Below, piece after piece: positions 1 to 64,000 of a DNA stretch of 64,000 bases. Made by a program: the position numbers and the translations under genes. Position 1 is the stretch's first letter, and every line of letters starts with the position of its first letter. Source of the stretch: Niallia alba. GTDB taxonomy: Bacteria > Bacillota > Bacilli > Bacillales > Cytobacillaceae. The notes beneath the pieces were generated by a model. It was not told where the DNA came from, ran no database searches, and worked only from the letters and a program-made list of their open reading frames with translations. The stretch lies in assembly GCF_012933555.1 (NCBI RefSeq), contig NZ_JABBPK010000001.1, forward strand, positions 4,008,001-4,072,000, read 5' to 3'.

Positions 1-29
1 GATAAGAATAAACACAATCTTTTTTTCAT
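1..29 (-). CDS. Start of an unidentified gene with a signal-peptide-like N-terminus (cut by window edge)
   Basis: Only the first nine codons are inside the window, read leftward from an ATG at 29..27: Met-Lys-Lys-Arg followed by Leu, Cys, Leu, Phe, Leu. A strong GGAGG ribosome binding site lies a few bases upstream. The charged start followed by hydrophobic residues fits a secretion signal. The upstream region carries catabolite and LacI-type operator sequences, which suggests, by inference, a sugar-binding lipoprotein or other carbohydrate-uptake gene. The product cannot be identified from nine residues. Confidence 0.5.
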
Positions 30-107
30 AGTGACCCTCCACAATAATGAGTTTAATGATTCTTTTGTAACAGTAAAAAATCAGAAAAAATGGTCATTCA
101 TCACGAG

Positions 108-119
108 GTAAACGTTTAC
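108..119. promoter_or_regulatory. LacI-family operator-like palindrome
   Basis: Perfect 12-bp palindrome GTAAACGTTTAC with the central CG typical of LacI/GalR-family operators. It lies about 80 bp upstream of the partial leftward gene starting at 29. A related sequence is at 282-293. Confidence 0.5.
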
Positions 120-215
120 GTAAACTTGCTGCGTAGCGATAAATAACTTCTTTCTTTTCCCCCTTTTATCTATTCTATCTGTTACAAAACCATTTTCTTA
201 TATAACTAATCTTTT

Positions 216-229
216 TGAAACCGTTAACA
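216..229. promoter_or_regulatory. cre site (CcpA operator)
   Basis: TGAAACCGTTAACA matches the Bacillus cre consensus TGWNANCGNTNWCA at every defined position. It lies between two LacI-type palindromes upstream of the partial leftward gene, so catabolite repression of that gene is the natural inference. crh and hprK, encoding the CcpA co-effector system, are elsewhere in the window. Confidence 0.55.
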
Positions 230-281
230 TTTTTAGAAATAGTGGATTATTTATCTTCATTTTTTATTTTTTTTTATAAAA

Positions 282-293
282 GAAAACGTTTAC
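282..293. promoter_or_regulatory. Second LacI-type operator-like site
   Basis: GAAAACGTTTAC differs by one base from the palindrome at 108-119 and keeps the central ACGT. With the cre at 216-229 it makes a three-site cluster upstream of the partial gene at 1-29. Confidence 0.4.
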
Positions 294-374
294 TTAATAT
301 AAACTGTTGAATAGAGATATAAGACACCTTTTCAACGAGATATTTCCTTTAATATCCACATAACACAAGAAATA

Positions 375-690
375 TGTCCTTTCTTATCTCAATGTGCATA
401 AAGTCAAAACCACCAAAAACTCATACAAAGACATGTATGGGAAAAGTATGTGGAGGAAGCAGATCATCTTCGTCATAGACAAGATATAAAGAGATTTACG
501 CCAAGCGAAAGAAACAATTAAACGTGTTTTCCCAGCTGCAAAAGAAGAGCAAGGCATGCGATGGACAACTTTAAGGGGACTTAAAAAATTGTCTATGCTG
601 GCGATACACCATGAACCTAAAGAAAATGGCAAACTGGACTTGGTACAGTCCAGAAATATGCTAAATACAATAAAGTAACGAAAAAACTAG
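375..690 (+). pseudogene. IS1182-like transposase C-terminal remnant
   Basis: The plus strand from 375 translates to a fragment resembling the C-terminus of IS1182-family transposases. It reads CPFLSQCA, a stop, then SQNHQKLIQRH, followed by EEADHLRH. A frameshift follows, then KETIKRVF, KEEQGMRWTTLRGLKKLSM and, in yet another frame, MNLKKMANWTW. The in-frame stop, at least two frame changes and absence of the rest of the gene show that it is dead. The family assignment rests on recognising the conserved MRWTTLRGLKK block. The leftward reading frame over this stretch is a shadow. Confidence 0.75.
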
Positions 691-693
691 AAT

Positions 694-737
694 AACAAAA
701 GGGAATCAGAATGAAAACATTCTGATTCCCTTTTGTT
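694..737. terminator. Perfect 20-bp hairpin downstream of the transposase remnant
   Basis: Perfect inverted repeat (694-713 and 718-737) with an AAAA loop, containing AAAAGGGAATCAG. It lies directly after the decayed transposase reading frame and could be its terminator or a terminal structure of the lost IS. Confidence 0.6.
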
Positions 738-811
738 TACAAACTGTGAACTATAGTATAATCTACAGTTCCTAGAAAAAACTTCGCTTTTTGAAGCAAT
801 TATTTGCCTAA

Positions 812-864
812 AGTTTTTTGAATCCTAACCTTGCCAAAGTGGCAAACTTTTGGTTCAAAAAACA
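812..864. repeat. Nested inverted repeat downstream of tmRNA
   Basis: Outer arms GTTTTTTGAA (813-822) and TTCAAAAAAC (854-863) enclose an inner hairpin TTGCCA-AAG-TGGCAA (831-845). It lies just beyond the ssrA terminator. No coding potential is seen between the IS remnant and ssrA, and the function is unknown. Confidence 0.5.
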
Positions 865-871
865 CAAAATA

Positions 872-897
872 AAAACCACCAAATATGTATTTGGTGG
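872..897 (-). terminator. ssrA terminator
   Basis: On the leftward strand, CCACCAAATACATATTTGGTGG followed by TTTTT forms a hairpin that starts within the acceptor end of the tmRNA, an economical intrinsic terminator for ssrA. Confidence 0.8.
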
Positions 898-908
898 AGA
901 CGGTGGGA

Positions 909-1186
909 CGTGCAATTCCATGCTTTCGTCATGGCACTGACTATATCTTGAACCTGTAATATTTAGTTAGGTCCTTTGGCGTCTTATACGAAATATAAAT
1001 TTACTTAAAAGTAGCATTTCGTATCCTAGTACTACCAAGTTCCTTGGCAGCCTATAAGTCGATACACGGCTGTTGAATTACTTCACATACCGCTCGGCAT
1101 TGCCTTATCACAATCTATGTGACTTAGGTTTCACCGATAAAGCCAAATTTTCACTTGCATGTTACCACACAAGGCGACTAATATTA
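909..1186 (-). ncRNA. Group I intron in the tmRNA T-loop
   Basis: 278-nt insertion between the last U of exon TTCGAT (1187) and TCCCAC (908). Reading leftward, P1 is exon CGAU paired with intron GUCG (1178-1175), placing the required U-G wobble at the 5' splice site. The intron ends in G (909). The conserved 3' core element AAGATATAGTC is present near 950; its AGUC can pair with GACU upstream (P7). Other stems seen are UCGG/CCGA (P4-like), a long ACCUAAGUCACA hairpin (P5-like), AUACGAAAU/AUUUCGUAU (P8 region) and GUGCCAUG/CAUGG..GCAC at the 3' end (P9-like). No open reading frame for a homing endonuclease is present, so it is a minimal ribozyme. Excision is inferred, not shown. Confidence 0.9.
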
Positions 1187-1404
1187 ATCGAACCCACGTC
1201 CAGAAACATCGGCACTTAAGCTTCTACGAGTGTAGTCAACATATTCGTATTTCGCTTATTCTTCTGCCTGTTGACAGGCGTCCGATAAGCTAGTCTGGTT
1301 GTTCTCTTCCTTCTTCCTCAGACGGTGGAATCCGGCGTAGCCCACTTAAAGTGAGTCCCTGACCCTACCACATGGGCGATGGAGGGAGGAACCGCTAAGC
1401 GCTA

Positions 1405-1440
1405 TTAAGCAGCTAAAGCGAAGTTGTTTTGTTGTTTGCC
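1405..1440 (-). CDS. tmRNA proteolysis-tag reading frame
   Basis: Begins at the resume codon GGC (1440..1438) and encodes GKQQNNFALAA before TAA (1407..1405). With the alanine carried by tmRNA, the tag is AGKQQNNFALAA. The ALAA ending is the usual degradation signal for ClpXP-type proteases, and a clpP gene is in this window. Confidence 0.85.
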   Translation of the reverse strand, partial: GKQQNNFALAA

Positions 1441-1644
1441 AGTTATAGGCTTTGACGTTTTAACGAGGCCGATCCCCTCGACTCGCAACCTAAGCTCGAA
1501 CTATCCCTGTCGAATCCGTAGCGTCCCCATTATAAGGATAAAATCAAGTAATTGTTACATTACAAGATTCTTAGCATTTAAGCTTAACGTTTCGGAAGCT
1601 CTGAAATAGGAGCTTAAAGTTATGTTGTCTTATCGACATAAATT

Positions 1645-1672
1645 ATTATAACATAACTGGAGCGTATTTCAA
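1645..1672 (-). promoter_or_regulatory. Sigma-A promoter of ssrA
   Basis: Leftward TTGAAA (1672..1667), 16-bp spacer, TATAAT (1650..1645). It lies between the smpB stop codon and the tmRNA 5' end, giving a leader of about 110 nt that would be trimmed by RNase P. Confidence 0.65.
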
Positions 1673-1687
1673 TTGTAAAGTTTTGGA

Positions 1688-2155
1688 TTACATTTTTTGC
1701 CTTTCACGTAAAGCACGTTCAATACTGCGATTTGCTTCTTTACGTTTTAAAGTTTCACGCTTGTCATAGTTCTTTTTACCCTTACCTAGACCAATCAAAA
1801 CCTTTGCATAGCCATTTTTAAAATACAGTTTCAGTGGAACTAAAGCATAGCCCGCTTCTTTTGTATCCCCGATTAACTTATTAATTTGTTTGCGATGTAA
1901 TAAAAGCTTTCTTGTTCTTAATGGATCATGATTATAGCGATTTCCTTGTTCATATGGACTAATATGCATACCAAGCAAGAAGACTTCTCCATTAATAATA
2001 CGCGCATACGATTCTTTTAAGTTTACTCTTCCAGCACGAATTGCTTTAATTTCTGTTCCTTGTAGAACAATCCCTGCCTCATAAGTCTCTTCAATAAAAT
2101 AATCATGATTTGCTTTTTTATTTTGAGCAACTAATTTCCCTTCACCTTTTGGCAT
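1688..2155 (-). CDS. smpB: SsrA-binding protein SmpB
   Basis: Binds the tRNA-like part of tmRNA and delivers it to stalled ribosomes. The start is set at ATG 2155, preceded by GGGGGAAG, giving 155 residues from [15 protein letters not shown], which matches the usual SmpB length; a longer in-frame extension upstream has no ribosome site and is not family-like. Family landmarks are [28 protein letters not shown], the [14 protein letters not shown] segment and a basic C-terminal tail rich in Lys/Arg, expected to enter the decoding centre. It sits between rnr and ssrA, both functional partners. Confidence 0.96.
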
Positions 2156-2271
2156 ATCTCTTCCCCCTACTCTGCCAATAATTTTAACAAAAGAACCGCT
2201 AATGTTCAAACATCCCCTGCATGGGGTTTCCTTATTCTAAAGAATCCCCATACAATCATGTATCTATTTTA

Positions 2272-4608
2272 TTAACGTTTCTTTTTCTTTCTCTTTGCTT
2301 TTGGTGCATTCTCAAAGTGTTTTCTATCATTCTTTCCTTTTCGTCTGGATTCTCCTGATTTACCTTTTCGATCAGCATCTTTGTCTGATTTACCTTTACG
2401 TGGTGCACGAGAGACACTGCCCGTGGAGAATACCTTGCCATCTTTCTTCGGATCTCTGCGGCGTGTTCCTTTCATGCCGACAATTTCAAAGTCGATGGCA
2501 CGTTCATCTTTATTTACATTTACGACTCGAACAGTAATTTCGTCTCCTATGCGGAAGACCTTCCCTGTTCTCTCACCAATCATGGCAAAATGACGTTCAT
2601 CATAACGATAGTAGTCATCTGTCATATAGCTTACATGGACTAGTCCTTCAATCGTATTGGTAAGTTCTACGAACATTCCAAAATTCGTAACAGAGCTAAT
2701 AATACCATCGTATTCTTCGCCAATTTTATCAAGCATGTACTCTGATTTCTTCAATTCATCTGTTTCACGCTCTGCTTCTACTGATCTTCTTTCCATATTA
2801 GAAGAGTGCTCTGCAATTTCGGTTAAGCGGCTATTCCATTTTTCTTGTATCGCCGAACTAACATCTCCCTCAATTAAATACGTACGTATTAGACGATGTA
2901 CGATTAAATCTGGGTACCGTCTGATAGGTGAAGTAAAGTGCGTATAAAATTCGGTTGATAAACCAAAGTGGCCTAGACTTTCAGGATAGTATTTCGCCTG
3001 TTGCATGGAACGCAGCATGACAGTTGAAATAACCATCTCTTCAGGTGTTCCCTGTACTGCTTCAATTATTTCTTGTAACGCTCTTGGATGAACAGAATTC
3101 GCTGTACCTTTCACGATATAACCAAAGTTTGTAATAAACTCGAAAAATCTTCTTAGCTTTTCTTCTTTTGGATCTTCGTGAATACGGTAAATAAAAGGAA
3201 CCTGCATCCAGTGGAAATGTTCAGCAACTGTTTCATTAGCTACAAGCATAAACTCTTCAATTAATTTTTCAGCAACAGAACGTTCTCTTAAAATAACATC
3301 CTGAGGCTTCCCATCTTCATCGACAATTACTTTTGATTCCTTAAAGTCAAAATCAATTGCACCACGAGTCATACGTTTTTTACGAAGGATTGCTGCTAGC
3401 CCTTCCATGCGCTCAAACATTGGTACAAGGGGTTCATACTTCTCTCTCAATGCTTCATCCTTATCATGTAAAATCGAATTTACATCTGCATAAGTCATGC
3501 GTTCTGTTGTTTTAATAACACTTTGAAAAATTTCGTGATTCACAACTTCACCATCTGGCGCAATTTCCATTTCACAAGACAGCGTTAAACGATCCACTTT
3601 TGGATTTAAAGAGCAAATCCCATTAGATAAACGATGAGGAATCATGGGAATTACACGATCTACTAAATAAACACTCGTACCTCTTTCCTCTGCTTCTACA
3701 TCAATAGGGGAATTTTCTGTTACATAGTAGGAAACATCAGCGATATGAACCCCTAGTTTATAATTACCATTTTCTAAAAGAGTAACGGTAACAGCATCAT
3801 CCAAATCTTTAGCATCTGCACCATCAATGGTAACAATCGTTTCATTGCGTAAATCACGTCTATTAGCAATTTCTTTTTCATCAATGGTATCTGGCGCGCT
3901 GTTTGCTTGCTCTAATACATTATCAGGAAAAGCAAGTGGTAATCCATGCTTATGTATTACCGATAATATATCAACACCTGGATCATTTTTATGTCCTAGT
4001 ATTTTAACAACTTCCCCTTCTGCATTTTTTCTGCCTTCTGGATAAGAAGTTAATTTAACCACTACTTTATGGCCTTCAATAGCACCTTTTGTACTTCCTT
4101 TTGGGATAAAAATATCAGTCGCGATTTTTTTATCATCTGGTATTACAAAGCCAAAATGCTTGCTCTCTGAATATGTACCAACAATTTGCTGTACGCCTCT
4201 TTCAATAATTCGTACAATCGTTCCTTCTCTTCTTTGTCCAGAGCTTTCAGAAGTGACACGTGCTAATACAATATCACCATTTAACGCAGTTTTAACTTCA
4301 TTTGGCGGGATAAAAATGTCATCCATGCCTTGTTCTTCAGGAATAACAAAAGCAAATCCTTTTGCATGACCAGCTAATTTCCCCCGAATAAGGTTCATCT
4401 TCTCTGGAAGTCCATAGCGATTGCTTCTTGTCCGAACAACTAGCCCCTTCTCTTCCATCTGTACAAGTGCCTTGACAAAATCTTTAAAGTGAGAAGAATC
4501 CTCTATTCCGAAAGCTTCTTCTAGCTCTTGCACGGTTAGTGGTTTATATGCTTCATCTTTCATATAAGTTAATAGCTTCTCGACATTTTCCTTAATTATA
4601 TCTTCCAA
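2272..4608 (-). CDS. rnr: Ribonuclease R
   Basis: Processive 3'-to-5' exoribonuclease that degrades structured RNA and non-stop mRNA released by trans-translation. 778 residues: N-terminal winged-helix region, two cold-shock-like RNA-binding domains, a central RNB catalytic domain with [12 protein letters not shown] (metal-binding aspartates, about residues 265-280) and [22 protein letters not shown], then an S1 domain ([17 protein letters not shown]) and a Lys/Arg-rich tail. The start codon is TTG (4608), with an AGGAGG site about 8 bases upstream. It is followed by smpB and preceded by yvaK. Confidence 0.96.
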
Positions 4609-4629
4609 ACAAAAAACCTCCTTTACATC

Positions 4630-5373
4630 TTATTCATTCCAATCTAGTTTTTCTAAAAACTGATAGAAATCCTCAAAAACTTTTTCTTTTTCTTTATCAT
4701 GTGTAATAACATGTCCAGAGTTTTCATACCATTTAATATCTTTTTGAATCGATTCCACTTCTTCATATATGATATTCGCACTATTTGTATCAATCATTTG
4801 ATCATGTCGTGCCTGAATAACAAAAACTGGTGAATAAATAAGATCAACCGATTCTCTTACTTCTTTGATTAAATTTTGTAATTCCTTTAATGTATTCATT
4901 GGCTTAAATTGAGCCATTTCCTGCTCAATAACTTCTTCTGATTTCTTCTCTCGCTGCTTATAATTACGAGCATATTCAAGTACGCCTTCATACATAACAT
5001 CTTCACTTTTAATGTACATTGGAGCACACATAGTTACGATACCCTTTACAGGTACAGTGTAACCTAATTTAAGGGAAAATACCCCTCCTAAAGAAAGACC
5101 TCCGACGGCAATTTCTTCAAACCCCATCTCTTTTAAATGCTGGTAGGCTTCCGTTACATCCTTCCACCAATCCTTTGGACCGTATTCCACTAATTCCTCT
5201 GGCGGTACCCCATGACCTTTATATAAAGGTACATAGCAAGTGTAGCCCTTTGTATTTAAATATCTGCCAAGTAAGCGTACATCTGATGTATTTCCCGTAA
5301 AGCCGTGCAATAAAAGCACTGCACGTTTATTATCTCCTTTAAAGGTTAATGGTTTCTGTTCTACTATTTTCAT
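4630..5373 (-). CDS. yvaK: Alpha/beta-hydrolase carboxylesterase (YvaK/Est30-like)
   Basis: Cytosolic serine esterase of short to medium acyl chains. Its 247 residues have the alpha/beta-hydrolase layout: the oxyanion segment [10 protein letters not shown], nucleophile elbow GGLSLGG (Ser about residue 94), an acid region near ARHDQMID, and a C-terminal catalytic His in SGHVITHD. This matches the family of B. subtilis YvaK and Geobacillus Est30, encoded in the same secG-yvaK-rnr position. The physiological substrate is unknown. The gene ends about 20 bp before rnr, suggesting co-transcription. Confidence 0.9.
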
Positions 5374-5567
5374 TAGATAAACGCTCCTTTGTCTTATTAT
5401 CTTCTCCTTCGTCCTTATATATAATTAAATTACTATGTTTGTTAGAAAAAGAACTATCCTTCTATTGTAGTAAAAAAGAAATAGAAGAATCCAGTAATTT
5501 GATTACTTCATTAATAGTCGTTCCGTCTTTTTAATCAGCACTTATGTATGAACCAACTTGTTTTCCG

Positions 5568-5602
5568 AAAAAAAACCTGACCTTTCATGGCCAGGTTTTT
5601 TT
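5568..5602 (-). terminator. secG terminator
   Basis: Leftward ACCTGGCC-ATGAAA-GGTCAGGT flanked by T-rich DNA, just after the secG stop. The A-run on the other flank would also allow it to work rightward. Confidence 0.75.
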
Positions 5603-5622
5603 ATCTATACCGAATTTCGTTA

Positions 5623-5859
5623 TTATAGATCAAAATAACTAACTGCAATCGTTAAAACAAAGAATAGAATCGCTAAAACGATTGTTGCATTGTGAAGGAT
5701 TAATTCTAAACCACGTGCTTTTTGTTTACCAAATAACTGCTCTGCACCACCAGAAATTGCTCCAGATAGTCCAGCACTCTTACCATTTTGAAGAAGTACT
5801 ACTACGATTAATGCAATTGCAACGATAATCAATAAAGTAATCAAAACTGTGTGTATCAT
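5623..5859 (-). CDS. secG: Protein translocase subunit SecG
   Basis: Small accessory subunit of the SecYEG membrane channel. Start chosen at ATG 5859 ([10 protein letters not shown]), 78 residues, because GGAGGTG lies at proper distance upstream; the longer frame would put that site inside the gene. Two transmembrane helices are visible, [17 protein letters not shown] near the N-terminus and a C-terminal [19 protein letters not shown], separated by a Gly-rich cytoplasmic loop ([19 protein letters not shown]) that is diagnostic for SecG. Confidence 0.95.
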
Positions 5860-5978
5860 CTCAAACACCTCCATTAAAACCAACCTACATTAGTTTAAAT
5901 GTATCATATTTTATGTTTTGTCACAATAGTATGTCGCGTCTTTATCATAATAATTAGTAGAATGTATTTTTTGATGGT

Positions 5979-6040
5979 AGGTAATAGAGAGAACTCTCTT
6001 GATTAAGGGATGATCTTTGCTAGTTTGTTCTCTGTTACCT
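5979..6040. repeat. Hairpin in the eno-secG intergenic region
   Basis: Arms AGGTAATAGAGAGAAC (5979-5994) and GTTCTCTGTTACCT (6027-6040) pair with a two-base bulge. The 306-bp interval 5884-6189 otherwise shows no gene. The hairpin sits about 120-180 bp upstream of secG and could be part of its leader. Its role is unknown. Confidence 0.4.
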
Positions 6041-6116
6041 TTTCCTGCTGTTTCTCTTGCTCTCGGTCACAGAGGAATGATGATGCTCTTCTTTCCCCTC
6101 TTCCTTCACTATTAAT

Positions 6117-6160
6117 AAAAAAACACTCTAGCTTATAGGAAATCTCCTAAAGCTAGAGTG
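6117..6160 (-). terminator. Terminator of the gapA-eno operon
   Basis: Leftward CACTCTAGCTTTAGGA paired with TCCTATAAGCTAGAGTG and followed by a run of seven T, about 30 bp after the eno stop. A further perfect 21-bp palindrome (6166-6186) lies between it and the stop codon. Confidence 0.88.
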
Positions 6161-6189
6161 CAATCAAGTTAAGGAATCCTTAACTTCAA

Positions 6190-9826
<3,637 letters not shown>

Positions 9827-9837
9827 CTATAAAGATA

Positions 9838-11022
9838 TTATTTGTCGTTTAATGCCACTACACCTGGAAGTTCTTTACCTTCCATGAATTCTAATGAAGC
9901 ACCGCCACCAGTAGAAATGTGACTCATTTTATCCGCTAAATCAAATTTTTCAACTGCTGCTGCAGAATCTCCACCACCGATTACGGAATATGTATCTTGA
10001 GATTCAGCAAGTGCTTCAGCTACTGCTTTTGTACCTGTAGCGAATGCATCTAATTCGAAAACACCCATTGGCCCATTCCAAATTACTAATTTAGAACTTT
10101 TAATAACATCTGCATAGATTTCACGTGTTTTAGGTCCGATATCTAATGCTTCCCAATCAGATGGAATTTCTTCGATAGAAACGGTTTTGATGTTAGCATC
10201 GTTTGAGAAATCATCTGCAACTGTTACATCAACAGGCATATAGAATTTAACGCCTTTTTCTTTTGCTTTATCCATATAAGATTTAGCAAGTTCAATTTTA
10301 TCTTCTTCTAATAATGATTGACCAACTTCATGACCAAGTGCTTTAACGAAAGTATAAGCTAAGCCTCCGCCAATGATTAAGTTATCCACTTTATCAAGAA
10401 GGTTTTCAATTACACCAATTTTATCCTTAACTTTTGCCCCACCAATAATAGCAGTAAATGGGCGATCAGGATTTGATAAAGCTTTGCCAAGAACATCTAG
10501 TTCTTTTTGCATTAATAATCCAGATACAGCTGGAATATGATGAGCAATTCCTTCTGTAGAAGCATGCGCACGGTGTGCAGCACCAAATGCATCATTTACA
10601 AATACATCTGCAAGCTCTGCATATTGTTTTGCTAATTCTGCATCATTTTTTTCTTCACCAGCATTGAAACGTACGTTTTCAAGAAGGATTACATCACCTT
10701 CAGATAACTTGCTAATTTGTGCTTTAACAGCTTCACCATAAGATTCATCTGCTTTAGCAACTTCTTTACCTAGTAGTTCAGAAAGACGTTTTGCTACAGG
10801 AGTTAATCGTAACTCTTCTACTACTTCGCCTTTTGGACGTCCTAAGTGACTTGCAAGAATGACAATTGCACCACTCTCAACTAATTCTTTAATAGTTGGA
10901 AGTGCAGCTTGAATTCTTGTTTCGTCAGTGATTTGTTGATCTTTCATTGGTACGTTAAAGTCAACACGTACAAAAGCTTTTTTCCCTTTTAAATCGATAT
11001 CACGAATTGTTTTCTTGTTCAT
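9838..11022 (-). CDS. pgk: Phosphoglycerate kinase
   Basis: Transfers the acyl phosphate of 1,3-bisphosphoglycerate to ADP. Start at ATG 11022 ([17 protein letters not shown]), 394 residues, preceded by GGAGGG. The N-terminal substrate domain shows [20 protein letters not shown] and [14 protein letters not shown]. The C-terminal nucleotide domain shows [23 protein letters not shown] and the Gly-rich [14 protein letters not shown]. It follows gapA after a short hairpin-containing spacer. Confidence 0.98.
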
Positions 11023-11054
11023 TATAGGTACCCTCCACTGCATATTTTTAAAAG

Positions 11055-11078
11055 AGCGGAAACAAAATTGTTTCCGCT
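11055..11078 (-). terminator. gapA-pgk intergenic hairpin
   Basis: AGCGGAAAC paired with GTTTCCGCT, loop AAAATT, followed leftward by CTTTTAA. It is a possible partial terminator or 3' stabiliser that could raise gapA transcript over the downstream genes, as known for differential expression in the B. subtilis gapA operon. Confidence 0.55.
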
Positions 11079-11134
11079 GTTTGATTAAAGGGGGTGCTTA
11101 TTAACTCGCACAAAATTCCATTTGAAAAGGGAAA

Positions 11135-12160
<1,026 letters not shown>

Positions 12161-12199
12161 CTAATTTTAAGAGTATTAAATATATAAAGGGATTACCCA

Positions 12200-13216
12200 T
12201 TATATCAACTTTTTAGCGGCTCCTTCATCTGTTATTAAAATAGTTGAAGGCGGTGCTTCTTTAAAATAAGCCCGTATAGCCTTTGATTTTGATGCTCCAC
12301 CAGCTACAGCAATAATACTAGGTACAGAAGATAAGTCTTCCAGTCGCAGGCCAATTGTTTGAACCTTATGGACAACCTCTCCCTCTTCATTAAAGTAGTA
12401 CCCAAATGCTTCACCAACAGCTTCTGCATTTTTAATTTTTTCTAGATCATGTTTGCTAGTATTTCTGCGATTTGCCATTGTAAGCGCCTCGCCAATCCCA
12501 TGAACTAGAAGATTTGCTGAACGAATAAGTTTTAATACTTCACTTATACGAGGATCTGTAGAAATGCTTTTGTACACCTCTTCACTGACCTCATCTGGAG
12601 CATATAAAACTCGATGTTTTGATGATGTATGGTCTGCCATCATCGAACAAATTGTATTCGCCTGATTTTTGACATCTTCTCCTATTCCGCCACGAGCAGG
12701 AACAAATAATAATTCGCCATCAGCAATACTAGGCGTTAGCGCTTCAGCAACGGAAGACATAGTAGTCCCACCAGTAACTGCGATGATATTATTTCCTTTT
12801 AGAAGAGATTTCATACAATTTGCTGTCGCAAGTCCTAATTCTTTTTTTACCCATGGAGAATGATCACTGTCTCCAGCCACGATAATAACCCGGCTAATGC
12901 CAAGTTTTTTTTGCAATAGCTGCTCCATTTCGTTAATACCCGTTACTTCTCTCATTACACTAGAAAGACTTTCCAACACTTCTTCCCCTATTGAAGTGAC
13001 TGTCATGCCGATGTTTGAAATATGTATAAGCTGCTGATCTTTTAAAAACTCGACTTCACTTCTCAAGACTCTTTCGGTCAGTCCTAGGCTCACTGCCAGA
13101 CTTCTTCTTCCGACAGGCTGCATATTCTTAATATATTGAAGAATATAGTACCTTTTTTGCATAACTGTAAGTAAATCAGGTAATAATCTTTTTTGAATCT
13201 CAATAAATGAAACCAT
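12200..13216 (-). CDS. cggR: Central glycolytic genes regulator CggR
   Basis: SorC/DeoR-type repressor of the gapA operon; in B. subtilis it is released by fructose-1,6-bisphosphate. 338 residues. The N-terminal helix-turn-helix is around residues 35-60 (GRRSLAVSLGLTERVLRSEV). The C-terminal sugar-phosphate-binding domain includes VIIVAGDSDHSPWVKKELG, ITGG-like TGGTTMSSVAEAL, PARGGIGEDVKNQANTI and HGIGEALTMA. It is the first gene of the operon, with its operator directly upstream, so it controls itself. Confidence 0.96.
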   Translation of the reverse strand: MVSFIEIQKRLLPDLLTVMQKRYYILQYIKNMQPVGRRSLAVSLGLTERVLRSEVEFLKDQQLIHISNIGMTVTSIGEEVLESLSSVMREVTGINEMEQLLQKKLGISRVIIVAGDSDHSPWVKKELGLATANCMKSLLKGNNIIAVTGGTTMSSVAEALTPSIADGELLFVPARGGIGEDVKNQANTICSMMADHTSSKHRVLYAPDEVSEEVYKSISTDPRISEVLKLIRSANLLVHGIGEALTMANRRNTSKHDLEKIKNAEAVGEAFGYYFNEEGEVVHKVQTIGLRLEDLSSVPSIIAVAGGASKSKAIRAYFKEAPPSTILITDEGAAKKLI

Positions 13217-13243
13217 GCTTGTTGCGCTCCTTCACTTACAGTG

Positions 13244-13279
13244 GTCGTCAGAAGTCCCGCATAGACATTTTACGTCCCG
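13244..13279 (-). promoter_or_regulatory. CggR operator
   Basis: Leftward CGGGAC-N6-TGTC-N4-CGGGAC-N6-CGAC, which is the two-repeat architecture of the B. subtilis CggR operator with one base changed in the last half-site. It lies 28 bp upstream of the cggR start and downstream of the promoter, a roadblock position. Confidence 0.88.
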
Positions 13280-13317
13280 GATACTACAAAAAAAATAACT
13301 TCCCTGCTACAAGAACA

Positions 13318-13346
13318 ATTCTAACACCAGTATAGTATGAATTCAA
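13318..13346 (-). promoter_or_regulatory. Promoter of the cggR-gapA-eno operon
   Basis: Leftward TTGAAT (13346..13341), 17-bp spacer, TAGAAT (13323..13318), about 40 bp upstream of the CggR operator. The rest of 13350-13800 is A+T-rich and shows no further recognisable feature. Confidence 0.6.
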
Positions 13347-13801
13347 CTGATATGTGTCTATTTTTTGTAAAATTTGACGAAAAAGTGTCGTTCTTTCTTT
13401 TCTTACTATTTGGAAAAAATTAATTATTATCCATCAATTTTTCTCGTTTTTTCTGAAATAGTTTTATTGGTTTCTCCGTAGAAGTAGAAATAGAAGTAAT
13501 TAAAGTATATGAAACATTTTTATATAAATCTGATACTTTATTTCAGAATAATAAGGAAGAAATATAAATGATATTCTTCTATTAATTTTGAAATCCTTCA
13601 TCTTATTCATCAACCTATAAGTTTCATTTCTCTTCATCTTTTTTCTAGATTAGCAAAAATAATAAGATGAACTTATTAGGGGATAACAATGCTGTGCCTG
13701 TTATGTCATACTTATTTTTGAAGTATCTCTTCACTCATTCAAATTAAATCTACAGAACAGACCTTTCGAAGAAAAGAAATTATAGGATAGGAGAATAGGA
13801 G

Positions 13802-14296
13802 ATGGAAAATAAAGCTTTAATCGTTATTGACTTACAAGTAGGCGTACAGCCTTCTAATACCCCCCTCTATAATCTTGATAATGTTATTAAGGGCGTTAAT
13901 GAAAGAATTCAAGTTTTCAGAGAGTTGAATTATCCCATTATTTTTATTCAACATAATGACCAAGAATTGATTCTCAACACCAAACAATGGAATTTATTTT
14001 CTGAATTAGACGCAAGGGATACAGATATTTACATTAACAAAACACACGCCAATTCCTTTTACAATACTGATTTAAATGCAAAATTATTGGAATTAAAAAT
14101 AAATACACTTGAAATCTGTGGAGCACAAACGGAATATTGTGTTGATACAACAATTAGAATGGCCCATGGCTTAGGATATTCTTTGTATATGAAAAAAGGA
14201 CTAACCACTACACTAAATAATGATTTACTAGGAGCAAAGACAATTATTGAGCATCATGAGAAACTATGGAATAATCGATTTTTAACTTTTTTATAA
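13802..14296 (+). CDS. Isochorismatase-family cysteine hydrolase
   Basis: 164-residue single-domain hydrolase of the isochorismatase/nicotinamidase superfamily. The proposed triad is visible: Asp10 in ALIVIDLQVGV, a Lys in the YINKTHANSFYNTDL segment (about residue 77), and the nucleophilic Cys in LEICGAQTEYCVDTT (about residues 110-115). The substrate cannot be told from sequence; relatives cleave amide or ether-type bonds in small metabolites. It is a lone gene with a GGAGAATAGGAG ribosome site, transcribed against the glycolytic operon and facing the tRNA gene. Confidence 0.85.
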   Translation: MENKALIVIDLQVGVQPSNTPLYNLDNVIKGVNERIQVFRELNYPIIFIQHNDQELILNTKQWNLFSELDARDTDIYINKTHANSFYNTDLNAKLLELKINTLEICGAQTEYCVDTTIRMAHGLGYSLYMKKGLTTTLNNDLLGAKTIIEHHEKLWNNRFLTFL

Positions 14297-14320
14297 TACA
14301 TCATAGAAATTAACACAACA

Positions 14321-14378
14321 AAAAAAAGGTTTTTTAAGAGATCGCCTGGAAAACGAAAAACTCAAAAAACCTTTTTTA
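14321..14378. terminator. Bidirectional terminator between the hydrolase gene and tRNA-Arg
   Basis: AAAAAAGGTTTTTT paired with AAAAAACCTTTTTT around a 25-nt loop. It serves the rightward hydrolase gene and the leftward tRNA. Confidence 0.7.
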
Positions 14379-14389
14379 AACATTATTAG

Positions 14390-14461
14390 CGCCCTCGGAG
14401 GGAATCGAACCCCCATTTTAAGAACCGGAATCTTACGTGCTATCCGTTGCACCACGAGGGC
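14390..14461 (-). tRNA. tRNA-Arg (anticodon CCG)
   Basis: 72-nt leftward tRNA reads GCCCTCG (5' acceptor), D-arm with loop GCAACGG, anticodon stem TAAGA/TCTTA with loop TTCCGGT (anticodon CCG, codon CGG), T-arm GGGGGTTCGATTCCCTC, acceptor CGAGGGC and discriminator G. The 3' CCA is not encoded. It is a single tRNA gene. Confidence 0.95.
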
Positions 14462-14680
14462 ATAATAAAAATAAAGTACTGTAACATGAAAGTTACGCCT
14501 TCATATTATAAGCGAAGTTCCCTTTTTATGCAATAGACGATGTTTAAAAAAAGGAGCAATGGGTATCATGGAGAAAGGATTGTAGACGAAATAAAAGAAT
14601 GGTTATTATTAATAGCCTTATATCTCTCCCATCTCTAAAAAAGATGTCGAATGATATTTTGGGTTATTCAAGCTTTAATG

Positions 14681-14697
14681 TTTGACCTTAATTGACC
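14681..14697 (-). promoter_or_regulatory. CtsR operator upstream of clpP
   Basis: Leftward GGTCAAT-TAA-GGTCAAA is the tandem heptad with 3-bp spacing recognised by the class III heat-shock repressor CtsR. It covers the -35 element of the clpP promoter, so it should block RNA polymerase. Confidence 0.85.
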
Positions 14698-14710
14698 ATC
14701 CGTGTATCAT
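14682..14710 (+). promoter_or_regulatory. clpP promoter
   Basis: TTGACC (14682-14687), 17-bp spacer, TATCAT (14705-14710), overlapped by the CtsR heptads. The leader to the clpP start is about 85 nt. Confidence 0.7.
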
Positions 14711-14801
14711 TAGGAATACATACAGTTTGGATGTTTTTCATCTTACTGAAGAAACAAATACTTATGCTTTTCGAACAGATTATTAAAAAGGAGGATTTTA
14801 A

Positions 14802-15407
14802 ATGAATTTAATTCCTACAGTTATTGAGCAAACAAATAGAGGAGAACGTGCTTACGATATCTACTCTCGTTTATTAAAAGACCGTATTATCATGCTTGGT
14901 AGTGCTATCGATGATAATGTAGCTAACTCTATCGTATCCCAGCTTTTATTTTTAGAAACAGAAAATCCTGAAAAAGATGTATCTATTTATATCAACAGCC
15001 CAGGTGGAAGCATTACTGCTGGAATGGCCATTTTTGATACTATGCAATATATTAAGCCAGATGTTCAAACAATCTGTATTGGTATGGCTGCTTCTATGGG
15101 TGCATTCTTACTTGCTGCTGGTGCAAAAGGCAAGCGTTATGCCTTACCAAATAGTGAAGTAATGATTCACCAACCACTTGGTGGAGCACAAGGTCAAGCA
15201 ACTGAAATTGAGATTGCTGCGAAACGTATCTTATTCTTACGTGATAAATTAAACGGTATTTTATCTGAGCGTACAGGTCAACCAATTGATGTGATTGCAA
15301 GAGATACAGAACGCGATAACTTTATGACTGCTGAAGTTGCTAAAGAATATGGTTTAGTTGACCATGTTATCAGCCGCAATTCTCTTGAAGACAAAAAAAA
15401 TAAATAA
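14802..15407 (+). CDS. clpP: ATP-dependent Clp protease proteolytic subunit
   Basis: Serine peptidase that forms the tetradecameric barrel used by ClpX, ClpC and ClpE for protein quality control and for degrading ssrA-tagged proteins. 201 residues. The catalytic triad is visible: Ser in [11 protein letters not shown] (about residue 98), His in [12 protein letters not shown] (about 123), and Asp in ERDNFMTA (about 172). A strong AAGGAGG site precedes ATG 14802. Control by CtsR is indicated by the upstream operator. Confidence 0.98.
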
Positions 15408-15428
15408 AACATCACTTAATCATTAGAA

Positions 15429-15639
15429 AAAGACTGTTTTCTAAAGAATTGTTGTTTTTCAATCGAAAAAACAATTAGTTGAAAAAATGGAGCAGCCGGA
15501 ATACACGTAGACTCCTGTGGGATTAGCGAGACAGTCTGAGACCCCGGAGGCGAAGCTGAGGAGGCTCAGCGCGAGCCCCACGGAAAGCGAAGTGTATTCC
15601 GGCTGCGGGTAATCGCAACAAACTTTACGAAAACAGCCT
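15429..15639 (+). repeat. Long palindromic intergenic repeat, family A, copy 1
   Basis: About 210 bp with an inverted near-copy at 33491-33700. The core is bounded by a perfect 15-bp inverted repeat, GCAGCCGGAATACAC (15493-15507) and GTGTATTCCGGCTGC (15592-15606), and has GC-rich inner arms around CCCCGGAGGCGAAGC, unlike the AT-rich surroundings. The outer ends read GACTGTTTTCTAAAG and CGAAAACAGCC. It is non-coding. Confidence 0.85.
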
Positions 15640-15640
15640 T

Positions 15641-15751
15641 AAAAAAAAAGACTGTTTCAAACAAAGGTCTTAGATTTTTATAGGTAATGAACCACTCAGA
15701 ATAGATGGATATTACCTCTAAAATCCTCCTCTTTGGAACAGTCTTTTTTAT
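15641..15751. terminator. Long hairpin between clpP and crh
   Basis: A-run plus AAGACTGTTTCAAA at the left pairs with TTTGGAACAGTC plus a T-run at the right, with a second inner hairpin (GGTAAT..ATTACC). It is placed to end both the rightward clpP and the leftward crh transcripts. Confidence 0.65.
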
Positions 15752-15765
15752 ATTTTATAAAAAAT

Positions 15766-16014
15766 TCACTTTAGCAACCCTTTTAAATTCTGAAGCGCTT
15801 CCACTTCATCACTACCATCAACAATTAATTTTATTGTTGCCCCAGAATTAATGGCTAATCCCATTATCCCCATTATACTTTTTGCATTTACTCTCCTTCC
15901 GTCCTTTTCAATAAATACTTCTGATAAATAATTGCTAGCCTCTTGTACAAATAAAGCTGCAGGTCGCGCTTGTAGACCTGATTTTAAATCTACAGTAATT
16001 TCTTGTTCCACCAT
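15766..16014 (-). CDS. crh: HPr-like catabolite repression protein Crh
   Basis: 82-residue HPr paralogue. The PTS-active His15 of HPr is replaced by Gln in LKSGLQARPA, so it cannot carry phosphate in sugar transport. Ser46 in NAKSIMGIMG, the site phosphorylated by HPr kinase, is kept. P-Ser-Crh is a co-repressor of CcpA in Bacillus. It follows whiA as in B. subtilis. The partner kinase gene hprK (36085-37014) and a cre site before adhE (51528-51541) lie in the same window. GGGGAGGATG gives the ribosome site. Confidence 0.96.
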   Translation of the reverse strand: MVEQEITVDLKSGLQARPAALFVQEASNYLSEVFIEKDGRRVNAKSIMGIMGLAINSGATIKLIVDGSDEVEALQNLKGLLK

Positions 16015-16191
16015 TGAACATCCTCCCCTTCATCAAAATAGTAATATATCTATTATACAAGGAAAATGAGTTTTTTGCTGTATTCAGAGAGAAGAATATT
16101 CAGTTTAGATGAATTTTTCTGATAATAAAGTTTAGGTAGCAATAAAAAATGGATAATATATACCCTTGTCTTGATATATTATCCATTCCAA

Positions 16192-17136
16192 TTATTTTAC
16201 TGCTTCTCCACGACGAAGAGCATCTGCAATTTCATCAATTTTTCTTAACCGATGATTTATACCGGATTTGCTAATATTACCAGAAGATACCATTTCACCT
16301 AATTCTTTTAACGTAACATCTTGATAAGCTACGCGAAGTTCTGCAATTTCTCTAAGTTTATCAGGTAAAATTTGTAACCCAACCGTTTTATCAATATAAC
16401 GGATATTCTCGACTTGCCTTAATGCTGCTCCAATTGTTTTATTTAAATTGGCCGTTTCGCAATTAACTAATCGATTTACTGAATTTCTCATATCTCTAAC
16501 AATTCGAATGTCTTCGAAACGTAGAAGCGCTCCATGCGCACCAATAATATTAAGAAATTCGGTTATTTTTTCTGCTTCTTTTAAATAAGCAATAAACCCT
16601 TTTTTTCTTTCTAACGTCTTACTTTTTAACCCAAATGTATTCATTAAATCACTAAGTGCATTGATATGTTCTTTGTATAAAGAAGCAATTTCTAAATGGT
16701 ATGAAGATGTTTCTGGATTGTTTACAGAGCCACCAGCTAAAAAGGCCCCTCTTAAATAGGATCGTTTACAACATTTTTTCTTAATTAACTCTGGAGAGAT
16801 TTCATGAGTAAACACGAAACCTTCTTTAAGAATACTTAGCTCCTCCAGCACTTCTTTACCATGATTGGAAATACGCACTATATAAACATTGTTCTTTTTC
16901 AAGCGCATCTTTTTGCGAACTAATAATTCAACTGGTATATCAAAATACCTTTTTATTAGGGTGTAAATTCTTCTTGCAATAGCCGCATTCTCTGTCTGTA
17001 TATTCACAACTAGCCTCTGGTTGGAAAAGGAAAGTGTCCCGTTCATTTGAATCAGTGCTGATAATTCTGCTTTTCCACAGCAATTTTTGGCTTCAATTGT
17101 TGTTAATTCTTTTTTTGTTTCTGAAGCAAAAGACAT
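16192..17136 (-). CDS. whiA: DNA-binding protein WhiA
   Basis: LAGLIDADG-derived DNA-binding protein needed for normal cell division and chromosome segregation in Bacillus and for sporulation in actinobacteria. 314 residues: degenerate LAGLIDADG-type N-terminal domain ([35 protein letters not shown], which carries the decayed motif) and C-terminal helix-turn-helix ([23 protein letters not shown] followed by [17 protein letters not shown]). The complete IS at 17160 lies only 23 bp upstream of the ATG, so whiA-crh is separated from glmR-rapZ-yvcI, its usual upstream partners. Confidence 0.97.
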
Positions 17137-17151
17137 ATCCTTCCCCCCTTA

Positions 17152-17159
17152 TAGAAAAA
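17152..17159. repeat. Target-site duplication, left copy
   Basis: TAGAAAAA directly adjoins the left IS end and recurs at 18988-18995 at the right end. Confidence 0.85.
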
Positions 17160-17256
17160 CGTATTGTCAAAACTTTATATAGAAATAGGTTATTATATCC
17201 TATAATAGCGGGCTTTTTGAGCAAAAAAATTGCCACCCCCTGAATTCTAAGGATAA

Positions 17257-18738
17257 TTGAGGTTACCACACACCCAACAACCTAGAATAGGAAGTGACAA
17301 GTTGTACCCTCAAATTATAACCTATTTACTTACTTTTATTAATTACCAAGATCAGGTTATTCGAACATTATTCACTCTTTTGATTGGGAAAAGTATGTTT
17401 GATAAACCTGTAGAAAAACCTGTAAATAAGCCTTATCGAAAACTACAGGTAGACGACCTCCCAATCATCGAAACCCTACAAAAGTTTGATTATAAACTTC
17501 TTTTGAATGAGTATCAGGAGAAAAATGGGAAACCCCTTAAACCTGTTCGAAGACACTCAAATTCAAAAACAACTGTTCCTTCCAGCATAAAATGTCCAAA
17601 GTGTGGTGCTCCATCTGATTTTCTTTATGCAAATAACGGAGACAAGGGACAGTATCAATGCAAGGTGTGTACATGTTTGTTTAACCAAAAAAATCATTAT
17701 TCAAAAGAGGCAATTTTAAAATGTCCTCACTGTGCTAAAACGCTTGAAAAGGTCAAAGAGAGAAAAGATTTCGATGTATTCAAGTGTAAAAACAACGACT
17801 GTTCTTATTACCAAAAGAAACAAAATGGACTATCTTCAAAAGAGAAAAAACAGTTTAAAAAGGATCCACAGGCATTTAAAATGCGTTATATTTTCCGTCA
17901 GTTTCGTATCGATTACCAACCCTTATCGAAGCGTTCACCTCAGAAACCAAAGTTAGATTTATCAAGACTATATGTGTCGCCACATACATTGGGACTGATT
18001 TTGACCTACCATGTGAACTATGGGTTGTCAGCCCGTAAAACAGCTGCACTCATGAAGGATGTACATGGTGTATCCATCTCCCACCAAAGCATTTTGAATT
18101 ACGAAAATAGCGTAGCACTGATGCTTAAACCTTATGTGGACCATTATCCTTATGAGCTTTCTGATCAATTCTGTGGAGACGAGACCTACATTCGAGTGAA
18201 AGGTCGCTGGCATTATTTATTCTTCTTTTTTGATGCCGTAAAAAAGATTATTCTGTCTTATCCTGTTTCTCCTAATCGAGATACTCAGTCAGCCATTCTG
18301 GCTATCGATGAGGTTCTTCTAAAGATGAAGGAAATCCCTAAAAACCTCACGTTTATTGTAGATGGCAATCCGATTTACCTATTAGCCCAACATTTCTTTG
18401 CCCAACATGATATTTCGTTTGATGTGAAGCAAGTCATTGGATTAACCAACGAAGATCCAGTATCAACAGAATACCGACCACTCAAGCAAATTATTGAACG
18501 ACTCAATCGAACGTTTAAAGGAAATTATCGCTCGACTCATGGGTTTGGATCTGATCATGGATCTGTTTCTTTCGTCACTTTGTTTGTCGCATACTTTAAC
18601 TTTCTACGGCCTCATTCAGCCTTAGAAGGAAAAGTACCTGTGATTCATCCAGAGTTACTTCAGCTTCCCAATATGCCAGCAAGATGGACTAAGCTAATTG
18701 GATTAGCTCAAGATTGGATTATAGAACAAACAACCTAG
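17257..18738 (+). CDS. IS transposase with zinc ribbons and a DDE domain
   Basis: 493 residues if translation begins at the TTG at 17257, which has AAGG just upstream; an in-frame ATG at 17395 (MFDKPVEKPV) is an alternative. N-terminal half has two zinc-ribbon-like Cys clusters (KCPKCGAPSDF..QCKVCTCLF and KCPHCAKTL..KCKNNDC). An HTH-like stretch (LSARKTAALMKDVHGVSISHQSI) precedes an RNase H-like catalytic domain with the DDE residues in FCGDETYIRVKG (about 308), FIVDGNPIY (about 368) and IIERLNRTFK (about 413). The catalytic part resembles IS6/IS240 transposases; the exact IS family is uncertain because the N-terminal part is unusual for that group. Confidence 0.88.
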   Translation: MRLPHTQQPRIGSDKLYPQIITYLLTFINYQDQVIRTLFTLLIGKSMFDKPVEKPVNKPYRKLQVDDLPIIETLQKFDYKLLLNEYQEKNGKPLKPVRRHSNSKTTVPSSIKCPKCGAPSDFLYANNGDKGQYQCKVCTCLFNQKNHYSKEAILKCPHCAKTLEKVKERKDFDVFKCKNNDCSYYQKKQNGLSSKEKKQFKKDPQAFKMRYIFRQFRIDYQPLSKRSPQKPKLDLSRLYVSPHTLGLILTYHVNYGLSARKTAALMKDVHGVSISHQSILNYENSVALMLKPYVDHYPYELSDQFCGDETYIRVKGRWHYLFFFFDAVKKIILSYPVSPNRDTQSAILAIDEVLLKMKEIPKNLTFIVDGNPIYLLAQHFFAQHDISFDVKQVIGLTNEDPVSTEYRPLKQIIERLNRTFKGNYRSTHGFGSDHGSVSFVTLFVAYFNFLRPHSALEGKVPVIHPELLQLPNMPARWTKLIGLAQDWIIEQTT

Positions 18739-18781
18739 CTTTTGTTTAGCTGAGCCCTGAACCAGCAATCGGCGGAGCGAA

Positions 18782-18906
18782 CTCTTGACAAACCGAACTT
18801 GCCAATGGTTTAAAATGGAAAAAATCAAGGGCTTATTTGGCATGCCTTCTTTTGTCCCCTTCGCCCTTGATAACCTGAATTCAAACCATTGGTGTGTTTG
18901 TCAAGA
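18782..18906. repeat. Nested long hairpin in the 3' region of the IS
   Basis: Three pairs of arms nest symmetrically: CTCTTGACAAAC/GTTTGTCAAGAG (18782-18793, 18895-18906), CCAATGGTTT/AAACCATTGG (18802-18811, 18883-18892) and TCAAGGGC/GCCCTTGA (18825-18832, 18863-18870). It lies between the transposase stop and the right IS end, with no supported gene. Confidence 0.8.
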
Positions 18907-18987
18907 GCGATTGCGAGCCTCTCCACTTCAAAAAGGAAAGAAGAAAAAGACTTCAGGTTACTTTTTCATAGAAGTTTTGACACTACC

Positions 18988-18995
18988 TAGAAAAA
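18988..18995. repeat. Target-site duplication, right copy
   Basis: TAGAAAAA directly follows the right IS end; the matching copy is at 17152-17159. Confidence 0.85.
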
Positions 18996-19103
18996 AGCAG
19001 GTGTTCTTCTTAAATATATTTCTTTAAATGAAATCCGTTGCTTTTAGACAGTTATTAACTTGATTTCCTGTAAATATCCTTTGTCTAAAAAGCCATTCTT
19101 TCT

Positions 19104-20060
19104 TCAATCAATAATGGAATAAAGAATCTTCGCCACTTCTACTGTATTATGGCGAATAACACCTTGATCAAGCTTGATGATATCACCTGCTATTACATCT
19201 AGATCCATTCGTTCAAGCCGATTTATATCAAAAACCACAGGCTTTGCTTTTTCTTCATCATATCTTTGTTGTACATTTGCAGGTATGTTCGTTTTGTTCA
19301 CGATAATAGTGTCGATAAACGGTGTTTCTACATGCTCATATAACGCCTTCACATGATCACTTGCCGTATAATCGGATGTTTCTCCTGCCTGTGTCATAAT
19401 ATTGCATACATATACTTTTTTTGCTTTCGCTTCTCGGACTGCCTCTTTGATTTCTGGGACTACCAAATTTGGCAAGATACTAGTATATAAGCTTCCGGGT
19501 CCAATTACAATTAAATCTGCTTGCTCGATAGCATGAATGGTTTCAGGAAGTGGTGCAGAGTCCTCTGGGGTTAGAAAAACTTTGTTTATTCTCTTCCCAA
19601 CCTTCGGAATACTGGATTCTCCTACCACAACCGTTCCATCCTCCATTAATGCATTTAAAATAACACTATGACTAGTTGCAGGTAATACTTTACCACGAAC
19701 ATTTAGTACTTTGCTCATTTCTTGAATCGCATAGGTAAAATTACCAGTAATGGAAGTCATGGCAGCTAAGATTAAATTACCTAATGAATGTCCATCTAAG
19801 TCTTTACTATTAGTAAATCGATGCTGAAACATTTCCTCCACTAAGGGCTCTACATCGGATAATGCCGCTAACACATTGCGAACATCTCCAGGAGCAGGGA
19901 TATCAAGATCCTCTCTTAGTCTTCCAGAGCTTCCTCCATCATCGGCTACTGTTACTATTGCCGTAATGTCTACTGGATATTTTTTTAGTCCACGTAGAAG
20001 CACAGAAAGGCCAGTTCCTCCTCCGATGATTACTATTCTTGGCTGTTCCTTTTCACTCAT
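19104..20060 (-). CDS. glmR: Gluconeogenesis factor GlmR (YvcK)
   Basis: 318-residue CofD-like protein that binds UDP-GlcNAc and stimulates entry into amino-sugar and peptidoglycan synthesis in B. subtilis; loss causes growth defects on gluconeogenic carbon. Visible motifs: [19 protein letters not shown] near the N-terminus, [40 protein letters not shown] and [16 protein letters not shown]. Its start overlaps rapZ by 4 bp, and GGACC lies upstream. Normally followed by whiA-crh, it is separated from them here by an IS. Confidence 0.95.
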
Positions 20061-20938
20061 GCCTGTTGGTCCTTTCTCCTCTCCATATCACGGTGAGCAA
20101 TAGCAATATTATATTCTTTTTCAAAGTGATGGCCGATATATTCAGCTAATGCAACAGACCGATGCTGTCCCCCAGTACAGCCAATTGCAATAACAAGCTG
20201 TGATTTTCCTTCTCTCTTATATTGAGGCAGCATAAATGTTAGTAAATCAATTACCTTTTCTAAAAATTGGCCTGTCTCTGTCCATTTCAACACATAACTG
20301 GATACCTCGACATCTAACCCAGTTTTTGGTCTCATATGCTCAACGTAATGAGGGTTTGGTAAAAAACGCACATCAAATACTAAATCTGCATCAATAGGAA
20401 GTCCATGCTTAAATCCAAAACTCATCACATTTACAGTAAAGATGGATTGTTTATTAACAGAGAATTCTTTTAAAATCTTTTCTCTAAGTTCCCTTGGAGA
20501 GCTTTGAGATGTATTATAAATAATTTGCGCTCTCCCTTTGAGCTCTTCTAACATTTCTCGTTCCAATTTAATTCCTTCTAAAGGAAGTCCAGACGGTGCA
20601 AGGGGATGAACTCTTCTAGTCTCCTTATATCTTCTAACTAGGGCGCTGTCATCAGCATCTAGAAAAAGGATTTTCGGTACAACCCAGGAAGTTGCTAAAT
20701 CATCTAGTGCAGCGAATAAATCATCAAAAAATTCTCTGCCCCGTAAATCCATCCCAAGAGCAACCTTATTCATCTTATTCTCCGACTCTTTCATAAGTTC
20801 AAGAAACTTAGGTAAAAGTGTAGGCGGTAAATTATCTACACAAAAAAATCCTAAGTCTTCAAAGCTTTGGATAACGACTGTTTTTCCCGCTCCTGACATT
20901 CCTGTGATGATTACGACTTGTGGTTCACTTGCACTCAT
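20057..20938 (-). CDS. rapZ: RNase adapter / nucleotide-binding protein RapZ (YvcJ)
   Basis: 293-residue P-loop protein. Walker A is in [12 protein letters not shown] (residues 9-20). [24 protein letters not shown] and the C-terminal [17 protein letters not shown] are hallmarks of the YvcJ/RapZ family. In enterobacteria RapZ guides decay of the GlmZ small RNA; the Bacillus protein hydrolyses nucleotides and affects competence, while its RNA role is unproven. Clustered with yvcI and glmR as in B. subtilis, it has a GGGGGA ribosome site and overlaps glmR. Confidence 0.94.
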
Positions 20939-20960
20939 TTTAATTCCCCCTAATAAATCT

Positions 20961-21428
20961 TTAGCTTGGATCTAATCGGTAACTAATTAATTCGAAATCT
21001 GGTGTATAAGTAAATGTTCCATAGATAATTCCATTACCATGGATCATGTAATCTAAAATATGATAATCGCCTTCAGCCATCGGCAAGTTTTTCACATCAT
21101 CTAAATCGTGCCAGACAATTTTCCCTTCAGCTGATTCATCTACATTGACACCATCTGCATTCGTAGAGAAAAAGGTGAACATCATCCACTCCGAAATAAT
21201 CTTATCTCCATCTTTTATAATAAAGGTAAATATACCTTTGATGTTAGGATTTCTTAAATAAATACCTGTTTCTTCTCTGTATTCGCGAATACAGGAATCT
21301 CTCACAGATTCTCCAGGCTCCATTTTCCCGCCAGGTGCTACCCACCAACCACGTCTTGGTTTCTGTAGCAATAAGACTTTATTATCTTTAAGTAACAAAC
21401 AATTTGTCACACGTTGCAAATTATTCAC
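20961..21428 (-). CDS. yvcI: Nudix hydrolase (YvcI-like)
   Basis: 155-residue Nudix-fold pyrophosphohydrolase. The Nudix box [24 protein letters not shown] (GX5EX7REUXEEXGU) is complete. An N-terminal [26 protein letters not shown] strand resembles MutT-like 8-oxo-dGTP diphosphatases, but substrate specificity cannot be read from sequence. The start is a GTG at 21428 with a weak ribosome site; a TTG three codons later is also possible. It is the first gene of the yvcI-rapZ-glmR cluster. Confidence 0.88.
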
Positions 21429-21576
21429 CCCAATTTTCTCTATATGTAGGCACTGCTTTTAACCATTCCTTTTATTATACTATTATTGTCATGCCCTCAC
21501 AATAAATTGCCTTTTCCAATTATGGAGGATTCTTTATTCATTACAGAGAATAATTTAGATAATCTATAGAATAAGG

Positions 21577-22542
21577 ATGTGGGCTTTCTTGTATGTTAAT
21601 CTTGTTAAAAAAAGTTTGAAGTTAAGAAAATTAGAAGCACTCTTAAAACGCGGAGATAAATATTCGGCCATCCAAAAAGATGTTTCTATTCATTTGCGCG
21701 GCTATAAAGGAGAAAAGGAACTAACCTATTATCTCGATTTTATCCCAGATAAAGAATGCTTTATTATTCATAATCTTCGTTTATATGATGGGAAATCTTA
21801 TTTTCAAATAGACTATCTCTTACTGACACATTTCTTTTTTATTATTATTGATTGTAAAAACTATTTAGGCACATTACTATTTGATACAACCTTAAACCAA
21901 TTTACCCGAATTCGAAATAATCAAGAAGAAGGCTACTTGGATCCAATCTCTCAAGTAAAAAGATTAAAGCGGCAATTAGAATCTTTCTTACGAAAAAGCC
22001 ACTTTACTATTCCTCCTATTGAACCCATCGTTATTATTTCCAAACCGTCTACTATCATAAAAGGAAATCCCTCGATAAAAAGTCATGTTCTCCACAGCCA
22101 TAGTTTTCTTGAAAAATGGGATCAATTACAAAGAAAATATAAAGGAAATGTTCTAGATGAAAAGAGCCTTCGTAAAATCTCCAAATTTCTCCGCAAGCAT
22201 CATAGTCCTGATAATACTAATGTATTGGAAAAATACAATATAAGCAAAAAGGATATTATAACAGGTGTTCAGTGCCCTCACTGCAAAGCATTTGCGATGA
22301 TTAGAAAAAAGCGTAACTGGTTTTGTCCATCCTGTTCCACATTTGATAAAAAAGCCCATATAAAAGCAGTGGAAGATTATTTCCTTTTAATCAAACCTTC
22401 TATTACTAGTAAGGAATTTCGTGAATTTGTCCATATTTCTTCCAAAGATACGGCTAATCGACTTCTTGTTTCGATGAAATTACCTTATACAGGTGAAAAT
22501 CGAGGAAGAATTTATTACCCGACAAAAGATTTTTTGGAATGA
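21577..22542 (+). CDS. NERD-domain protein with C-terminal zinc ribbon
   Basis: 321 residues. The central part is a NERD (nuclease-related) domain: GYKGEKELTYYLDFI, then QIDYLLL and FIIIDCKNYLGTL, which supply the D...DxK pattern of nuclease-like folds. A zinc ribbon follows (CPHCKAFAMIR..WFCPSCSTF, about residues 230-250), then a basic C-terminal tail that may fold as a small helical domain. DNA-related activity is inferred from the fold only; the role is unknown. The ribosome site adjoins the ATG at 21577, so a start a few codons later (for example TTG 21589) is possible. It is inserted between yvcI and trxB on the opposite strand. Confidence 0.8.
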   Translation: MWAFLYVNLVKKSLKLRKLEALLKRGDKYSAIQKDVSIHLRGYKGEKELTYYLDFIPDKECFIIHNLRLYDGKSYFQIDYLLLTHFFFIIIDCKNYLGTLLFDTTLNQFTRIRNNQEEGYLDPISQVKRLKRQLESFLRKSHFTIPPIEPIVIISKPSTIIKGNPSIKSHVLHSHSFLEKWDQLQRKYKGNVLDEKSLRKISKFLRKHHSPDNTNVLEKYNISKKDIITGVQCPHCKAFAMIRKKRNWFCPSCSTFDKKAHIKAVEDYFLLIKPSITSKEFREFVHISSKDTANRLLVSMKLPYTGENRGRIYYPTKDFLE

Positions 22543-22571
22543 AATAAAAGTATTTACGTCATTTAACACTA

Positions 22572-22640
22572 TATTCGCGAAATTCCCTCTAAAATTCTTG
22601 AAAAAAACAAAGTATTCGCTAAAACATACCAGTTATTCGC
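22572..22640 (+). repeat. Short TATTCGCGAAA-like repeats
   Basis: Three near-copies of TATTCGC(G/T)AAA begin at 22572, 22613 and 22634 in the interval between the NERD gene and trxB. Spacing is irregular (41 and 21 bp) and no function is evident. Confidence 0.4.
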
Positions 22641-22685
22641 GAAAAATAATGCTTATCAGCCAAAACAAAAATCTGGTCACATCCA

Positions 22686-22726
22686 CAAAAAAAGGCATAG
22701 GCTCCATGTTGGGCCTATGCAAAAAA
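22686..22726. terminator. Bidirectional terminator between the NERD gene and trxB
   Basis: GCATAGGC and GCCTATGC arms around a 10-nt loop, with an A-run on each flank in the proper sense for both directions. Confidence 0.8.
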
Positions 22727-22816
22727 TATATCTTAAAAGGGGGTCAATTTCTACTTATATGATACCCCAAATATGTTTCACTACTGTTACATTCCAATTA
22801 AAACGGAATGACACTT

Positions 22817-23803
<987 letters not shown>

Positions 23804-23937
23804 TTATTATACTAAATTAACGCTCATATAAAAGAATTAATGTCCATTTCTTATTATAAGGATGATTATCTATTACTATCCTATAAAACTAATCCCCTAT
23901 CCGTCCAAAAATCTGCTCAAAGTGGAAAAAGTTATCA

Positions 23938-24034
23938 TAAAGTGAAACTTCCATCAGTGGGGGTTTTCCTTCCTTCCCTACTGATGGTTAGTTGAGCCAA
24001 TCAGATCTTTATGGACAGTAAGAGTGGGATAAAG
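23938..24034 (+). repeat. Hairpin repeat family B, single short copy
   Basis: About 97 bp from ATAAAGTGAAACTTCC to GAGTGGGATAAA. It matches the ends of the 155-bp unit amplified at 45949-47188 but lacks the middle hairpin. The CATCAGTGGGGG / CCCTACTGATG stem is imperfect. It lies immediately 3' of the leftward MerR gene. Confidence 0.8.
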
Positions 24035-24040
24035 GATTAT

Positions 24041-24388
24041 CTATAGCAAATCCCTTAATTTCTTTGCCTCATTTTCTATAATCAATCTCCGTTCTTGTAT
24101 TTCTTTTTCTTCTTGCAAAAGTTTCTCTAATTGACCTGTAAAAATTTGATAAACTTGACCAATGAGTTGTTTATCCCCACAGTCTACTGCTTCTTTTAAA
24201 GAAAAGATTAGCTGGATGTCTTTTAAGGAAAAACCATATTCCTGTAGCTCTTTTACCACTTGAAAATCGAGAATTTCTTTATCGCCATAATCTTTTTTGT
24301 TATGAGGTTGCAATAAATTTAATTCTTCATACTGCCGTACCGTTTCTTTTGTTGTATTTAATAACGTTGCGAACTCCCCAATTTTCAT
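24041..24388 (-). CDS. MerR-family transcriptional regulator
   Basis: 115 residues. N-terminal winged helix-turn-helix with the MerR start MKIGEFATLLNTTKETVRQYEELNLLQP, then KDYGDKEILDFQVVKELQEYGFSLKDIQLIF, followed by a coiled coil (QLEKLLQEEKEIQERR). There is only one cysteine, in the linker, so a metal sensor of the MerR/CueR type is unlikely. GGGAG precedes ATG 24388. The GGGGTTACCCC palindrome upstream is a likely self-operator. Target and signal are unknown. Confidence 0.87.
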   Translation of the reverse strand: MKIGEFATLLNTTKETVRQYEELNLLQPHNKKDYGDKEILDFQVVKELQEYGFSLKDIQLIFSLKEAVDCGDKQLIGQVYQIFTGQLEKLLQEEKEIQERRLIIENEAKKLRDLL

Positions 24389-24414
24389 TTTCGACTCTCC
24401 CTTTTATTGATATA

Positions 24415-24425
24415 GGGGTTACCCC
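24415..24425. promoter_or_regulatory. Palindrome upstream of the MerR gene
   Basis: GGGGTTACCCC, 27 bp upstream of the MerR start codon, is a candidate MerR operator. The divergent small membrane protein gene begins about 110 bp away and may share this control. Confidence 0.5.
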
Positions 24426-24462
24426 ATCATATTTAATTAGTTTAGGCTGTTTCTTAATTTAT

Positions 24463-24500
24463 TCTATTGAAAAAACAACAATCTTTTAGAAAAATGTCCT
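24463..24500. repeat. End fragment of repeat family A
   Basis: TCTATTGAAAAAACAACA followed by ATCTTTTAGAAAA matches the outer end of the 210-bp family A repeat (compare 33665-33694). The rest of the repeat is absent. Confidence 0.5.
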
Positions 24501-24534
24501 AATTCCTAACGTTACTTTTAATGGAGGAGATAAT

Positions 24535-24774
24535 ATGTTGTTAATTGGAGTGATATCGTCCACTCTAGATGGGGGATTAAGCGGAATAAAGGCAAGGGAA
24601 ATACCGATTTGGTCTGCATTGGGAATGCTTCTTTTCGGTATCATCATTTGTGGTTCTTCCATATTAATATTTAACCATATGGAATTAATCACCCTCCATA
24701 TCATTAACATCCTTGCAGTAATAAATGGGTTGTATTTATATCGTAAAATAGATGTATCATTAGATTCATTATAA
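24535..24774 (+). CDS. Small membrane protein of unknown function
   Basis: 79 residues with a strong GGAGGA site 7 bases before the ATG, which supports it as a real gene. Two hydrophobic segments are visible, ALGMLLFGIIICGSSILIF (about residues 29-47) and LHIINILAVINGLYLY (about 54-69), joined by a short loop, so two transmembrane helices are predicted. No family recognised. It diverges from the MerR gene, which could regulate it. Confidence 0.65.
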   Translation: MLLIGVISSTLDGGLSGIKAREIPIWSALGMLLFGIIICGSSILIFNHMELITLHIINILAVINGLYLYRKIDVSLDSL

Positions 24775-24806
24775 CTCTTTTTATCATCTATTTAATTAGT
24801 TGACAT

Positions 24807-24848
24807 TAAAAAAAGCAGTCTAGACTCTATACGACTCAGACTGCTTAT
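24807..24848 (-). terminator. Terminator of the TPR-protein gene
   Basis: AAGCAGTCT (24813-24821) pairs with AGACTGCTT (24838-24846); read leftward it is followed by a T-run. It lies about 50 bp past the stop of the leftward TPR gene. Confidence 0.8.
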
Positions 24849-24896
24849 ATATACGTCATCATTTTTAATACATAAGACAGCAAAGATGATGGAATC

Positions 24897-26411
24897 TTAA
24901 CTATAGATGGGTTGCATAAAGGATTTCAATGACTTTATATATTTCTGTAAAGTGGTTATAGAAAGCCCATATTGGTCAGCAATTTCTTGCTGTGTCTTTT
25001 TCGTCTTCGCCTGATTCCATAAATAGTCAATAGCCGCTGCACTAGCAATGCAATTTTTTAATAACATTCCTGCACTTTGCATTTCCATGATTGCTGAGAA
25101 CCATAATAAATACAAACTAGTCTCTTCTGTACCAATCGGATGGTAATTTGTATAAATTTGTTCAGCAGTATGATGCGCAACATATAAGTATGGATCCTCA
25201 ATCTCGTTACCAGTCTTAACAAAGGCTAAATACTCTCTCTCTATTTGCGTAAGAACATTCTTTTGCTGTATTGCAGAAGAAGAAAGAATTTTATCCTTTT
25301 GACTAGATACAGAAGTTAAGAAAGTAGCAAACAGTCTTTCCTCTACGTGACTGCTTTCAAACCTTTTCAAAATAGAACTAAGATGCTCTTCAAAACCACT
25401 AATCTTATATTCTAAATTGTTCCAAGGCTCTTGCCCTTCTTTCTCAGGATGCTCATCTATTACTTTTTTCCAAGCTTTTTTTGCCGTTTGCTTATTCCCT
25501 GTGTAATAAGCTGCATAGGATAACCAATAATAAAAAGAACCGTCTCCTTGAAATCCCTGTTTATAGATTTTCTTCAACCAGAAATAAGCAGTATCATATT
25601 CGCCAATTAAAGCAAAAGTAGTGCCAAGTTTAAATTGATGATCTATTGAAATAGGATTGATTTTCTTTAAAATGGCTGCCATTTCTTTGACGTGAGCTTC
25701 ATTATTTTGGTAATATGCAAATACAAGTTTATTACATAATGCATGTAGGTTTCCAACATTGTTGCTTAATACATGCTCTAAAATCTCACTAGCCTTTTCC
25801 GATTGACCAAGGTAGAAATGAGCTAACGCTAAATTATTATAAGCAGACCAATATTCTGGATAATCCTGAATGACCTTCGTTAATACTTCCACAGCTTTTG
25901 CAAAGTTGCCAGACTCAAGCAATGATCTTGCCTGCTCTTGTCTCGTAATTAGGTCTTCTTCCTCGTTGGCTTCCTCTTCCTCCAACTCATCCGATTCCAG
26001 AGATAAAACCTCCATAAGGTCTTCTGTGTCCTCTACAAACTCTCCGTCTTTATCCAAGCTTAAATATAGTTTTGCATGATAATATGCATCTTTAAAAAAT
26101 CCCAAATGGGCGTAATTATTCGCTAGGAAATAATAACACTCAACCATATCCTCATCTAATTCTTCGATAATAACATGGAGAAGCTCATTAGATTTTTGAT
26201 ATTCTCCAATATCTGCATATACGACTGCAAGCTGACATGCAATCATTGGTTCTCCCGGTTCTAAAGCCAGTGCTCTTTGCAAATATTTAAGGGATTTATA
26301 ATAATCTCTTTGATGATATGCCTTAATTCCTTTGTTAAAATAAAATTCGCCTGTAGGATTAAATGTAATAAGTTTACCCACCGGTTGTACTCTATTTGAG
26401 TTTTTATTCAT
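24897..26411 (-). CDS. yvcD: Tetratricopeptide-repeat protein (YvcD-like)
   Basis: 504 residues from ATG 26411 (MNKNSNRVQPVGKLI), which has GGAGG upstream; the longer frame is not supported. Serial TPR units are visible, e.g. GIKAYHQRDYYKSLKYLQRALALEPGEP, QARSLLESGNFAKAVEVLTKVIQDYPEY and NNLALAHFYLGQSEKASEIL. An acidic linker (ELEEEEANEEEDL) lies near residue 155, and the C-terminus has a helix-turn-helix-like segment (QQEIADQYGLSITTLQKYIKSL). TPR arrays bind protein partners; its function is not established. A yvcD gene occupies the corresponding place near trxB and hisIE in B. subtilis. Confidence 0.85.
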   Translation of the reverse strand: MNKNSNRVQPVGKLITFNPTGEFYFNKGIKAYHQRDYYKSLKYLQRALALEPGEPMIACQLAVVYADIGEYQKSNELLHVIIEELDEDMVECYYFLANNYAHLGFFKDAYYHAKLYLSLDKDGEFVEDTEDLMEVLSLESDELEEEEANEEEDLITRQEQARSLLESGNFAKAVEVLTKVIQDYPEYWSAYNNLALAHFYLGQSEKASEILEHVLSNNVGNLHALCNKLVFAYYQNNEAHVKEMAAILKKINPISIDHQFKLGTTFALIGEYDTAYFWLKKIYKQGFQGDGSFYYWLSYAAYYTGNKQTAKKAWKKVIDEHPEKEGQEPWNNLEYKISGFEEHLSSILKRFESSHVEERLFATFLTSVSSQKDKILSSSAIQQKNVLTQIEREYLAFVKTGNEIEDPYLYVAHHTAEQIYTNYHPIGTEETSLYLLWFSAIMEMQSAGMLLKNCIASAAAIDYLWNQAKTKKTQQEIADQYGLSITTLQKYIKSLKSFMQPIYS

Positions 26412-26680
26412 AAATCCTCCAATATATATGTTCCCTTTTAAAGCAAGAGTTAAATGCAAGCTAAAATAAATTGTTCCTGTTAACCAAACAAGTATACCAT
26501 ACTATATACAATTCGGAGAAGAGTCAATGCCCTTTTGGGAAAAAAGTGTACGGTTTTAAACAGAATATTTAGCTATCGTTAGAAAAACGGGATGTTATTA
26601 GGGAAGAGTATGGAAGCAAAATACTATTGCTTTCACTTATTGAGGATTCTTGATGAGATTAAAGTATTTCTAGCGGCTCG

Positions 26681-26705
26681 GTGCTCGCTCCTGAAAAGCG
26701 AGCAC
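26681..26705 (-). terminator. Hairpin after the his operon
   Basis: GTGCTCGCT and AGCGAGCAC arms with a 7-nt loop, about 50 bp past the hisIE stop. There is no T-run, so it may be a weak or factor-assisted terminator or simply a 3' stabilising stem. Confidence 0.45.
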
Positions 26706-26756
26706 TGACCTCAGATAATAAATTTACCAAGATATAAATTAAATAAATATTCTCCC

Positions 26757-27401
26757 TTACTTCCCTTGCTTTTCTTCATGACGTGCTTCCAACACCTTTA
26801 AAATATCGGAAAATGGCAATTTTTGTTCTCTTAATAAGACAAATAAATGGTAAATCAGATCAGAAGCTTCCCATTTGAGTTCTTCTACATCTCGATTTTT
26901 TGCAGCAATAATTACTTCTGCTGCTTCTTCTCCCACTTTCTTTAATATTTTATCTACTCCCTTCTCGAATAAATACGTTGTATATGTATCTTCAGGGCGG
27001 TTAATATCTCTTTCTTCTATAATTTTCTCTAGATTTGCGAGAATTTGATAGTCTGAAACATTAGATTCGATTGCTTCCTTATTTTGATAGACGCTCTCTA
27101 CGAAACAGCTGTTGGTTCCATTATGACAAGCTGGTCCATTAGGCTTAACACATACTACTAAAGCATCTTGATCACAATCATATTTAATTTCTACAATTTG
27201 CTGTGTATTTCCACTTGTTGCCCCTTTATGCCAAAGTTCTTGACGAGAACGGCTATAAAACCATGTCTCCCCTGTTTGCAAAGATTTCTCTAAGGATTCC
27301 TTATTCATATAAGCAAGTGTTAGCACTTCTTTCGTAGCAGCATCTTGCACAATAGCAGGAATTAATCCTTTTTCATCATATTTCAATTCCTCTACTTTCA
27401 T
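26757..27401 (-). CDS. hisI: Bifunctional phosphoribosyl-AMP cyclohydrolase / phosphoribosyl-ATP pyrophosphatase
   Basis: Catalyses steps 2 and 3 of histidine synthesis (HisIE fusion, 214 residues). The N-terminal cyclohydrolase domain has metal-binding residues in [14 protein letters not shown] and CHNGTNSCF. The C-terminal pyrophosphatase domain (from about residue 115) has the helical [15 protein letters not shown] and [13 protein letters not shown] segments. Its ATG overlaps the hisF stop (ATGA), so it is coupled as the last gene of the operon. Confidence 0.97.
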
Positions 27402-28156
27402 CTAACAAGCACTCCTTTTTCCTTCAAGTATTCTTTTACTTCATGCACGGATGTTTCTTTATAGTGAAAAATAGAGGCAGCTAGTGCAGCATCGGCCATT
27501 CCTTCTTTAAATGCTTCTTCAAAATGCTCGGCATTCCCAGCTCCTCCTGAAGCGATTACGGGAACAGAAACCGCCTCACTTACCGCTTTTGTCAAAGCTA
27601 GGTTGAAGCCACTTTTCTCTCCATCCGAATCCATACTTGTCAATAATATCTCCCCTGCTCCAAGAGCGACTACTTCTTTTGCCCAAGTAATCACATCTTT
27701 ATCTACAGGATTCCTACCGCCATGTGTATAAACACGCCATGTGCTGAGCTCTATATCGTATTTAGCATCAATTGCTACTACAATACATTGAGAACCAAAA
27801 AAATTGGCTCCCTCTTCAATTAACAAGGGATTTAACACGGCTGCTGTGTTTAAAGATACCTTATCCGCACCTGCCCGAAGAATTTTCTTCATATCCTCTA
27901 ATGAATGAATGCCTCCCCCAACAGTAAAAGGAATAGCAAGCTGGGAAGCAACTTCCTTTACGACTTCTACCATTGTTTTTCTTCCTTCATGTGAAGCGGA
28001 AATATCAAGAAACACGAGTTCATCTGCACCTTGTTCATCATAATAGCGTGCTAATTCAACTGGGTCACCCGCATCCCTTAATTGAACAAATTGGATTCCT
28101 TTTACAACACGGCCGTCTTTTACATCCAAACATGGGATGATTCGCTTCGTTAACAT
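27398..28156 (-). CDS. hisF: Imidazole glycerol phosphate synthase cyclase subunit
   Basis: TIM-barrel subunit that uses ammonia from HisH to form imidazole glycerol phosphate and AICAR. 252 residues. Catalytic Asp in [13 protein letters not shown] (Asp11) and Asp in [12 protein letters not shown] (about residue 176 region), with phosphate-binding GGGIHS and ASGGAGN loops. GGGGTTAA precedes ATG. It works as a heterodimer with HisH, encoded two genes upstream. Confidence 0.98.
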
Positions 28157-28206
28157 TATTTAACCCCCTCTCACCATGAGCTCGCTATAAAGTCTCTTTC
28201 TCTTTG

Positions 28207-28935
28207 TTAATACACTTGTTCCAATGCTTCTTGCAGTGTGAATTTTTTTTCATATAATGCTTTACCGATAATCGCACCACCGACACCTTTAACGTAAATT
28301 TCCTTTAGTCGGTTCAAATCCTCCATACTACTTACACCACCTGAAGCGATTACTTCTTTTTTTGTTACGATCGCCAGTTCTTCAATCGCCTCAACATTTG
28401 GTCCACTTAGCATTCCATCTGTAGCAATATCTGTAAAAATAAAAGTTTCTGCTCCGGCATCTGCAAAGCGTTTCCCAAGCTCCACAGCCTTCACCTCAGA
28501 AGTAGATAGCCATCCATGCGTTGCTACATAACCATTTTTCGCATCAATTCCAATTGCAATTCCATCCCCATATTTACGAATCATTTCCATCGCAAAGTCT
28601 GGTTGTGAAACGGCTATACTTCCAATGATTACTCGCGTTACACCATTCTCTAAATAATGAACAATGTCTGCTTCTTGCCTAATGCCGCCGCCGATTTGCA
28701 CGTGAACACCTAATTTTTTAGCTGCTTCAATGACAAATTGATCATTTACTCTTTTGCCATCTTTTGCCCCATCAAGGTCAACCATATGTATCCATTTTGC
28801 TCCTTGTTCTACAAAACTTTTGGCCATATCAAAAGGAGAATCACCATAGATTGTTTCCTTTTCATAATCTCCTTGAAGCAAACGGACACACTTTCCGCCC
28901 CTCATATCAATAGCAGGGTATAAAGTAAAGGTCAT
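28207..28935 (-). CDS. hisA: ProFAR isomerase
   Basis: Opens the ribose ring of ProFAR to PRFAR (step 4 of histidine synthesis). TIM barrel related to HisF, about 242 residues. [18 protein letters not shown] has the catalytic Asp, [10 protein letters not shown] and [11 protein letters not shown] bind phosphate, and [13 protein letters not shown] supplies the second Asp. An upstream ATG (28944) overlaps the hisH stop as ATGA but has AAAGG immediately adjacent. ATG 28935 sits at a better distance from that site and begins [10 protein letters not shown], so it was chosen. Confidence 0.96.
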
Positions 28936-28940
28936 GTGGG

Positions 28941-29564
28941 TCATCCTTTCTGTATTAGATTCGCAAAGTTACTTAATAAATGCATACCCAATTTACTACT
29001 CTTCTCTGGATGAAACTGCATACCATATACATTGTTTCGTCCTACTACTGCTGGAACTTCTTTGTCATACGAACAGCTTGCAATAATGACTTCCTCTTTT
29101 GTATCTGCATAATAAGAGTGCACAAAATAAACAAAATCATCATCCATGTTAGGTGTTACTAATGAGTCTTTCTTAAAATGAAGCTTATTCCACCCCATAT
29201 GAGGTACCTTATATGCCGTACCATCTTTGGAGATACCTGAAAAGCGTATCACTTTGCCAGGCAATAACTTTAAACCTTCGCTTAAGCCATTCTCTTCACT
29301 TGATTCAAACAGTAAATGCATACCGAGGCAAATTCCTAATAAAGGTTTACCGTTCTCGACAAATGTATGAATCATTTCAGATAAGCCCGTTTCCTTCAGT
29401 TTTTCCATCGCATCTTTAAATGCTCCTACACCAGGAAGAATTAATGCATCTGCCTGGAGCAATTCTTCTTTGTCCTCTGAAATAAAATAAGGCGCATTCA
29501 ATCGTTCTAATGCCTTGCTAACACTGAACAAATTTCCCATTCCATAATCAATAATCCCGATCAT
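28941..29564 (-). CDS. hisH: Imidazole glycerol phosphate synthase glutamine amidotransferase subunit
   Basis: Class I amidotransferase that supplies ammonia to HisF. 207 residues. The oxyanion segment [12 protein letters not shown], nucleophilic Cys in [13 protein letters not shown] (about residue 80) and the catalytic His-Glu pair in [10 protein letters not shown] are all intact. It begins one base after hisB ends, and its stop is next to the hisA start. Confidence 0.98.
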
Positions 29565-30152
29565 TTACAGCATTCCCTTCGTGGAAGGAATCCCCTTAAT
29601 TCTAGGGTCGATGGTCGTTGCTTCATCTAAAGCACGCGCCAATGCTTTAAAGATTGCTTCTATCATATGGTGAGTATTTTTCCCGTAGTGTAAAATAACG
29701 TGAAGATTCATCCTAGCTTCTAAAGCTAATTTCCAAAGAAATTCGTGCACAAGTTCTGTATCAAATGTTCCGACCTTATCACTCGGGAACTCTGCACGGA
29801 ATTCTAAGTGAGGTCTATTACTTAAATCGATCACTACTTGTGCTAATGTTTCATCCATTGGTACAAAACTATTTCCATAACGCTTTATACCTCTTTTATC
29901 TCCTAGAGCATCTTTTAGTGCCATTCCGAGGCATATCCCTATATCTTCTGTTGTATGGTGATCATCTACTTCGATATCTCCATTTGCTTGGACTGTTAAA
30001 TTAAATTGCCCATGCTTTGTAAATAAATCAAGCATGTGGTTCATAAACGGTACACCAGTATCGATTTCAGAAACCCCTTCTCCGTCTATATTTAATGATA
30101 ACTGAATGTTTGTTTCTCCTGTTTTTCTACTAACCGCTGCGGTTCTTCCCAT
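29565..30152 (-). CDS. hisB: Imidazoleglycerol-phosphate dehydratase
   Basis: Manganese enzyme for step 6 of histidine synthesis. 195 residues, the monofunctional dehydratase without the phosphatase domain found in enterobacterial HisB. Metal-binding motifs DDHHTTED (about residues 65-72) and [15 protein letters not shown] are present, along with the family start [13 protein letters not shown]. The separate histidinol-phosphate phosphatase is not in this window. GGGGGAAG precedes ATG. Confidence 0.97.
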
Positions 30153-30225
30153 TTTTCTTCCCCCTTTATGTAGGTATTTTAATCGATTCCAAGTCTCAAT
30201 CTAACCAATTTTTTGTAAATAGCAA

Positions 30226-31494
30226 CTACTCCTCATATCGTGCTTCTATTGCTCTTGCATGGGCTTCTAAACCTTCTAATCGTGCAAATTTGGCTATTTT
30301 ATAGGCATTTTCTTTAAAGGCTGCTTCACTGTAATGGGTAATACTAGATTTTTTTTGAAAATCGTCCACATTTAATGGATTGGAGAATCTTGCTGTTCCA
30401 TTTGTAGGCAGTACATGGTTTGTTCCAGCAAAATAATCTCCAACTGGTTCTGAGCTATATCTCCCTATAAATATAGAGCCAGCATGGCGAATGTTTTCGA
30501 GGATATCATATGGATTTTCTGTTATTATTTCTAAATGTTCTGGAGCAATTGTATTAATTGCTGTGGTGGCTTCATCTAGTGTTTTAACGACTACTATCAA
30601 CCCATATTGATCAATTGATTTTTTCGCTATTTCTTTTCTTGGTAAATCATTTAACTGTTGCTCCACTTCATTAATAACCTCTTCTGCTAATGAAATAGAT
30701 GTTGTGACAAGAACCGATGAAGCTCTTTCGTCATGCTCAGCCTGTGATAATAGATCTGCTGCGATTTCTTTAGCAACTGCTGTTGCATCTGCTAGGATGG
30801 CAATTTCACTCGGACCAGCAATCATATCTATCGCTACATCTCCAAATACTTCTCTCTTTGCAAGGGCAACAAAAATATTTCCAGGACCAACAATCTTATC
30901 AACCTTTTCAATCGACTCTGTCCCATAAGCTAATGCTGCTATAGCTTGTGCTCCTCCTACTTTATAAATTTCTTTTACCCCCGCTATATCAGCTGCCACT
31001 AAAACTGCACTAGGAAGATTGCCGTTCTCATTTGGTGGTGATACCATCACAATTCGTTTCACTCCTGCAACTAAAGCTGGAATCACATTCATTAACACGG
31101 ATGAAGGATAAGCTGCTGTTCCACCAGGTACATATACACCAACTGAATCTAGAGGCAGAATCCTTTGACCAAGGACTGATCCGTTTTCTTGGGTAAAGTT
31201 CCACGAAGTTTTCAGCTGTTTTTGATGGTATTCTTTAATGTTGGCTGCCGCTTCCTTCATTATTGAAATCATTTCCGTTTCAACATGATCGTAAGCAGCC
31301 GCTATCTCTTCTTCCCTTACTAGGAGACTTGTCAGCTCGGCGCCATCCCATTTTTTTGTATATTCTATAAGCGCTTGATCACCTTTTCTTTTGACTTGGT
31401 CCATTATCTCCATAACTGCTTTTCGCTGTTCTTCTGATCCAGCATCAACAGAACGCTTTAAGCAAATATTCTCTATATCTGTCACAATCCTCAT
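30226..31494 (-). CDS. hisD: Histidinol dehydrogenase
   Basis: Zinc enzyme that oxidises histidinol to histidine in two NAD+-dependent steps. 422 residues. The NAD and zinc sites are visible in VGVYVPGGTAAYPSSVLMN, VDKIVGPGNIFVALAK, AGPSEIAILAD, LLSQAEHDERASS (zinc His) and TNHVLPTNGTARF. Spacing to hisG is 18 bp. The gene order hisZ-G-D-B-H-A-F-IE is the standard Bacillus operon. Confidence 0.98.
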   Translation of the reverse strand: MRIVTDIENICLKRSVDAGSEEQRKAVMEIMDQVKRKGDQALIEYTKKWDGAELTSLLVREEEIAAAYDHVETEMISIMKEAAANIKEYHQKQLKTSWNFTQENGSVLGQRILPLDSVGVYVPGGTAAYPSSVLMNVIPALVAGVKRIVMVSPPNENGNLPSAVLVAADIAGVKEIYKVGGAQAIAALAYGTESIEKVDKIVGPGNIFVALAKREVFGDVAIDMIAGPSEIAILADATAVAKEIAADLLSQAEHDERASSVLVTTSISLAEEVINEVEQQLNDLPRKEIAKKSIDQYGLIVVVKTLDEATTAINTIAPEHLEIITENPYDILENIRHAGSIFIGRYSSEPVGDYFAGTNHVLPTNGTARFSNPLNVDDFQKKSSITHYSEAAFKENAYKIAKFARLEGLEAHARAIEARYEE

Positions 31495-31512
31495 CTAGAA
31501 ACCCCTTTCTAG

Positions 31513-32157
31513 TTATTTCACTGTTAAATTCGCCTTTACTACTTGCTGAACTCTTTCTACCAATTCACTAATTCGTTTATCCTTTAATCGATAGCTTGCC
31601 GGATTTACAATTAATCTCGAGGTGATATCTACAATTCTTTCGTACTCAACAAGACCATTTTCTACAAGGGTTTTTCCCGTCGAAACTATATCTACGATTC
31701 TATCTGTTAAGCCAATGATTGGCGCAAGCTCGATTGAACCATTAAGTTTAATGATTTCTACTTGAGATCCTTGTTCACGAAAATAAGCTGCTGCAACATT
31801 TGGATATTTCGTTGCAATTCTTGGCGCAATTTCATTCAGCTCTGTATGAGGAAGACCTGCTACTGCTAAATAACATGCACTAATATGTAAATCTAATAAT
31901 TCATATACATCTCTTTCTTCTTCTAACATAACATCTTTCCCAGCGATTCCTAAGTCTGCAACCCCGTGCTCCACATATGTTGGAACATCCATTGGTTTGG
32001 CCAAGATAAAGCGGAAGTTTTCTTCTTCGACATCAATAATTAATTTACGGGAGTCATCAAATTCTGCTGGTAAACGAAAGCCTGCATCTCTTAATAAGTC
32101 AGCTGCCTCTTCGAATATTCTTCCTTTCGGCATGGCGATAGTTAACATCTCATTCAT
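31513..32157 (-). CDS. hisG: ATP phosphoribosyltransferase, short catalytic subunit
   Basis: Catalyses the committed step, joining ATP and PRPP. At 214 residues it is the short HisG form, which lacks the C-terminal regulatory domain and needs His[14 protein letters not shown] at the N-terminus, [12 protein letters not shown] and the PRPP-binding [14 protein letters not shown] are visible. Its ATG overlaps the hisZ stop, fitting equimolar synthesis of the two partners. Confidence 0.97.
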
Positions 32158-33341
32158 TTGACAACCTCCACTCCTTTTTTCCCGACCAATAGGATGATTT
32201 CACTGTATTGCTTCGTACAAGCATCCACATCTTTAACTCCATTAATATCTTGCGTAATGACATGGATTCCAGCTTGCCTCTTTTCTTGCGCTAATTGGAA
32301 CGCTTCTTTTCTACGCTCATTACTGAATAAAATGCATTGAATAGTTCCTGGTTTTTTCCCATTCCCAAGTGCCTCTAATAATCGATCAACCCGAATAGCA
32401 AACCCAGTAGCTCCAGTTCTTTTTCCGAATTTCTCTAATAATAAATCATAGCGTCCGCCGCTCCCAATCGGAAAACCTACCCCTTCTGCATAAACTTCAT
32501 AGACAATACCAGTATAGTAACTCATATGACTAACAAGGGATAAATCAAATGTCACTCTATCTGCTACTTCATAATCAACAAGAATTTCCCAAAGCTGCTT
32601 TAAGTCATCAATTGCTTTTGCCCCCTGATTTCCTTCTATTAATTGATAAGCAAGACTTATAACTTCTTCACTTCCCCTAAGCTTTAAGAAATCATTTAGT
32701 CGCTGTTTATCAATGCTTGATAAAGCAAGCTGTTCGACATGCTGGCGATATCCGACATAGTTTTTCTCATATAAATATTTCGTTAAACTATCTGCTCTTT
32801 CTTTCGTTCCAAGGATTTGTTGAAAAAACGCCTGGACGAACCCTATATGTCCAACTGATACTTGATAATTGTCTACTTCAGCTTGTTGGAGAGAGGAAAT
32901 AAGCAAAGAAATCCCTTCTCCATCTGCACTAATTGTTTTATCGCCAATATACTCAACGCCTATTTGCTCAAATTCAGCTGGTCTCCCTCCTTCTCGTTGC
33001 TGCGCGCGAAAAACAGACGCATTATAAGCAAGGCGCAATGGCAATTCTTCTGATAAAAGCTTAGATGCCGCTACTCTCGCTATCGGGGCTGTCATATCTG
33101 GGCGAAGTACAAGTGTATGTCCTTGTTGATCCAGTAATTTAAAAAGCTGCTGATCTAAAATAGCAGACGCTGTCCCAACTGTTTCATAGTATTCCAATGT
33201 CGGAGTTTCAATAAATTGATAGCCCCATTTTTTTATTTCTACATCTATCTTTTGTTTTACTTTATATTTTCTTTCGTAAATCGCTGGTAATGTATCTCTC
33301 ATGCCTAATGGCTTTTCAAACATAAATAAGCTACTCATCAT
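32154..33341 (-). CDS. hisZ: ATP phosphoribosyltransferase regulatory subunit
   Basis: 395-residue histidyl-tRNA-synthetase paralogue that forms the HisG/HisZ octamer and mediates histidine feedback. HisRS-like motif 2 and the histidine-binding strands are recognisable: [40 protein letters not shown] and [11 protein letters not shown], but the protein lacks the anticodon-binding domain sequence of true HisRS. First gene of the his operon; GAGGTG lies just before two adjacent ATG codons, either of which may start. Confidence 0.95.
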
Positions 33342-33411
33342 TACACCTCGTGTTTTAAAATTCAGAATGCTTTAGTTCGCTAATATACTACCAAATTAAA
33401 GAGTTGTTTTT

Positions 33412-33440
33412 AGTGTACTCTTCACCTTATCATAGGTCAA
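33412..33440 (-). promoter_or_regulatory. Promoter of the his operon
   Basis: Leftward TTGACC (33440..33435), 17-bp spacer, TACACT (33417..33412), about 70 bp upstream of hisZ. No T-box or attenuator consensus was seen in the leader. Confidence 0.65.
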
Positions 33441-33490
33441 GAGAAAAGTTTCATTTATTGGATCTTTCTAAAAATTATTATTTTAATTAA

Positions 33491-33700
33491 TGGCTGTTTT
33501 CGTAAAGTTTGTGGCTATGCCCCGCAGCCAGAATACACTTCGCTTTCAGTGGGGCTCGCGCTAAGTCTCCTCAGCTTCGCCTCCGGGGTTTCAGACTGTC
33601 TTGCTAATCCACAGGAGCCTACGTGTATTCCGGTTGCTCCATTTTTCCTACTAATTCATTTTTCCTATTGAAAAAATAATAATCCTCTAGAAAACAGCCT
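33491..33700 (-). repeat. Long palindromic intergenic repeat, family A, copy 2
   Basis: Reverse-complement near-copy of 15429-15639 (GGCTGTTTTCG to AAAACAGCC), sharing the GC-rich CGAAGCTGAGGAG core and the GAATACAC/GTGTATTC inverted repeat. It separates the his operon promoter from the yvoF end. Confidence 0.85.
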
Positions 33701-33721
33701 AATTAATAAAACCCCAACTAT

Positions 33722-33868
33722 ATAAAGTAAACTTCCATCAGTTGGGTTTTTTCCTCAACACCACTGATGGTTAGTTGCACTTATCGAACCTTTACGGACA
33801 GTTTATTCCCCACCTAGCTTCTTCGATTTTCCGCAGCTTGAGATAGTCTTTATGAGTGAGATAAAGTA
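33722..33868 (+). repeat. Hairpin repeat family B, diverged full copy
   Basis: ATAAAGTAAACTTCCATCAG at the left and GTGAGATAAAG at the right, with TTTACGGACAG internally, match the 155-bp unit at 45949-47188 with several changes. It lies between family A copy 2 and the terminator of the hprK operon. Confidence 0.75.
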
Positions 33869-33912
33869 ATTGCTTAACATATATTTTTTATTAATTCTGA
33901 AATTTTTAAAAA

Positions 33913-33968
33913 GACCTATCTATTCGTTACTCAAAGATAATAAATCTTGGAATAACGGAAGATAGGTT
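33913..33968 (-). terminator. Terminator of the hprK-lgt-ppaX-yvoF operon
   Basis: AACCTATCTTCCGTTATTC pairs leftward with GAGTAACGAATAGATAGGT, then TTTTTAAA. It starts just past the yvoF stop. Confidence 0.75.
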
Positions 33969-33976
33969 TACTTTAT

Positions 33977-34510
33977 TTATTCATCCATTACATAGGAAGG
34001 CTCGCTTTTTCTGCGCTCTTCCATTTGTTCTGCAGTATAAATGACTTGCATCGGATTTCCGCCAACAAAATATCCAGCGGGAACATCTTTATGTACTAGT
34101 GTACCTGCAGAGACAATCGCACGGTCACCGATTTTCACACCAGGAAGAATCGTTGAATTGGCACCTATCATTACTTCATCGCCAATTTCAATCTCACCTA
34201 TCCTGTATTCCTCTATTAAATATTCATGAGCAAGAATGGTTGTATTGTACCCTATGACACTATTCTTGCCTACCCTGATTTTTTCAGGAAACATAATATC
34301 TAGCATTACCATTAAAGCAAAAGAAGTTTGGTCTCCTACCTTCATTTTCAAAAGCTTGCGGTACATCCAGTTCTTAGCTTTTAAAAAAGGCATATATCTT
34401 GCTGTCTGGATAACGATAAAATTTTTGATTACTTTTAAAAAAGGGACCGTTTTATAAACATGCCACAGCGAGTTTGGTCCACTTACCGGATATCTTGTCG
34501 TCTTTCTCAT
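33977..34510 (-). CDS. yvoF: Hexapeptide-repeat acyltransferase (YvoF-like)
   Basis: 177 residues with a left-handed beta-helix pattern of hexapeptide repeats ([34 protein letters not shown]), typical of LacA/CysE-type O-acetyltransferases. [13 protein letters not shown] is the usual C-terminal signature. The acceptor is unknown. It overlaps ppaX by 4 bp and occupies the yvoF position of B. subtilis, last in the hprK operon. Confidence 0.88.
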
Positions 34511-35169
34511 GATGATTGGACTTCAGGAATAGAAAGGATATCTTTCATATTCTCAAAAATATAATCAGGGTTGTATTCCTGTAAGAATTCCTTCCCCTTT
34601 AGTGTCCAAGCTACACCTGCTGTTAAAGTACCCGCATTTTTTCCTGACAATATATCATGTTTATTATCTCCGACCATAATCGCTTCTGACGGGGATGCCT
34701 TTAATTTTTCAAGTGCAAGAAGGACTGGCTCTGGATCTGGCTTTGCCTTTGTTACATGATCCAAAGCAACCACTACGTCAAAAAACTCATCTAATTTTGT
34801 TAATTTAAGACCCATTTCTACTACATCTGATAATTTCGTTGAAACAATCGCTAGCTTAAAGCCTCTTTGCTTCAGTTCTTTGATTGCATCATATACACCA
34901 TCAAAAATGGTGACAATTTTATCATGATTTTCAATATTATAACTACGATACATCGTCATCATTTCTGGCGCTCTCCATTTATCAATCGATTCAAATGTTT
35001 CTAATAATGGAGGCCCCATGAAAGGAATGACATCTTTTCGCTCATATTTTCCTGGGTAATAATGATTTAATGTATGTAAGTAAGAGGAAATAATTAATTC
35101 ATTTGTATTAATTAGCGTCCCATCTAAATCAAATAATGCTGTATTAATCTTTCCAGTCAACCGAAACAT
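34507..35169 (-). CDS. ppaX: Pyrophosphatase PpaX
   Basis: HAD-superfamily hydrolase that removes pyrophosphate made when HPr kinase/phosphorylase dephosphorylates P-Ser-HPr. About 220 residues: motif [13 protein letters not shown], cap region with [12 protein letters not shown], motif [10 protein letters not shown], Lys in [15 protein letters not shown], motif [19 protein letters not shown]. The AAAGG site touches the first ATG, so a start a few codons later (TTG) is possible. Operon with hprK supports the assignment. Confidence 0.93.
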
Positions 35170-35180
35170 CCTTTCTATTA

Positions 35181-35993
35181 TTAACCATTTGTATCTAAAT
35201 AACGTTCATGTGCCAATCCTGCTTTTCTTCGATAAGCGATTGTGACAGCAGAAAGAACAATTAAAGCTAAAGAAATTAATTGAGCCATTCGTAATTCACC
35301 AATCATTAAACTGTCTGTTCTCATTCCTTCTATAAAGAATCTTCCAATCGAATACCAAATAACATAAGATAAGAATATTTCTCCTCTACGTAAATTTACT
35401 TTTCGTAAAGCTAGTAAAATCACGAATCCAACAATATTCCATAATGATTCATATAAAAAAGTAGGATGATAGTATGTTCCGTTAATATACATCTGATCAA
35501 TGATAAAAGTTGGTAAATGCAATCCTTCTAAAAACGATCGTGTTACTTCCCCGCCATGGGCCTCTTGGTTCATAAAGTTTCCCCAGCGGCCAATTGCTTG
35601 TCCAAGAATAATACTTGGTGCTGCTATATCTGCCATTTTCCAGAAAGATATGCCCTTTTTCTTTGTAAAAATATAAGTAGTAACGACAGCTCCGATTAAA
35701 GCCCCATGAATGGCAATACCACCATTCCAAATTTTCGGGATATCTCCTAGGTGGTCTTTATAATAGCTCCACTCAAAAATGACATAATAAATTCTTGCAC
35801 ATATTATCGAGATTGGAATAGCCCATAGCATTAAATCGGGAAAGTCATCCTTTCCAAGTCCTCTCCTATTCCCTTCGCGCATTGCAATAATTAGCGCAAG
35901 AATCAATCCTGAACCGATTATAAGTCCATACCAGCGGACATCAATTGGTCCTAATGAAAATGCAACTGGATCAATTGGTCGTATATCTTCCAT
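35181..35993 (-). CDS. lgt: Prolipoprotein diacylglyceryl transferase
   Basis: Membrane enzyme that attaches diacylglycerol to the lipobox cysteine of lipoproteins. 270 residues from ATG 35993 ([15 protein letters not shown]), chosen because GGAGG is 7 bases upstream. Several transmembrane helices alternate with the conserved [15 protein letters not shown] and the Lgt signature [14 protein letters not shown] (about residues 135-150), plus [10 protein letters not shown] and [12 protein letters not shown]. Confidence 0.97.
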
Positions 35994-36084
35994 CTGATTT
36001 CCTCCTATTCCCAAGGAATGTTTAAAGGCATAATAAATATTTTACTTTTATCTCACCTTTTAGTTCCCTTTTTCTACCATCTAT

Positions 36085-37014
36085 TTACTTTCTTTCGTCC
36101 GATATAACATTATTTAGTTTATTTGTGAATTGTTCTGCTGCATTCACGCCCATGCGTTTTAAGCGGAAATTCATTGCCGCTACTTCAATAATGACCGCTA
36201 AGTTTCGTCCTGGGCGAACTGGAATTGTAAGCTTCGTTACTTCTGTATCAATTATTTTCATTTTTTCTTCATCTAAGCCTAAACGGTCATATTGCTTGTT
36301 CTGTTCCCATAGTTCTAGCGACATAACTAATGAAATCTTTTTGTGCGTTCGCACAGCCCCTGCTCCAAATAAAGTCATTACATTAATAATCCCTAAACCA
36401 CGAATTTCCAATAAATGTTCAATTAGTTCTGGTGAACTGCCGACAATTAAGTTTTCATCTTCTTGTCTTATTTCCACACAATCATCAGCCACTAATCGGT
36501 GTCCACGCTTAACAAGCTCAAGAGCTGTTTCACTTTTACCTACACCACTTTTACCAGTGATTAACACGCCCACACCATAAATATCAACAAGAACACCATG
36601 AACAGCCGTAGTAGGCGCTAGTTTTCTTTCCAAGAAATTAGTAAGTCGACTGGAAAAAAGCGATGTTTTATGCTTAGAACGTAATACTGGTACTGCTAAT
36701 TCCTCTGATGCTTCGATTAATTGCGGTGGTACTTCCATATTTCGCGTAATAATGATTCCTGGAGTAGTATCACTACATAATTTCGTTAAGCGGTTTGCTC
36801 TTTCTTCCTCACTTAATCGTTCTGCAAAGGAAAGTTCAGTCTTACCTAACAGCTGAACACGCTCTGCAGGATAATAGTTAAAATAACCAGCCATTTCTAA
36901 ACCTGGTCTTGATATATCACTAACTGTAATTGGTCGATTAATACCTTCTTCTCCACTTACAATTTCTAAATCAAACTCTTCAATCACATCTTTTATTAGT
37001 ACTTTTGCCGCCAT
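36085..37014 (-). CDS. hprK: HPr kinase/phosphorylase
   Basis: Bifunctional sensor that phosphorylates Ser46 of HPr and Crh with ATP or pyrophosphate and reverses the reaction, so setting carbon catabolite control. 309 residues. Walker A is [19 protein letters not shown] (about residues 153-171), followed by the catalytic-loop DDCVEIR and the family signature [25 protein letters not shown] precedes ATG. Its substrate Crh is encoded 20 kb away in this window. Confidence 0.98.
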
Positions 37015-37174
37015 GAAGCTCCTCCTTTAAAGGTCCTTGCTGTTAAGTTTTTATAAACAGAAAAAAACTGTTTAATTTTAGTCATTATTTATAATTCCAT
37101 ATTCACCTTATTTTAGCATTAAAAGATAAATATATGCTAGAATTCAGTCAAATTATTAGGAAAAGGTATTCTAA

Positions 37175-37291
37175 AATAAAGAAAACTTTCATCAATAGTT
37201 TTTTTCCTCATCCCCTCCTAATGATTTGTTGTACTTAACGGATATCTTCTTCGATTTTCCGCAGCTTACTATCCGTTAACAGTAGGATAAA
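37175..37291 (+). repeat. Hairpin repeat family B, decayed copy
   Basis: ATAAAGAAAACTTTCATCA at the left and ATCCGTTAACAGTAGGATAAA at the right retain the ends of the 155-bp unit. The internal stems are eroded. It lies in the 339-bp hprK-yvlD interval. Confidence 0.6.
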
Positions 37292-37295
37292 AAGA

Positions 37296-37349
37296 CAAAA
37301 AAACTGCCAGATAAAGCAATGGAATAGTTTCCACTTCTATATCTGGCAG
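37296..37349 (-). terminator. yvlD terminator
   Basis: CTGCCAGATA pairs with TATCTGGCAG and, read leftward, is followed by TTTTTTT. An inner TGGAA..TTCCA hairpin is also present. Confidence 0.82.
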
Positions 37350-37353
37350 CCTC

Positions 37354-37707
37354 TTACCCTTTTTCTCGAAGGACTGTATTTTGAACAATTATATTGCAAA
37401 GTGAAAGTAAAATGCTAAAAAGCAAGCACATACCAAAACTTGAAATTTCAAGACTGTCTCCCATCAATCTGTCTGTTAATGACAATGTAATAGCATTGAT
37501 GACAAATAAAAATAGTCCTAGCGAAAGAATTGTTACAGGTAATGTCAATAAAATTAATATTGGTTTAACAATAATATTTAGCAAGGATAAAATAACGCTT
37601 GCTCCAATCGCAGCACCAATCCCTGATAAATAAAATTGATCTTGAAATAAACCAGCCAATGCTACAAAGAAAATAGCATTAATTAGTATTCCTACTATCC
37701 ATCTCAT
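37354..37707 (-). CDS. yvlD: Phage-holin-family-like membrane protein YvlD
   Basis: 117 residues, nearly all hydrophobic, with four predicted transmembrane helices (e.g. WIVGILINAIFFVALAGLF and TLPVTILSLGLFLFVINAI). It belongs to the YvlD family loosely named after phage holins. In B. subtilis YvlB-D respond to cell-envelope stress and YvlC/YvlD relate to lipoteichoic and antimicrobial peptide resistance, but the mechanism is unclear. No PspC-like yvlC gene accompanies it here. Confidence 0.85.
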   Translation of the reverse strand: MRWIVGILINAIFFVALAGLFQDQFYLSGIGAAIGASVILSLLNIIVKPILILLTLPVTILSLGLFLFVINAITLSLTDRLMGDSLEISSFGMCLLFSILLSLCNIIVQNTVLREKG

Positions 37708-37844
37708 TCCAATTACTCCTCATTAAGCATAGTAGAAACCGATACTGGTTATAGGGAAAAAACAATCTAAACGAACAGAATTAGAAATTCGCATATGTTT
37801 TTCCATCCCGAGTTTAATTACCTTATCGGTTTCCTCTATTATAA

Positions 37845-38969
37845 TTAATTATTTTTTTCAATCTTCTTCACTTTAATCGATCCTGTTTTTGTATTAGCAT
37901 CAATTTTTGTATGATGCTCACTTGATTGTATCGATTTAAATTGTAACGTCTTTTGAAGAACTTCATTTTTCTCTTCTACTATTTGTATCCCCTCTAACTC
38001 TACATTAAATCCACCGAAATTCGTTTTTAACTCTCCACTAACCGCTAATGTTTCTGGTAAGCTTACCTCGATACTACCTGTTGTTCCTTGAAGTTCAAAC
38101 ACTTCACATGTTTCCGAATGGTTTGTGCATAAAATACTGCCGTTAAAGGATTGTAAATCGACTTTATTAAAATAACCTTCAACTGTAATCGATCCATTTA
38201 TCGTTTCAGCGTCAAGTTTTTCTATATTGCCTTTTTCGACTTTAATACTGCCGTTTGCCGCATCCGCTTCTACTTTTTTATTTTCACCAGCCTGTAACAT
38301 TATTTTACCATTAGCCGTTTTAGCATACAATTTTTCCGCTTTAACATCAAATGTAGTAATGGGTCCATTAAATAAACGAACGATGGCTGATTCATACGAA
38401 GTTTGTGGGATATAAACTTGCGTTTTTACCTTCATCCATTTATGATTCGTTTTTACTAGTAATTTCTCATCATCTACAATTACATCTACTTCCTTTAAAA
38501 ACACATTTTTTGCTTCTTCTAACGAATTTACGCGATATACCTTTGCTTTACATTCAATACTAACTTCTTCTTGATCCCATGGAATAAGCTCCACTTCTCC
38601 ATTTGGAATATCAATATCTAACTTTTTTGGTGTGATATTATTGTATTGAAAAATATGAGAAACTTCTTCAAAATGACCAAAGTTTAAATCTAGGTCTACT
38701 TCCTTCACCTTTTTTATCGTTGTATCAACAAAGTCAAAGAGCTTATCTTTCGCAGATTGAAAATTAAATCCATAATTTGAATTTGTTTCTTTCTTCTTTT
38801 CATGAAACTTTGTTTCTTCTTGAAAATCTTCTAATATTTTCTTTTCGTCTTCATTGAGTGACTTCTTCTCATTTACTTCATCAACCTTTTCCATTAGCTT
38901 TAATGCTTCATCTACGGTCAATTTGCCACTTTCCACTAGTTCTAAAATTCGCTTTTTCTCATCTGCCAC
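37845..38969 (-). CDS. yvlB: DUF4097-type putative adhesin-like protein YvlB
   Basis: 374 residues. An N-terminal helical SHOCT-like start (KKRILELVESGKLTVDEALKLMEKV) is followed by a charged linker and a beta-solenoid of repeated short strands (FNGPITTFDVKAEKLYAKTANG, ANGSIKVEKGNIEKLDAETI, INGSITVEGYFNKVDLQSF). No signal peptide is present. Starts at GTG 38969, which follows GAGGAGG. It neighbours yvlD and uvrA as in B. subtilis, where yvlABCD form an envelope-stress operon. Confidence 0.87.
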   Translation of the reverse strand: MADEKKRILELVESGKLTVDEALKLMEKVDEVNEKKSLNEDEKKILEDFQEETKFHEKKKETNSNYGFNFQSAKDKLFDFVDTTIKKVKEVDLDLNFGHFEEVSHIFQYNNITPKKLDIDIPNGEVELIPWDQEEVSIECKAKVYRVNSLEEAKNVFLKEVDVIVDDEKLLVKTNHKWMKVKTQVYIPQTSYESAIVRLFNGPITTFDVKAEKLYAKTANGKIMLQAGENKKVEADAANGSIKVEKGNIEKLDAETINGSITVEGYFNKVDLQSFNGSILCTNHSETCEVFELQGTTGSIEVSLPETLAVSGELKTNFGGFNVELEGIQIVEEKNEVLQKTLQFKSIQSSEHHTKIDANTKTGSIKVKKIEKNN

Positions 38970-39083
38970 TTTAAATCCTCCTCAAAAATGAACGATTTTA
39001 TTCCTTTAAAACCTCCACCTAAATTAGATAAGATACGAAACTGCACATTATAAAATGAATGTAATCAAAAATAAGATTATTTT

Positions 39084-39121
39084 CTTCTATTGAAAAAAAC
39101 AACAACCTTTTAGAAAACAGC
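39084..39121. repeat. End fragment of repeat family A
   Basis: TTCTATTGAAAAAAACAACA and TTTTAGAAAACAGC match the outer end of the 210-bp repeats. The rest of the 512-bp interval 38970-39481 is AT-rich, with no supported gene before the uvrA terminator. Confidence 0.5.
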
Positions 39122-39401
39122 TAAACGCAAAAACTTAATCGCTCCATTTCACTCCCGATTTAGAACAAAGAATGAAAAGCAACATTTTTTTGAAAATAAC
39201 TACTTTTAATGATATTTATTGGCTGCATTTACTATTAATACAAATTGCCTCAAACATTCAGTAACCTTCATATTATCGGCTTCTGTATTTTTATACGAAT
39301 CATCCCTTCTAAAAGTTTCATTTCGAATATATTCTTTGCTAAGAATCCTTTTTATTTTATGTAGTTATTTTCTATTTCAGAAGAATTTCTCTATAAGAAA
39401 T

Positions 39402-39474
39402 GAAAAAGAGACGAGGCCCTCTGGTAGGTGAGCAACTTTAATAAGTCGACTCATCTGCTCTCCCCATCTCTTTA
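39402..39474 (-). terminator. Probable uvrA terminator
   Basis: Leftward AAGAGATGGGGAGAGC can pair imperfectly with the segment GAGGGCCTCGTCTCTTTTT, which ends in T. The stem is long but interrupted. Confidence 0.5.
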
Positions 39475-39481
39475 TTCAATA

Positions 39482-42358
39482 TTAAGTTGTAGCAATCTTC
39501 TCTGCTTCTTCGATACTTTTTTTCATTCTTTGCCGATCTCTTTCTAAAATTGGCTTTAAATACTTACCAGTATAGGAGCCTTCTAAATTGGCAATGTCTT
39601 CAGGTGTTCCGGATCCTAAGATTGTACCACCTTTATCGCCACCTTCTGGTCCTAAATCGATAATATAATCTGTCGTCTTTATAACATCAAGATTATGCTC
39701 AATGACAAGGACGGTATCGCCATTCTCTACCAATCGTTGCAGGACAGTCAGCAATCTTGAAATATCATCAACATGCAAGCCCGTAGTCGGCTCATCAAGA
39801 ATGTAAAAAGACTTACCAGTAGAACGTCGATGTAATTCTGAAGCTAATTTTACCCTTTGAGCTTCTCCACCTGATAAAGTAGTGGCTGGCTGTCCTAGCT
39901 TAATATATCCTAAACCAACATCTACAATTGTTTGGAGTTTACGATGAATCTTCGGTATGTTTTCAAAGAAAGCTACACCATCTTCCACTGTCATTTCCAA
40001 TACGTCAGAAATATTTTTTCCTTTATACTTCACTTCTAATGTTTCGCGATTATATCGCTTTCCATGACAGACTTCACACGGAACATAAACATCTGGTAGG
40101 AAATGCATTTCAATTTTTATAATTCCATCACCACGGCAAGCTTCACATCTTCCGCCTTTGACATTAAAACTAAAACGACCTTTTTTATACCCTCGTACTT
40201 TTGCTTCATTAGTTGTTGCAAAAACATCTCTAATATCATCAAACACTCCAGTATAAGTGGCAGGATTCGACCTTGGAGTTCGTCCAATTGGTGACTGATC
40301 AATATCAATGACTTTTTCCAATTGTTCGATCCCCTTAATTTCTTTATGCGCACCCGGCTTCGCTTTTGCACGATTAAGCTTTTGGGCTAAGCTTTTATGG
40401 AGAATTTCATTAATCAATGTACTTTTCCCTGAACCAGAAACACCTGTAACAGAAACAAACATTCCTAGTGGGATTTTTACACTTACATTTTTTAAATTAT
40501 TTTCTTTTGCACCAGTGATTTCAATAAATCTGCCATCACTTTTCTTTCTTTCTAACGGAAGTGGAATGAACTTTTTCCCTGATAAATATTGACCTGTTAT
40601 CGATTCTGAATCATTCATTACTTCCTCAGGAGTTCCGACTGAAATAATTTCTCCTCCATGGACACCAGCACCAGGTCCTACATCAATTAAGTAGTCTGCA
40701 GCCATCATCGTATCTTCATCATGCTCTACAACAATCAATGTATTTCCTATGTCGCGCATTTGTCTTAATGTATCAATTAATTTATCATTATCTCTTTGAT
40801 GAAGACCGATGGAAGGCTCATCTAGAATATAGAGCACACCAGTGAGTCTTGAGCCAATTTGTGTCGCCAAACGAATCCTCTGTGCTTCACCACCGGATAA
40901 GGTACCTGCAGCTCTACTTAATGTTAGGTAATCCAGCCCAACATTTATTAAAAATCCAACTCGCTCTTTTATTTCTCTAAGAATCAAAATAGCAATTTGT
41001 TTTTCCTTGTCTGTTAGATCAACCTGCTCCATAAATTGATAGCATTCCACAACTGATTTTTCCGTAATTTTCCCAATATGCTGTCCATTAATTAATACAG
41101 CTAAGGCTTCTTTTTTTAAACGATATCCTTTACATGTACGACAAGGCTGTTCTGCCATATATTTTTGCATTTGTTCTCGAATATAGTCAGAACTTGTCTC
41201 CTTGTATCTTCTTTCGACATTTCGAATAACGCCCTCAAATTGAATATCATTTTCTCTCACTTGACCAAAATCATTTTCGTAACGGAAATGAATATATTCT
41301 TTTCCAGATCCATAAAGAATTTTGTCCATTAGGTTTTTAGGAATATCCTTAACTGGTATATTCATGTCAATACCATAATGATTACATATACTTTCAAGAA
41401 GCTGTGGATAGTATTGAGAACTAATGGATTCCCATGGAGCTATTGCATTTTCTTTTAAAGTTAAATTCCAATCAGGAATAATCAAGTCCACATCAACAAC
41501 TAATTTATTTCCAAGTCCATCACAATCTGGACACGCTCCAAATGGGCTATTAAAGGAAAAAAGTCTAGGTTCTAATTCGCCAATCGAGAAACCGCAAATT
41601 GGACAAGCATGATGCTCGCTAAATAATAATTCCTCCTGTCCAATAACGTCAATAATAACTTTGCCATTTCCGAATTGTAATGCTGATTCTAATGAATCTG
41701 CTAAACGAGCTGTAATTCCCTCTTTTACAACTAGACGATCAATAACTACTTCAATATTATGTTTCTTGTTTTTCTCTAAAGAAATATCATCGCCAATTTC
41801 ATGCATTTCTCCATCAATACGTAATCGAACATATCCTTGCTTTTTCACATCTTCAAGCACTTTCCCATGAGTCCCTTTGCGCCCTGATACTACAGGTGCT
41901 AAAACTTGAAGTCTCGTTCTTTCAGGATATTCTAGGATTCGGTCAACCATCTGCTCAATTGTCTGTGAGGAAATTTCAATTCCATGCTCTGGGCAAGTTG
42001 GTCTCCCAACCCTTGCGTATAATAACCTTAAGTAATCATAAATTTCCGTTACTGTCCCAACAGTAGAACGTGGATTTCGACTTGTTGTTTTCTGATCAAT
42101 GGAAATAGCCGGTGATAATCCTTCAATCGAATCAACATCTGGCTTATCCATTTGCCCTAAAAACTGACGAGCATAAGCAGATAAAGATTCTACATATCTT
42201 CGTTGTCCTTCCGCATATATGGTATCAAAAGCGAGGGAAGATTTCCCAGAACCAGATAAACCGGTTATGACTACTAATTGATCTCTTGGGATAGTTATAT
42301 CAATATTTTTTAAATTGTTTGCTCTTGCACCTTTTACAATAAGTTTATCTTTTGCCAT
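39482..42358 (-). CDS. uvrA: UvrABC system protein A
   Basis: Damage-recognition ATPase of nucleotide excision repair. 958 residues from ATG 42358 ([18 protein letters not shown]), with GAGGGG 11 bases upstream; a GTG four codons earlier overlaps the uvrB stop but has no spacing for a ribosome site. Two ABC ATPase modules: Walker [15 protein letters not shown] (about residue 35) and [13 protein letters not shown] (about 645), signatures [14 protein letters not shown] and [14 protein letters not shown]. Zinc modules are [16 protein letters not shown] and [17 protein letters not shown]. Confidence 0.98.
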
Positions 42359-42366
42359 TGCTTCTC

Positions 42367-44346
42367 TCACCCCTCAGCCTTTAATTCAAGCAATAGATCG
42401 CGAAGCTCTGCTGCTCTTTCGAAATTCAAAGCTTTGGCTGCTTCTTTCATTTCTGACTCCATTTGTGCGATCATTGCCTCTTTTTCTTTTTTCGTCAATT
42501 TATCAAGTTTAGTAGATGCCGCATATTCTTCTGGCTCTTCTGCTGCCTGTGTTGCACGGATTGAATCTCTAATGCCTTTTTGAATCGTTTGCGGAATTAT
42601 TCCATGTTCTTCATTATATTTCTCTTGAATTTCTCTACGTCTTTTCGTTTCACTTATGGCAACTTCCATGGAATGAGTCATCTTATCTGCATACATGACG
42701 ACATGACCATTAGCATTTCTTGCTGCTCGCCCGATTGTTTGAATTAACGATCTCTCCGAACGAAGGAAACCTTCTTTATCAGCATCTAAAATTGTGACTA
42801 ATGATACCTCTGGAATGTCCAGTCCTTCCCTTAATAAGTTAATTCCTACTAGTACATCATATTTTCCAAGACGTAATTCCCGAATAATTTCAATCCGTTC
42901 TAACGTTTTTACTTCGGAATGCAAATACTGTACTTTAATTCCTATATCTTTCAGATAATCAGTTAAGTCCTCTGACATTTTTTTCGTAAGTGTTGTTACC
43001 AATACCCGTTCATTTCGTTTAATTCTTTCATGAATCTCAGCAATTAGATCATCAATTTGTCCTTCAATCGGCCGAACGTCAATCGTCGGATCAAGTAATC
43101 CAGTCGGACGAATTATTTGTTCAATCATAACTGGAGTATGCTCAATTTCATATGGGCCAGGTGTTGCAGATACACAAATCATTTGATTAATATGCTTCTC
43201 GAATTCTCCAAAGGTCAACGGACGGTTATCAAGGGCTGATGGTAAGCGAAAACCATGATCTACCAACACATTTTTCCGTGCTTGGTCACCATTATACATT
43301 CCTCTAATCTGCGGTAATGTAACATGAGATTCGTCGATAACAAGAAGAAAGTCTTTTGGAAAATAATCCAACAAAGTATAAGGAGTAGATCCAGGAGGTC
43401 TTAATGTTAAATGTCTTGAATAGTTTTCTATTCCAGAACAGAATCCCATCTCTCTCATCATTTCTAAATCATAACGTGAGCGTTGTTCTAGCCGTTGAGC
43501 TTCTAATAATTTATTATCTGCTCTTAATTTTTCTAATTGTTCCTCTAATTCCTTTTCAATGTTCTCAATCGCTATTTTCATTTTTTCTTCTCTTGTTACG
43601 AAGTGAGAAGCAGGAAAAATAGCAATATGGTTTCGTTCCCCTAATATCTCTCCTGTTAATGCATCTACTTCGCGAATCCGGTCAATTTCATCTCCAAAAA
43701 ACTCTACTCTGATACAATGTTCGTCACGAGATGCCGGGAAAATTTCCACTACATCCCCGCGAACACGAAATGTTCCCCGTTTAAAATCAATATCATTTCG
43801 ATCATATTGGATATCAACTAATTTACGCAGCAATTGATTTCTTTCTAATTCCATCCCCGATCTTAACGATACAACCATTTCTCGATACTCTTCTGGAGAA
43901 CCTAATCCATAAATACAAGAAACGCTGGCAATAATGATGACGTCATCTCTTTCAAATAAAGAGGATGTTGCTGAATGACGAAGTTTATCGATTTCATCAT
44001 TGATGCTTGCGTCCTTTTCGATAAATGTATCTGTTTGTGGGACATATGCTTCTGGTTGGTAATAATCATAGTAGCTAACAAAATACTCTACTGCATTATT
44101 AGGAAAAAATTCCTTAAACTCACTATATAATTGACCAGCTAATGTTTTATTGTGAGCAATGATTAACGTTGGCTTTTTTACTTCTTTAATCACATTGCTT
44201 ACTGTAAAGGTTTTACCAGTACCAGTTGCCCCTAGCAACGTCTGAATTTTGTCACCTGCTCGAATACCTGATACTAGTTTTTCTATCGCTCCTGGCTGAT
44301 CACCTTGAGGAGTATACTTTGAAACTAACTCAAAATCATGACTCAC
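42367..44346 (-). CDS. uvrB: UvrABC system protein B
   Basis: Damage-verifying helicase-like subunit. 659 residues beginning with GTG (44346), 8 bases after GGAGG. Walker A is [13 protein letters not shown] (about residue 40), the damage-clamping hairpin region [21 protein letters not shown], Walker [13 protein letters not shown], helicase motif [12 protein letters not shown], and a C-terminal UVR motif ([22 protein letters not shown]) for UvrC contact. It is followed directly by uvrA. I did not find a convincing LexA box upstream. Confidence 0.98.
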
Positions 44347-44600
44347 TAAACCATCCTCCGATCTGTATACTTTCTATTCCCGTTCGTACATTTCTTTGAC
44401 ACTCTATGATAAAGATTTATTTATGGTCCTTTAAATGTAAAACCACATTCGTTTAACAGTCTCCACTCTATCCATTTAAGCTATGTAATCAACATATCAC
44501 CATTCTACCACAAACCATCCTTTTCAAACCACAAAAAAGAGAACAAACATTCGATTTATTTTATCACGCTTTTCATCTGTATTAAAAAGCAAAATTCCAT

Positions 44601-44659
44601 AAAAAAATGACTAACGAAAATACCTATCATCTTTATCGACGTAAATTCGTTTAGTCATT
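44601..44659 (-). terminator. csbA terminator
   Basis: Leftward AATGACTAAACGAAT pairs with TTCGTTAGTCATT, followed by a T-run. The other part of the 351-bp csbA-uvrB interval (44347-44600) holds the uvrB leader and nothing else recognisable. Confidence 0.8.
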
Positions 44660-44697
44660 CTCCTTCTCTATTCTTTTTTCTTTTTTTCAACTTAAAC

Positions 44698-44931
44698 TCA
44701 AGCATCTTTATTTGCTAACCGATCTTTCCATTTCCTACTAATCATATAGCCAACCGTCATGGAAAAAGCATCGACGACAATGAGCAAAAATGTATCAGTA
44801 TATCCTCTATAAACGGAAGCAGCAATTAAGGCGACGGTTAAAACTAAGCCGATAATTGGATAATAAGTCGCTCTTGAAAATAGGATTACTAATAAACACG
44901 GAAAAAATAGGGCAGCTAGATATTTTCCCAT
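44698..44931 (-). CDS. csbA: CsbA-like small membrane protein
   Basis: 77 residues with three hydrophobic stretches (YLAALFFPCLLVILFS, YPIIGLVLTVALIAAS, TFLLIVVDAFSMTVGYMIS), ending in a basic tail. It matches the CsbA/DUF2198 family in size and topology and lies upstream of uvrB-uvrA, the place of csbA in B. subtilis, where it is a sigma-B-dependent membrane protein of unknown role. The neighbouring RsbR-like gene also points to stress signalling. Confidence 0.85.
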   Translation of the reverse strand: MGKYLAALFFPCLLVILFSRATYYPIIGLVLTVALIAASVYRGYTDTFLLIVVDAFSMTVGYMISRKWKDRLANKDA

Positions 44932-44947
44932 CTACATACACCTCTAT

Positions 44948-45811
44948 TTACACATATTTCACTTCATTGACCGTTAGACCGAACTTCCCAAGCGCACTGG
45001 CTAAATTATTAAAAATTGGAATATGACTGAAATCAACGCCTAATTGAATAGCTGTTTGTGCGACTTCAGGTCTTAACCCAGAAAGATATCCTTTTACGCC
45101 AATTAATCGCAAAGCATGAATAACTTGAAATATTTGATGGGCAACCATTGTATCGATTAGTGGTACACCTGATAAATCAATGAATAAATGATTAAATCGT
45201 TTTTCATTACATTCTTTCAATGTATTTTCCATAATTAATTGCGCTCTCTTTGTATCAATATCGCCAATTAGTGGCAACACACCAATCCCCTTTGTAATCG
45301 GTATAACCGGACTACTTAATTCATAAATGGTTTCTTGTTGTGCAGTTAATTGCTGGAATTTGTATTCATCGTAAGAGCCAATAAATATATTTACAAATAA
45401 ATCAAAAGCATAATGGATGAGACGTATCCATTCAAACAAGGTAGTTATTGTTAAATGAGCAGTAGATTCCTCTGAAAACTTCTCCACATAAGATATAAGA
45501 ATTCCTTTAACCGTGTTAAGCTGTTCAATTGATTCCAAAATAGGAACTAAATCTTTCGCACGTTTTTCTGCAACTTTAACAGCCCATTTAGAAATATTTG
45601 CTGAATATACAGCTTCATCCTCAATAAAAACCTTAATCACATTTTCCAAAAGAATTTGGTGGGCTGTAATTAGTTCTTCTGTATTCTCTGCTGATTTATT
45701 GATTGAATAAAAGTTAGATGGGTTATTTTCTATTTTGTTTAACCATTCCTTGCGCATATCTACAAGATGATCATTTAAAAAGGTATATAGGCTTTGCATA
45801 CATGGTTCCAA
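44948..45811 (-). CDS. RsbR-like stressosome co-antagonist with STAS domain
   Basis: 287 residues. The N-terminal half is a helical, globin-like sensor (about 1-150). The C-terminal STAS domain (about 165-280) contains IDTKRAQLIMENTLKEC, FLFIDLSG-like HLFIDLSGVPLIDTMVAHQIF with the Ser/Thr phosphorylation region, and YLSGLRPEVAQTAIQLG. This is the layout of RsbR proteins that form stressosomes and are phosphorylated by RsbT to free it for sigma-B activation. The sensed signal is unknown. Start is TTG 45811, 6 bases after GGAGGAG; the ATG four codons later is too distant. Confidence 0.85.
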   Translation of the reverse strand: MEPCMQSLYTFLNDHLVDMRKEWLNKIENNPSNFYSINKSAENTEELITAHQILLENVIKVFIEDEAVYSANISKWAVKVAEKRAKDLVPILESIEQLNTVKGILISYVEKFSEESTAHLTITTLFEWIRLIHYAFDLFVNIFIGSYDEYKFQQLTAQQETIYELSSPVIPITKGIGVLPLIGDIDTKRAQLIMENTLKECNEKRFNHLFIDLSGVPLIDTMVAHQIFQVIHALRLIGVKGYLSGLRPEVAQTAIQLGVDFSHIPIFNNLASALGKFGLTVNEVKYV

Positions 45812-45948
45812 CTATTTCTCCTCCTAATTCAAGAAACAATGCTTCATTGCATTTTATAATATCAAATTCTCATAGAAAAAATCGATATATTCACCACTAT
45901 ATTTAGTCGTTCTTACTTTTTTGAATTGCATTCTTCGCATTTGTAAAT

Positions 45949-47188
45949 AAAGTGAAACTTCCATCAGTGGAGTTTTTCCTTCCTCCCCACTAATGGTTAG
46001 TTGAACCAATCGGACCTTTACGGACAGTTGATCTCCCTCCTATCTTCCTCGTATTCTCAGAAGCTTAAGGGGGAAGTCTTACTGTCCGTTAAGAGTGGGA
46101 TAAAGTGAAACTTCTATCAGTGGGGGGTTTTCCTTCCTCCCCCACTGATGGTTAGTTGAACCAATCGGACCTTTACGGACAGTTGATCTCCCTCCTATCT
46201 TCCTCGTATTCTCAGAAGCTTAAGGGGGGAGTCTTACTGTCCGTTAAGAGTGGGATAAAGTGAAACTTCTATCAGTGGGGGGTTTTCCTTCCTCCCCCAC
46301 TGATGGTTAGTTGAACCAATCGGACCTTTACGGACAGTTGATCTCCCTCCTATCTTCCTCGTATTCTCAGAAGCTTAAGGGGGGAGTCTTACTGTCCGTT
46401 AAGAGTGGGATAAAGTGAAACTTCTATCAGTGGGGGGTTTTCCTTCCTCCCCCACTGATGGTTAGTTGAACCAATCGGACCTTTACGGACAGTTGATCTC
46501 CCTCCTATCTTCCTCGTATTCTCAGAAGCTTAAGGGGGGAGTCTTACTGTCCGTTAAGAGTGGGATAAAGTGAAACTTCTATCAGTGGGGGGTTTTCCTT
46601 CCTCCCCCACTGATGGTTAGTTGAACCAATCGGACCTTTACGGACAGTTGATCTCCCTCCTATCTTCCTCGTATTCTCAGAAGCTTAAGGGGGGAGTCTT
46701 ACTGTCCGTTAAGAGTGGGATAAAGTGAAACTTCTATCAGTGGGGGGTTTTCCTTCCTCCCCCACTGATGGTTAGTTGAACCAATCGGACCTTTACGGAC
46801 AGTTGATCTCCCTCCTATCTTCCTCGTATTCTCAGAAGCTTAAGGGGGGAGTCTTACTGTCCGTTAAGAGTGGGATAAAGTGAAACTTCTATCAGTGGGG
46901 GGTTTTCCTTCCTCCCCCACTGATGGTTAGTTGAACCAATCGGACCTTTACGGACAGTTGATCTCCCTCCTATCTTCCTCGTATTCTCAGAAGCTTAAGG
47001 GGGGAGTCTTACTGTCCGTTAAGAGTGGGATAAAGTGAAACTTCTATCAGTGGGGGGTTTTCCTTCCTCCCCCACTGATGGTTAGTTGAACCAATCGGAC
47101 CTTTACGGACAGTTGATCTCCCTCCTATCTTCCTCGTATTCTCAGAAGCTTAAGGGGGGAGTCTTACTGTCCGTTAAGAGTGGGATAA
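45949..47188 (+). repeat. Tandem array of eight ~155-bp hairpin repeats (family B)
   Basis: Units start (at GTGAAACTT) at 45952, 46105, 46260, 46415, 46570, 46725, 46880 and 47035. The first is 153 bp and slightly diverged, the other seven are 155 bp and appear identical. Each unit holds two hairpins: ATCAGTGGGGG..CCCCCACTGAT, and ACGGACAGT..ACTGTCCGT enclosing a purine-rich/pyrimidine-rich stem (CTCCCTCC..GGGGGGAG). Single units occur at 23938, 33722, 37175 and 57856, and an inverted array at 62539. No gene is supported within it. Confidence 0.95.
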
Positions 47189-47265
47189 ATATATACTATT
47201 ATATAGTTGTCGCCATAGTGAAACAAGCAAGAAGCCTTTTCTTCGTAAGAGAGAAAAGGAACAAC

Positions 47266-47547
47266 TTAGACATTTTTTAATAGACTCGTTGCAATCACTT
47301 GAAAGATTGGTTTCACAGATGATGCTCTTTTCTTCGCATTTTCTAATAAAAAGATGATCTCATCAATTTCTTCTGGGCTTAGTTTTTCTATAATCCAATC
47401 TTCTAACTCCTGATTTTTAATTTCGATATTTTGATTAGGTATTTTTATCGTGTGATATTTCATTAATTCATTATGAATAAGATTTATATGGTATTGATAT
47501 TTCTTTTCCTTATGTATAAGCAACGATTTCGATAGATTTTTATTCAT
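47266..47547 (-). CDS. Hypothetical 93-residue protein
   Basis: Small, charged, helical protein (MNKNLSKSLLIHKEKKYQY start; LEDWIIEKLSPEEIDEIIFLLENAKKRA in the middle) with no signal peptide or membrane span. GAGGAG lies 7-8 bases upstream of ATG 47547, supporting translation. No family recognised. Its 3' end is about 80 bp from the tandem repeat array. Confidence 0.65.
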   Translation of the reverse strand: MNKNLSKSLLIHKEKKYQYHINLIHNELMKYHTIKIPNQNIEIKNQELEDWIIEKLSPEEIDEIIFLLENAKKRASSVKPIFQVIATSLLKNV

Positions 47548-47806
47548 GTGTATTCTCCTCTCTAAAAACGTCTTATATCTTCTAATCTGGTCAATTCCTT
47601 CTATATTTTCTGGTCAATATATAGCTATTATAATAGGAAAACAATGTCAAAGGCCTTATTCCCTAGTAACTTCTACTAAAATAGGCAAAAAGAATTATTC
47701 CAACTAGTTAAAAAGTCTGTTTTATCCAAGATGGAGGTAAGGTAATATTTACTAATAAGGGGATGCGACGTAGCAATATGACCATTATATAAAGGAGACA
47801 AATGAT

Positions 47807-48832
47807 ATGGAAAAAGGAACGGAAGATATTATTGGGTATCGTATAAAAAAAGATGTTTATTCTAACTCCATTGAAGGTTTATTTCTACTAAAAAAGGGTG
47901 CAACTCTTACAAAGAAACATGTAGAATTGCTCACGAAGCATCAAGTAAATCCATTTGATGTAATTAGCTCTACAGAAGAAACCTCACCTGTCTCCGTAAG
48001 TGATACATTTACTAGTTTATTAGATGAAGTGAAACAAACCTTCCATCATATACTAGAACAGGATGATAGCAAGGTTGAAAATCTTCTACATACTTATGAA
48101 AAAATAATAGATTTTTCCCTGCAAGAATTAAATATTTTAGAAATTATTCATCAAGAAACTTCGCCAAAAGACTATATTTATCAACATAGTATTAACGTTG
48201 GTGTTATTTCAGCGATTATCGGAAAAATACTAGGCTTATCTAGAAAACAATGTCACTTACTTAGTCAAATGGGGTTATTTCACGACATCGGCATGCTAAA
48301 AATCGATTCATCTATTATAGAAGCACAGAATCGCTTGACCCAAAAAGAATATAAGGAAATCCAAAAACACACGATATATGGAAAAAGTATGTTATTTCAA
48401 ATTGCTCAATTGGATATTTTAATATCAAGAACTGCTCTATTACATCATGAAAAAATAAATGGCAAAGGCTATCCATCTCAACGAACGGAAAAGGAGATTC
48501 CTTTCCTAATTCAAATCGTTTCCGTAGCAGACAGCTTTAATAGCATGTGCTCTGCTTATACCTATAAAGAAAAGAAATCTCACTTTGAAGCCATCTATGA
48601 ATTAGTGAATGAATCATATGGGAATGCTTTAAATCCTGCTATTGTTATACCTTTCACCAATTTTATTATGCGGAAACAACTTTTTAAAAAGGTCACCTTA
48701 TCCAATAATGAAATAGCAGAAATCATTTTTATCCATCAAAATGAGCCACATTTACCATTAGTTCGTCAAAAGGATGCTTATATAGACTTACGTAGGGCGT
48801 CCTCTTTGAAAATTTCTGGATTAGCAAATTAA
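47807..48832 (+). CDS. HD-GYP domain protein, probable cyclic-di-GMP phosphodiesterase
   Basis: 341 residues. The N-terminal ~110 residues (GYRIKKDVYSNSIEGLFLLKKGATLTKKHVELL) resemble the small domain often found before HD-GYP. The HD-GYP domain has YQHSINVGVISAIIGKILGLS, the metal-binding FHDIGMLKID, HTIYGKSML, and LLHHEKINGKGYP with the GYP signature. It would hydrolyse cyclic-di-GMP or a related nucleotide; activity is inferred from the motifs. AAGGAG lies just before ATG. It is a lone gene facing adhE. Confidence 0.88.
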   Translation: MEKGTEDIIGYRIKKDVYSNSIEGLFLLKKGATLTKKHVELLTKHQVNPFDVISSTEETSPVSVSDTFTSLLDEVKQTFHHILEQDDSKVENLLHTYEKIIDFSLQELNILEIIHQETSPKDYIYQHSINVGVISAIIGKILGLSRKQCHLLSQMGLFHDIGMLKIDSSIIEAQNRLTQKEYKEIQKHTIYGKSMLFQIAQLDILISRTALLHHEKINGKGYPSQRTEKEIPFLIQIVSVADSFNSMCSAYTYKEKKSHFEAIYELVNESYGNALNPAIVIPFTNFIMRKQLFKKVTLSNNEIAEIIFIHQNEPHLPLVRQKDAYIDLRRASSLKISGLAN

Positions 48833-48852
48833 TAATAATTATTCCACCAATA

Positions 48853-48888
48853 AAAATGGCCAAATCACGAATGATTCGGCCATTTTTT
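48853..48888. terminator. Bidirectional terminator between the HD-GYP gene and adhE copy 1
   Basis: AATGGCC (48855-48861) and GGCCATT (48878-48884) with an inner ATCACGAATGAT stem, A-run left and T-run right. Confidence 0.85.
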
Positions 48889-48901
48889 CTGATTAAGATT
48901 T

Positions 48902-51505
48902 TTAAACCCCTTTATATGCTTTGCGATAAATATCTGCTAATTCTGTTACTAACGGCAATTTAGGGTTAGCTGTTGTACATTGATCTTCAAAAGCGCGGTC
49001 TGCTAAATAATCTACTTTTGCTTCAAATGCTTTTGCATCTACCCCTTGTGCTGCAATACTCATTGGAATATTCAGTTCTTTCCCTAAACGGATTACCGCA
49101 TTAATAAAGTTTTCTACTCCTTCTTCCACTGTATTAGCTGGCAAACCTAAGATTCTTGCAAGCTCTGCATAACGCTGATCTGCCTTAAAATGCTCATATT
49201 TAGGGAAACTAGCCAGTTTTTTCGGCTTCTCTGCATTATAACGAATTACATGCGGCATTAAGATAGCATTTGAACGTCCATGGGCAATATGGAATTCCGC
49301 ACCCAATTTATGAGCTAAGCTATGGTTAATTCCTAAGAAGGCATTAGCAAATGCCATCCCTGCTATGGTAGATGCATTATGCACTTTTTCACGTGCTTCT
49401 TCGTCATTGCCATTGCGATACGCTCTTGGTAAATATTCAAAGATTAATTGCACGGCTTTCACAGCTAATGCGTCAGTATAGTCATTGGCCATAATGGAAA
49501 CATATGCTTCAACAGCATGTGTTAACACGTCCATTCCTGTATCTGCTGTAATAACAGGAGGAACAGTCATCACAAATTGTGGGTCGATAATAGCAACATC
49601 TGGAGTTAATTCATAGTCTGCCAATGGGTATTTGATATTTTGTTTTTTATCTGTAATTACGGCAAAAGAAGTAACCTCTGAACCAGTTCCAGAAGTGGTT
49701 GGGATCGCTACCATTTTTGCTTTTTCTCCTAATTTTGGATACGTGTACACTCTTTTACGAATATCTAAGAATTTTTGTTTTAAGCCAAAGAACTCTTCAT
49801 CTGGATGCTCATAGAATAACCACATTCCTTTGGCGGCATCCATTGCAGATCCCCCGCCTAATGCAATAATACAATCCGGCTGGAATTTAACCATTTGTTC
49901 TGTTCCTCTTTGAACCGTATCTAATGACGGATCTGGTTCTACGTCTGAGAAGACTTCTACATGCACCATATTTGATCTTTTTCGTAAATGATACAATAAT
50001 TTTTCTACATATCCTAACTTCACCATAAAACCATCTGTTACAATAAATACCCGAGAAATATCATTCATTTTTTGTAAATATTGAACAGCATTCTTTTCAA
50101 AATAAATTTTTGGTGGAATTTTAAACCATTGCATATTTACATTCCTTTTAGCTAGTTTTTTAGTATTGAGTAAATGAACATCTGTTACATTTGTAGAAAC
50201 AGAGTTTTTACCATAAGATCCACAGCCTAACGTTAAAGATGGAACAAAAGCATTATAAATGTCTCCTATCGCACCTTGTGAAGACGGAGCATTATTGATA
50301 ATTCTGCAAGCCTTTACTCTTAATGAAAATTCTTTTACTACCTCATCATCTTCCGAATGAATAACTGCTGTATGTCCTAAGCCACCGAATTCTAGCATTT
50401 CTTCCGCTCGCTTTATTCCTTCTTCTGTCGATTTAACTTTATAACAAGCTAGCACAGGACTTAACTTCTCTCTGGATAACGGGAAATCTGCTCCAACACC
50501 TTCCAGTTCTGCTAGTAATACCTTCGTATCCTTAGGCACTTCAACCCCTGCTAATTTAGCTATATAAGAAGCGGATTTCCCTACAATATTGGGATTTACA
50601 GCGCAGGTTGCTTCATTTATAACAAGCTTTTCTACTTTTTTTCTTTCTTCTTCATTCAAAAAATAACACTTATAATGAATTAACTCATTTTTAACTTGAT
50701 TATAAATTTCTTTGTCAATAATTACTGCCTGCTCAGAAGCACAAATCATTCCATTATCAAAAGTTTTTGATAAAATCAAATCGTTGACTGCCCTCTTAAT
50801 TTTTGCTGATTTTTCGATATAACATGGAACATTTCCTGGGCCAACTCCTAGTGCTGGTTTTCCACTGCTATAAGCGGATTTCACCATCCCTGGCCCACCT
50901 GTAGCGAGAATTAACGAAATTTCCGGATGATTCATTAGCTCTTGTGTCATTTCAATCGATGGTTTTTCAATCCATTGAATACAATCTTTTGGTGCACCGG
51001 CCTCCACAGCCGCATCTCTTAAGATTCGAGCTGCTTCGCTACTACATTTCTGGGCAGATGGATGAAATGCAAATATAATCGGATTTCTTGTTTTAATTGC
51101 AATAATCGCCTTAAACATCGTCGTAGATGTTGGATTCGTAACAGGTGTTACACCTGCAATAACCCCAATAGGATCTGCAATTTCCACAATGCCAGTTTGA
51201 TCATCATCACGAATTATCCCAACTGTACGATCATATTTAATATTATTATAGATATATTCAGTGGAAAAAATATTTTTTATAATTTTATCTTCATAAACCC
51301 CTCTCCCCGTTTCCTCTACAGCTAACTTGGCTAAATACATATGCTTATCCAAGCCTGCTACTGCCATTTCTTTTACTATCCGATCAACTTGTTGTTGGTC
51401 TAATTGATAAAATGCTTCTAATGCTTTTTTCCCTTTGGTCGCCATCTCATTCATTAAATCGATATTTTCTTTCTTCTTATTTACCTCATTTTCTGTAATC
51501 GACAT
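48902..51505 (-). CDS. adhE: Bifunctional acetaldehyde-CoA/alcohol dehydrogenase, copy 1
   Basis: Reduces acetyl-CoA to ethanol in two NADH-dependent steps during fermentation; the family forms long spirosome filaments. 867 residues. The N-terminal aldehyde dehydrogenase domain has VTPVTNPTSTTMFKAI, GGPGMVKSAYSSGKPALGVG and the catalytic Cys in GMICASEQAVI (about residue 250). The C-terminal iron alcohol dehydrogenase domain has ALGGGSAMDAAKGMW, TGMDVLTHAVEAYVS and HSLAHKLGAEFHIAHGRSNA with iron-binding histidines. It is highly similar to copy 2, but its upstream region has a cre site and no Rex box. Confidence 0.97.
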   Translation of the reverse strand: MSITENEVNKKKENIDLMNEMATKGKKALEAFYQLDQQQVDRIVKEMAVAGLDKHMYLAKLAVEETGRGVYEDKIIKNIFSTEYIYNNIKYDRTVGIIRDDDQTGIVEIADPIGVIAGVTPVTNPTSTTMFKAIIAIKTRNPIIFAFHPSAQKCSSEAARILRDAAVEAGAPKDCIQWIEKPSIEMTQELMNHPEISLILATGGPGMVKSAYSSGKPALGVGPGNVPCYIEKSAKIKRAVNDLILSKTFDNGMICASEQAVIIDKEIYNQVKNELIHYKCYFLNEEERKKVEKLVINEATCAVNPNIVGKSASYIAKLAGVEVPKDTKVLLAELEGVGADFPLSREKLSPVLACYKVKSTEEGIKRAEEMLEFGGLGHTAVIHSEDDEVVKEFSLRVKACRIINNAPSSQGAIGDIYNAFVPSLTLGCGSYGKNSVSTNVTDVHLLNTKKLAKRNVNMQWFKIPPKIYFEKNAVQYLQKMNDISRVFIVTDGFMVKLGYVEKLLYHLRKRSNMVHVEVFSDVEPDPSLDTVQRGTEQMVKFQPDCIIALGGGSAMDAAKGMWLFYEHPDEEFFGLKQKFLDIRKRVYTYPKLGEKAKMVAIPTTSGTGSEVTSFAVITDKKQNIKYPLADYELTPDVAIIDPQFVMTVPPVITADTGMDVLTHAVEAYVSIMANDYTDALAVKAVQLIFEYLPRAYRNGNDEEAREKVHNASTIAGMAFANAFLGINHSLAHKLGAEFHIAHGRSNAILMPHVIRYNAEKPKKLASFPKYEHFKADQRYAELARILGLPANTVEEGVENFINAVIRLGKELNIPMSIAAQGVDAKAFEAKVDYLADRAFEDQCTTANPKLPLVTELADIYRKAYKGV

Positions 51506-51527
51506 TTCTAACTACACCCCTCTCTTT

Positions 51528-51541
51528 TGATAGCGCTCACA
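51528..51541. promoter_or_regulatory. cre site before adhE copy 1
   Basis: TGATAGCGCTCACA meets TGWNANCGNTNWCA at every position and is near-palindromic. It lies 23-36 bp upstream of the adhE copy 1 start, a repressing position for CcpA. Confidence 0.7.
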
Positions 51542-51792
51542 TAAAGAATACTAGCGATTTCTCTCTTCTCCCAAAAGAAACTATTTATTCAATTGACCAC
51601 ATCCCCTTTTTCATCATTAATTTGATGTCCTTCTTTGGATGCTCTTTTCATGTATCATTTTAAAAGGTATTTCCAAAATCTTCAACATAAAAAAACATTT
51701 TTTCGCAATTTATTGAAAAGGCTTTCATTTTTATTCACAAAAAATTCACAAAAGTCAAATAAGGATAACTTAATCTATCAAGTTGTTTCCCC

Positions 51793-51871
51793 AAAAAAAG
51801 AACTGTCCTTGAGGTATCAAACCTTACAAGTATTGTTCTTGTAGGGTCTGAACCTCTGTTTGGAACAGTTC
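51793..51871 (-). terminator. Branched terminator after adhE copy 2
   Basis: Read leftward: GAACTGTTCC..GGACAGTTC outer stem, GAGGT..ACCTC and CCTACAAG..CTTGTAAGG inner stems, then TTTTTTT. It lies about 50 bp past the stop of adhE copy 2. The remaining 51542-51790 holds only TTCACAA half-sites near 51735-51750. Confidence 0.7.
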
Positions 51872-51918
51872 GCTAACATTTATTTTTTGTCCATCACGAA
51901 AATTTCTCTTTCTTATCT

Positions 51919-54531
51919 TTAAACCCCTTTATACGCTTTGCGATAAATATCTGCTAATTCTGTTACTAACGGTAATTTAGGGTTTGCTGTTGTACATTGA
52001 TCTTCAAAGGCACGATCTGCTAAATAATCTACTTTTGCTTCGAATTCTTTTGCATCTACTCCTTGTGCTGCAATACTCATTGGGATATTTAACTCTTTTC
52101 CAAGTCTGATTACTGCTTTCACAAAGTTATCTACACCTTGTTCCACTGTATTAGCTGGCAATCCTAGAATTCTTGCAAGCTCTGCATAGCGTTCATCTGC
52201 TTTAAAGTATTCATATTTAGGGAACGCTGTGAACTTCTTCGGTTTCTCCGCATTGTAACGGATAACATGTGGCATTAAGATAGCATTTGAACGCCCATGG
52301 GCAATATGGAATTCTGCTCCTAATTTATGAGCTAAACTATGGTTAATTCCTAAGAAAGCATTTGCGAAAGCCATACCAGCTATTGTAGATGCATTATGCA
52401 CTTTTTCACGAGCCTCTTCGTCATTACCATTACGATATGCTCTTGGTAAATATTCAAATATCAATTGAACTGCTTTCACAGCTAATGCATCTGTATAGTC
52501 ATTGGCCATATTAGATACATATGCTTCCACCGCATGTGTTAATACGTCCATACCAGTATCTGCTGTAACTGCTGGTGGAACTGTCATAACAAATTGTGGA
52601 TCGATGATTGCTACATCTGGTGTTAATTCATAATCTGCTAATGGATATTTAATATTTTGTTCTTTATCTGTAATTACTGCGAAAGATGTTACTTCAGATC
52701 CAGTACCAGAAGTAGTTGGAATTGCAACAAATTTAGCTTTTCCACCTAAAGAAGGATATTTATAAACCCTTTTACGGATATCTAAGAATTTTTGCTTTAA
52801 TCCGAAGAACTCCTCATTTGGATGTTCGTAGAATAACCACATACCTTTTGCTGCATCCATTGGAGATCCACCACCAAGCGCAATAATGCAGTCTGGTTGG
52901 AATTTAGCCATCATTTCTGTTCCTCTAACAACTGTTTCAATAGATGGATCTGGCTCAACATCTGAAAATACTTCTACTTGCACTAGGTTTGAACGTTTTC
53001 TTAAGTTATAAAGTAATTTATCTACATATCCGAATTTAACCATGTATGGATCTGTTACGATAAATACTCTAGAGATATCCTTCATTTTTTGTAAATATTG
53101 TACAGAGTTTTTCTCAAAATAAATTTTTGATGGAACTTTAAACCATTGCATATTTACATTCCTTTTAGCTAGTTTTTTAACATTCAATAAATGAATGTCT
53201 GTTACGTTAGTAGATACAGAGTTTTTACCATAAGATCCGCAGCCAAGTGTTAAAGATGGCATGAAGGCATTGTAGATGTCACCAATTGCGCCTTGAGAAG
53301 ATGGTGCATTGTTGATGATGCGGCATGCTTTCATTCTTAACGCAAAGCTTTCAACTACTTTTGGATCTTCAGAGTGAATAACAGCTGAGTGTCCTAATCC
53401 ACCGAATTCTAGCATTTCTTCTGCGCGTTTGATTCCTTCTTCTGTTGATTCTACTTTATAGCATGCAAGTACTGGACTCAATTTTTCTCTTGATAGCGGG
53501 TAATTTGGTCCAACTGCTTCTAATTCTGCAAGAAGAATTTTTGTATCTTCTGGAACTTTTACTCCTGCTAAACCAGCGATATAATGAGCAGATTTACCAA
53601 CGATATCTGGATTTACTGCACATGTATTTTCATTAATTACTAGTTTTTCTACTTTTGCTAGCTCTTCATTGTTTAAGAAGTAACAACTATTTCTTATCAA
53701 TAGATTTTTGACTTCATCATATATTTCTTTATCGATGATTACAGCTTGTTCAGATGCGCAAATCATTCCATTATCAAATGTCTTAGAAAGAATTAAATCA
53801 TTCACTGCTCTTTTTACTTTTGCTGTTTTTTCGATATAACAAGGTACGTTACCAGCTCCAACACCAAGTGCAGGTTTTCCACAACTATATGCAGATTTAA
53901 CCATTCCTGGTCCACCAGTTGCAAGAATTAAAGCAATGTCATTATGGTTCATTAACGCTTTTGTTGTTTCAATAGAAGGTTTTTCTACCCATTGAATACA
54001 GTTTTCTGGTGCCCCTGCTTTCACAGCTGCATCTCTTAAGATTCTTGCTGCTTCACTGCTACATTTCTGTGCGGATGGATGGAAAGCAAAAATAATTGGA
54101 TTACGTGTTTTTATAGCAATAATTGCTTTAAACATAGTAGTAGATGTTGGGTTTGTAACAGGTGTTACCCCTGCAATTACACCGACTGGGTCAGCAATTT
54201 CCACAATTCCTGTTTGTTGGTCTTCATTTATTACGCCAACGGTACGATCGTACTTAATATTATGGTAGATATATTCAGTCGAGAATATATTCTTTGTAAT
54301 TTTATCTTCGTAAATGCCTCTTCCCGTTTCTTCAACAGCAAGTTTAGCTAGATACATATGTTTATCTAAACCGGCAAGAGCCATTGCTTTTACAACTTCA
54401 TCTACTTGCTCTTGATCTAAGGACATAAACTCATTTAGAGCTTTTTTCCCTTTCGCCGCCATTTCATCAATAACTGCTTGCACATCTACTTGCTCATTTT
54501 TCGCTTTTACTTCTTTTTCAACAACTGACAT
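51919..54531 (-). CDS. adhE: Bifunctional acetaldehyde-CoA/alcohol dehydrogenase, copy 2
   Basis: 870 residues from ATG 54531 (MSVVEKEVKAKNEQ), which follows GGAGGG; a TTG five codons earlier overlaps that site. Same two-domain plan as copy 1: NPTSTTMFKAIIAIK, catalytic Cys in GMICASEQ (about residue 250), ALGGGSPMDAAKGMW (Pro where copy 1 has Ala), and HSLAHKLGAEFHIAHGRSN. The two proteins are nearly identical over long stretches, so this is a tandem duplication. Two Rex boxes upstream indicate induction by high NADH/NAD+ when oxygen is scarce. Confidence 0.97.
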   Translation of the reverse strand: MSVVEKEVKAKNEQVDVQAVIDEMAAKGKKALNEFMSLDQEQVDEVVKAMALAGLDKHMYLAKLAVEETGRGIYEDKITKNIFSTEYIYHNIKYDRTVGVINEDQQTGIVEIADPVGVIAGVTPVTNPTSTTMFKAIIAIKTRNPIIFAFHPSAQKCSSEAARILRDAAVKAGAPENCIQWVEKPSIETTKALMNHNDIALILATGGPGMVKSAYSCGKPALGVGAGNVPCYIEKTAKVKRAVNDLILSKTFDNGMICASEQAVIIDKEIYDEVKNLLIRNSCYFLNNEELAKVEKLVINENTCAVNPDIVGKSAHYIAGLAGVKVPEDTKILLAELEAVGPNYPLSREKLSPVLACYKVESTEEGIKRAEEMLEFGGLGHSAVIHSEDPKVVESFALRMKACRIINNAPSSQGAIGDIYNAFMPSLTLGCGSYGKNSVSTNVTDIHLLNVKKLAKRNVNMQWFKVPSKIYFEKNSVQYLQKMKDISRVFIVTDPYMVKFGYVDKLLYNLRKRSNLVQVEVFSDVEPDPSIETVVRGTEMMAKFQPDCIIALGGGSPMDAAKGMWLFYEHPNEEFFGLKQKFLDIRKRVYKYPSLGGKAKFVAIPTTSGTGSEVTSFAVITDKEQNIKYPLADYELTPDVAIIDPQFVMTVPPAVTADTGMDVLTHAVEAYVSNMANDYTDALAVKAVQLIFEYLPRAYRNGNDEEAREKVHNASTIAGMAFANAFLGINHSLAHKLGAEFHIAHGRSNAILMPHVIRYNAEKPKKFTAFPKYEYFKADERYAELARILGLPANTVEQGVDNFVKAVIRLGKELNIPMSIAAQGVDAKEFEAKVDYLADRAFEDQCTTANPKLPLVTELADIYRKAYKGV

Positions 54532-54564
54532 CGTAGATCCCTCCAATATAGAGAATAATTATAA

Positions 54565-54580
54565 TGTGAAATTATTCACA
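54565..54580. promoter_or_regulatory. Rex operator, proximal
   Basis: TGTGAAATTATTCACA, 34 bp upstream of the adhE copy 2 start, matches the Rex pattern TTGTGAANNNNTTCACAA except at the outermost base of one arm. Confidence 0.8.
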
Positions 54581-54621
54581 AATTACTTTAAAGAAAAAAC
54601 CACTTTATCCAAGTAGTCTAT

Positions 54622-54639
54622 TTGTGAATATTTTCACAA
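54622..54639. promoter_or_regulatory. Rex operator, distal
   Basis: TTGTGAATATTTTCACAA is a perfect 18-bp Rex box, 57 bp from the proximal one and upstream of adhE copy 2. The rest of the 356-bp interval contains the leftward adhE leader and the promoter of the rightward TetR gene. Confidence 0.88.
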
Positions 54640-54902
54640 ATAATTCTTTAAAGAAAAACTACTAATATAGTAGTTAACTTTGCCTACTAACTTCCTACAA
54701 TCTTGTTGCATCTTTTCGTAGTTTCTTGTTGTTTTTCTTTACAAACTAATCATATAACGACTTGCTGAAACCTTCAAGCCTATTCATAAAATTTTGTGCA
54801 TTTTTTCACAATGTTGTTCACATTTTATACAAATTTGAAAAATCCCCTTATTTTTTCTATAATATAAAATGTGATAAAATCAACAATGAAAGGGTTTACA
54901 AT

Positions 54903-55532
54903 GTGAATAAAAAAATAGATAGAACAAGTGCTAATCATGATACCTATCAATTTATTATCCGTGTCTCCTATCAGCTGTTTATGGAATTAGGATATCGAAA
55001 AGTTAGTACAAGAATGATTGCAGAACATTGTGGGATAACACAGCCAGCCTTATATCACCATTTTAAGAATAAGCAAGACATTTATAAAGCAGTAATTAAT
55101 ACCTCTATTCAACAAACAGAACACGCTCTATTAAAAATTACGGAAGAATTTCAAAATCTAGAAGAATGTATCTATCAAATCGCTATTTACTTTTTAGAAA
55201 ATTATCAAGAAGATTTAATGCAAATGTTCCACGACTTACAACATGAAATGCCCAATGATATACAAACGCAATTAAGAATTCGCTGGCAAGAGGGATTTTT
55301 AAAACCCATTATTCAAGTGTTTGATCTAGAAGAAAAGAGCAATGACAGTATTTCCTTTCAAACCATAGAGAGTAATAGCGAGGAAATTGCGTTAATGTTT
55401 CTTCAATACATTCAAACAGCCATGCAACCTGCTTATATGAAACAACTTTCCACTGAACAACAAAAAAAGGAAATTAAGCGGAAAGCAAAGTTAATCGTTC
55501 ACCTATTTTTATTTGGACTAGTAAATAGGTAA
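54903..55532 (+). CDS. TetR-family transcriptional regulator
   Basis: 209 residues from GTG 54903 (VNKKIDRTSANHDTYQF), with GAAAGGG 8 bases upstream; the longer frame has no ribosome site and an unrelated hydrophobic start. TetR helix-turn-helix: SYQLFMELGYRKVSTRMIAEHCGITQPALYHHFKNKQDIYKAV. The C-terminal ligand domain is variable, and its inducer cannot be guessed. Two palindromic operators between this gene and the downstream MMPL exporter imply that it represses that exporter. Confidence 0.9.
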   Translation: MNKKIDRTSANHDTYQFIIRVSYQLFMELGYRKVSTRMIAEHCGITQPALYHHFKNKQDIYKAVINTSIQQTEHALLKITEEFQNLEECIYQIAIYFLENYQEDLMQMFHDLQHEMPNDIQTQLRIRWQEGFLKPIIQVFDLEEKSNDSISFQTIESNSEEIALMFLQYIQTAMQPAYMKQLSTEQQKKEIKRKAKLIVHLFLFGLVNR

Positions 55533-55580
55533 TGTTCTTTCAAAAAACACTTCATTTATTGCAAAAATAAATATATACTC

Positions 55581-55600
55581 AACTTATCAATTGATAAGTT
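55581..55600. promoter_or_regulatory. TetR-type operator 1
   Basis: AACTTATCAATTGATAAGTT is a perfect 20-bp palindrome between the TetR gene and the MMPL gene. A second copy starts 33 bp further on. Confidence 0.75.
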
Positions 55601-55613
55601 TTTTTAGAACCTG

Positions 55614-55629
55614 CTTATCGATTGATAAG
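55614..55629. promoter_or_regulatory. TetR-type operator 2
   Basis: CTTATCGATTGATAAG shares both 6-bp arms with operator 1 and lies 24 bp upstream of the MMPL start codon. Confidence 0.7.
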
Positions 55630-55652
55630 TTACGCTTTTAAGGAGTGGAAAA

Positions 55653-57854
55653 ATGAAACATTATATTTATCGTTATTTTGCCGCGGTAACTAGTAAAACG
55701 GGAAAGTGGATCACATTAATCTCTTGGCTTCTCCTTGTCGGGATATTAAGCATGCTCCTACCTCAAGCTAGTTCCCAAAAAAATGATTTGGCTGGAAATA
55801 TTCCAACTACCGCTTTATCACAGCAGGCTGAAGAAAAAATGAAAGAGGAATTTTCTAATGAACAAGGAACTCCTGCGTTAATTGCATGGTTTCGATCAAC
55901 CGGCTTATCCGATCAAGATTTAGAACAAATTCAGAAACTTACCAACCAATTAACAGAGGACCCACTTATTCATCAGGAAACGATTATTCCTTATCATCAA
56001 CTACCTTTAGAGGCAATAAAAAAACAAATTTCCGAAGATGGAACAACTATAGTTCTCCCTATATTATTTGAGAACAACTTAGCAACAACTGAACTAAAAG
56101 TAAGTATGAAAGAACTAGAAACTGTTGCAAACGACATATTGGAGGATAATCCTTTTAATACTACATTAAAAGACGATACGAAATTACATGCGAGAACGAC
56201 TGGTCCTGTCGGCATCTCTATTGATGCTACAGAGCTATTTAGCCAAGGTGACTTATCATTACTTATAGGCACTGTTATTATTGTATTAATTTGCTTGCTC
56301 ATCATTTACCGTTCTCCAGTGTTAGCGTTAATTCCTTTAATTGGAGTTGGTATCGCCTATGGAGTAATCAGCCCTTTACTTGGCTTCTTTGGAGAGTTAG
56401 GATGGATTGAATTCGATTCTCAGAGCATTGCCATAATGACTGTATTACTTTTTGGAGCTGGTACAGACTATTGTTTATTCATAATTAGTAGATATCGAAC
56501 TTTATTAACAAAAGAATCTATAAAAGAAATTGCGATGCAAAAAGCACTGGAACGTTCCGGCGGAGCAGTAGCAATGAGTGGCTTAACAGTAGTGTTTTCC
56601 CTCCTTGTATTATTATTAGCTCAGTATGGCGCTGTCCATCGATTTGCTATCCCATTTAGCTTATCTATCCTTATTATGATGATTGCGAGTCTGAGTCTAG
56701 TACCTGCTATTCTATCTATTATCGGAAGATTGTCTTTTTATCCATTCGTTCCTAAAACAGAGGAATTATTATTAAAAAAAGGTGCAAATAAATTACCTAA
56801 TCAAAGAAAATCACTTGGAAACGCGATTGGTACTATGGTAACAAAACATCCATGGAAAGTGACGATTCTAACGACAATATTGCTTGGTTTTTTTGCTCTA
56901 TTTTCCCTTAAAACAGAGTATACGTATGACTTATTGTCCTCTTTCCCTGATGATATGCCTTCTAGAGAAGGATTTGCTTTAATTGAAGATCACTTTAATG
57001 CGGGAGAACTCGCTCCAGTCTCTGTTATGATTAATACAGAAGGAAAAGATGTAAAAGTGGAGGAATCCTTAAAAGAATTGGATTTTATCGCCACCGTATC
57101 AGAGGCTGAAATAGGTAAAAGCAACCCTGAATTAGTAAAGTATTCCTTGGAACTCCAAAACAATCCTTATTCGAATGAAGCGATGGATAAACTACCAACT
57201 ATTCGTGAAACATTGGAACAGAAACTTCAAGATAGTGGCATTAAAAATCCAAAGGATAAAATTTGGCTTTCTGGAATTACTGCAGAACAATATGATACAA
57301 GAGAAGTAACAAACGAAGATGCCCAACTAATTATTCCGGTTATTTTAGTTATGATTGCCATCCTTTTACTTATTTATCTACGCTCCATTACGGCAGCCAT
57401 CTATTTAATCGCATCTGTTCTTCTTTCCTACTTTAGTGCGTTAGGTCTAGGATGGATTATTCTCCATTATGGTTTTGGCGTAGAAGCAATTCAAGGGTTA
57501 ATTCCGTTGTACTCCTTCGTATTTATCGTGGCATTAGGAGAAGATTATAATATTTTTATGATTTCAAGTATATGGAAGAAAAGCAAAGAGATGCCGCTCT
57601 TACAAGCAGTGAAAGAAGGCGTTGCAGAATCAGGTGGCGTTATTACTTCTGCTGGAGTTATTTTAGCTGCTACCTTTATGGTATTGACTACTTTACCTAT
57701 GCAAGTACTTGTCCACTTTGGAACGATAACGGCTATTGGAATTGTTTTAGATACTTTTATTGTAAGACCTTTTTTAGTACCAGGAATTACTTCCCTATTA
57801 GGAAATGCTGTCTTTTGGCCAAGCAAGAAAATTCATGTAAAAGAAAACGAATAA
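55653..57854 (+). CDS. MMPL/RND-family membrane transporter
   Basis: 733 residues with two homologous halves, each with a helix, a large extracytoplasmic loop and a cluster of helices (about 12 transmembrane segments). Conserved motifs: GAGTDYCLFIISRYR in the first half (about residue 270) and ALGEDYNIFMISSIW in the second (about 630), carrying the Asp-Tyr proton-relay pair typical of MMPL proteins. Related proteins export lipids or drugs. AAGGAG precedes ATG. The TetR gene and two operators upstream suggest an inducible efflux system; the substrate is unknown. Confidence 0.9.
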   Translation: MKHYIYRYFAAVTSKTGKWITLISWLLLVGILSMLLPQASSQKNDLAGNIPTTALSQQAEEKMKEEFSNEQGTPALIAWFRSTGLSDQDLEQIQKLTNQLTEDPLIHQETIIPYHQLPLEAIKKQISEDGTTIVLPILFENNLATTELKVSMKELETVANDILEDNPFNTTLKDDTKLHARTTGPVGISIDATELFSQGDLSLLIGTVIIVLICLLIIYRSPVLALIPLIGVGIAYGVISPLLGFFGELGWIEFDSQSIAIMTVLLFGAGTDYCLFIISRYRTLLTKESIKEIAMQKALERSGGAVAMSGLTVVFSLLVLLLAQYGAVHRFAIPFSLSILIMMIASLSLVPAILSIIGRLSFYPFVPKTEELLLKKGANKLPNQRKSLGNAIGTMVTKHPWKVTILTTILLGFFALFSLKTEYTYDLLSSFPDDMPSREGFALIEDHFNAGELAPVSVMINTEGKDVKVEESLKELDFIATVSEAEIGKSNPELVKYSLELQNNPYSNEAMDKLPTIRETLEQKLQDSGIKNPKDKIWLSGITAEQYDTREVTNEDAQLIIPVILVMIAILLLIYLRSITAAIYLIASVLLSYFSALGLGWIILHYGFGVEAIQGLIPLYSFVFIVALGEDYNIFMISSIWKKSKEMPLLQAVKEGVAESGGVITSAGVILAATFMVLTTLPMQVLVHFGTITAIGIVLDTFIVRPFLVPGITSLLGNAVFWPSKKIHVKENE

Positions 57855-57855
57855 T

Positions 57856-57952
57856 TTATCCCACTCTTACTGTCCGTACAGGTCCGATTGGTTCAACTAA
57901 CCATCAGTGGGGGAGCAAGGAAAACCCCCACTGATAGAAGTTTCACTTTATT
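57856..57952 (-). repeat. Hairpin repeat family B, short inverted copy
   Basis: TTTATCCCACTCTTACTGTCCG to AGAAGTTTCACTTTAT with the GTGGGGG/CCCCCAC hairpin but without the middle stem. It starts just after the MMPL stop codon. Both ends carry TTTAT. Confidence 0.8.
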
Positions 57953-57955
57953 CAA

Positions 57956-57996
57956 TCCTCCAAGCTTATTTTAAGAGAAGCCTTGGAGGAATTTTT
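57956..57996 (+). terminator. MMPL gene terminator
   Basis: TCCTCCAAGCTT pairs with AAGCCTTGGAGGA (one bulge), loop ATTTTAAGAG, followed by ATTTTT. Confidence 0.75.
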
Positions 57997-58094
57997 ATCT
58001 TCAAACTTACTCCTCTCACCCTTGCTTATCCTAAATAAAAAAAGCATAGTTTTAAAAAAGCCTTCTCCATTTTTTCTAAATAAATTTCAATTTC

Positions 58095-58124
58095 TTAAAA
58101 CAAAACCCTCTTCCCATCCGTCTA
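58095..58124 (+). promoter_or_regulatory. Candidate ECF-type promoter of the sigma gene
   Basis: TTAAAAC (58095-58101), 17-bp spacer, CGTCTA (58119-58124). AAC with CGTC is typical of ECF sigma promoters in Bacillus and would allow self-activation. The spacer is slightly long. Confidence 0.4.
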
Positions 58125-58177
58125 TCACTTGTAAAACTTAAGTTATTACGTATTTAATTCCATAAAGGAGCTCTTGT

Positions 58178-58663
58178 ATGTTTAACAAAAATAAAAAAGA
58201 AACGGAGTTAATTGCATTTATTATGGATAATAAAGCAAGCTTCTATCGATTTGCATATTCCTATGTACGAAATCAAGAAGATGCCTTGGATATTGTCCAA
58301 GATTCTATTCATAAAGCACTTAAAAAACAGCACCAATTAAAGGATATTTCTATGATGAAAAGTTGGTTTTATCGAATAGTCGCTACTACCTCTCTTGATT
58401 TTTTGCGAAAAAGGAAACGATGGCATGTTACAGACGATGAAAATCTGGAAATACTCGCTTCAAGTTCAGTCGATACTTACAAAAATTTAGATTTAGAACA
58501 AGCTATTAATCAGCTTCCTCCATCTTACAAAACAATTGTTATCCTTCGTTTTTTTGAAGATTTAAAGCTGGAGGAAATTGCTTCTGTATTAGGCGAAAAT
58601 ATTAATACAGTCAAAACGAAGCTTTATAAAGCACTAAAAATACTACGCATAGAAATGAAATAA
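58178..58663 (+). CDS. sigV: ECF-type sigma factor (SigV-like)
   Basis: 161 residues with only regions 2 and 4. Region 2: SFYRFAYSYVRNQEDALDIVQDSIHKALKK and MMKSWFYRIVATTSLDFLRKR. Region 4: LPPSYKTIVILRFFEDLKLEEIASVLGENINTVKTKLYKAL. Best matched by the SigV group because its partner gene is RsiV-like. In B. subtilis SigV gives lysozyme resistance after lysozyme binds RsiV. AAGGAG precedes ATG; the stop is 15 bp before the anti-sigma gene. Confidence 0.85.
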   Translation: MFNKNKKETELIAFIMDNKASFYRFAYSYVRNQEDALDIVQDSIHKALKKQHQLKDISMMKSWFYRIVATTSLDFLRKRKRWHVTDDENLEILASSSVDTYKNLDLEQAINQLPPSYKTIVILRFFEDLKLEEIASVLGENINTVKTKLYKALKILRIEMK

Positions 58664-58678
58664 TGATGGAGGAATATA

Positions 58679-59530
58679 ATGGATAAAAAATTTGAGGATA
58701 TGAAAAATGAATATTTAAGTGTTGCAATTCCAGAGGAACTTGAGAAGCGAATACTTAAGTCCATTAAAAGGCATCGTACTTTAAAAAGAATTTCACATAA
58801 TGCTATCTTCCTAGCAGCATCCATTCTTTTATTAATTACGACAGTTAATATAAGTCCAGCAGCAGCAAGCACCTTAGCAGATATTCCATTTTTAAACAAA
58901 GTCATTAAAGTCGTTACAATAGCAGAATGGAAAGAAACGAAGGAAAATAGTCAGCTAAATTTAAAAACTCCTAAAGTAACTGGCTTAGAGAATGAAGCTC
59001 TTTCACATGCATTAAACCAACAATATGTACAAGAATCAAAAGAGCTTTATGCTAAATTTCAACAAGAAACAGCAAATGAAGCTGGAAACTATTCACTTGA
59101 AAGTGGCTATATCGTTAAAACAGATGATGATTTAATATTCTCCCTTGGTAGATATACAACAGAAATAAAGGCATCGGCTGCAGAAACTATTCACTATGTT
59201 ACAATCGATAAGCAAAACGAACTATTAATCACGTTACCTAGCTTATTTAAGGATGAATCCTATATTAATTCGATCAGTGAGTATATTTTAAATGAAATGA
59301 ATCAACAAATAAAAGCAGAGACCGGAAATTACTTCATAAAAAATCAAAACGATCCAGATGGATTTGAAAAAATCGATAGCTCTCAAAACTTCTATATAAA
59401 CACAAACCATCAATTAGTGATTTGCTTTGATGAATATGAGGTAGCACCAGGTTATATGGGTACGATCGAGTTTCCTATTCCGACAGAAATCATAAAAGAT
59501 CATTTAGTAAGTGATTTATATATAAAGTAA
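58679..59530 (+). CDS. rsiV: Membrane anti-sigma factor, RsiV-like
   Basis: 283 residues. A cytoplasmic N-terminal segment (MDKKFEDMKNEYLSVAIPEEL) precedes one transmembrane helix (AIFLAASILLLITTVNISPAAAS, about residues 41-63) and an extracellular region with a DUF4163/DUF3298-like fold (AETIHYVTIDKQNELLITLPSLFKD; FYINTNHQLVICFDEYEVAPGYMG). That layout is that of RsiV, which holds SigV until lysozyme binds and site-1/2 proteolysis releases it. The ligand here is inferred. Confidence 0.82.
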   Translation: MDKKFEDMKNEYLSVAIPEELEKRILKSIKRHRTLKRISHNAIFLAASILLLITTVNISPAAASTLADIPFLNKVIKVVTIAEWKETKENSQLNLKTPKVTGLENEALSHALNQQYVQESKELYAKFQQETANEAGNYSLESGYIVKTDDDLIFSLGRYTTEIKASAAETIHYVTIDKQNELLITLPSLFKDESYINSISEYILNEMNQQIKAETGNYFIKNQNDPDGFEKIDSSQNFYINTNHQLVICFDEYEVAPGYMGTIEFPIPTEIIKDHLVSDLYIK

Positions 59531-59555
59531 ACATAAGCATCGGTTCAATAGACTT

Positions 59556-59600
59556 AGTCAGAGGAACGAACATATCTCATTCCCTCTGACTTTTTCTTTT
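59556..59600 (+). terminator. sigV-rsiV terminator
   Basis: AGTCAGAGG pairs with CCTCTGACT, loop about 18 nt, then TTTTCTTTTT. Confidence 0.85.
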
Positions 59601-59736
59601 TTATGGATGAAAAGTTTTCCTCTGTCAAACTGTTTTCTCTTGCTAACACTTTTGTTGATATGTATAAAAACGTTGCTCTAGACCCACCCTATAATGACTT
59701 GATATGATTAGTGGGTTAGTTAAGGGGGCGTTTGTG

Positions 59737-60615
59737 ATGGATAAAAAATATGCAGACTTAAAACTCGGCGAACGAGCTGCTATATTAAGTATTTTTACAT
59801 ATATTATTTTAGCTTCTGTGAAATTATTTATTGGGAACAGTTCTGATTCCCAAGCATTGAAAGCAGACGGTTGGAATAATTTCACCGATATTATTGCTTC
59901 AGTTGCCGTTCTAATCGGCTTGCGACTATCCCAAAAACCAGCCGATAAAGATCATCCTTATGGTCATTGGAAAGCGGAAACTGTCGCTTCGTTAATTGCT
60001 TCTTTCATTATGATGAGCGTGGGTTTGCAAGTATTATTCCAAGCAGTATCGTCTTTCTTTACTCATTCAAGACAAGCACCTGATTTAGTGGCAGCTTATA
60101 CAGCTATTGCATGTGGTATGGTTATGTTCTTCGTCTATCGCATCAATTTACGATTAGGGAAAAAAATAAATAGCCAAGCTGTAAAGGCAGCTGCAAAAGA
60201 TAACTTCTCCGACTCGATGGTTAGCTTTGGGACTGCTGTTGGTATTTTTGGAGCACAATTAAACTTAGGCTTTTTAGATCCGCTAGCAGCCTGTATTGTC
60301 GGCCTGTTAATTTGTAAAACAGCCTGGGGAATATTCCGAGAAACAACTCACTATTTAACAGATGGATTTGATGTTCTATTGATTGACAACTATAAAAAGA
60401 CCATTCTACATACGGATGGCGTTAAAGCTGTAAAAGAAATTAAAGCGAGAAACTATGGGAACAGTCCAGTCGTGGATGTTGTTATTACTGTTAATCAGAA
60501 ACTAGATATTACCGATGCCCATGATATCTCTTCTGCTGTAGAGAATGCTTTAATAAATGAATTTAATGTGTTAGAGGTACATGTCCATATTGAGCCAGAC
60601 GAAGAAAAACAGTAA
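59737..60615 (+). CDS. Cation diffusion facilitator transporter
   Basis: 292 residues from ATG 59737 (MDKKYADLKLGERAAIL), with GGGGG upstream; the 11-residue extension is unsupported. About six transmembrane helices. Metal-site motifs DSQALKADGWNNFTDI in helix 2, DHPYGHWKAE, and DNFSDSMVS in helix 5. The C-terminal cytoplasmic domain (AVKEIKARNYGNSPVVDVVI; VLEVHVHIEPDEE) is typical of CDF dimers. Exports divalent metal such as Mn2+, Zn2+ or Fe2+; specificity is not determinable by eye. Confidence 0.92.
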   Translation: MDKKYADLKLGERAAILSIFTYIILASVKLFIGNSSDSQALKADGWNNFTDIIASVAVLIGLRLSQKPADKDHPYGHWKAETVASLIASFIMMSVGLQVLFQAVSSFFTHSRQAPDLVAAYTAIACGMVMFFVYRINLRLGKKINSQAVKAAAKDNFSDSMVSFGTAVGIFGAQLNLGFLDPLAACIVGLLICKTAWGIFRETTHYLTDGFDVLLIDNYKKTILHTDGVKAVKEIKARNYGNSPVVDVVITVNQKLDITDAHDISSAVENALINEFNVLEVHVHIEPDEEKQ

Positions 60616-60616
60616 A

Positions 60617-60660
60617 GAAAACTTCCAGCAAGCAGCGAGAGTCTTACTGCCCATTAAGAA
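60617..60660 (+). repeat. Probable remnant of repeat family B
   Basis: AAGAAAACTTCCAGC then GAGAGTCTTACTG and CATTAAGAATG resemble the two ends of the 155-bp unit joined after a large internal deletion. It sits right after the CDF gene stop. Confidence 0.4.
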
Positions 60661-60662
60661 TG

Positions 60663-60695
60663 AAAAAACGAAGGAATTCGTATCCTTCGTTTTTC
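60663..60695. terminator. Bidirectional terminator between the CDF gene and proS
   Basis: AAAAAACGAAGGA paired with TCCTTCGTTTTT around ATTCGTA. Confidence 0.88.
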
Positions 60696-60715
60696 TATTT
60701 ATATCACATCAAAAA

Positions 60716-62149
60716 TTAATATGCTTTTGCCCAATACACTAATTTACTTGCTTTTTTACCACAGCATACACAAGTCTCGGCGATTGATTCCTGTTCAAAA
60801 GGCATGCATCTAGATGTTGCACTTGTCTCTTCCTTTATTTTGTCTTCACAAGCTTGATCTTCGCACCACATCGCTTTAATAAACCCTGGTTTTTCTTTCA
60901 CTGTCCATTGTTTAAATTCATCAAAATTTAAAGCAGTATGAGTGTTTTCTTCTCTATGATCTGTGGCTTTCTTTAACAAATTGTCTTGAATCTCGATTAA
61001 TAATTGCGCAATTGTTTCTTCTAATCCTTCCATCGAGACAAATTGTTTCTCTCCTGTATCTCTTCTCACAAGAACTACTTGGTTTTTCTCCATATCTTTT
61101 GGTCCTACTTCTAAACGCAAAGGGATTCCTTTCATTTCATACTCATTAAATTTCCAGCCTGGCTTTTTATCGCTTGCATCAATGCCAATGCGGATTGTAC
61201 TGCTTAATTTCTTCTGTAAATCATAAGCAAAATCCAATACACCTTCCTTATGCTGGGCAATTGGTACAATCATCACTTGCGTTGGAGCAATCATTGGCGG
61301 TACTACTAAACCACGGTCATCGCCATGAACCATAATCATTGCACCAATAATTCTAGTAGTAAAGCCCCATGATGTTTGTTGTACATGCTGGAGGTTTCCG
61401 TCTCTATCCGAGAACTGAATGCCAAAGGATTTAGCAAAGCCATCACCTAGATTATGAGAGGTTCCTGATTGCAATGCTTTTCCATCATGCATCAAACTTT
61501 CAATCGTATACGTATATTTTGCACCTGCGAATTTTTCTTTTTCTGTTTTACGCCCTTTAATAACTGGAAGTGCTAAGTATTTTTCGCATATTTCAGCATA
61601 GACTTGAAGCATTTGAATGGTTTCTCTATCTGCATCTTCTTCTGTTTCATGGCATGTATGCCCCTCTTGCCACAAAAATTCCAATGTACGTAAAAATGGA
61701 CGAGTTGTCTTTTCCCATCGTACTACATTTGCCCATTGATTATATAGCTTTGGAAGATCACGATAGGAATGAATGATATTTTTATAATGCTCTGCAAATA
61801 GGACTTCTGATGTTGGGCGCACGCAAAGTCTTTCTGCTAATTCCTCGTCTCCGCCATGTGTAACCCATGCTACTTCTGGTGCAAATCCCTCGATATGATC
61901 CTTTTCTCTTTGTAAAAGGCTTTCAGGAATAAATAATGGCATATAGACATTTTCATGACCTGTTTCTTTAATACGTTTGTCTAATGCTTCTTTAATATTC
62001 TCCCAAATTGCCGTTCCATATGGTCGAATGATCATCGAACCTCTTACACTGGAATAATCAATTAGTTCTGCTTTTGTTACAACATCTGTATACCACTGGG
62101 CAAAATCGTCTTCCATACTGGTAATGCTTTTTACAAAATCCTTTGCCAT
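60716..62149 (-). CDS. proS: Prolyl-tRNA synthetase, archaeal/eukaryotic type
   Basis: Charges tRNA-Pro. 477 residues, the shorter type without the editing insertion of the ~565-residue bacterial ProS. Class II motifs: [19 protein letters not shown] (motif 1 region), [18 protein letters not shown] (motif 2), and [26 protein letters not shown] (motif 3 and start of anticodon domain). The C-terminal domain has a Cys cluster ([20 protein letters not shown]) and ends in YWAKAY, as in archaeal-type ProRS. Regulated by an upstream T-box. Bacilli may also carry a bacterial-type proS elsewhere. Confidence 0.96.
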
Positions 62150-62221
62150 TTTAGGGGCCTCCTATTTTATTAGTCGTTTTTAAAAATATTTCGATTGGCC
62201 TTTTCTTTGAAAAAAGACCAT

Positions 62222-62450
62222 AAAAAAAAGCTTTGCCATTCATTAGGGACCAAATAATGGCGGTACCACCCTAATTCAAAGCAAAGCTTTACACTCTTCC
62301 ATGTTAACGGTCTTGAACCGCTGAATCTTTTTAAACAAAGTCTATTCGATACAGAACGAAAAAGGCAGGTTCAACAGGTGAGCCTATAGGTCCTTTCAGC
62401 ATTTAGACCCTCTCTTTAATAGACATTGCTGCATACTATTCCTTTTTATA
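62222..62450 (-). promoter_or_regulatory. T-box riboswitch (proline) upstream of proS
   Basis: Leader RNA that senses uncharged tRNA-Pro. The T-box core AGGGTGGTACCGCC is at 62272..62259. The stem I region (from about 62447) includes AGAGAGGGT and a specifier context GAA-CCT-GCC, where CCT (62369..62367) is a proline codon. The terminator stem AAAGCTTTGC / GCAAAGCTTT is followed by TTTTTTT at 62229..62222. The competing antiterminator would use the T-box core. Confidence 0.92.
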
Positions 62451-62477
62451 GTTTCTTTATTCATTTCTTTGTGAAAA

Positions 62478-62506
62478 ATCATATCGGATAGAAACATTAT
62501 TGTCAA
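62478..62506 (-). promoter_or_regulatory. proS promoter
   Basis: Leftward TTGACA (62506..62501), 17-bp spacer, TATGAT (62483..62478), positioned to start the T-box leader. Confidence 0.8.
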
Positions 62507-62538
62507 TATGGATTTTTTTTATTCTTTTTAGAAACTAT

Positions 62539-63151
62539 TTTATCCCACTCTTAACGGACAGTAAGACTCCCACCTCAAGCTTAGGAGAATACAAGGAAGA
62601 TAGGTGGGAGATCAACTGTCCGTAAAGGTCCGATTGGTTCAACTAACCATCAGTGGGGAGGAAGGCCCCCCCACTGATAGAAGTTTCACTTTATCCCACT
62701 CTTAACGGACAGTAAGACTCCCACCTCAAGCTTAGGAGAATACAAGGAAGATAGGTGGGAGATCAACTGTCCGTAAAGGTCCGATTGGTTCAACTAACCA
62801 TCAGTGGGGAGGAAGGCCCCCCCCACTGATAGAAGTTTCACTTTATCCCACTCTTAACGGACAGTAAGACTCCCACCTCAAGCTTAGGAGAATACAAGGA
62901 AGATAGGTGGGAGATCAACTGTCCGTAAAGGTCCGATTGGTTCAACTAACCATCAGTGGGGAGGAAGGCCCCCCCCACTGATAGAAGTTTCACTTTATCC
63001 CACTCTTAACGGACAGTAAGACTCCCCCTCAAGCATAGGAGAATACGAGAAAGAAAGGTGGGAGATCAACTGTCCGTAAAGGTCCGATTGGTTCAACTAA
63101 CCATCAGTGGGGGAGGACGGAAACCCCTCACTGATGGAAGTTTCACTTTAT
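62539..63151 (-). repeat. Tandem array of four ~152-bp hairpin repeats (family B, inverted)
   Basis: Units begin at TTTATCCCACTCTTAACGG near 62539, 62690, 62842 and 62994 and run to TTTCACTTTAT at 63151. The first three are nearly identical; the fourth has more changes (for example in the CTCAAGC region). They carry the same paired motifs as the 45.9-kb array in the opposite orientation, with a perfect CTCCCACCT..AGGTGGGAG stem. No gene lies within. Confidence 0.93.
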
Positions 63152-63161
63152 AGTATCCCTT

Positions 63162-64000
63162 CTAATCTCTTGAATAAAAATCTAATGTTGCCTGGAGTGC
63201 CTGACCAGCTGGGATTTTCACTCCGTGTCTGATGAGACAGGCTTCTAGACTGGCAAGCACAAATAGGACGTTTTCTTTTCGGCAGCTATAGCCCATCGTT
63301 CCGATTCTCCATATTTTCCCGTGTAAAGGACCAAAGGAGCTTGCAATTTCTACACCGAATTGCTGGAGCATCATACTCCGTACAGACTCTGCATCGATTC
63401 CTTCTGGTACTTTAATACATGTTACAGTTGGCAGTTTCCATCTTCTATCACCGAACAATTCAAGACCCATTCCTTCTATTCCTTCGATTAGTGCTTGTTC
63501 ATGGTATTGATGACGCGCAAATCTAGTCTCCAAGCCTTCGTCTAATACTATTCTTAAACCTTCATATAGTGCGTACAACATCGAAGTTGCTTCTGTATGA
63601 TGATTCAATCTTCTTGGACTCCAATAATCCTGTAATTGTGCTAAGTCTAAATAATTGGAACGAATAGGAGCATGCATTTTTTTCTCTGCTAATTCACTAT
63701 CGGTTGCTATCCCACGTTCTACTTTTTTCCGCGCATTTAATACCTTTTCAATGCGTTCATTATAAGTGATTGGAGCATTGCCTGATGGCACAGATAAACA
63801 TTTTTGATTTCCACCTATAACTGCATCTATATACCAATTATCTGATTGAACATCTACTCCACCAATTGTCGCAACCGCGTCAACGATAAAGAGAATATCT
63901 TGTTCACGACATGCTCTGCCAACCTCTTCTAACGGTTGCATGCACCCAGTTGATGTTTCTCCATGAACAAGAGCAACAATTTTCGGCTTCACTTTTTTCA
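63162..64000 (-). CDS. pucG: PucG-like class V aminotransferase (5' end beyond window)
   Basis: C-terminal ~279 residues of a pyridoxal-phosphate enzyme; the N-terminal part lies past 64000. The frame stays open to the edge, so the first in-frame Met is internal. IVALVHGETSTGCMQPLEE, FIVDAVATIGGVDV (PLP-binding Asp) and the Schiff-base Lys in VIGGNQKCLSVPSGNAP are visible, with C-terminal WRIGTMGYSCRKENVLFVLASLEA. This pattern is closest to (S)-ureidoglycine-glyoxylate aminotransferase PucG of purine breakdown; alanine-glyoxylate or serine-pyruvate aminotransferase is the alternative. Its 3' end abuts the repeat array. Confidence 0.85.
   Translation of the reverse strand, partial: KKVKPKIVALVHGETSTGCMQPLEEVGRACREQDILFIVDAVATIGGVDVQSDNWYIDAVIGGNQKCLSVPSGNAPITYNERIEKVLNARKKVERGIATDSELAEKKMHAPIRSNYLDLAQLQDYWSPRRLNHHTEATSMLYALYEGLRIVLDEGLETRFARHQYHEQALIEGIEGMGLELFGDRRWKLPTVTCIKVPEGIDAESVRSMMLQQFGVEIASSFGPLHGKIWRIGTMGYSCRKENVLFVLASLEACLIRHGVKIPAGQALQATLDFYSRD

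Follow-up and report, generated by a model that had tools for sequence, protein, structure and literature searches.

A group I intron in the tmRNA T-loop of Niallia alba and a neighbouring endonuclease gene of its relatives that may spread it

The gene for tmRNA (ssrA) of Niallia alba is interrupted inside its T-loop, which raises the question of what the insert is and how an element that encodes nothing can spread among tmRNA genes. The insert belongs to a known kind of tmRNA intron; the new part is a linked endonuclease gene, found in relatives and lying outside the window (the whole stretch of 64,000 nucleotides analysed here). Our explanation, to which we assign a probability of roughly 0.78, is that the intron was spread in trans by this neighbouring endonuclease, which then decayed.

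Including the intron, ssrA occupies positions 892-1528 of the minus strand (sequence and Rfam RF00023), running from 1528 to 892 over 637 nt, or 359 nt without the insert, exactly as in the original prediction. The sequence reads GGACGTGGGTTCGAT, then 278 nt, then TCCCACCGTCTCCACCA. The 5′ exon (1187-1528, minus strand; sequence and RF00023) ends with ...GTGGGTTCGAT, i.e., after T-loop nucleotide 6 (TTCGAU), and the 3′ exon (892-908, minus strand; from the sequence), which supplies T-stem, acceptor stem and CCA, resumes with TCCCACC. The RF00023 match (1520-1185, minus strand; 162.7 bits, E 2.4e-64) stops at the interrupted T-loop, and ARAGORN called no tmRNA anywhere in the window. The features of a functional tmRNA are all present, namely tRNA-like ends with the acceptor stem GGGGACG/CGTCTCC and its G3.U70 (pairing judged by eye), an encoded CCA, and the tag reading frame GKQQNNFALAA with its stop codon (1405-1440, minus strand; by eye); the same tag is also called by ARAGORN in four intronless loci (L004, L005, L013 and L018). 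A probable intrinsic terminator (871-897, minus strand; by eye), consisting of a CCACCAAAT/ATTTGGTGG hairpin and a T-run, overlaps the CCA end, so that the 5′ arm of the hairpin is the CCA end of the tmRNA; this arrangement is visible in several relatives. The gene for the tmRNA partner, smpB (1688-2152, minus strand; start at 2152 assumed), and the adjacent rnr are open frames in the window. The closest named SmpB matches are those of Bacillus sp. 522_BSPC (98%), a Bacillus sp. MAG (94%) and Niallia nealsonii (92%), which marks the host as a Niallia-like member of the Bacillaceae. The window also contains a T-box leader (62242-62458, minus strand; RF00230, 107.1 bits).

The insert (909-1186, minus strand) is an ORF-less intron of 278 nt with helices P1-P9, P7.1 and P7.2 and a terminal G at 909. 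P1 (1175-1190, minus strand) is formed by exon CGAU (1190-1187) and intron UA pairing with UAGUCG (1180-1175), and places a U.G pair at the 5′ splice site. The original prediction had named this helix (CGAU/GUCG), the conserved element AAGATATAGTC and the terminal G, and all three are there. The 5′ strand of P3, UUUGGC (1142-1147, minus strand), pairs with GCCAAA (980-975), and that of the guanosine-binding helix P7, GACU (1057-1060, minus strand), pairs with AGUC (942-939); the P3/P7 helices are accompanied by P4-P6 and P8-P9, as in a group I core. A search with the Rfam group I intron model had been suggested as a check. RF00028 matches from end to end (1195-918, model positions 1-253) with an E-value of 4.1e-8 in 701 nt and 7.2e-8 in the whole genome, but with 38.1 bits it remains below the gathering score of 50. 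The latter is a curator's cut-off and not a biological feature, and the authors of a recent survey made a separate tmRNA_intron model (PMC11915505).

A structure comprising P1, P2, P3, P4, P5, P6/P6a, P7, P7.1, P7.2, P8, P9.0 and P9 was drawn on the window sequence, and 78 pairs, excluding the non-pairing distal piece of P7.2 and the inner P7.1 pairs, were followed through 17 intron sequences of 272-284 nt. Pairing is retained in 98.4% of the resulting 1326 cells, and both sides change in 19 of the 78 pairs, including two of the six P3 pairs; the compensatory changes sit in P2, P3, P5, P6/P6a, P7.2 and P8. On four of five measures, among them cells paired and both-side changes, none of 500 shuffles reached the observed value, whereas on the fifth (further pair types) 108 of 500 did so; six slid controls fell far below on all measures, with 32-42% pairing and at most four pairs changing on both sides. 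No change is seen among the 17 in P1, P7 or most of P4, which is expected of a working core but is silent on covariation. All P1, P3 and P7 pairs form in 17/17 sequences, as do the U.G at the 5′ splice site and the terminal G. The ssrA insert is thus a group I intron with a fold backed by covariation, and the original assignment, with its borders and P1, stands on the RF00028 match, the drawn structure and the covariation.

By its structure and family, the intron would leave by the usual two guanosine-initiated transesterifications, and until its removal the tmRNA would be without a T-arm, and without charging or EF-Tu binding. Taken jointly, the intron and its self-removal appear almost certain. 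There is one ssrA match in each of 13 genomes of the genus, and because no genome has a further match tmRNA function hinges on splicing, as had been foreseen. A dead intron, leaving ssrA unspliced and tmRNA lost or made without a T-arm, is barely credible: the RF00028 score under the gathering value would fit it, but the core helices pair in every sequence, compensatory changes keep the fold, exons, tag and G3.U70 are intact, and smpB is open.

The proposed comparison of ssrA across relatives was run on the named SmpB loci. The same insert at the same base is present in 14 of the 80 loci kept (status is lacking in three, L069, L073 and L077, which were dropped, as were L182 and L185, from the same genomes as L005 and L004), and the close relatives L089 and L091 have empty sites. 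Eight T-arms that were unparsed or misparsed (L013, L045, L048, L053, L061, L063, L065 and L074) were scored intronless by hand, because ARAGORN found a whole tmRNA there. ARAGORN also shows ssrA to be intronless in Bacillus spizizenii (L023), a relative of Bacillus subtilis 168, which likewise has an intronless gene. Since the insert-bearing loci include separate named assemblies, such as Bacillus sp. 522_BSPC, with the insert at the same base, assembly error, which the original prediction had raised as an alternative, and chance are ruled out as its origin. Within the genus the insert is found in 4 of 13 genomes, one of which (G004) is also in the named set as L003. Of the five Niallia genomes that form the clade of the window, three have it, and it is absent from two close ones, G001 and G002. 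Over a 375-nt stretch upstream these two are 99.5% identical to the window, whereas the DNA past the terminator aligns poorly (29-33%). At T-loop position 6, G001 has U and G002 has C, together with a different T-stem pair. This position matters, since the U.G pair at the splice site requires a U at -1: U is present in 17/17 distinct intron-bearing genes and in 13/68 distinct intronless loci.

For a wider view, genomes were searched with a covariance model of 145 positions (R2). In the family 107 of 193 genomes gave a match, 103 with at least 158 bits and four with at most 41.4 bits; the latter were not counted, and 103/193 are taken as intron-bearing. In 20/20 family loci returned, the end of the intron and the 3′ exon of tmRNA stand at the expected distance. 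Matches were obtained in 13 of 299 genomes of the class (four of them with at most 57 bits) and in 19 of 398 of the phylum (one at 39 bits only), the three samples sharing a few genomes. On single contigs, two R2 matches were seen 2.2 kb apart in one genome (G692:C60; L169, L178) and 1.4 kb apart in another (G668:C37; L172), perhaps duplicated intron-bearing tmRNA ends. The original prediction did not recall a tmRNA intron in a Bacillus relative, but this surprise was unwarranted, because the kind is both known and common in the family: the 2025 survey reports 883 unique tmRNA introns, predominantly from Bacillota and mostly at this T-loop site, in 21 phyla and with a mean length of 293 nt (PMC11915505). 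As in the position-7 class of that survey, insertion is between T-loop nucleotides 6 and 7.

The host tree, built from RNase R and SmpB with 87 rows, requires at least 11 changes of intron presence, six of them forced by well-supported branches. Intron and host distances are correlated (Mantel r 0.61, reached in 0/5000 permutations), and much of the intron's history is therefore vertical: the tmRNA intron is largely inherited. Group I splicing uses guanosine and Mg2+. This use and the dependence of the sole ssrA on splicing are all that favours a regulatory switch, in which GTP or Mg2+ would tune splicing and hence trans-translation; repeated gain and loss is hardly compatible with a needed regulator, and we consider this reading highly improbable. 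As a source of the intron, an integrative element was considered and rejected: inspection by eye of the leading ORFs past ssrA in 12 Niallia genomes, up to seven per genome, showed no obvious tyrosine integrase, and the intron DNA matched no phage record.

What many of the intron-bearing relatives do have is a small gene beside ssrA. The Niallia genome G010 has a LAGLIDADG frame (L088:758-1165:+) on the strand opposite to ssrA, ending 38 nt beyond the 3′ end of the tmRNA. In relatives the gene is about 135 aa long, lies outside ssrA and convergent to it, typically a few dozen bases beyond the 3′ end, and among the loci fetched early it was seen, identically placed and oriented, in many of the intron-bearing ones and in no intronless one. 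All six proteins scanned passed the Pfam cut-off for LAGLIDADG_3 or _1; the best PDB sequence match is I-MsoI (E 3.1e-14), and the AlphaFold model (pLDDT 92.5) gave I-MsoI, I-CreI variants and I-CvuI as best Foldseek matches. These three enzymes are homodimers, encoded as far as is known within introns of rRNA genes. By motif and predicted fold, the gene of the relatives is of the LAGLIDADG homing endonuclease type. Its dN/dS is 0.07-0.25 in the four closest pairs, with a median of 0.16 and a highest value of 0.41 in the 14 of 190 pairs with dS<1.5 (L146, a read-through, and L147, without start, were omitted), and these ratios indicate that the free-standing gene is under purifying selection. 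No plasmid match was obtained for the endonuclease, and phage matches were limited to nine records (30-39% identity), so that a phage or plasmid vector was set aside. A strongly palindromic target centred on the insertion point was likewise rejected, the best being 5/11.

LAGLIDADG proteins can also act as maturases, and the protein could be one that aids folding of the intron and is not, or no longer, a homing endonuclease. The purifying selection would agree with this, and so would the asymmetry of the association described below, the gene occurring almost only with the intron; but many introns with the same core, the window's included, do without the gene, I-MsoI and I-CreI, the closest relatives of solved structure, are endonucleases, and the acidic residues D14 and E16 of the motif are invariant in 18 rows. 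We regard a maturase as quite improbable and retain the endonuclease reading.

The association was assessed with a profile of 18 LAGLIDADG proteins (E<=1e-8) in the same genomes as the intron search. In the family 64/193 genomes matched: a gene or piece is present in 62 of the 103 intron-bearing genomes, compared with 2 of the 90 others (G034 and G153), which hold fragments only. Matches of at least 390 nt number 47, all in intron-bearing genomes and five listed with one internal stop; 15 of the 62 have shorter matches only, and in 41 of the 103 there is no match at this threshold. The strand is opposite to ssrA in 61/61 same-contig cases, 56 of them within 700 nt of the model match; in G177 the endonuclease is on a different contig from ssrA, and in G075, G147, G086 and G097 it is displaced by 6 to 54 kb on the expected strand. 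In the class the endonuclease occurs in 3/13 genomes with an intron match vs 0/286, and in the phylum in 5/19 vs 1/379 (a fragment). Altogether 51 matches of at least 390 nt were found in the bacterial genomes searched, every one in an intron-bearing genome, including four outside the family (G232, G493, G703 and G816). The gene occupies the same place in distant Bacillota. It is as good as certain that relatives carry a LAGLIDADG gene of the I-MsoI/I-CreI type outside ssrA and tied to the intron. Other LAGLIDADG motifs were sought by motif pattern past 32 intron-bearing loci without the gene nearby (29-2225 nt available), and only one was seen, in L170 (G596), a distant member of Bacillota: a double-motif frame of 365 aa on the same strand as the intron-bearing ssrA, 114-1209 nt past the tmRNA 3′ end, apparently another endonuclease type at the same address.

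Fisher's test gives p 4.6e-20 for the family association but ignores relatedness, and it overstates independence because the tree holds only six independent pairs. In the tree pair test (87 rows), these six well-supported pairs divide into 3.6 going the same way, 0 opposite and 2.4 without difference, which is in the right direction but not significant (sign-test p 0.125). This non-significance can be read in favour of a vertically inherited tmRNA intron next to an unrelated homing gene that happens to favour the ssrA 3′ flank, as can the agreement of intron with host distances, the 41 intron-bearing genomes without the gene, and a viral contig with the gene and no intron (see below). That reading nevertheless has to accommodate that 0/51 of the longer matches lie in an intronless bacterial genome, and that scars are found at the same spot in two intronless genomes; we judge it unlikely.

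These scars belong to a series of stages. G010 has an intact gene, in G006 only the N-terminal 52-53 residues are left, and G001 and G002 have an empty ssrA. The intronless G153 and G605, both with the T-loop TTCGATTCC, retain, on the strand opposite to ssrA and immediately beyond it, a C-terminal part of the endonuclease gene, best read as the trace of a lost intron that once had the endonuclease alongside. Such stages of gain, decay and loss are the cycle expected of homing elements. Where relatives have the convergent LAGLIDADG gene (positions 1-891 of the window, no strand assigned), neither gene nor remnant was found, and the profile search detected none in the window's genome (G000) or in G004. 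Consequently nothing is mobilised in the window's genome now, and its intron would be an orphan at the stage of intron kept and endonuclease gone. The original statement that no homing endonuclease is encoded, leaving mobility unclear, therefore holds for the window and its genome but not for the relatives, where 62/103 intron-bearing genomes have a free-standing gene or piece.

The DNA past ssrA contains other material as well. In G004 Tn7-like genes (L190:711-7608) start about 0.35 kb past the intron-bearing ssrA and comprise, by Pfam, two TniQ, a TnsA-like-domain protein with sub-cut-off transposase matches, and TniB; in G086 (L240:823-8077) frames that look similar by eye separate ssrA from the displaced endonuclease. 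In G075 (L237) a 6-kb insert at the corresponding place has frames of 1171, 290 and 198 aa of unknown kind. The DNA flanking the 3′ end of ssrA has the look of a hot spot for insertions.

A clue to the target comes from the viral contig L246, which bears the best of the 80 viral relatives of the endonuclease that were kept (41% identity over residues 1-133). There an apparently intact gene stands just after an intronless tmRNA, on the same strand and not convergent, and its stop codon is followed by 19 nt that repeat the tmRNA 3′ end exactly, from T-loop nucleotide 5 on, so that the insertion boundary is 2 nt from the intron site. Judging from the sequence, it is as if a break near the intron site had been repaired with the gene. 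The same contig contradicts any strict requirement of the intron for immunity, as it combines an apparently intact gene with an intronless tmRNA. A repeat of this type was found in 0/59 intron-bearing loci within 2.3 kb (some loci share a genome), and none of the 80 viral loci kept has a strong intron-model match (best 24.5 bits).

We propose the following course of events. Where ssrA has no intron, the endonuclease would cut the T-loop. Repair templated by the donor would bring in the intron along with the endonuclease gene beside it, after which the site would be blocked by the intron. Linkage, selection, fold, scars and L246 make it likely that this is collaborative homing on a bacterial chromosome, with a free-standing endonuclease mobilising an ORF-less intron; the layout itself, an endonuclease gene standing free beside an ORF-less intron-bearing gene, is found in relatives and not in the window. 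Later the endonuclease would decay and the intron could be lost, a sequel that is likewise likely, every stage being visible in relatives. In its general form, the proposal towards which we lean is that in Bacillota the introns of the tmRNA T-loop make up one half of an ancient homing system with two genes, in which an I-CreI-type enzyme encoded past the tmRNA terminator recognises the T-arm and spreads an intron that encodes nothing, while the intron shields the tmRNA gene of its host.

The flagellin gene may be a second instance of a two-gene homing system. In the window's own genome, but outside the window, a second group I intron (L124:2181-3412, i.e., C1:4182181-4183412; 83.5 bits) lies near the 3′ end of a flagellin gene, and past the stop codon is a LAGLIDADG_2 frame, convergent and seemingly shortened at its N-terminus, with a 300-aa version in G004; the architecture is the same as at ssrA, but the endonuclease family is different. 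Two group I intron matches less than 0.5 kb apart are present in the flagellin gene of three genomes, G006 (L100/L112), G004 (L101/L111/L125) and G008 (L104/L122). The C-terminal coding end of flagellin, or part of it, occurs twice in these three and in G005 (L110), as if the gene end had been regenerated in those Niallia genomes.

If the proposal is true, bacterial chromosomes have a collaborative-homing system of their own, with a target, the T-arm, that is common to nearly all bacteria; a quality-control RNA of nearly all bacteria would be the standing target of a selfish enzyme, and gain, decay and loss could be traced within one genus. Intron and linked endonuclease together form a testable explanation of how tmRNA introns spread. 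If the endonuclease is encoded outside ssrA, an intron need not carry an ORF in order to spread, and the scarcity of tmRNA introns with an internal endonuclease gene would find an explanation: such a gene is reported in 36 of the 883, and of 23 placed 19 are in the P7.1 region and four after P9 (PMC11915505).

The closest known systems are the position-7 tmRNA introns, including the self-splicing 287-nt intron of Clostridium botulinum (PMC2729099), which share with the window the gene, the site, the rules of a -1 U and a terminal G and a similar length, and are mostly ORF-less (PMC11915505; PMC2729099). In the survey, as far as its available text goes, endonuclease genes are described only inside the intron, whereas here they lie outside; the words "downstream", "free-standing" and "freestanding" are absent from its main text. 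A search of the open-access literature by titles and abstract openings yielded, among the matches listed, no report of an endonuclease gene standing free next to an intron of tmRNA. The worked-out case of collaborative homing is F-CphI with the psbA intron of cyanophage S-PM2 (PMC6083498; for the concept see also PMC3984707), where, as in the relatives, a free-standing endonuclease gene stands beside an intron-bearing gene; the F-CphI enzyme acts on the intronless insertion site, as the present candidate would. F-CphI, however, is an Endo VII-type enzyme of a phage (PMC6083498), while the present candidate, a predicted cutter, belongs to the LAGLIDADG proteins and is encoded by bacterial chromosomes across Bacillota. 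I-MsoI, I-CreI and I-CvuI share sequence and fold with the protein of the relatives, and a PDB title names I-CreI a mobile-intron endonuclease; these enzymes belong to mobile group I introns, whereas the gene of the relatives is encoded outside both the intron and the gene that it interrupts.
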